DNA from: a virus
IMG/VR virus record: IMGVR_UViG_3300027770_000299
Location: 1 to 20,858 of that record
Reading direction: 5' to 3' (one strand)
Length of the DNA: 20,858 nucleotides
A model generated the notes under the pieces. That model saw nothing but the letters and a program-made list of their open reading frames with translations. It was not told the origin of the DNA and searched no databases. Positions 1-20,858 of this stretch are shown in pieces. Position numbers and translations under genes: made by a program. Each line of letters starts with the position of its first letter. Position 1 is the stretch's first letter.

Positions 1-1213
1 GAATGAAACCGCCGTCGACCGCGTCAAAGAATCCGCCGCAGGCTTGCGCGACATCGCGCGCCGAAGTCAGGACAACGGGCACGCGCGCTGCCTCGAAGTC
101 AGCGAGCAGTGAACCAGCAGGCCCGCCGGCGTCAACAACCACGGCGCCAGGTGACCAACGCTCAACCAGTTCGCGCACACGCTCGACAACCCACGACGTG
201 CCGCGCCTGTAGTCGACAAGCTCCACGTGCGTCAGTCCATCGTCGCGACGGCCGGCCACCGAGATCGCCGACCATGAACGGTCGAGTGAAACGTCGACAC
301 CGAAGCAGACGGGGTCGAGCATGACGCTGCCCTCGTCTTGGCACGCCGCCCACTGGTCATCGTTGAAGACGCCATCGGGCACGCGCTTAGGCCAGATGCT
401 CAAGCGCTCCTGGCGGAACCAGTCGACATCGCCCGAGAGCGCGGCGAGCTCGCGGCCAATGTGCTCGGCCGAGATGCGGATACCCATCGCAGGGTTAGCC
501 GCCGCCCACGCCTCCGGGTCGGCTGGGTCGGACTCGTCGGGTGCCGACCATTCGAGGTAGCACAGCGACGCATCGGTGCCAGTCAGCGCACGTTCGCGTA
601 GGCCGCGTAGATGCGTGGCCTGATCGTCGACCGTGCCCGTGTAGATGACCTGCGGATTCGGCCGAGTCGACAGGACCGGGATCAGCGCCGACATGTCCTC
701 GGCGTCGAGCACCTGGCACTCGTCGAGAATGACAACGTCGGCAGTGAAGCCGCGGCCGCTCGTCCTCGAGCGCGCCACGAATTGCAACCGTTGGCCGGTC
801 TTGAGTTCGACGCCCTCTTCGCCGTGCGAGGTGCGGATATTCTTCACGCGCGATTTCAACGCAGGCGTGTTCTCAATGAGATAAACCATGCGGCGGAACG
901 CTTCGCGAGCCGTCTTGAATTGATGCGCGCTCCACAGGATGAGCGATTCGTCGAGCATGAAAAGACCGGCCAAGGCGCGAGCCTCAAGCACGGCGCCCTT
1001 GCCGTTCTGGCGAGCAACAACTAGCCCAACCTCAAACGCTGACCACGTCCCATCGTCGCGGCGGCCTAACATTTGCTCCATCGTGAACGCCTGCCACGGG
1101 TCGAGCACTAGCCCAGCAGACGCGCACAACGCAACCGCGTCAGCGCCAGCAGAGTCACTTCTTGGCGGAACGCTTGACAGCCTCGGCAGCTGCACGCCTT
1201 GCTCGCAGGTCAT
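1..1213 (-). CDS. terL: Terminase large subunit (3' end beyond window)
   Basis: This is the packaging motor: an ATPase that pumps DNA into the prohead plus a nuclease that cuts it. About 404 residues are visible and the C-terminus lies beyond base 1. The Walker A-like motif ARQNGKG is at residues 67-73, Walker B VVILDE at 160-165, a TGT motif follows, AAANPAMG marks the end of the ATPase domain, and GVDVSLD near 305-311 supplies the first nuclease aspartate. I chose ATG at 1213, with GAGGAGG about 12 bases upstream; GTG at 1195 (starting VQLPRL) is the alternative. The start lies inside the end of the small subunit gene in another frame, which is usual for this pair. The motif order and the LDPWQ signature match actinophage terminases of the HK97-like group. 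Confidence 0.95.
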   Translation of the reverse strand, partial: MTCEQGVQLPRLSSVPPRSDSAGADAVALCASAGLVLDPWQAFTMEQMLGRRDDGTWSAFEVGLVVARQNGKGAVLEARALAGLFMLDESLILWSAHQFKTAREAFRRMVYLIENTPALKSRVKNIRTSHGEEGVELKTGQRLQFVARSRTSGRGFTADVVILDECQVLDAEDMSALIPVLSTRPNPQVIYTGTVDDQATHLRGLRERALTGTDASLCYLEWSAPDESDPADPEAWAAANPAMGIRISAEHIGRELAALSGDVDWFRQERLSIWPKRVPDGVFNDDQWAACQDEGSVMLDPVCFGVDVSLDRSWSAISVAGRRDDGLTHVELVDYRRGTSWVVERVRELVERWSPGAVVVDAGGPAGSLLADFEAARVPVVLTSARDVAQACGGFFDAVDGGFI

Positions 1214-1394
1214 CAATGAAATCGGCCTCCTCGGCCGGCCCCTCAGCCAGCGCGTCCAAAACCCCGACGAGCTGACGCGCCACGGAAGCGGCGTCACGAA
1301 TCTCCGGGTCGTCGAGGCGCGCGGCCAGGTTGTCGCGGATCGCGGCCAAGGTTGCCGCGCGGTCACCCGTCGCGGCGGCGTCGGAAACGGACAC
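1155..1394 (-). CDS. terS: Terminase small subunit
   Basis: The 79-residue acidic helical protein carries the TGDRAATLAAIRDNLAARL pattern typical of actinophage small terminase subunits, which recognise the packaging site and load the large subunit. I chose GTG at 1394 because GGAGG sits five bases upstream; an in-frame ATG at 1451 has no comparable ribosome site and would run into the likely cos region. The gene overlaps the start of the large subunit by about 59 bases in another frame. No classical HTH is obvious by eye, so the call rests on position and sequence pattern. Confidence 0.8.
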   Translation of the reverse strand: MSVSDAAATGDRAATLAAIRDNLAARLDDPEIRDAASVARQLVGVLDALAEGPAEEADFIDDLRARRAAAEAVKRSAKK

Positions 1395-1506
1395 GACAGC
1401 CTCCAGAGACGCGCTAGGGAGAGAAAAACTGCAGAGATGCGCGGTCAGCAAGATGACGCACAGAAAACTGACCCCCCACCCCCTAGGGCGCGGCGGTCAC
1501 GGTGCG
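1395..1506. other. HNH-terS spacer, candidate cos/packaging region
   Basis: This 112-base gap separates the HNH nuclease from the small terminase. It carries a C-rich run on the plus strand (1472-1483, G-rich on the coding strand) next to CCCTAGGG. In HK97-like cos phages the cohesive-end site and G-rich tracts lie near this boundary, and the HNH protein helps terminase cut there. The exact nick positions cannot be read from sequence, so the cos assignment is inference. Confidence 0.4.
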
Positions 1507-1803
1507 TCACCAGGTGCGCGAGGTTGAGCCCGTCGATGTCGGCGGCCGGCGGCGCTTGGTGCCGTTGCCGCGCTTTGAGTTGCAGCCATAGTGAGCGGCG
1601 CGAAGGTTCGCGGGCGCTGTCAGTGAGCCGCCTAAGCTGCGCGGGATGACGTGGTCTACGCTCGGCGCCCAGCGGCTGCGCGGGTCAACGGTGCGGTCGA
1701 TGGGCTGGCCGCACAGGTAGCACAGGGTCGCGGTGGCGAGCACTTTGGCGCGGGCTTTTTTCCACGCGTGCGAGCGGAGGTCGTCGCCCTTACGTGCGCT
1801 CAT
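1507..1803 (-). CDS. HNH endonuclease
   Basis: The 98-residue protein has a classic HNH fold: CYLCG (first zinc pair), VDHVIPRSLGG (catalytic His), an Asn in PANLRAAHYGCN, and the second zinc-side Cys in GCNSKRG. Phage HNH proteins encoded beside terminase are needed for cos cleavage in HK97-type phages, and the location directly upstream of terS fits that role. I chose ATG at 1803 because it makes a 4-base ATGA overlap with the preceding gene; the frame stays open further upstream, but that extension is an arginine-rich shadow. The C-terminal tail is basic and low in complexity. Confidence 0.93.
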   Translation of the reverse strand: MSARKGDDLRSHAWKKARAKVLATATLCYLCGQPIDRTVDPRSRWAPSVDHVIPRSLGGSLTAPANLRAAHYGCNSKRGNGTKRRRPPTSTGSTSRTW

Positions 1804-1952
1804 GCGGGCACGAGGTTGAGCTGGTCGAGTAGCGCGTCGATCTTGTCGTCGAGGGTGGCGCGTTGCCCGTGGGTGCCGGGCTCGGCGGCTAGTCGAGTCT
1901 TTGTGTCGAGATGGTGCACGATGGCTTCGACGATGTCGTCGCGTGTGGTCAT
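1800..1952 (-). CDS. Small protein of unknown function upstream of HNH
   Basis: The product is 50 residues, starts MTTRDDIVEAIVHHL and looks fully helical, with a second amphipathic stretch DDKIDALLDQL near its end. ATG at 1952 has GGGAG seven bases upstream, and the stop overlaps the HNH start (ATGA), so the two are probably translationally coupled. I do not recognise a family. Small helical proteins at this place in actinophages are common and mostly uncharacterised. It is the first gene after the hairpin at 1986-2007, so it may head the packaging/late transcript. Confidence 0.65.
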   Translation of the reverse strand: MTTRDDIVEAIVHHLDTKTRLAAEPGTHGQRATLDDKIDALLDQLNLVPA

Positions 1953-1985
1953 CGCGGCGCTCCCGTCTGCTCCATTCAATGACAA

Positions 1986-2007
1986 AGCCCCGCACGTTGG
2001 CGGGGCT
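1986..2007 (-). terminator. Rho-independent-like terminator after the early operon
   Basis: AGCCCCGC and GCGGGGCT form a perfect 8-bp stem with a 6-base loop. On the minus strand the stem is followed by TTGTCATT, a weak U-rich tail. It lies between the zinc/HTH gene ending at 2061 and the small gene starting at 1952, where early transcription would be expected to stop before the packaging genes. Confidence 0.6.
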
Positions 2008-2060
2008 GGCGTTGGTCTTATTACGACCTATCACAAAGGTATCCGCAGATTGACACAGAG

Positions 2061-2870
2061 TCAACCACTGCGCCGGCGCTCACTTTCGATGACGTCGAGC
2101 ACGTCGCCCACGCGGTACAACGGCACCGCGCCTAGGTTGCCAGCACGAATCAATCGACCGCGCCTGACCCAACCTTCAAGGCGTTTACGACTGACCGTCT
2201 CGGTGCCAGTCTCGCCGATGGCGCGGGTCATCTCCGAGAGCGTGAGCAGTGAGTCACCTGCGGCTTCTAGCCGATTGCGTCGCCAGATGTACACATCGCG
2301 CTCGGTTGAGCAGACCTGGCAGCGCACGCTAGTCAAGCCCTCAACGGCGTACAGCTCCTCGCCGCACTCGCCATCATCGCCATCACATGTACCCGCGTAC
2401 ACGCGGTCGGCGGCGCGGTCGATGGCGGTGCGCGCCTGGCTGACGGCATAGCCGACCTCGTCGATGGCGGTGTGGCCTTCAGGATGGACGACGAGCCACC
2501 CGTGCAGATGCATCAGTGCCGCGGCCATGCCAACCACGGATGGCGACGGCAACGGCACGCTTGGGTGCGCGTCGAGCCCTTCACGTACCCACGGCCAGAG
2601 CGTGCGAGACAGCAGTTCGGCGGCGTCGCTGGCGTCCACGTTGTACGGCAGCGGTGTCTCGCTCGACCTCGGCCCGTTGCTTGACCCGCTCGCTGTCTGG
2701 CGCGACAGCGTGGTGTCGAGCTCGGTGATGATGGCCGGGATATCTCCAATGTTGGTGTCGAATCGTCGCCAGCAGGCCGGGCACGCGGTGCTGTTGTCGC
2801 CAGTTGGCATCGGCCGGCCGCACTTCTCGGCGGCACAGGTGCGCGTCTTTGGCGGTTGATGTGGACTCAT
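2061..2870 (-). CDS. Zinc-ribbon protein with C-terminal MerR-like HTH
   Basis: The 269-residue protein has two predicted zinc sites and a DNA-binding end. Cys 12, 17, 30 and 33 form an N-terminal knuckle; Cys 162, 169, 184 and 187 form a second ribbon; residues 208-262 resemble the HTH of MerR/excisionase-type proteins (LTLSEMTRAI, then VSRKRLEGWVRRGRL, then PLYRVGDV). ATG at 2870 has AGGAG eight bases upstream. It follows the iteron-like array and is the last gene before the terminator at 1986-2007. It probably binds DNA, perhaps as a transcriptional regulator of the late or packaging genes, but no exact function can be read. Confidence 0.75.
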   Translation of the reverse strand: MSPHQPPKTRTCAAEKCGRPMPTGDNSTACPACWRRFDTNIGDIPAIITELDTTLSRQTASGSSNGPRSSETPLPYNVDASDAAELLSRTLWPWVREGLDAHPSVPLPSPSVVGMAAALMHLHGWLVVHPEGHTAIDEVGYAVSQARTAIDRAADRVYAGTCDGDDGECGEELYAVEGLTSVRCQVCSTERDVYIWRRNRLEAAGDSLLTLSEMTRAIGETGTETVSRKRLEGWVRRGRLIRAGNLGAVPLYRVGDVLDVIESERRRSG

Positions 2871-2939
2871 CGTGGTCGCTCCTGGGTGTTGTGAGGACTC
2901 AATCGGATGAAATCTTCTGCTCTCTCGCGCGTGTCTACT

Positions 2940-2972
2940 ACCTGTGGTTTCCCTCGGCGTTTAACCACAGGT
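2940..2972. repeat. Perfect 10-bp inverted repeat, possible operator or hairpin
   Basis: ACCTGTGGTT and AACCACAGGT are perfect arms separated by 13 bases. No T-run follows on either strand, so a classical terminator is less likely than a protein-binding site or a structured leader for the gene starting at 2870. It lies about 30 bases from the iteron-like array, in the same 201-base gene-free gap. Confidence 0.55.
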
Positions 2973-2983
2973 CTTCGTTAGTG

Positions 2984-3071
2984 CGTTCGTCCGTTCGTTC
3001 GTGCATATGCGCCGCGCATATGCGACCCGCATGCGTCGCGCATATGCGTCGCGCATATGCGTCGCGCATGC
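2984..3071. repeat. Iteron-like array of 13-bp palindrome-centred repeats, candidate replication origin
   Basis: Six units are centred on GCATATGC or its shortened form GCATGC, starting at 3003, 3016, 3029, 3040, 3053 and 3066. Steps are 13 bp except after the third unit (11 bp, matching its 2-base loss). The unit consensus is CGCGCATATGCGT. A short CGTT/CGTC run (2984-3001) precedes it. The array ends one base before the stop codon of the DnaD-like gene. Regular iterons beside a replication gene are a hallmark of origins; the origin role itself is inference. A repressor or partition-type site is the alternative. Confidence 0.7.
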
Positions 3072-3440
3072 TCATCGGCCTGCCTTGGGTGCTGGCGGCT
3101 CGTCGGGATGCCACCGTGCTAGTGCTGCTTTCTGGGCGTTCTTGCGGCGCTCAACTTGCTCTAATCCGCTCTGCTGGTACTCATTCCAGTCGTTGACCTG
3201 GTAACCGCCAGTCGTGTCATGCCACAGGCCGACGCTCACGAGTTGGGTGGCGAGGCGCTTGTTCGCGTGGATGAATGGAAGCGCGCCGGCGGGGATATAG
3301 CCGTCAGTTCCGTGCGTTCCTGAGTAGCCGAGGCCGCAGATGTAGGCCACAACGGCGGCGTGATTCTTGTCCTCGATGAGGTGCAGGACCTTCGGATTGG
3401 TCGCGAATTGAGTGTCAAGACGGACCCACGGCAGGCTCAT
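3072..3440 (-). CDS. DnaD-like / winged-helix replication initiation protein
   Basis: The 122-residue protein begins SLPWVRLDTQFATNPKVLHL and contains GLGYSGTHGTDGYIP, ALPFIH and a GLWHD turn, a pattern shared by a large actinophage family resembling the N-terminal winged helix of DnaD/replisome organiser proteins. Such proteins bind origin DNA or help load helicase. The C-terminus is basic (ERRKNAQKAALARWH), as in many relatives. ATG at 3440 overlaps the preceding stop (ATGA). The iteron-like array begins directly beyond its stop codon, which supports a role in replication. The lack of a full initiator domain leaves the exact step open. Confidence 0.7.
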   Translation of the reverse strand: MSLPWVRLDTQFATNPKVLHLIEDKNHAAVVAYICGLGYSGTHGTDGYIPAGALPFIHANKRLATQLVSVGLWHDTTGGYQVNDWNEYQQSGLEQVERRKNAQKAALARWHPDEPPAPKAGR

Positions 3441-3913
3441 GATGTGCCGACCTTGGCCCGTAGTGACGACTGAATGGTGGGCTGGCAGTGCTCGTGTGAT
3501 GCCACGTGGAACGGTGTTCCTGATCCAGAGCCCATGAATGGGCGGGCTTCCCTGTAGTTGATCCACGTGTCGATGGACATGAAGCCGGGCGTCTCGCCTT
3601 GGTGCCAGAACGCGTAGACCGCCGCGTGCCCGGTAGCGGTTGCGAGCTCGTGGAGTGCTGCGGTAGATGCGTCTTCACAACTGTGGTTTCCGTACTTCGT
3701 GACGCCAACGGACTTCTTTGCTTCTAGCCATACGAACGTGTCACCAGAGCACAGCAGGAAGTCGGGCAACCATCGCAGAAGCGTCGGCTTTTGGAAGAGC
3801 GCACGGCGTGAGAGTGGCCCGAGCATGGCCTGCCCGAACTGCTCAACTTCCACGTTAGGAAGCGATGAGATGTAGGCGTGCACGCACTCTTCCCACTCGC
3901 GCCCTTCTCTCAT
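3437..3913 (-). CDS. PD-(D/E)XK-type nuclease
   Basis: The 158-residue protein shows a PD-(D/E)XK core: E8 in an N-terminal helix, LPDFLL with D51, and LEAKKS with E64 and K66. Spacing fits Holliday-junction-resolvase-like or Vsr/TnsA-like small nucleases. ATG at 3913 overlaps the stop of the ParB-methyltransferase gene (ATGA), so the two proteins are likely made together; GTG at 3922 is an alternative start. The pairing with a methyltransferase allows two readings, a recombination nuclease or a restriction-like partner. The sequence does not decide between them. Confidence 0.7.
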   Translation of the reverse strand: MREGREWEECVHAYISSLPNVEVEQFGQAMLGPLSRRALFQKPTLLRWLPDFLLCSGDTFVWLEAKKSVGVTKYGNHSCEDASTAALHELATATGHAAVYAFWHQGETPGFMSIDTWINYREARPFMGSGSGTPFHVASHEHCQPTIQSSLRAKVGTS

Positions 3914-5154
3914 GCGATCCACTGAGCACCACTAACGCGCTCAACGGCCACGGCAAACCGCTCGGCGTCGGCTTCAACGCCGATGAACTTTCGGCCCATC
4001 TCAATGGCTAGGAATCCGTAAGAGCCGGTCCCGGTGAACGGGTCTAGCACTGTGCCACCGGGCGGGCAGAGCGAGTCGATCAACATGCGGGCGGGCTCGG
4101 GATCCTGCTGCCATCGGTACAAGTCCTTGGCCCGTGCGCTTGGGTTGAGCACGTCGGGATGCCAGTCAATGCGCCCACTGGGCCATTCGCCATTGCTGTA
4201 GGCGAGCCACGGTTTCCATGCTTGCAGCGTGTGGCGGGCCAAGATGCGACTGTGTGAGCCCGGCAGCGGCTGGGAGTACATCCACCCGTATTGGAGATGT
4301 TCACCCAGGCGCGTCATTACCTGTGGCAGTTGAATCTTTCCGGTGAGCGCCACAAGTATGCCTTGGGGAACGAGCACTCGGCTGGCGTGCTTGGCGAGAT
4401 CGCTCCACAGGTGCTGGAACTCTTGGGGATACGGCGGGTCTGTGACGATCAGGTCAACGCTGCCGTTTGGCAGTTCGGCGAGTCGGTCGCGGAAGTCGCC
4501 GACATACATGCGCCAGTGTTCGCCGGTTGCATCGGATGGAACTTCAGCCATGATGATGACGCGGGCGGTCTGCTCCTCTTTCTGCTTGGTGATTCTCTTG
4601 GCTTGGGCTTCGGCCGTCTTGAGCGGCAGCGTTCCGGCCTTGACGGCTTCAACGATGGGCACAACGTCGTCGTCGGTGTCGGCAAGCTTCTGCAAAGCCT
4701 TAGCGCGCGACACACTACGGCCGCTTACGCCGATAGCCTTCGCGGCCTTATCCGCAGACCACTTTGGCTCGTTTGACTCTCGCCCCGGGGCAAGAGTCAC
4801 TTTGCTCTTACGCTGAGATTCCAGAACCTTCGTTTCGGCCCCGTACTGCTTCTCTACTTCTAGCGAGAAGAACGACAACTGGCCTTCTGTCATGTGGCGT
4901 CGGCGCACGTTGATTGAGACTATGTAGCCGATTGGGTCAGTGCCGGAGTAGACGACAAAGCGCGGCCGAACGGCAGCGCGGGTACAGGCCGCCAATCGGT
5001 TGCGACCGTCGAGCAGCGTTCCGTCTGGCAGGAGTGTGAGCGACTGTAGAAGTCCTTGCTCCTTGATGTCGTCAGCGAGCGCGACCAGCTCGGACTCGCT
5101 CAACATCGGGAAGAGCTCGGCCGCAGGATGTACCTGGCCGTTTGGCTTAGTCAT
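3910..5154 (-). CDS. ParB-like domain fused to DNA methyltransferase (N6A/N4C, beta-type order)
   Basis: The 414-residue protein has an N-terminal ParB/Srx-like domain (about 1-110, with DGTLLDGRNRLAA at 44-56), an HTH-like segment near 132-155 (WSADKAAKAIGVSGRSVSRA), and a C-terminal methyltransferase domain with TDPPYP at 238-243 and the SAM-binding DPFTGTGS at 371-378. The catalytic motif precedes the SAM motif, as in beta-class amino-methyltransferases. Such fusions are common in phages and probably methylate phage DNA, either to escape restriction or to mark sites for replication or packaging. ATG at 5154 has AAGGA about nine bases upstream and follows an 82-base gap with a strong hairpin. 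The next gene encodes a nuclease. Confidence 0.9.
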   Translation of the reverse strand: MTKPNGQVHPAAELFPMLSESELVALADDIKEQGLLQSLTLLPDGTLLDGRNRLAACTRAAVRPRFVVYSGTDPIGYIVSINVRRRHMTEGQLSFFSLEVEKQYGAETKVLESQRKSKVTLAPGRESNEPKWSADKAAKAIGVSGRSVSRAKALQKLADTDDDVVPIVEAVKAGTLPLKTAEAQAKRITKQKEEQTARVIIMAEVPSDATGEHWRMYVGDFRDRLAELPNGSVDLIVTDPPYPQEFQHLWSDLAKHASRVLVPQGILVALTGKIQLPQVMTRLGEHLQYGWMYSQPLPGSHSRILARHTLQAWKPWLAYSNGEWPSGRIDWHPDVLNPSARAKDLYRWQQDPEPARMLIDSLCPPGGTVLDPFTGTGSYGFLAIEMGRKFIGVEADAERFAVAVERVSGAQWIA

Positions 5155-5188
5155 ACTTGGGTGTCCTTCTCTCGTATGGGTTGGATGG

Positions 5189-5229
5189 CACCGGCCCGCC
5201 GTCTGCTTGGCGGTAGTGGCGGGCCGGTG
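5189..5229 (-). terminator. Strong hairpin between ssb and the ParB-methyltransferase gene
   Basis: CACCGGCCCGCC and GGCGGGCCGGTG form a perfect 12-bp stem around a 17-base loop. There is no U-tract after it on the minus strand, so it may be a weak terminator, a processing or stability element at the end of the ssb message, or an attenuator for the downstream genes. Confidence 0.5.
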
Positions 5230-5236
5230 CGCGTGG

Positions 5237-5653
5237 CTAGAACGGTGCCTGTGTCGCCCACGGGTCACCCGCGGGCTCGGTCTCGCCAAAGCCCTTGGCC
5301 GACTCCGACCACTGCGACGCCTGGCCGCCCTTCGCTCGACGGCCGAACGTGTCGGCGATGACGGCTTTCCGGCTGCGCTTCTCGCCGGCCGGTGTCTCCC
5401 AGTGCTCATCGCGCACGCGGCCGACGATGACGACGCGGTCGCCCTTGTGGAGCTGCGCCGCGGCGTCATCGGCGACGAGTCCGAAGAGCGTCACGTCCCA
5501 CCAGGTGGTGTCGACGTCTTCCCACGTGCCCGACTCGGTGCGCTTGCGACCGTTAGTGACCACCGACAGGCGGGTCAGCGTCTTGCCGTTGCTCGTGGTC
5601 TTGAGCTCAGGGTCTTGTCCTAGTCGCCCGTCGAGGGTGATGGTCGCGCTCAT
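5237..5653 (-). CDS. ssb: Single-stranded DNA-binding protein
   Basis: The 138-residue protein has the OB-fold of bacterial SSB: SATITLDGRLGQDPEL at the start, then WWDVTLFG, KGDRVVIVGRVRDEHW and the following strand, covering about 1-105. A short glycine/serine/proline tail ends in PWATQAPF, a weak version of the acidic C-terminal peptide that recruits repair proteins. ATG at 5653 overlaps the stop of the RecT-like gene (ATGA). It probably coats single strands made by the exonuclease and assists annealing and replication. Confidence 0.95.
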   Translation of the reverse strand: MSATITLDGRLGQDPELKTTSNGKTLTRLSVVTNGRKRTESGTWEDVDTTWWDVTLFGLVADDAAAQLHKGDRVVIVGRVRDEHWETPAGEKRSRKAVIADTFGRRAKGGQASQWSESAKGFGETEPAGDPWATQAPF

Positions 5654-6513
5654 CCGTCTAGCTCCTTTTTGAGTGTGTCGATGATGTGGGACGCCTCGCT
5701 CTTTGTGAGGTCGTTGGTCGTCTCGATGGGTCGGCCGATGAGGCGGCCGAGCATGGTGTGCCCGGCGCCACGGTCCTTGATTCCCATCCCGTTGAGCGCG
5801 GCGTGCAGCGCCTTGAGTTGCGCGGGCGTGATGGGGTCGCCTGCTGGTTTCGGTGTCGGCTCGGGCTCGTCCTCGATGACTTCGGCGTCGACAATGTCGG
5901 GTTCGGCTTTGCTCGGTGTCGGCTCGTCGAAGTCGGGTTCGGCCACGGTGACGCGCTCGGCTGTTGGCACTGTGCTGGTGACCGCGCGGGTGCGTACCGC
6001 CGTGGTGCGTTGCGCGGTGGTGGGCGCTACGGGCTCATCGGCGCCCAGCTCTTCGGCGGTGTACTGGACGCCCGCGAGAATCTCTGAGCACGCGTTGCGC
6101 GCGCACTCGCTGATCGCCCTGGCCTTGAGCATCGCGTCTGGGTACTTAGACCACGTCGGGTTACTGAGCAGCCCGGCGGTCTTAGCGCGGTCGATTGTCC
6201 AGATTGCCGTGAACTCGAAATCCGGGTCGTCGTTGCGAATGATCGTGCACTCAGCGCGCTTGTCGTTCCCGCTCACTCGCAGGATGTGGCCCGCACGCCG
6301 CACGAGCCCGGCCATGAGCGCGGCGCTCGCGGTCGGCTTGCCCTTGATGACGGTGATGCCTTGAATGGCGGCCATCGGCGCGAGGTCGAGCGCCTTGCCG
6401 TACTCGATGGCAACCAGGACGTTGGCGGGCTTGCCGCGGTAGTCCATCGGCAGCAGGTCAGACGCCGCGAGGGCTTTGGAGTAGTCGACAAGTGCGGGCA
6501 GGTTGTCGCTCAT
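5650..6513 (-). CDS. recT: RecT-like single-strand annealing protein
   Basis: The 287-residue protein has a RecT-family region (about 1-160) with NVLVAIEYGKALDLAPMAA, ITVIKGKPTASAALMAGLV and DAMLKARAISECARNACSE. A Pro/Glu/Thr-rich acidic linker (about 170-225) joins it to a small C-terminal domain (ITPAQLKALHAAL, then LTKSEASHIIDTLKKE). RecT proteins pair single strands and work with a partner exonuclease, here at 7391-8161. I chose ATG at 6513 because GAGGTG lies six bases upstream; GTG at 6522 is possible. The C-terminal domain recalls DUF3072-type modules and the orphan protein at 13708-13920. Confidence 0.8.
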   Translation of the reverse strand: MSDNLPALVDYSKALAASDLLPMDYRGKPANVLVAIEYGKALDLAPMAAIQGITVIKGKPTASAALMAGLVRRAGHILRVSGNDKRAECTIIRNDDPDFEFTAIWTIDRAKTAGLLSNPTWSKYPDAMLKARAISECARNACSEILAGVQYTAEELGADEPVAPTTAQRTTAVRTRAVTSTVPTAERVTVAEPDFDEPTPSKAEPDIVDAEVIEDEPEPTPKPAGDPITPAQLKALHAALNGMGIKDRGAGHTMLGRLIGRPIETTNDLTKSEASHIIDTLKKELDG

Positions 6514-6518
6514 GTTTA

Positions 6519-7394
6519 TCACCTCGGACTCGGGACGGGGAGCGGCATCGGCAGCTCAATGCCGTATTTGTAGGCTAAAACCTTGATTGGCCGTTCTTGC
6601 ACGTAGGCGTTCCACGCCTTTGCGATAACCGAGACCGTGGTCTGCTGTTTTTGCATTGAGTTGGCTGGCGCGTTGTAGTTAATCGCCCAACGCCTCAACG
6701 CATATGCGGGAGAAGTTTCGTCTAATAGCACGCCATCGCGCACGTCAGTCACAAACTCATCCCACATTTCGCCGCCGTTCACGGACGACTGAGAGACGAC
6801 GAAGGCGACCGCCGCAAACTGCGCTCGCGAAATGCGAGTCGCTCGTTCAACCCTGTACCCGACAGTGCCGCAAACCGCCAAGGCGTCAGCGTGGTCTACG
6901 ACAAACCTTCTGACCAGTGCGCTTGCAATCGCGTTGCCGGCGCCCCAGTTGACGTTTGGCAATTGGCGCATTCGCAAAGCCGAATGAGCGGCAGCCCTTA
7001 AAACGTTGGCATCCTTCACTCCTTGCATCTGAAGGATTTGACTATCACGACGCGGACCAGCGCCTCCTACGTCAATTACTTTGAAGTCTTCTGGGTCAGC
7101 ATCGAACAGCACCCACATTTTGTAAGCAAAGCCGCTGCGAACAATTGCGGATAGTCGATGCTGCCCGTCCTGCAATTGGTTGTCTCGGTCAATGATAATC
7201 GTGCTACCTGTGGCTCCTCGAAACAGGTCTGACTGCATTTCGGTAACGATGCGCTGGACGGCTCTGCTGTTAAGTCGTCGATTTCTTGTGTTACGCGCCA
7301 ACCACTGAGCCGCGATCTCCGGTGTTACCAGAACTAGCTCCATGCGTGGCGACGGGTGAATCGCGTTGTGCGAATTGATCTGCGCGGTACTCAT
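6519..7394 (-). CDS. ParB/DGQHR-type protein between exonuclease and annealing protein
   Basis: The 291-residue protein carries LQDGQHRLSAIVRSG at 74-88, the signature loop of ParB/sulfiredoxin-like nucleotide-binding domains also seen in DGQHR proteins. The N-terminal part (VTPEIAAQWLARNTRNRRLNS) resembles phage relatives that list numbers of fixed positions before this loop. The remaining 200 residues are helical and not recognised. ATG at 7394 overlaps the exonuclease stop (ATGA), so it is embedded in the recombination set. It may use nucleotide to act on DNA or regulate the pair, but its biochemical role is unknown. Codon bias looks less GC-rich than its neighbours in places, which may mean separate acquisition. 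Confidence 0.75.
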   Translation of the reverse strand: MSTAQINSHNAIHPSPRMELVLVTPEIAAQWLARNTRNRRLNSRAVQRIVTEMQSDLFRGATGSTIIIDRDNQLQDGQHRLSAIVRSGFAYKMWVLFDADPEDFKVIDVGGAGPRRDSQILQMQGVKDANVLRAAAHSALRMRQLPNVNWGAGNAIASALVRRFVVDHADALAVCGTVGYRVERATRISRAQFAAVAFVVSQSSVNGGEMWDEFVTDVRDGVLLDETSPAYALRRWAINYNAPANSMQKQQTTVSVIAKAWNAYVQERPIKVLAYKYGIELPMPLPVPSPR

Positions 7395-8161
7395 GCGGGC
7401 ACCGCCGTCAATGCCTCGCCGACGTAGGCCGCATTCGTCTCGGCCTCTTTCGCTACGACGGCGATGTGCCGGAACGCCTTCAACACTGACTCGTCGGCCT
7501 GCATCGGAATGACAGCCCAGCCCGTGCCGGTGATGTGAATGACCGCGCATCGGTCGATGTCAATCATGGGCTGCTCAAGGCCGTCAGCGTCGACGTAGTG
7601 AGTCGCGTAGCGGTAGGCGGCGAGCTGGTAGGCCGTGTCGGCGTAGACGCCCTTGCCGGTTTTGACGTCAAGCAGCCATGTCTCGCCGCCAATGGATGCC
7701 ACGAGGTCGAGGCTTCCCGCGTAGCCGTACTCGCAGTGATAGACGACGGCCTCGACGAGTACCGGCTGCGGGTTGAAGGCGTCGAGAAACTCGACGTAGT
7801 GCGCCACGTGGTCGGCGAGTTCGGCCGGCACGTCGACAGGCTCACCGCGCACGAGTCGCTCGGCCAGGTGGTGCACCTCGGTGCCACGCTTCGCAGCGGC
7901 GTCGCGTTCCTTGTACGGCGCGCCCTTGAGCGTCGTCAACATGTCGGTCGGCTTCATCTCGGCGAGCTCTTCGCGGTTGTTGACCGCGTACTCGGCCACG
8001 GCCTTAATGCCCCACGGCAGGAGTGCGGGCTTAGGCATGCCCTTTCCAAGAATCGTGGTCACGCCCGGCACTTTCTGGCCGTTGATGTCCTCGTAGTGAT
8101 GCGTCGGCTTGCCTCGGTAGGTCGTGTCAACCCTGCGAATCGGCCCCTTGTATTCGGTCAT
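7391..8161 (-). CDS. RecB/Cas4-like PD-(D/E)XK exonuclease
   Basis: The 256-residue protein has the motifs of RecB-family nucleases in order: RGTEVHHLAE (92-101), GYAGSLDLVA with D152, WLLDVKTGK with D165 and K167, and YQLAAYRYA with Q179. Such nucleases resect double-stranded ends. The nearby RecT-like gene makes a two-component recombination system analogous to RecE/RecT or lambda Exo/Beta. ATG at 8161 overlaps the upstream stop (ATGA). No FeS cysteine cluster is visible, so it is not a typical Cas4 protein. Confidence 0.88.
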   Translation of the reverse strand: MTEYKGPIRRVDTTYRGKPTHHYEDINGQKVPGVTTILGKGMPKPALLPWGIKAVAEYAVNNREELAEMKPTDMLTTLKGAPYKERDAAAKRGTEVHHLAERLVRGEPVDVPAELADHVAHYVEFLDAFNPQPVLVEAVVYHCEYGYAGSLDLVASIGGETWLLDVKTGKGVYADTAYQLAAYRYATHYVDADGLEQPMIDIDRCAVIHITGTGWAVIPMQADESVLKAFRHIAVVAKEAETNAAYVGEALTAVPA

Positions 8162-8433
8162 CTCTTACCCTTCTGGTTGTTGTTGTTGTGAAGTGTGTGG
8201 AGGTAATCGCGGCGCTCGGCGGTGACGTGCTCGGGCTCCTGCGGTATCGCGGCGAGCAATGCGCGCGCGACCTCGCGGGTCCACTCGCCGTCATTGCCGC
8301 GGTCGTCCTGTCGCGTCCAGCACGAGGGACAACAGGCGAGCCCGTCGGCGGCGAGCTGCTCGCGGCGGTTCAATCGAGAGATATAGCGCAGACGCGCAGG
8401 CCAGCCCAGCCCGTCCCAGTCCTGCGGCGTCAT
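8158..8433 (-). CDS. Small protein of unknown function with CPSC motif
   Basis: The 91-residue product begins MTPQDWDGLGWPARLRYISR and contains ACCPSCW, a lone CxxC pair that may be half of a zinc site. The end is a short Asn run (HNNNNQKGKR). ATG at 8433 and the stop both overlap neighbouring genes (ATGA), so it is translated as part of the operon. I do not recognise a family. It sits directly before the exonuclease and may be a small accessory or regulatory factor, but nothing in it proves this. Confidence 0.65.
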   Translation of the reverse strand: MTPQDWDGLGWPARLRYISRLNRREQLAADGLACCPSCWTRQDDRGNDGEWTREVARALLAAIPQEPEHVTAERRDYLHTLHNNNNQKGKR

Positions 8434-8822
8434 GACGCGCACCAGGTGCACAGGGTGCGGCCCTGCTCGCCGTACCGGATGATTTCGGCCTGGCATCCCG
8501 CGCACGGCCCAGACTCCTGCGGTCGTCGAGGTCGTGTCACCGGTAGCGGCGGCGGCGCGTCAGGCTCGCCAATAGGTACGGGTCGGGTGAGCCGATAGCG
8601 CGGCACCATCTTGCCGACGTTGCGGCCGGCGGTGTCGGTGCTCCTGACGTGGTCAAACTCAACGAGCACGCCGTCCTGGCGGAGTCGCCGGTAGGTGAGC
8701 CCGATCTGTTTGGGCAGTACCCATGCCGGGATGAGTGGCCGCACGTCGTTGGGATTGACTAGGCCGTCATGGGCGGCTCTCGCGATGGCGGTGCGGATCG
8801 CGTGGTCGTAATGGCGCGTCAT
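8430..8822 (-). CDS. Winged-helix-like protein with C-terminal zinc ribbon
   Basis: The 130-residue protein starts with a helical block (AIRTAIARAAHDGLVNPNDV), followed by a stretch that looks like a winged helix (PKQIGLTYRRLRQDGVLVEF, then VGKMVPRYRL). A proline-rich linker leads to a zinc knuckle with CAGC and CTWC near the C-terminus. It is probably a DNA-binding protein. It lies just after the WhiB-like gene with ATGA overlaps at both ends. Function beyond DNA binding is not visible. Confidence 0.7.
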   Translation of the reverse strand: MTRHYDHAIRTAIARAAHDGLVNPNDVRPLIPAWVLPKQIGLTYRRLRQDGVLVEFDHVRSTDTAGRNVGKMVPRYRLTRPVPIGEPDAPPPLPVTRPRRPQESGPCAGCQAEIIRYGEQGRTLCTWCAS

Positions 8823-9205
8823 TTCTTGCCGCCTTTCAGCTCGCGCACTGGAGGCACGCGTCGGCCTCTAATCCAGCCGATGCCGCCGGCGACGCCGTCG
8901 AAACCTTCATGAGGCCTGACCTGAAGCAGGCACCAGTCCTTGACGAGGCACGGCCCGCACACCTTGAGCCCTTCGGGTATGCGCGACACGCTTGTGAACA
9001 GGCGCGGGTCGTGGCCTTCGCATGCGGGCCGGTCTGCTGGTGGCACTGACCGCTCGCGTGCTTGACGTCCCGGCCGTGCTCCTGCGCCACGATTGCGGCG
9101 CGCAAGTTCGCGGCGGTATTCGACCTGTTCGGCGTGCGTCAGCGTGATGAAGTCGACGCTGCCCTCAATGCATCGCGCGACGGCGGTGAGGTCGAGCGCG
9201 CTCAC
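8819..9205 (-). CDS. WhiB-family iron-sulfur transcription regulator (phage-encoded)
   Basis: The 128-residue protein has the four-cysteine WhiB pattern: C62, then C83-x2-C86-x5-C92, followed by a glycine-rich turn GVAGGIGWIRGRR (104-116). These cysteines hold a [4Fe-4S] cluster in known Wbl proteins, which bind the housekeeping sigma factor. The first gap (20 residues) is at the short end, and the usual GVWGG turn reads GVAGG, so the sigma contact may differ. WhiB proteins occur only in actinobacteria and their phages (for example mycophage TM4), which supports the host assignment. The start is GTG at 9205 in a GTGA overlap. It may switch host or phage transcription. Confidence 0.8.
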   Translation of the reverse strand: MSALDLTAVARCIEGSVDFITLTHAEQVEYRRELARRNRGAGARPGRQARERSVPPADRPACEGHDPRLFTSVSRIPEGLKVCGPCLVKDWCLLQVRPHEGFDGVAGGIGWIRGRRVPPVRELKGGKK

Positions 9206-9333
9206 GCGTCGACCTCGAGCCGGTCACAGACACAGACCGCGTCATCGACTCGGTGCGTGCACCAGGTGAGGCTTGGCAGGTGCTCGCTTGCGGGATGACC
9301 GCAGACGCAGCGCAGGATCACCGGGTGCGTCAT
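9202..9333 (-). CDS. 43-residue four-cysteine zinc-binding protein
   Basis: This very small gene fills the gap between two coupled genes. ATG at 9333 overlaps the preceding stop (ATGA) and its own stop overlaps the WhiB-like start (GTGA). The protein has cysteines in VILRCVCGH, TWCTH and AVCVCD, giving a compact zinc-ribbon-like set of Cys and His. No family can be named. Coding is supported by the seamless overlaps on both sides and the absence of any other gene in this interval. Confidence 0.7.
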   Translation of the reverse strand: MTHPVILRCVCGHPASEHLPSLTWCTHRVDDAVCVCDRLEVDA

Positions 9334-9572
9334 GACTGGCCCTGCTCATCGGCGCGCACGGCAGCATTCACGCCGAGTCGGCTAAGTCGGCCTTGCCCGT
9401 TGGTGTACGACTGCCGCCATGCTTCGTTCAATCGGTCGACAGCCGACTCCCGCTCATCGGCGCGCGCGCGCGCGATGAGGTCGCAGAGGTCGCAGTCGTG
9501 GCGCGCGAGGTCGGGCATGTCGACCCACCGGCAGAGCGGGTCGTGTGAGCACTCGGGGCATGCGTGGCTCAC
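9330..9572 (-). CDS. 80-residue zinc-binding protein of unknown function
   Basis: The protein begins MSHACPECSHDPLC and continues with HDCDLCDLIARARADERESA, giving two CxxC pairs that look like a zinc ribbon, followed by a helical tail. The start is GTG at 9572 in a GTGA overlap and the end overlaps the 43-residue gene (ATGA). Proteins of this shape are frequent in actinophage early regions without assigned function. It could be an adaptor that binds nucleic acid or a host protein. Confidence 0.7.
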   Translation of the reverse strand: MSHACPECSHDPLCRWVDMPDLARHDCDLCDLIARARADERESAVDRLNEAWRQSYTNGQGRLSRLGVNAAVRADEQGQS

Positions 9573-9748
9573 TCGGCACCACCGAGGTCGAGCGAGTCGA
9601 GGTCGTCCTCACAGCACCGTGTCGAGCAGTAGTGCAGCGTCACGTCGCCGCCGTGGTCTTTGTCGTTGTGCTGGGTGAGCGTGAGCCAGCCCGCGCCCAG
9701 CGCACCGGGCGAGGTCGCGTCGCACACATCGCAGGAGTAGAGGCGCAT
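9569..9748 (-). CDS. 59-residue zinc-finger-like protein
   Basis: The protein begins MRLYSCDVCDATS and later has LHYCSTRCCEDDL, a CxxC...CxxxC arrangement like the treble-clef or MYM-type fingers common in small actinophage proteins. The C-terminus is acidic. I chose ATG at 9748, which shares one base with the upstream stop (TGATG); a GTG at 9757 would start inside the upstream gene. Function is unknown. It follows the muralytic enzyme gene in the same operon. Confidence 0.7.
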   Translation of the reverse strand: MRLYSCDVCDATSPGALGAGWLTLTQHNDKDHGGDVTLHYCSTRCCEDDLDSLDLGGAE

Positions 9749-10167
9749 CAGTACCACCCGTACTGACCGCTAGCCGCGCGGCCTTGCCAGCGTGACCAGG
9801 CGTTGCACGGCGAGCCGTAGGACTTTGAGATGTAGCGCAGACCCCACCGAATCTGCGTCGTCGTATTGGTGCGCCAGTCACGGCCTGCGCTCGACATCTT
9901 GCGGCCGGGGTGAGCCTGCGGGATGCCCCAGGTTGAGTAGCCGTCGGCGTTGTTGGCGTTCCAGCGCCAGTCGCTTTCGTGCTTCCAGAGTGCGATGAGA
10001 CACGACCATTGCCGGGTGCCGTGCGGCGACGATGGGCGCCAGCCGTAAGGCCCAACCTGGTGCAGCGCCTCGGTCTTCGCCTGCGCTTGTGTGCCGCGGT
10101 ACAGGTCGTGATGGATGGGTGCGGCGGGTGCCCATCCAACAAGCGCGGCTAGCACCATCTCGGCCAT
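9748..10167 (-). CDS. Secreted lytic-transglycosylase-like enzyme
   Basis: The 139-residue protein opens with a short hydrophobic stretch (MVLAALVGWAPAAP) that could be a signal or anchor. The rest resembles small SLT/lysozyme-like domains: WSCLIALWKHESDW with a likely catalytic glutamate, YSTWGIPQAHPG, TQIRWGLRYISKSYGSPCNAW, and a QYGWY end as in aggregation-promoting-factor-type enzymes. It would cut the glycan strands of peptidoglycan outside the membrane. ATG at 10167 shares one base with the upstream stop. It is far from the lysis cassette and inside the early operon, so a role in wall remodelling during infection or in exclusion is possible. Secretion is a prediction, as the N-terminus lacks the usual lysines. 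Confidence 0.75.
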   Translation of the reverse strand: MAEMVLAALVGWAPAAPIHHDLYRGTQAQAKTEALHQVGPYGWRPSSPHGTRQWSCLIALWKHESDWRWNANNADGYSTWGIPQAHPGRKMSSAGRDWRTNTTTQIRWGLRYISKSYGSPCNAWSRWQGRAASGQYGWY

Positions 10168-10514
10168 CACGCGTCGACCTCGTAACCGTCGAGCTCGACA
10201 AGCAACCGATGGAACGTGTGACCGCTCATGATGACGTAGCCGTCGCCCGGCGAGCCCTTGCCGGCGCGCTTGGCCCAGACCACGCGCAGCCATGCGCCGC
10301 GCCGTTCTCCTGCGGCCTCGGCCTGGGCGACCCAGTCGGCGAGCGTGTAGCGCGCCACGTTCTTGGCCTCAATGACGAGGTCGTCGCTAATGCCGACGAT
10401 GTCGCCGCCGCCGAAGTCGGCGGAGCCGGTGCGACGGGCCTGCGGGAAACTCTCGGCGAGGAAGTTGACGATGCTCGACTCCCACGAGGTGCCTTTCTGG
10501 CGTGCGGCGCTCAC
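10167..10514 (-). CDS. Holliday-junction-resolvase-like nuclease (Hjc type)
   Basis: The 115-residue protein has the archaeal-Hjc-like pattern: KGTSWESSIVNFL with K7 and E12, ADFGGGDIVGI with D38, and LVIEAKN with E49 and K51. This is the PD-(D/E)XK fold of small junction resolvases. It probably resolves branched DNA formed by the annealing protein and replication before packaging. The start is GTG at 10514 in a GTGA overlap; longer starts would run into the preceding gene. A second nuclease of related fold is at 3437-3913. Confidence 0.82.
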   Translation of the reverse strand: MSAARQKGTSWESSIVNFLAESFPQARRTGSADFGGGDIVGISDDLVIEAKNVARYTLADWVAQAEAAGERRGAWLRVVWAKRAGKGSPGDGYVIMSGHTFHRLLVELDGYEVDA

Positions 10515-11065
10515 AACAGCACGCCTTGCGAGCTGGCTTCGGTTACTCGTGCAGGCATTGCCACATCCACTTCCGGTCGCGCGAAATGCACGGCCCATCT
10601 GGTCTTGATGTCTGTCGGTTGATCGGTTCGTCTTGGGCGTCCATCTGTGTGTTTCCATTGCCACCCCCCAGCACTGCCCTCGTCTGTCCAGCCGGAGGCC
10701 CGGAGGCTGGCTCCGCCCTCACTGGGCAAGGTGTACGTCTGAATACGCCTAAAGCCCATTGACTTGGCCGCGCGAGCCGCAGCGGCATAGAGGATTGAGC
10801 AGGCGTTGTAGGTGCCATCTGTCGCCAATCGAGTGACCTCAGCGACGTCCCTTGGATGGCCGGCCAATCGAGCGACGGGCCTGCCAACAACGCACACTCC
10901 GCGAAGCAACCCTGTGCTGTCGCAGCACCCCAGGCTGAACCTGTGACCAATGGCCGGAGCGTGATGGCGATGCATGGCCGCGATGAAGTCGTTGGCTTCG
11001 CGCAGTTCGACGGGGACAACCACAAGATGTGACGACCGCGTCACGTGAGTGTAGGCCGCGCTCAT
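10511..11065 (-). CDS. XF1762-family, GNAT-like phage protein
   Basis: The 184-residue protein has the markers of the XF1762 family: VELREANDFIAAMHRHH, GHRFSLGCCDSTGLLRG, VVGRPVAR, EVTRLATDGTYNACSILYAA and ASLRASGW. The layout resembles an acetyltransferase (GNAT) fold, and the TDGTYNACS loop may bind a cofactor, though no substrate is known. ATG at 11065 overlaps the preceding stop (ATGA). The C-terminal 60 residues (from about 125) are basic and less conserved. It is frequent in actinophage and other phage early regions. A role in modifying a host or phage molecule is plausible but unproven. Confidence 0.8.
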   Translation of the reverse strand: MSAAYTHVTRSSHLVVVPVELREANDFIAAMHRHHAPAIGHRFSLGCCDSTGLLRGVCVVGRPVARLAGHPRDVAEVTRLATDGTYNACSILYAAAARAAKSMGFRRIQTYTLPSEGGASLRASGWTDEGSAGGWQWKHTDGRPRRTDQPTDIKTRWAVHFARPEVDVAMPARVTEASSQGVLL

Positions 11066-11208
11066 GCGAGCGCCTCGTCAAGCGCGGCGATGAGGTTGTC
11101 GACCTCGGGCGCCGACAGGAACATCGCGTCGTCAGTGGTCGCGTCGACGTAGTCGCGCACGCGCTCGACAGCCCAGCGAGCGACCTCGACGTATTCAACC
11201 TCGGTCAT
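11062..11208 (-). CDS. 48-residue helical acidic protein
   Basis: The short product begins MTEVEYVEVARWAVERVRDY and ends EVDNLIAALDEALA. It is acidic and mostly helical, with no cysteine or membrane segment. ATG at 11208 and the stop both overlap neighbours by four bases (ATGA), which supports translation. I do not recognise a family. Small acidic helical proteins of this kind in early regions often bind host proteins, but that is only a general guess here. Confidence 0.6.
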   Translation of the reverse strand: MTEVEYVEVARWAVERVRDYVDATTDDAMFLSAPEVDNLIAALDEALA

Positions 11209-11564
11209 GCGCGGGACCGCGGCACTTCGCCTTGGACGCAGCCGCCGTAGCACGCGCCGCCGCGCATGATCGGCGTGCCGTCGTCGGCCTCGTCCTCTAG
11301 CGCACCTTCGCCGCGACACGTCGGACACATGACCCACTCAATTGCCGGCATGACTAACGACGCGTAGCCGGGGTGCCGAGGTCGAGTGGCCGCGCGGTCG
11401 AGGTCGTCGGCGAGGTCGGCGAGTGCGTCACTCATAATGCGGAGTTGGTTCGCGTAGCCGGTCACCTTGACCTGGCCGTCGATGAGTAGTGAGCCGGTGG
11501 GCGCCTTGCTTGGGTCGCGGCTGAAGGACACGTCGAATGGCAAGACGAGCTCGACGGCCGCCAT
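11205..11564 (-). CDS. Protein with DnaJ-type CxxCxGxG zinc motif
   Basis: The 119-residue protein has an N-terminal beta-rich part (VELVLPFDVSFSRDPSKAP, GSLLIDGQVKVTGYANQL), a helical region, and a C-terminal zinc motif CPTCRGEG with a second pair CYGGC, like half of a DnaJ zinc finger. It may bind zinc and partner proteins. ATG at 11564 shares one base with the upstream stop (TGATG) and the stop overlaps the next gene (ATGA). Function is unknown. Confidence 0.65.
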   Translation of the reverse strand: MAAVELVLPFDVSFSRDPSKAPTGSLLIDGQVKVTGYANQLRIMSDALADLADDLDRAATRPRHPGYASLVMPAIEWVMCPTCRGEGALEDEADDGTPIMRGGACYGGCVQGEVPRSRA

Positions 11565-11710
11565 CAGAGTGACCAGCCCGGCAGGCCGACCTCGGCGGTT
11601 GCCATGCCGACGATGAGGCCGACCAGCACGACCAGCACGGTGAGCGCCACACGCCCGCGTGATGTGAGTCTAATTTTCGTATTAGGTCTGGCCGTTGTAC
11701 CTATTGCCAT
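11564..11710 (-). CDS. 48-residue single-span membrane protein, first gene of the early operon
   Basis: The protein starts MAIGTTARPNTKIRLTSRGR, which is basic, and then has one hydrophobic segment VALTVLVVLVGLIVGMATAE, so the N-terminus probably faces the cytoplasm. ATG at 11710 has GAGAGG seven bases upstream. It lies directly behind the control region at 11737-11843, so it is the likely promoter-proximal gene of the early transcript. A role at the cell membrane during early infection, such as exclusion of other phages, is possible but not shown. Confidence 0.65.
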   Translation of the reverse strand: MAIGTTARPNTKIRLTSRGRVALTVLVVLVGLIVGMATAEVGLPGWSL

Positions 11711-11736
11711 GGTCGTGCCTCTCGGGTAATGCTGAG

Positions 11737-11843
11737 AGGTGAGGGGCACTCTTGCTATCGACCGCGTAACACGCGACTACGTGTTACTGGTGGGTAGCAA
11801 GTCATTGCTACGGCAAGGTAGCAACGATCCGAGCCCCTCACCT
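11737..11843. promoter_or_regulatory. Divergent control region with nested inverted repeats and four TAGCAA half-sites
   Basis: Outer arms AGGTGAGGGGC (11737-11747) and GCCCCTCACCT (11833-11843) are perfect. Inside are palindromes GTAACACG-6-CGTGTTAC (11766-11787) and GTAGCAA-4-TTGCTAC (11794-11811). Copies of TTGCTA or TAGCAA are at 11752, 11795, 11805 and 11819. The element lies between the minus-strand early operon and the plus-strand integrase, where operators and promoters are expected. I could not pick convincing -10/-35 boxes. Confidence 0.6.
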
Positions 11844-11947
11844 ATCAGAAATGGACTAGGTGATGTCTCCAAGTATTACCGCGCATGTGAACGCGATAAC
11901 ACGCAAACACGCCAAGGCATCTAAGGAAGTTTGCATACCACAGACTC

Positions 11948-12013
11948 CACAAGATGTGGCGCCAGACACACACAATGTGGAAAACAAACTGCTACTTGCA
12001 AAAGTGGCGCCAC
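11948..12013. repeat. Direct repeats resembling integrase arm sites, and a GTGGCGCCAC palindrome
   Basis: CACAAGATGTGG (11948-11959) and CACACAATGTGG (11969-11980) match at 10 of 12 positions and start 21 bases apart, two helical turns. GTGGCGCCA occurs at 11955 and again within the perfect palindrome GTGGCGCCAC (12004-12013). Pairs of spaced short repeats near a tyrosine integrase gene are typical of arm-type binding sites; this reading is inference. Confidence 0.4.
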
Positions 12014-12030
12014 GTAAACATCCGAAAACG

Positions 12031-12048
12031 CCCCCCCCCCCCCCCCCC
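12031..12048 (+). repeat. Homopolymer of 18 C in the integrase leader
   Basis: Eighteen consecutive C residues (G on the minus strand) lie 72 bases before the chosen integrase ATG. Such a run is prone to slippage in replication, and also to sequencing and assembly error, so its true length is uncertain. If translation began upstream, the run would encode prolines and changes in its length would shift the frame into integrase. Confidence 0.9.
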
Positions 12049-12120
12049 GATTTCGTCTATCGCATCACACCAACGCAGGCGCAGACTCCGACTACCAGCC
12101 GCTCTTCGGAGGTGGTTGAA

Positions 12121-12966
12121 ATGGGGGTCGTGATGGCACTAGCAGCACCGACAAGGCCGCCAGGCGCGCCGGCGTCAATTCAAGAGTGCATCGATGCGCT
12201 CACGCATTTCCGTCTAGTGCGCGGCCATTCTGCGCGCACCATCGCACTGGACACATGGATACTCGGCGCGCTGCCGTGCGTGCCGCAGGAGGTCACGCTC
12301 GCTGACCTTGAGGCAATCGTTATGCGAAACCGTAACGCGTCGTCGAGGTCGACCTACGCCTCACGCCTGCACAGCATCTTCGCGGCGCTCCGCCAGATGC
12401 AACTCATTGACACGACCGTCGACACCATGCTGGCGCGGCTCAAGGCGCCAGCAGGCCAGCCGCGGCCACTGAGCGACGAGCAGGTCGACGCGCTACTCAC
12501 CGAGCTGCCATCGCACATGGCCGACGTGGTGCGCTGCGGCATCCTGGCCGGTACTCGCGCGATGGAAGTGTGGACGATGCGCGGCGATGATCTTTCTTAC
12601 GGGCACCGCGGCGCGGAGCTGATGCTGCACGGCAAGGGTGGGCGAGATGTCGCCATTCCATGCCACCCGCGGCTTGTGCAAATGATTAACGACTACGAGA
12701 CGCTGGGGCGGTTGTGGACGCGCTGGTCGTCGCCGGCCGTGCTGTCTTCGGCGATGAGCAAAAAGATGGGCGAGATACTCAAAGACGAGTCGGTGACCTA
12801 TCACCAGTGCCGGCACACGTTCGGCACGCGCGTGATGCGCGCGTGGGATAATGACGTGCTTCTGGCGTCCAGCCTCTTGCGGCACGAGAGTCTCAAGTCG
12901 AGCATGGTCTATATCAAACTCGCCGATGACCGGCCACGGATGGCCATCGACCGGCTAGCCGGATGA
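12121..12966 (+). CDS. int: Tyrosine-type site-specific integrase
   Basis: The 281-residue protein has an N-terminal SAM-like DNA-binding domain (about 18-108) and a tyrosine recombinase catalytic domain with R146 (AGTRAMEV), K172 (HGKGGRD), H228-x2-R231 (YHQCRHTFG), H255 (LLRHES) and the nucleophile Y264 (MVYIKLAD). It would integrate phage DNA at a host attachment site and, with a directionality factor, excise it. I chose ATG at 12121 because GGAGG lies eight bases upstream; the frame is open from 11860 but that part is low in complexity and interrupted by the poly-C tract. It is the only plus-strand gene between the early operon and the terminators. No excisionase was recognised with confidence. 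Confidence 0.93.
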   Translation: MGVVMALAAPTRPPGAPASIQECIDALTHFRLVRGHSARTIALDTWILGALPCVPQEVTLADLEAIVMRNRNASSRSTYASRLHSIFAALRQMQLIDTTVDTMLARLKAPAGQPRPLSDEQVDALLTELPSHMADVVRCGILAGTRAMEVWTMRGDDLSYGHRGAELMLHGKGGRDVAIPCHPRLVQMINDYETLGRLWTRWSSPAVLSSAMSKKMGEILKDESVTYHQCRHTFGTRVMRAWDNDVLLASSLLRHESLKSSMVYIKLADDRPRMAIDRLAG

Positions 12967-13004
12967 CGGCACAACCGTACCCGAAACGGTACTAATCTGC
13001 CGTC
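12965..13004. repeat. Nested inverted repeat just after int: possible attP core or int terminator
   Basis: GACGGCA (12965-12971) and TGCCGTC (12998-13004) enclose ACCGT (12974-12978) and ACGGT (12986-12990) around a 7-base centre ACCCGAA. The element starts within the integrase stop codon. Short inverted core sites with a 7-base overlap are what a tyrosine recombinase binds, but a hairpin ending the int message would look alike. Confidence 0.45.
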
Positions 13005-13021
13005 CTAGATACGACAAAAGA

Positions 13022-13065
13022 GCCGCACGCGCAACCGGGAGGGGCGGGCCGGTTGCGCGTGCGGC
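13022..13065. terminator. Bidirectional terminator between convergent int and the 13087 gene
   Basis: A perfect 17-bp stem (13022-13038 with 13049-13065) closes a 10-base loop. On the minus strand it is followed by TCTTTTG, a U-rich tail, so it stops transcription of the 13087-13598 genes before int; on the plus strand it may stop int read-through although the tail is weak. Its place between convergent genes fits. Confidence 0.8.
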
Positions 13066-13086
13066 GTTCGTGGGGGCTTGCGGTTG

Positions 13087-13308
13087 TTACTCGTCGTCGT
13101 CATCGTCTTGGAGGCTCGGCAGCTCGGCCTCAGCGAGCATCCCGCGGTGGTGCCAATACGGGTGCACTGTGTCGGTGATGGTGACCAGCTGCTGCTCGCC
13201 CGTCGCGGGCTCTAGCAAGTCGACTACTACGACGTAGCCGACGACGATGCCCTCATATTCTTCCGAGTTCAGCAGGGCCTGCAAGAAGTCGTCGAGTTTG
13301 GCAATCAT
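13087..13308 (-). CDS. 73-residue protein with acidic tail, unknown function
   Basis: The protein begins MIAKLDDFLQALLNSEEYEG, has a beta-rich middle (IVVGYVVVVDLLEPATGEQQ) and ends in a run of aspartates (LQDDDDDE). ATG at 13308 overlaps the stop of the DUF6378 gene (ATGA), so the two form a small operon. The acidic end could mimic DNA or bind a basic protein, but no family is recognised. Transcription ends at the terminator directly downstream. Confidence 0.65.
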   Translation of the reverse strand: MIAKLDDFLQALLNSEEYEGIVVGYVVVVDLLEPATGEQQLVTITDTVHPYWHHRGMLAEAELPSLQDDDDDE

Positions 13309-13598
13309 TGCTTCGCCCGCGCGGCGCGCTCTTCGACGACCAGGGCGTGCGCCAGCAGGTAGCCGACGCCGTCGACGATGTTGTCATTGGTGGGGTGCGG
13401 CGTGTGACACTCGCGGCTTATCTTGAGCGCCACCATCATGAGCGCGACCTGCTCGGCCGTGACCTCGACGCCGAGAATCGCGCCCCACATCAGGCCGGTC
13501 CTGGCGAAGTCGTCGAGCGGGTGCCCGTAGGTTTCGGCGCGCTCGCCGGTGACGAGCATGGCGGCATGGCTGGCGATGGTCTGCGCGGTCTTTGACAT
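13305..13598 (-). CDS. DUF6378-like phage protein
   Basis: The 97-residue protein carries the hallmark pattern of this phage family: RAETYGHPLDDFARTG, then VEVTAEQVALMMVALKISRE, then HPTNDNIVDGVGYLLAHAL. It is all helical and resembles a small MazG-like fold (an inference), with conserved acidic residues and Asn-Asp that could bind metal or nucleotide. ATG at 13598 is preceded by GGAGGGGG. It is transcribed away from the paired operators at 13639-13676 and is therefore likely controlled by them. Biochemical role is unknown. Confidence 0.8.
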   Translation of the reverse strand: MSKTAQTIASHAAMLVTGERAETYGHPLDDFARTGLMWGAILGVEVTAEQVALMMVALKISRECHTPHPTNDNIVDGVGYLLAHALVVEERAARAKQ

Positions 13599-13638
13599 TG
13601 GACCCCCTCCAAATATTTCTGAGAATCTTTGGTCAAAG

Positions 13639-13676
13639 TGTAGACACGACTACAGGAACGTGTAGAGTGTTCTACA
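13639..13676. promoter_or_regulatory. Paired 16-bp operators over a plus-strand promoter
   Basis: Two near-identical palindromes, TGTAGA-CACG-ACTACA (13639-13654) and TGTAGA-GTGT-TCTACA (13661-13676), have centres 22 bases apart. A possible promoter is TAGACA (13641-13646) with TAGAGT (13663-13668), spacer 16, so one operator covers each box. Divergent genes at 13598 and 13708 flank it. This is the layout of a repressor-controlled switch; the repressor is not identified. Confidence 0.6.
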
Positions 13677-13707
13677 TAGCGACAACCACAACAACTAAGG
13701 GGTCGAA

Positions 13708-13920
13708 ATGAACAAGAACCAGAGCACCGCAGCACAGAGGTCCTTCATCTGCTCACTCGCCCGCGGCCGGTCAATGGCTGACCTTCAGGTCATCCTCGCC
13801 CCCGCGTTCGCGGTCAACGGGAACGCCTTCAACACGATGGACACGCTGAACCAGAACGTCGCGCGGCTTACCAAGACGACGGCGTCAAAGGCCATCGAGC
13901 TGCTCAAGGTCGCGGCATGA
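13708..13920 (+). CDS. 70-residue DUF3072-like protein
   Basis: The protein begins MNKNQSTAAQRSFICSLARG and ends RLTKTTASKAIELLKVAA. The Q...L opening and LTK-x-x-AS-x-x-I-x-x-L closing resemble small DUF3072-type modules and the C-terminal domain of the RecT-like protein at 5650-6513. ATG at 13708 is preceded by AAGGGG, and the gene is the first behind the paired operators. The stop overlaps the next gene (ATGA). Function is unknown; a DNA- or protein-binding adaptor is possible. Confidence 0.65.
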   Translation: MNKNQSTAAQRSFICSLARGRSMADLQVILAPAFAVNGNAFNTMDTLNQNVARLTKTTASKAIELLKVAA

Positions 13921-14060
13921 GCGCCGCCACCGTCACGGCCGCCGGTTCTGGCTGGCTTGTGGAATGGGAGCACGACGAGGACGGCCCGCAGGTGCTCTAC
14001 ACGCGCGACGAGGCCAAGGCTCAGCGCGTCGCCGATGCCGTGAACGCGGTCTCAGCATGA
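13917..14060 (+). CDS. 47-residue protein of unknown function
   Basis: The product begins MSAATVTAAGSGWLVEWEHD and ends in a helix (DEAKAQRVADAVNAVSA). The beta-strand then helix pattern looks like a small folded domain. ATG at 13917 overlaps the preceding stop and its stop overlaps the next start (both ATGA), which is the main evidence for translation. No family is recognised. Confidence 0.6.
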   Translation: MSAATVTAAGSGWLVEWEHDEDGPQVLYTRDEAKAQRVADAVNAVSA

Positions 14061-14488
14061 GCGCCCTGCCCGCCGTGCGCTGCCCGTGGTGCGCGAAAGA
14101 GCAGCCCGCTAACGCCAACCTTGCGCTCGTCGGAGTCGCCACGCAGTACGACGACGAGTCGTGGCGGGTGCGCGCGATCAGTGAGCGCGGCGTCAGCGAC
14201 CGCGAGTGGCTCGTGGACGAGGTCGCAGACTTCGTGCCGACCACGACATTCGTCGTTGAGGGTGAGGGTGCGGTGGTCATCATCGAGCCCGAGTACATCG
14301 ACGACTGGGCGCTGATCGCCGACGAGGCCGGCAAAGCGCTGGCCGATGCGCGCGAGCGGCTCGACCTCGCGACGCGCGCCGCCGAGATCGTGGTGCGCTG
14401 CGCGATTGAGGACACCATGAGCGAGGTTGAGGTAGCGCGTCGAGTCGGAGTCGACAGGATGACAGTGAGGAAGTGGCTTGGCAAGTAG
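14057..14488 (+). CDS. HTH protein with N-terminal CPWC motif, candidate regulator
   Basis: The 143-residue protein has CPWC near its start (a possible zinc half-site), a beta-rich middle (FVVEGEGAVVIIEPEYIDDW) and a C-terminal HTH (SEVEVARRVGVDRMTVRKWLGK). Such an HTH could bind DNA in a way similar to small phage or sigma-like regulators. It is the last of three coupled plus-strand genes behind the paired operators. No classical immunity repressor is seen in the window, so this is one candidate, but placement of the HTH at the extreme end and the short length argue for caution. Confidence 0.65.
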   Translation: MSALPAVRCPWCAKEQPANANLALVGVATQYDDESWRVRAISERGVSDREWLVDEVADFVPTTTFVVEGEGAVVIIEPEYIDDWALIADEAGKALADARERLDLATRAAEIVVRCAIEDTMSEVEVARRVGVDRMTVRKWLGK

Positions 14489-14526
14489 TCGAGCCAAACA
14501 CCGGGGAGTAAATGCCTAGGTGGTGA

Positions 14527-14572
14527 GCCGGGCGGCCTCACGGATTCTACGGATTCTGTGAGGCCGCTCGGC
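14527..14572. terminator. Bidirectional terminator between convergent genes
   Basis: GCCGGGCGGCCTCAC (14527-14541) pairs with GTGAGGCCGCTCGGC (14558-14572) with one mismatch, around a 16-base loop holding two copies of GGATTCT. On the plus strand TTTCGT follows. A second small hairpin GTATCC-4-GGATAC is at 14577-14592. It separates the plus-strand trio from the minus-strand exonuclease. Confidence 0.75.
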
Positions 14573-14606
14573 TTTCGTATCCGCCAGGATACTATTCCGC
14601 GCGGTA

Positions 14607-15386
14607 CTAACGGATGCCGCGCATGGGCACGGCCGCGCTGCGATTCTTCCCACGCATCAAAGTCCCGCACGCATCACAGCGATAGGCCGGGTAGCGCGTC
14701 ACGGCGGTGACTGCCGAGCCCGCTGGACTCATCGCCTCGCTGCCACAGTTGGTGCAGACGCGCGCGTCGTCGGCGCCATAGAGCCCGTAGTTGACGCCAG
14801 AAATCCACGGGCGCAGCCGGTCGAGGACGCCCTCGAGCGAGTTCGGCCCGACGTCGCCCATATTGTATTTCCGCATCCGTGCGCGCGCTTTCTCGTCGCC
14901 TGCGATGCACGCTTCAGCGTCGCGCGGGTTGTACTTGCCGCGCTTACCTGGCAGGCCAAGCCGCTCGCACAAGTGCTGAAGCGACGCGCTCGGGAAACCG
15001 AACTGTCGGCCCACTAGGTGCATGTCAAGATGCTTGAAGGGTGCTGGCGGTGGCAGCTCGGCCTCAACCCACGCCGAACGCATCCACGGAAGATCAGCGC
15101 GCCCGCCGAAATAGGTCACGACGATGTCGGCCTCATCGACCAGGCGCCACGACTCGCGCGCGAGATGGTGCGGGTCATCGGAGTCCCATGACGCGTGGAA
15201 CTCGGCACGCCGCGCGCCGTGCCACTTCGCAGCGAAACACAGCATGACCGGATACCGCGTCCAGTTGCTCACTGGCAGGAATCCGCCGCGCACGCGCTGG
15301 TCAAAAATGAAAGCTTCGCCGGCTCGGCGCTCAATGTCGATGAGCAGCACGCGCGGGCCAGCAAGCGCCGCGACTAGGTCACCCAC
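14607..15386 (-). CDS. DEDD-type 3'-5' exonuclease (RNase H-like) with C-terminal zinc ribbon
   Basis: The 259-residue protein has the acidic motifs of DnaQ/PolB-type exonucleases: LLIDIERR with D17 and E19, VVTYFGGRADLPWM with D98, HLDMH with D121, and YNMGDVGPNS with D178. The C-terminal part has two CxxC pairs (C211, C214, C237, C240) forming a zinc ribbon. It would remove 3' nucleotides, in repair or recombination. The start is GTG at 15386, 8 bases inside the upstream gene; no better start was found. It stands at the end of the lysis-side transcript, which is an unusual place for a replication enzyme. Confidence 0.8.
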   Translation of the reverse strand: MGDLVAALAGPRVLLIDIERRAGEAFIFDQRVRGGFLPVSNWTRYPVMLCFAAKWHGARRAEFHASWDSDDPHHLARESWRLVDEADIVVTYFGGRADLPWMRSAWVEAELPPPAPFKHLDMHLVGRQFGFPSASLQHLCERLGLPGKRGKYNPRDAEACIAGDEKARARMRKYNMGDVGPNSLEGVLDRLRPWISGVNYGLYGADDARVCTNCGSEAMSPAGSAVTAVTRYPAYRCDACGTLMRGKNRSAAVPMRGIR

Positions 15387-15609
15387 AAGTACACTCGCCT
15401 CGACGATGACGCGACAGGGTTGTGCTAGAGATCTGCACGTTGATTGATGCCAGTGCACGACTGATAGCCGAGCTGGGCTGAGTGCTGGCAAACGCAGCGA
15501 GCAGCGACTCGCGGTCGGCGTCGTCAAGCGCGGCAAGGATTCCTGACACCGAGCAAGTCGGACCCCTGCGGCGCGCGCCCTCGTTGCCGAGCGCATCGGC
15601 TAGCGACAT
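15379..15609 (-). CDS. Small HTH DNA-binding protein
   Basis: The 76-residue protein has a helical region (ILAALDDADRESLLAAFAST) followed by an HTH-like part (SAISRALASINVQISSTTLSRHRRG) and ends ECTCG. This layout is common in actinophage proteins annotated as small helix-turn-helix proteins. ATG at 15609 is preceded by GAGAGG. It overlaps the exonuclease start and lies directly after the lysis genes. Its target is unknown. Confidence 0.75.
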   Translation of the reverse strand: MSLADALGNEGARRRGPTCSVSGILAALDDADRESLLAAFASTQPSSAISRALASINVQISSTTLSRHRRGECTCG

Positions 15610-15627
15610 GACCAACCTCTCGTTTCT

Positions 15628-15649
15628 GCTGGCCGGGGGATCGGCCAGC
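15628..15649 (-). terminator. Short hairpin behind the 41-residue membrane protein
   Basis: GCTGGCCG and CGGCCAGC form a perfect 8-bp stem with a 6-base loop. It begins one base after the stop of the small membrane protein and ends 19 bases before the next gene. There is no U-tract, so it may be a weak terminator or a stability element of the lysis message. Confidence 0.45.
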
Positions 15650-15650
15650 G

Positions 15651-15776
15651 TTATACGTCGTTGATATCGTCGCGCGTTATCACTCGCCAGAGATGGCAGA
15701 GAAAATCCAGCCCGGTCCAGATCGCCCAGGCGAGCAGCAGACCGGCGACGAGCAAGAGTCCTGCACTCCACTGCAT
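15651..15776 (-). CDS. 41-residue membrane protein beside the endolysin
   Basis: The product begins MQWSAGLLLVAGLLLAWAIW, a strong hydrophobic segment at the extreme N-terminus, and ends in a charged tail (RVITRDDINDV). ATG at 15776 has GGGAG five bases upstream. It follows the endolysin by 32 bases. Small single-span proteins next to an endolysin can act as a second holin, antiholin or spanin-like factor, but the sequence alone does not decide. It is too short for many gene finders. Confidence 0.7.
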   Translation of the reverse strand: MQWSAGLLLVAGLLLAWAIWTGLDFLCHLWRVITRDDINDV

Positions 15777-15808
15777 GATCGCTCCCGTCAGTCCTGCGCT
15801 CTAGTGCG

Positions 15809-16474
15809 TTAGCGACCGAGCGCAACGTGCAGCTCGTGCAGCTGGTGCGCGGTCAGTTTGCCGCCGCGATTACGGACTGCGAGTAGGTGCAGAATGTGCG
15901 GAGTGTAGCCCGCCGCAATCGTGCCGTCAGGTCGTATCTTGAGCCGCTCACACATCGCCTTGAGCCACGCTTCGGCATCGGGTAGGCCAGGCGGTAGGTC
16001 CCAGTGCATCGGGTCGACGAACCGCGCTTTGTCGTGGTTGATCCACGCGCCGTCGTCGTAGTCGCTCGGGCCGTAATCGCCGCCCGCCCATCGCGGCCCA
16101 CCCCACAGGAGTCCGGTGTCGTTCTTGATGTCGGCCATTGCGCGTAGTTGCGCGTGGCTCGCATTGAGCCGCGACGCGCCCCAGAGTTGCGCGCCTGCGC
16201 TGTCGGAGTTCAGATCGATGGCGTAGCCGGTGGAGTGAGAACTCCACGCGCCGCCGCCTGCTCGCGCGGGCCTGTAGTCATAACCCCAACACTGACCCTT
16301 GGCGAGTGTCTCGACCTCGACGTGCCAGCGTCGCGCGACGTAAGCAGCCACGCGCTGATACCACCCTTGGCGAATCGTCAGGCTGACCGAGGTGCCCGAG
16401 ATCGGAACGGTCACGAGTCGAGGGTCAGACCAACCGCCAGTCAGGACGGGCTGGCCGTTAAGGCCGGTCGGCAT
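15809..16474 (-). CDS. Endolysin, M15 (VanY/DD-carboxypeptidase-like) peptidase
   Basis: The 221-residue protein has the M15 zinc peptidase signature SSHSTGYAIDLNSD, with H80 and D87 as ligands, and DPMHWDL with H157 as the third ligand. This family cuts peptide stems of peptidoglycan. The C-terminal 50 residues (about 170-221) are helical and may bind the cell wall. ATG at 16474 shares a base with the holin stop (TAATG), so it is coupled to the holin gene. No signal peptide is seen, so release through holin pores is expected. Confidence 0.92.
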   Translation of the reverse strand: MPTGLNGQPVLTGGWSDPRLVTVPISGTSVSLTIRQGWYQRVAAYVARRWHVEVETLAKGQCWGYDYRPARAGGGAWSSHSTGYAIDLNSDSAGAQLWGASRLNASHAQLRAMADIKNDTGLLWGGPRWAGGDYGPSDYDDGAWINHDKARFVDPMHWDLPPGLPDAEAWLKAMCERLKIRPDGTIAAGYTPHILHLLAVRNRGGKLTAHQLHELHVALGR

Positions 16475-16749
16475 TAGTCGTCCACTCCGTCGAGCTGCTC
16501 GTCGTGCTCGTGCTTGACCGGCGGTAGTGCGGCCTCGTTGACCAACGACGGGCCAGCATTACCGATGCCAGCGGAGGCGACCGAGGAGAGCACCGACAGG
16601 AGTGTTGCGGTTGCGGCGACGGCTAGCGCGGCGGTCCAGTCGACGGTGAGGACGGTGGTCTGCCCGACCGCGAGAATGGCGATCAATGATTGCGCGAGTG
16701 TTTTAATGGCGCGCTCGGCGGCGGCTTTAACGAATGACGTTGTAAACAT
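16474..16749 (-). CDS. Holin, r1t-like
   Basis: The 91-residue protein matches phage r1t-type holins in shape: a short basic N-terminus (MFTTSFVKAAAERAIKTLAQ), hydrophobic segments SLIAILAVGQTTVL and WTAALAVAATATLLSVLSSVA, and a charged C-terminus. It would form pores in the membrane that let the endolysin out. ATG at 16749 has GAGGAG upstream. It lies directly before the endolysin, the usual order. Confidence 0.85.
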   Translation of the reverse strand: MFTTSFVKAAAERAIKTLAQSLIAILAVGQTTVLTVDWTAALAVAATATLLSVLSSVASAGIGNAGPSLVNEAALPPVKHEHDEQLDGVDD

Positions 16750-16786
16750 GAATATGCGCTCCTCTTGTTATTGGTTACGAGCTAGT

Positions 16787-17056
16787 TCAGAAGTAGATGG
16801 ACGCGATGCCCGCGAGGATTGTTAGTCCCGAGCCGATGAGCAGACCGACAAGCCAGCGGCGCGCCACCGCGTCGGCCGCATCGCGTGCCGTGATTTCATC
16901 CGTGCTGACCGTCTCGACCTCAAGCACGCGAATGCGCGTCTCGTGATCGCCGAGCCTGCGATCGATGGAATCGAGCCGCTGAACAAGCGCATCAACCTTG
17001 GCTTCTAGTCGCGCGACGGTTTCGGCGATCCGCAGCAGCAGCCCGTGCTCATCCAT
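16787..17056 (-). CDS. Coiled-coil protein with C-terminal membrane span, XhlA-like holin accessory
   Basis: The 89-residue protein has an N-terminal coiled coil (LLRIAETVARLEAKVDALVQ, then LDSIDRRLGDHETRIRVLE) and one C-terminal hydrophobic span (WLVGLLIGSGLTILAGIASI). This is the shape of XhlA-type lysis accessory proteins. It shares a base with the tail gene upstream (TAATG) and stands just before the holin, so it is likely part of the lysis cassette, perhaps anchoring or timing holin. An alternative is a minor tail assembly factor. Confidence 0.7.
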   Translation of the reverse strand: MDEHGLLLRIAETVARLEAKVDALVQRLDSIDRRLGDHETRIRVLEVETVSTDEITARDAADAVARRWLVGLLIGSGLTILAGIASIYF

Positions 17057-17592
17057 TACGGACCAACCCAACGCATCTGACAGATGGGTCTATTGCCACC
17101 GGATGCCGAGACGGTGACAAGCGCGTTAGTTCCGCAGCGTAGTTTGATTTCGACGTAATCGGTCGCGGCCAGCGGCACATAGCGCGCGAGCGTCAACGCG
17201 TAGTTGGCGCTCGGCGTTGTTGGAATATAGATCGAAGGTGCAGACTGTGCCATCTGTGCGCCGTTGACGAAAAGTGCCATCTGGAAATAAGTCACGGCGG
17301 CCTGCTGCGCCATCGCGATCGTCGCGTCGATGTGGTACGTCCCGGCCTGAGATGCCGTGATGCGCGTTGGGTTTGTGCTCGTTGAGTGCATAGAGCCGAC
17401 GTTGGCAATTTGCGTATCCCACGACTGCGCGTAGTAGGTGCCAGCCGTCGTCAGTGTCGTGGTCAGGGTGCTGGAAAGGTACGCGTAGGGCGGGCTCGTA
17501 ATCTCCGTCAGATTATTAGAGATATAGGTGTTCATGTTGGCAGCGGTCACAGTTTCGGCGACTGCCCACACGCGCGGCGTTGTCCAAGTCAT
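17056..17592 (-). CDS. Minor tail / receptor-binding tip protein
   Basis: The 178-residue protein begins MTWTTPRVWAVAETVTAANM, an N-terminal signature shared by many actinophage tail tip or fibre proteins (attachment segment), and continues with a beta-rich domain (TYHIDATIAMAQQAAV, FQMALFVNGAQMAQ, RYVPLAATDYVEIKLR) that resembles a C1q/TNF-like jelly roll. It probably sits at the tail tip and contacts the cell surface. It is the last gene of the tail block before lysis. The exact receptor cannot be predicted. Confidence 0.8.
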   Translation of the reverse strand: MTWTTPRVWAVAETVTAANMNTYISNNLTEITSPPYAYLSSTLTTTLTTAGTYYAQSWDTQIANVGSMHSTSTNPTRITASQAGTYHIDATIAMAQQAAVTYFQMALFVNGAQMAQSAPSIYIPTTPSANYALTLARYVPLAATDYVEIKLRCGTNALVTVSASGGNRPICQMRWVGP

Positions 17593-17605
17593 TTCGTCGC
17601 CTCTC

Positions 17606-19582
17606 TCAGAACGCTAGGACGGTGGTCGAATTGAGCACGGAATATGTCGCGTCGCCGAGGACCCAGACGGTTGAGCCCGCGTCAATCTGTGTGCAGATAA
17701 ACGCTCGGCGCCACGAGGTCGATGTCACCGTGTCGGTCATCCCGTCGACGATGAGGTCGAGAGTGGCGGCCGGCGTCGACGCGCTCGGCAAGCCGGTCAC
17801 TTGGAATCGGTCGCCGACCTCGGCGGCGAGAATGGTGGCCTCGTCGACAATGGCCGCGCTGCTCACTAGGTCGACACTGATTCCGCTAATACGTGGCACG
17901 GGCTCGGAGTTTAGGTTGGCGAGGAATGCGGCCATGTCGACAGCCTGCGTATCACTCGAAAGGTAGACCGTCGTGGTGCTGTCGTGGGTGTCATACGCCG
18001 CGACGCTGACCGCGTCCACTGACCGCGCCGTGATACCGCCAGGGCGCGACACGGTCACGTCATTAACCACGGCGCCCATGTCGGTGGCGAAGCCCGTGCC
18101 TTTATCGATGGCTGTCGCAGTTACGGTAAACACGACAGCGGTCCCGTATCGCTTATTACGTGACGCGAGGCGCAGCACTCCCGAGCGGTCAAGATAAACC
18201 GCCGACGCTTCAGCAATGGCGACCTCGTTGGCCGCATCCAATAGTGAGCGGTCACCCACTGGGAACGGTGCCATATCTGCCGAGGTCGTGGCCGGCGACC
18301 CGTAGCTGAAGCCGTACTCGGTGGCCGAGAGTCCAGCGACGTCGGCGAGCCGCGTGAACTTCGCCGCCGATGTCTCGGCAGTGTAGACACCGAGCGTGTC
18401 ACGCACGCGCGCGTGCTCGGTGATGCGCGTCGCTGATAGCGCGGTCGGGTAGATGCCGATGTTTGCTAGGCGGCCATAAAAAAGGCCGGTCGCGGTGCCA
18501 GTCGACGCGGCGCGCAGCGCACCAGCAGAGATCGACGCGCCAGTGATGATGGTCGCGCTCGAAGATGCGGTCGAGTAGGTGTCGGGCGTCCCCTCAGACG
18601 AGCCGTTGAGGAACAGTCGCACCGTGACCGTGTCGCCTACCCTCGTCTGCTTGACGAGTGCGTGATTCCAAACGCCCGCTGTCGCTGTCGTCGTGCCGGT
18701 CACAGTCGCGGTCAGGCTGTTGGCGGCGTCGGTGGTGGTGGCGACAAGCTTGTCGGTAGCCGAAAGTTTGAGCGTGACTAATGTGTTGAAAGACGAATCG
18801 TGGACGACGACAAGCCCGCGGGTGGCGGTGCCCGCGACTGCGGCTTGGAAGTAAACCTCAACGGTCTGCGTATTGGTGAACGCATCGGACAAGCCCGAGC
18901 CGGTGAGGTAATAGCCGGCCGTCGTCGACGAGGTCGTGAGCACGGCGCACGATTGGCCGTCAGGCCCTGGGCCTAGACCGGACTCGCCGAATGTCAGCGT
19001 CGCGGTGCCGACCGTGCCAACCGATGTGGTCGCCAACGCGCTCACTGACCCGTTGCCAGATTGTTCACCGGCCGAGGTCGACGCGTCCGAGTCGGTGCAC
19101 GGCCACAACGCTGACGGCAGGTCGATGAGCTGCACGCCTCGTATAAGCCCAGGTAGTTTCCGTTTTTCGAGACGCGCCAGTCGGTCGGTGGCCGAGACGC
19201 GAACGGTCGGCCGCCACCCGTTATCCCAGCCGGTTTCGAGGGCCTCGACGTAGCCATACCAAAGGTCGACGTAAGGTCCAGCAAACGGGAAGCGCGCGCG
19301 CACGCGTACAGGGATGCGGAGCGCGAGCCCTGCTACCTGGTTGGTGCCGCCCAACGTGTAGCGGCCCTCGGTGCCCTGCTGCGCGCTGTTGTCCAGCGTG
19401 AATGACAGCGAGCCCGGCCGCGCCATTGTGTCAATACCCGAGCGGCCACGGTTGAACGTGACGCCCGCGTCAAGCATCACCGACGACGTGACATCGGTCC
19501 ACGTAATGGAGCCGAGCGGCGTCAGCGGAGTGGACAAGTAGCCGAAGTCGACGCGCAACGCGTCGGGCAGTACCTGTGCCAT
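17606..19582 (-). CDS. Minor tail protein with LamG/concanavalin-like insert
   Basis: The 658-residue protein starts with a distal-tail-like region (VDFGYLSTPLTPLG, FTLDNSAQQGTEGRYTLG) and a baseplate-type domain up to about residue 150. A concanavalin A/LamG-like domain follows (about 170-390), with VYFQAAVAGTATRGLVV, NHALVKQTRVGDTVTVRLFL and RLANIGIYPTALSATRI. The C-terminal third (from about 400) has DAANEVAIAEASAVYLDRSG and resembles tail-associated, hub-like domains. It would form part of the tail tip and bind cell wall sugars. ATG at 19582 shares a base with the tape measure stop. Confidence 0.8.
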   Translation of the reverse strand: MAQVLPDALRVDFGYLSTPLTPLGSITWTDVTSSVMLDAGVTFNRGRSGIDTMARPGSLSFTLDNSAQQGTEGRYTLGGTNQVAGLALRIPVRVRARFPFAGPYVDLWYGYVEALETGWDNGWRPTVRVSATDRLARLEKRKLPGLIRGVQLIDLPSALWPCTDSDASTSAGEQSGNGSVSALATTSVGTVGTATLTFGESGLGPGPDGQSCAVLTTSSTTAGYYLTGSGLSDAFTNTQTVEVYFQAAVAGTATRGLVVVHDSSFNTLVTLKLSATDKLVATTTDAANSLTATVTGTTTATAGVWNHALVKQTRVGDTVTVRLFLNGSSEGTPDTYSTASSSATIITGASISAGALRAASTGTATGLFYGRLANIGIYPTALSATRITEHARVRDTLGVYTAETSAAKFTRLADVAGLSATEYGFSYGSPATTSADMAPFPVGDRSLLDAANEVAIAEASAVYLDRSGVLRLASRNKRYGTAVVFTVTATAIDKGTGFATDMGAVVNDVTVSRPGGITARSVDAVSVAAYDTHDSTTTVYLSSDTQAVDMAAFLANLNSEPVPRISGISVDLVSSAAIVDEATILAAEVGDRFQVTGLPSASTPAATLDLIVDGMTDTVTSTSWRRAFICTQIDAGSTVWVLGDATYSVLNSTTVLAF

Positions 19583-20858
19583 CAGGCCAGACCCAACGCG
19601 CGACCACCGATTGATCGCTTATATGCGGCGAGCGCGGTGGCGATTTCTTTGCCGTCAAGATTGACGATGACCTCGGTGGTGAGCAGCTCGCGGTCAGCAC
19701 CAGCGCGAGCCACCGCCGAATTGACGAGGCCACGTTGCCGGCTGATGAGTGGGTCGTATTCGAGGCGCGCGCGCTGGTTACCGATGCGACCCGACTCACG
19801 ATCAACACTCATTGCGAGCGCCCGCAGCTCTTTCATGTCGGCAGGGCTGGAATCCAGCAGAGCCTTGGCGAGTTCGCCGCCCTTCTCGGGACCGGCGTCG
19901 ATAATCTGCTGAAGGAATGAGCTCGGCAATCCTTTCTTCGCGAGCGTCCGAAGATTCTTGCCAAATGACTTAATCACATTGAGTTTGGCTTTCAGCCCAG
20001 CGATGACGTTGCCAGCGGTCGGCTTGCTCGTGCGCGCGGCGGCTTCCGCCTGGTCAAGGTTGGCAAGTGCGGCGGTGCGCTCGGCCGGTGTGGCTGCGCT
20101 GTTGAGTGCAGCCCGCGCGGTGGCGATGTCGCCCTGCGCCTGGCCGTATGCGCCGGTGTCGAACGAATTCGACAGCGACGCGAAGCCGCGCACGTTTCTG
20201 CGCGTCTCGCGGCTTTGCGCGGCCATGTCTTCGCGTAGTTGGCGCAGGCCCTGCTCAAGCCGTATGGCTGTGGCAGTGTCGCGCACAAATTGATTAAGCA
20301 ACTGCTGAGGTGTCGACGCGACCGTGCCGCCCGTGGCGTATCGGTTGAGGGAGTTCAGATAATTAGTGCCGAGACGTGATGCGCTCGCGGCGTTGATCAC
20401 AAATTCGCCGTTGCTGAGCATCGCGGGTATTGAATCCGACGTGTCGCTGCCCGGCCCTCTAATGGGACCGCCGGCGGCGTTGCGAGTGCGCTTGTTTGTG
20501 GTTCCTGGCGCGGTCGGGAAGTTGAATAGGCTTGAATCAACGGTGATAAAAACCGGCTCTGACAATTCCTCGAGGCGCTTCTTCACGCGAGCGATGCGCG
20601 CTAGCGCCTCCTCGTGCCGCTCAACCTTCACCGCGGTGACAACCGCGTCTGGCACCAGACCGTATTTCCTCGCGAGCGCCTCGGCTGCATCGGCTGTAAG
20701 CCCGGCAGCCTTGGCGGCGGCCACGAACTTCTCGCGCGCGCGCTCTTGGCTGGCGGCTATTACATCAGTGGATGCGCCCGCCGCGGTCTGCGAGGTGGCG
20801 ACCTCGTCGGCGGCTTTCGCGATACTTGCTAGCGCGCCCTGAGCGGAGCGGCCGGCTG
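19582..20858 (-). CDS. Tape measure protein, C-terminal part (5' end beyond window)
   Basis: The last 425 or so residues of a tape measure protein are present and the frame is open to the window edge. The hallmark is GGPIRGPGSDTSDSIP-type sequence followed by AMLSNGEFVINAASASRLG, as in many actinophage tape measures. Upstream of it are long alanine-rich helices (DEVATSQTAAGASTDVIAAS). The tape measure sets tail length and is ejected into the cell. Its C-terminus overlaps the next tail gene by one base. Confidence 0.88.
   Translation of the reverse strand, partial: AGRSAQGALASIAKAADEVATSQTAAGASTDVIAASQERAREKFVAAAKAAGLTADAAEALARKYGLVPDAVVTAVKVERHEEALARIARVKKRLEELSEPVFITVDSSLFNFPTAPGTTNKRTRNAAGGPIRGPGSDTSDSIPAMLSNGEFVINAASASRLGTNYLNSLNRYATGGTVASTPQQLLNQFVRDTATAIRLEQGLRQLREDMAAQSRETRRNVRGFASLSNSFDTGAYGQAQGDIATARAALNSAATPAERTAALANLDQAEAAARTSKPTAGNVIAGLKAKLNVIKSFGKNLRTLAKKGLPSSFLQQIIDAGPEKGGELAKALLDSSPADMKELRALAMSVDRESGRIGNQRARLEYDPLISRQRGLVNSAVARAGADRELLTTEVIVNLDGKEIATALAAYKRSIGGRALGLA

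Follow-up and report, generated by a model that had tools for sequence, protein, structure and literature searches.

A putative iteron-type replication origin adjoining the gene for a small replisome-organiser-like protein in actinobacterial phages

By sequence comparison, we found that the short palindromic repeats adjoining the gene for a 122-residue replication-type protein are very probably the start site of phage DNA copying, in a layout common to relatives across many actinobacterial viruses. The element is, with high likelihood, an iteron-type phage replication origin, and its 122-aa initiator is predicted to read the iterons with its C-terminal helix. The sequences directly support the layout of the element, its conservation, its occurrence as a single copy, the covariation of iterons with the C-terminal helix, and the enrichment of DnaA boxes in the group. 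The window, that is, the whole stretch of DNA analysed, is the IMG/VR virus record IMGVR_UViG_3300027770_000299, positions 1 to 20,858 (20,858 bases), and its gene set is actinophage-like (terminase, HNH endonuclease, RecT-like, SSB, PD-(D/E)XK nuclease, WhiB-like, and phage integrase). The window also encodes, at 3910-5469 (minus strand), an N6-adenine/N4-cytosine DNA methyltransferase fused to a ParB-like domain.

The repeat array and its module

The array belongs to a larger module, present in single copy, which in the related phages runs, in the direction of the gene, from the iterons through 4–8 ACNN tetrads and ACTNACGNAGA to a spacer of about 35–45 nt and GTAACGCGCGC. The corresponding features of the window are as follows, with the evidence for each in brackets.

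3072..3440, minus strand: initiator gene, 122 aa (phrog_3926; Phage_rep_org_N in relatives; AlphaFold2; ATG start at 3440 from the relatives' alignment)
3072..3164, minus strand: part of this gene for the C-terminal helix with its tail (roughly residues 93–122), the segment covarying with the iterons (covariation; AlphaFold2)
3003..3071, minus strand: iteron array, made up of six palindromic cores set apart by 5-bp spacers (repeat analysis; comparison with the nearest relative, L089)
2975..3002, minus strand: run of seven ACNN tetrads, ACGA ACGA ACGG ACGA ACGC ACTA ACGA (flush with the last iteron; period-4 conservation in relatives; identical in L089)
2972..2974, minus strand: AGA closing the tetrad run, consensus ACTNACGNAGA (relatives' alignment)
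2940..2972, no strand: perfect inverted repeat with 10-bp arms, ACCTGTGGTT / AACCACAGGT, enclosing a 13-nt loop (at the site of the ACTCACCTT segment in the group)
2926..2932, minus strand: ACGCGCG, the module's 3' landmark, with GTAACGCGCGC as group consensus (relatives' alignment; L089)
2856..2915, no strand: most AT-rich 60-nt stretch adjoining the module, 50% GC (2.6% of window positions lower)

The letters of the cores are GCATATGC or GCATGC, at positions 3003-3010, 3016-3023, 3029-3034, 3040-3047, 3053-3060, and 3066-3071. An earlier note on this DNA had described six palindrome-centred units stepping by 13, 13, 11, 13, and 13 bases, and these steps are recovered exactly from the left edges of the cores, whereas the core centres step by 13, 12, 12, 13, and 12, because two of the cores have the 6-bp form. 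The note had also placed the array flush against the gene; indeed, the TGA stop (complement of 3072-3074) directly adjoins it, with zero bases between. In contrast, the start that it gave for the array, 2984, falls inside the separate tetrad element at 2975-3002, and the cores begin at 3003.

No other short-period repeat in the window is as strong as the array, whose self-match at a shift of 13 is 80%, compared with at most 70% when the whole window was dinucleotide-shuffled 40 times. A single 11-mer iteron unit is not rare in itself (19 matches versus 16.4 expected, with 2 mismatches allowed), and 6-nt palindromes are not more numerous than in shuffles; thus, the signal of the array is its regular tandem arrangement. 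One single iteron-like palindrome (AACGCATATGCGG) also occurs at 6697-6710, within the gene 6519-7550.

The nearest relative, L089 (CAITQY010000171.1), is identical in 322 of 369 bases of the gene and in 115 of 122 residues (94%) of the protein. This relative and the window agree at 44 of 44 core bases and at 28 of 28 tetrad bases, and the 6 differences are all confined to the 25 bases of the spacers (P 0.0015, calculated for the array). The contig of L089 is binned as Gemmatimonadetes and is probably a mis-binned actinophage contig. The inverted repeat at 2940-2972 is partly kept in L089, and its arms resemble a degenerate DnaA box. The repeat unit had earlier been put forward as a defined iteron type for the phage group, a claim that does not hold, since the 13-mer CGCGCATATGCGT is restricted to the window phage and this closest relative; the parts that are constant in the group are the layout and the tetrads. 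A single unit serving as a group-wide iteron was rejected, as the iterons differ by phage.

The tetrad run starts at the exact end of the last core in 32 of 62 scored modules. In an alignment of 95 non-redundant modules, in which the last two tetrads were imposed by the extraction rule and are thus not to be counted as evidence, A and C are kept at every fourth step and are followed by G in most; the fourth base is free, but C is rare there (17/492). Because 81 of the 95 runs mix tetrad types, the run is not a slippage repeat. Between the tetrads and GTAACGCGCGC, tails of relatives (e.g. L015 and L020) carry 2–3 copies of a YTYACSTTNG-like motif about 18–19 bp apart. A search of the open-access literature found no description of the module, and its novelty is provisional for that reason.

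The initiator gene and the module in related phages

The window initiator matches phrog_3926, annotated as 'replication initiation protein', with an E value of 9e-33. It has no Pfam match itself, and the Pfam family PF09681 (Phage_rep_org_N) is matched by 14 of 50 members of its family (best 1.2e-6). Moreover, replisome organisers are among its viral fold matches found with Foldseek in BFVD (1.1e-5 and 6.6e-4). The AlphaFold2 model has a mean pLDDT of 84 and a helix at residues 93–110, for which the value is about 77; as modelled, the initiator resembles a replisome-organiser-like winged helix (residues 1–92) followed by this C-terminal helix. No DnaD family match was returned for it by scans of Pfam, PHROGs, and NCBIfam. 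A PDB sequence search with the initiator family gave nothing at E 1, and a PDB fold search gave no credible relative, with no match below 0.001 and no RepA_N among the 50 matches listed. On the PF09681 matches and the viral replisome-organiser folds, the initiator, which the earlier note had called DnaD-like, is judged to be closer to Phage_rep_org_N than to DnaD.

Relatives of the initiator occur in 211 phage records, the more distant ones with other layouts, and a plasmid collection contributed one weak relative. The tetrad score was higher than in all 395 shuffles at 53 of 80 distinct initiator loci; at most of the remaining loci of this set, the tetrad runs are broken by 1–3 nt, and at two divergent loci among the 80, L075 and L077, the module is absent. 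Viral contigs were also scanned blind for ACGNACGNACGNACTNACGNAGA, in a scan that fixes the motif it counts (a stricter earlier motif scan gave 2 hits). Of the 71 contigs returned, 64 carry the initiator upstream of the motif and on its strand, the open frame of the initiator overlapping the tetrad run in one of them; the remaining 7 contigs have less than 360 bp upstream to look in. Among 40 whole records, 28 were matched, none more than once, and a reversed control pattern gave zero matches in the same records, including two bacterial genomes (3.9 and 6.1 Mb). The spacing of iterons in the group has its mode at 12.5–13 bp, close to a single helical turn, in agreement with an iteron-type theta origin.

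These results support the initial interpretation of the array as an origin or initiator-binding array, relatives with the gene having repeats at the same place. The main check put forward in the note, whether relatives with the gene carry repeats, came out in favour of this interpretation: repeats are present in nearly all, L075 and L077 being without them, and the unit itself differs from phage to phage. The genes around the pair vary among phages, and the initiator gene and the module stay together. The gap between the gene and the array is a recurrent insertion site, occupied by HNH or other small genes at L003, L007, L016, L018, L087, and L091, where the module then sits behind the inserted gene, and at L035. 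In the window, the gene directly downstream of the putative origin (2061-2870, minus strand) encodes a phrog_908 protein with a MerR-like C-terminal HTH; in Piper2020, too, an HTH protein (gene 91, L006) is encoded downstream of the module.

A DnaA box nearby is usual, though not universal, for iteron-type theta origins. The perfect box TTRTCCACA was found beside 22 of 90 modules, at a distance of up to 350 nt, and in only 7 of 1461 control segments (Fisher 5e-23). The boxes lie almost always on one strand, at +55 to +144; no perfect box was found in the window. The 60-nt windows at the module are in the lowest 1% by GC content in 6 of 6 complete phages and at 2.6% in the study window, which is supporting evidence only, because intergenic DNA is often AT-richer. 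A shift of GC skew at the array, proposed earlier as a check, was seen in one of six phages, Sonali, whose detrended maximum lies 48 bp from the module; the extremes of the other five lie elsewhere.

Covariation of the iterons with the C-terminal helix

The iteron cores change wholly between phages while the tetrads stay, and the core classes of the group are GCAn(n)TGC, TCCGnnnCGGA, TAGCGATCGCTA, CTATAGCC, ACCGATCGGT, TTTGCCATATGGCAAA, TGACTCA, GTCAC, and GTTCAAC. The relation between the iterons and the initiator was analysed quantitatively by Mantel tests, in which unsupervised k-mer signatures of the arrays were compared with the identity of 13 residues of the C-terminal helix, with N-domain identity controlled. 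Iteron similarity tracks the identity of the C-terminal helix, with a partial Mantel r of 0.57 that was attained in 0 of 2000 permutations (largest permuted value, 0.175). The same covariation was obtained on a profile alignment (0.43–0.48); that alignment misaligned the insertion-bearing classes, and an anchored alignment was therefore used for the value of 0.57. The classical wHTH helix gave a partial r of −0.12 against the iterons, on which the wHTH recognition helix was rejected as the specificity determinant, and the C-terminal helix gave an r of 0.00 against the tetrads and tail.

The signal per position peaks at −11, −8, −7, −4, and −3 from a conserved Arg, which corresponds to one face of the helix, and the spacing of these positions recalls the basic region of bZIP proteins. 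With iteron classes assigned by eye, residue −3 is Ala at 53 of 54 GCA-type, Asn at 15 of 16 CG-type, and Gly at 4 of 4 GCAC-type loci. The tree contains 4 pairs of independent changes in all, 1 of them supported, which are too few for a formal tree-based test of such a code. As the iterons and the helix-coding segment are neighbours in the DNA, co-inheritance by recombination may add to the correlation. Linkage as the sole cause is disfavoured, because the equally close tail, beyond the array, shows zero correlation; several loci with a gene inserted between the end of the helix-coding segment and the iterons are a further point against co-inheritance. The covariation thus points to the small initiator, acting through its C-terminal helix, as the predicted binder of the iterons, rather than to the 2061-2870 protein.

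Possible mechanism, rival explanations, and known systems

We infer that the 122-aa protein from the gene just upstream would bind the palindromic iterons through its C-terminal helix, probably as a dimer, each half-site being read by the exposed face of that helix. Bound initiators would form a nucleoprotein array ending at the invariant ACNN tetrads, and opening would start either at the tetrads or in the relatively AT-rich DNA beyond. The host helicase or replisome would then be recruited, and in some phages host DnaA, about 100–140 bp away, may help. A further reading, for which our confidence is low and which draws on analogy, is that the tetrads are the phage counterpart of the DnaA-trios, opening the origin, and that the bZIP-like C-terminal helix follows a simple code, letting phages switch specificity. 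In such a case, loading would proceed from the last iteron, flush with the tetrads, along steps of 4 nt, which the initiator or a recruited host factor would engage in single-stranded form, and position −3 would pair Ala with GCA, Asn with CG-containing, and Gly with GCAC half-sites. Change of the one helix would then create a new origin specificity, with the opening element constant.

To our knowledge, the lytic origins of these actinobacterial phages are largely unmapped. If the assignment is true, a large group of them would gain an origin defined by sequence, and the module would offer a testable recognition code between initiator helix and origin, a replicator for vectors that is compact and needs a single protein, and a GC-rich tetrad element that is conserved. 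It may also bear on the possible evolution, independently of DnaA, of stepwise motif capture as a way of opening origins.

It seems improbable that the array is an operator through which the small wHTH protein autoregulates or switches the downstream operon, with replication starting elsewhere. Palindromes adjoining their own gene are commonly bound by wHTH proteins, and the array lies between two co-directional genes, at the promoter place for 2061-2870; however, it is downstream, not upstream, of its own gene, its 5–7 tandem sites and invariant tetrad run exceed the needs of an operator, DnaA boxes are enriched beside the module, and the fold and families of the initiator point to replisome organisers. 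The two roles are compatible, and an origin may also act on transcription. Still less probable is a partition or packaging site, either centromere-like repeats or a pac/cos-type element. The covariation of the repeat letters with the initiator helix, the persistence of gene and module together while neighbours differ among phages, and the distance of the terminase genes in complete phages such as Taheera all argue against it, although parS-like sites are also marked by repeat arrays and the ParB-domain methyltransferase (3910-5469) is nearby.

Each core is self-complementary, and the perfect 10-bp inverted repeat at 2940-2972 comes next, as might be expected if the palindromes acted as RNA, either as an array of hairpins in a transcript or as a terminator following the initiator gene. 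Nevertheless, this explanation is very unlikely: the tetrads are conserved in their letters, the GTTCAAC-class iterons are direct repeats with no obvious hairpin, and an RNA element was rejected on the lack of any Rfam match in the window and of a consensus RNA structure in the aligned tail of the relatives.

For an iteron-type origin, the analogy with known systems suggests that the initiator is functionally most like lambda O or RepA_N initiators on their iterons (PMC7466680, PMC7145576). The origins of RepA_N plasmids and PLE satellites involve a winged N-terminal domain, described as DnaD-similar, that binds semi-palindromic direct-repeat iterons, with cognate iterons for each initiator (PMC7145576). 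The pairing of a winged N-terminal domain with iterons is shared, binding being predicted here. As differences, the initiator family gave no sequence match to a solved structure, RepA_N is not among the fold matches listed, and the specificity of window-type initiators appears to map to the C-terminal helix; ACNN tetrads are not mentioned in the passages of PMC7145576 consulted.

Phage replisome organisers (PF09681) resemble the initiator in fold and, for part of its family, in sequence profile, but the window member, at 122 aa, carries no further part behind the C-terminal helix, and its origin lies in non-coding DNA. In the basal unwinding system of bacterial oriC, DnaA boxes are followed by DnaA-trios (PMC10721633). 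The likeness, an analogy of layout only, is that next to the double-strand sites stands a short-period run, made of about six units whose letters are partly free; in contrast, the period here is 4 and not 3, the motif is a GC-rich ACGD, and the window protein is not an AAA+ ATPase. The tetrads as an analogue of DnaA-trios are speculative. The mycobacterial parABS phages, which form extrachromosomal prophages, are likewise actinobacterial phages with an initiator-linked origin; their initiators, unlike that of the window, are RepA-like plasmid proteins, and no repeated motifs were reported at the origin region of the RepA phages (PMC7157519).

The lambda-type origin comprises the O protein, iterons, and an AT-rich tract, and lies inside O (PMC7466680). 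It resembles the present module in the position of the iterons, which lie beside the initiator gene or within it and come straight after the DNA-binding domain, and in the neighbouring stretch that is opened (opening being predicted here). It differs in that the window initiator consists of one short domain and a helix, lacking any additional C-terminal domain, in that palindromes stand here at a 12–13 bp step, and in that a GC-rich tetrad run takes the place of the AT-rich tract of lambda. The in-gene placement of the lambda origin is shared by longer actinophage homologues, those of Appa, Megiddo, Phinally, and Yvonnetastic (L171, L173, L174, and L175), in which the part of the gene separating two domains contains repeats and, after them, a short tandem repeat. 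These tandem repeats have other periods (e.g. CCCGT or CCCGA units, and 12-mers), and the in-gene repeats are probable origins of these related phages. In Propionibacterium phage E6, (CCCGTA)n lies behind a short gene.
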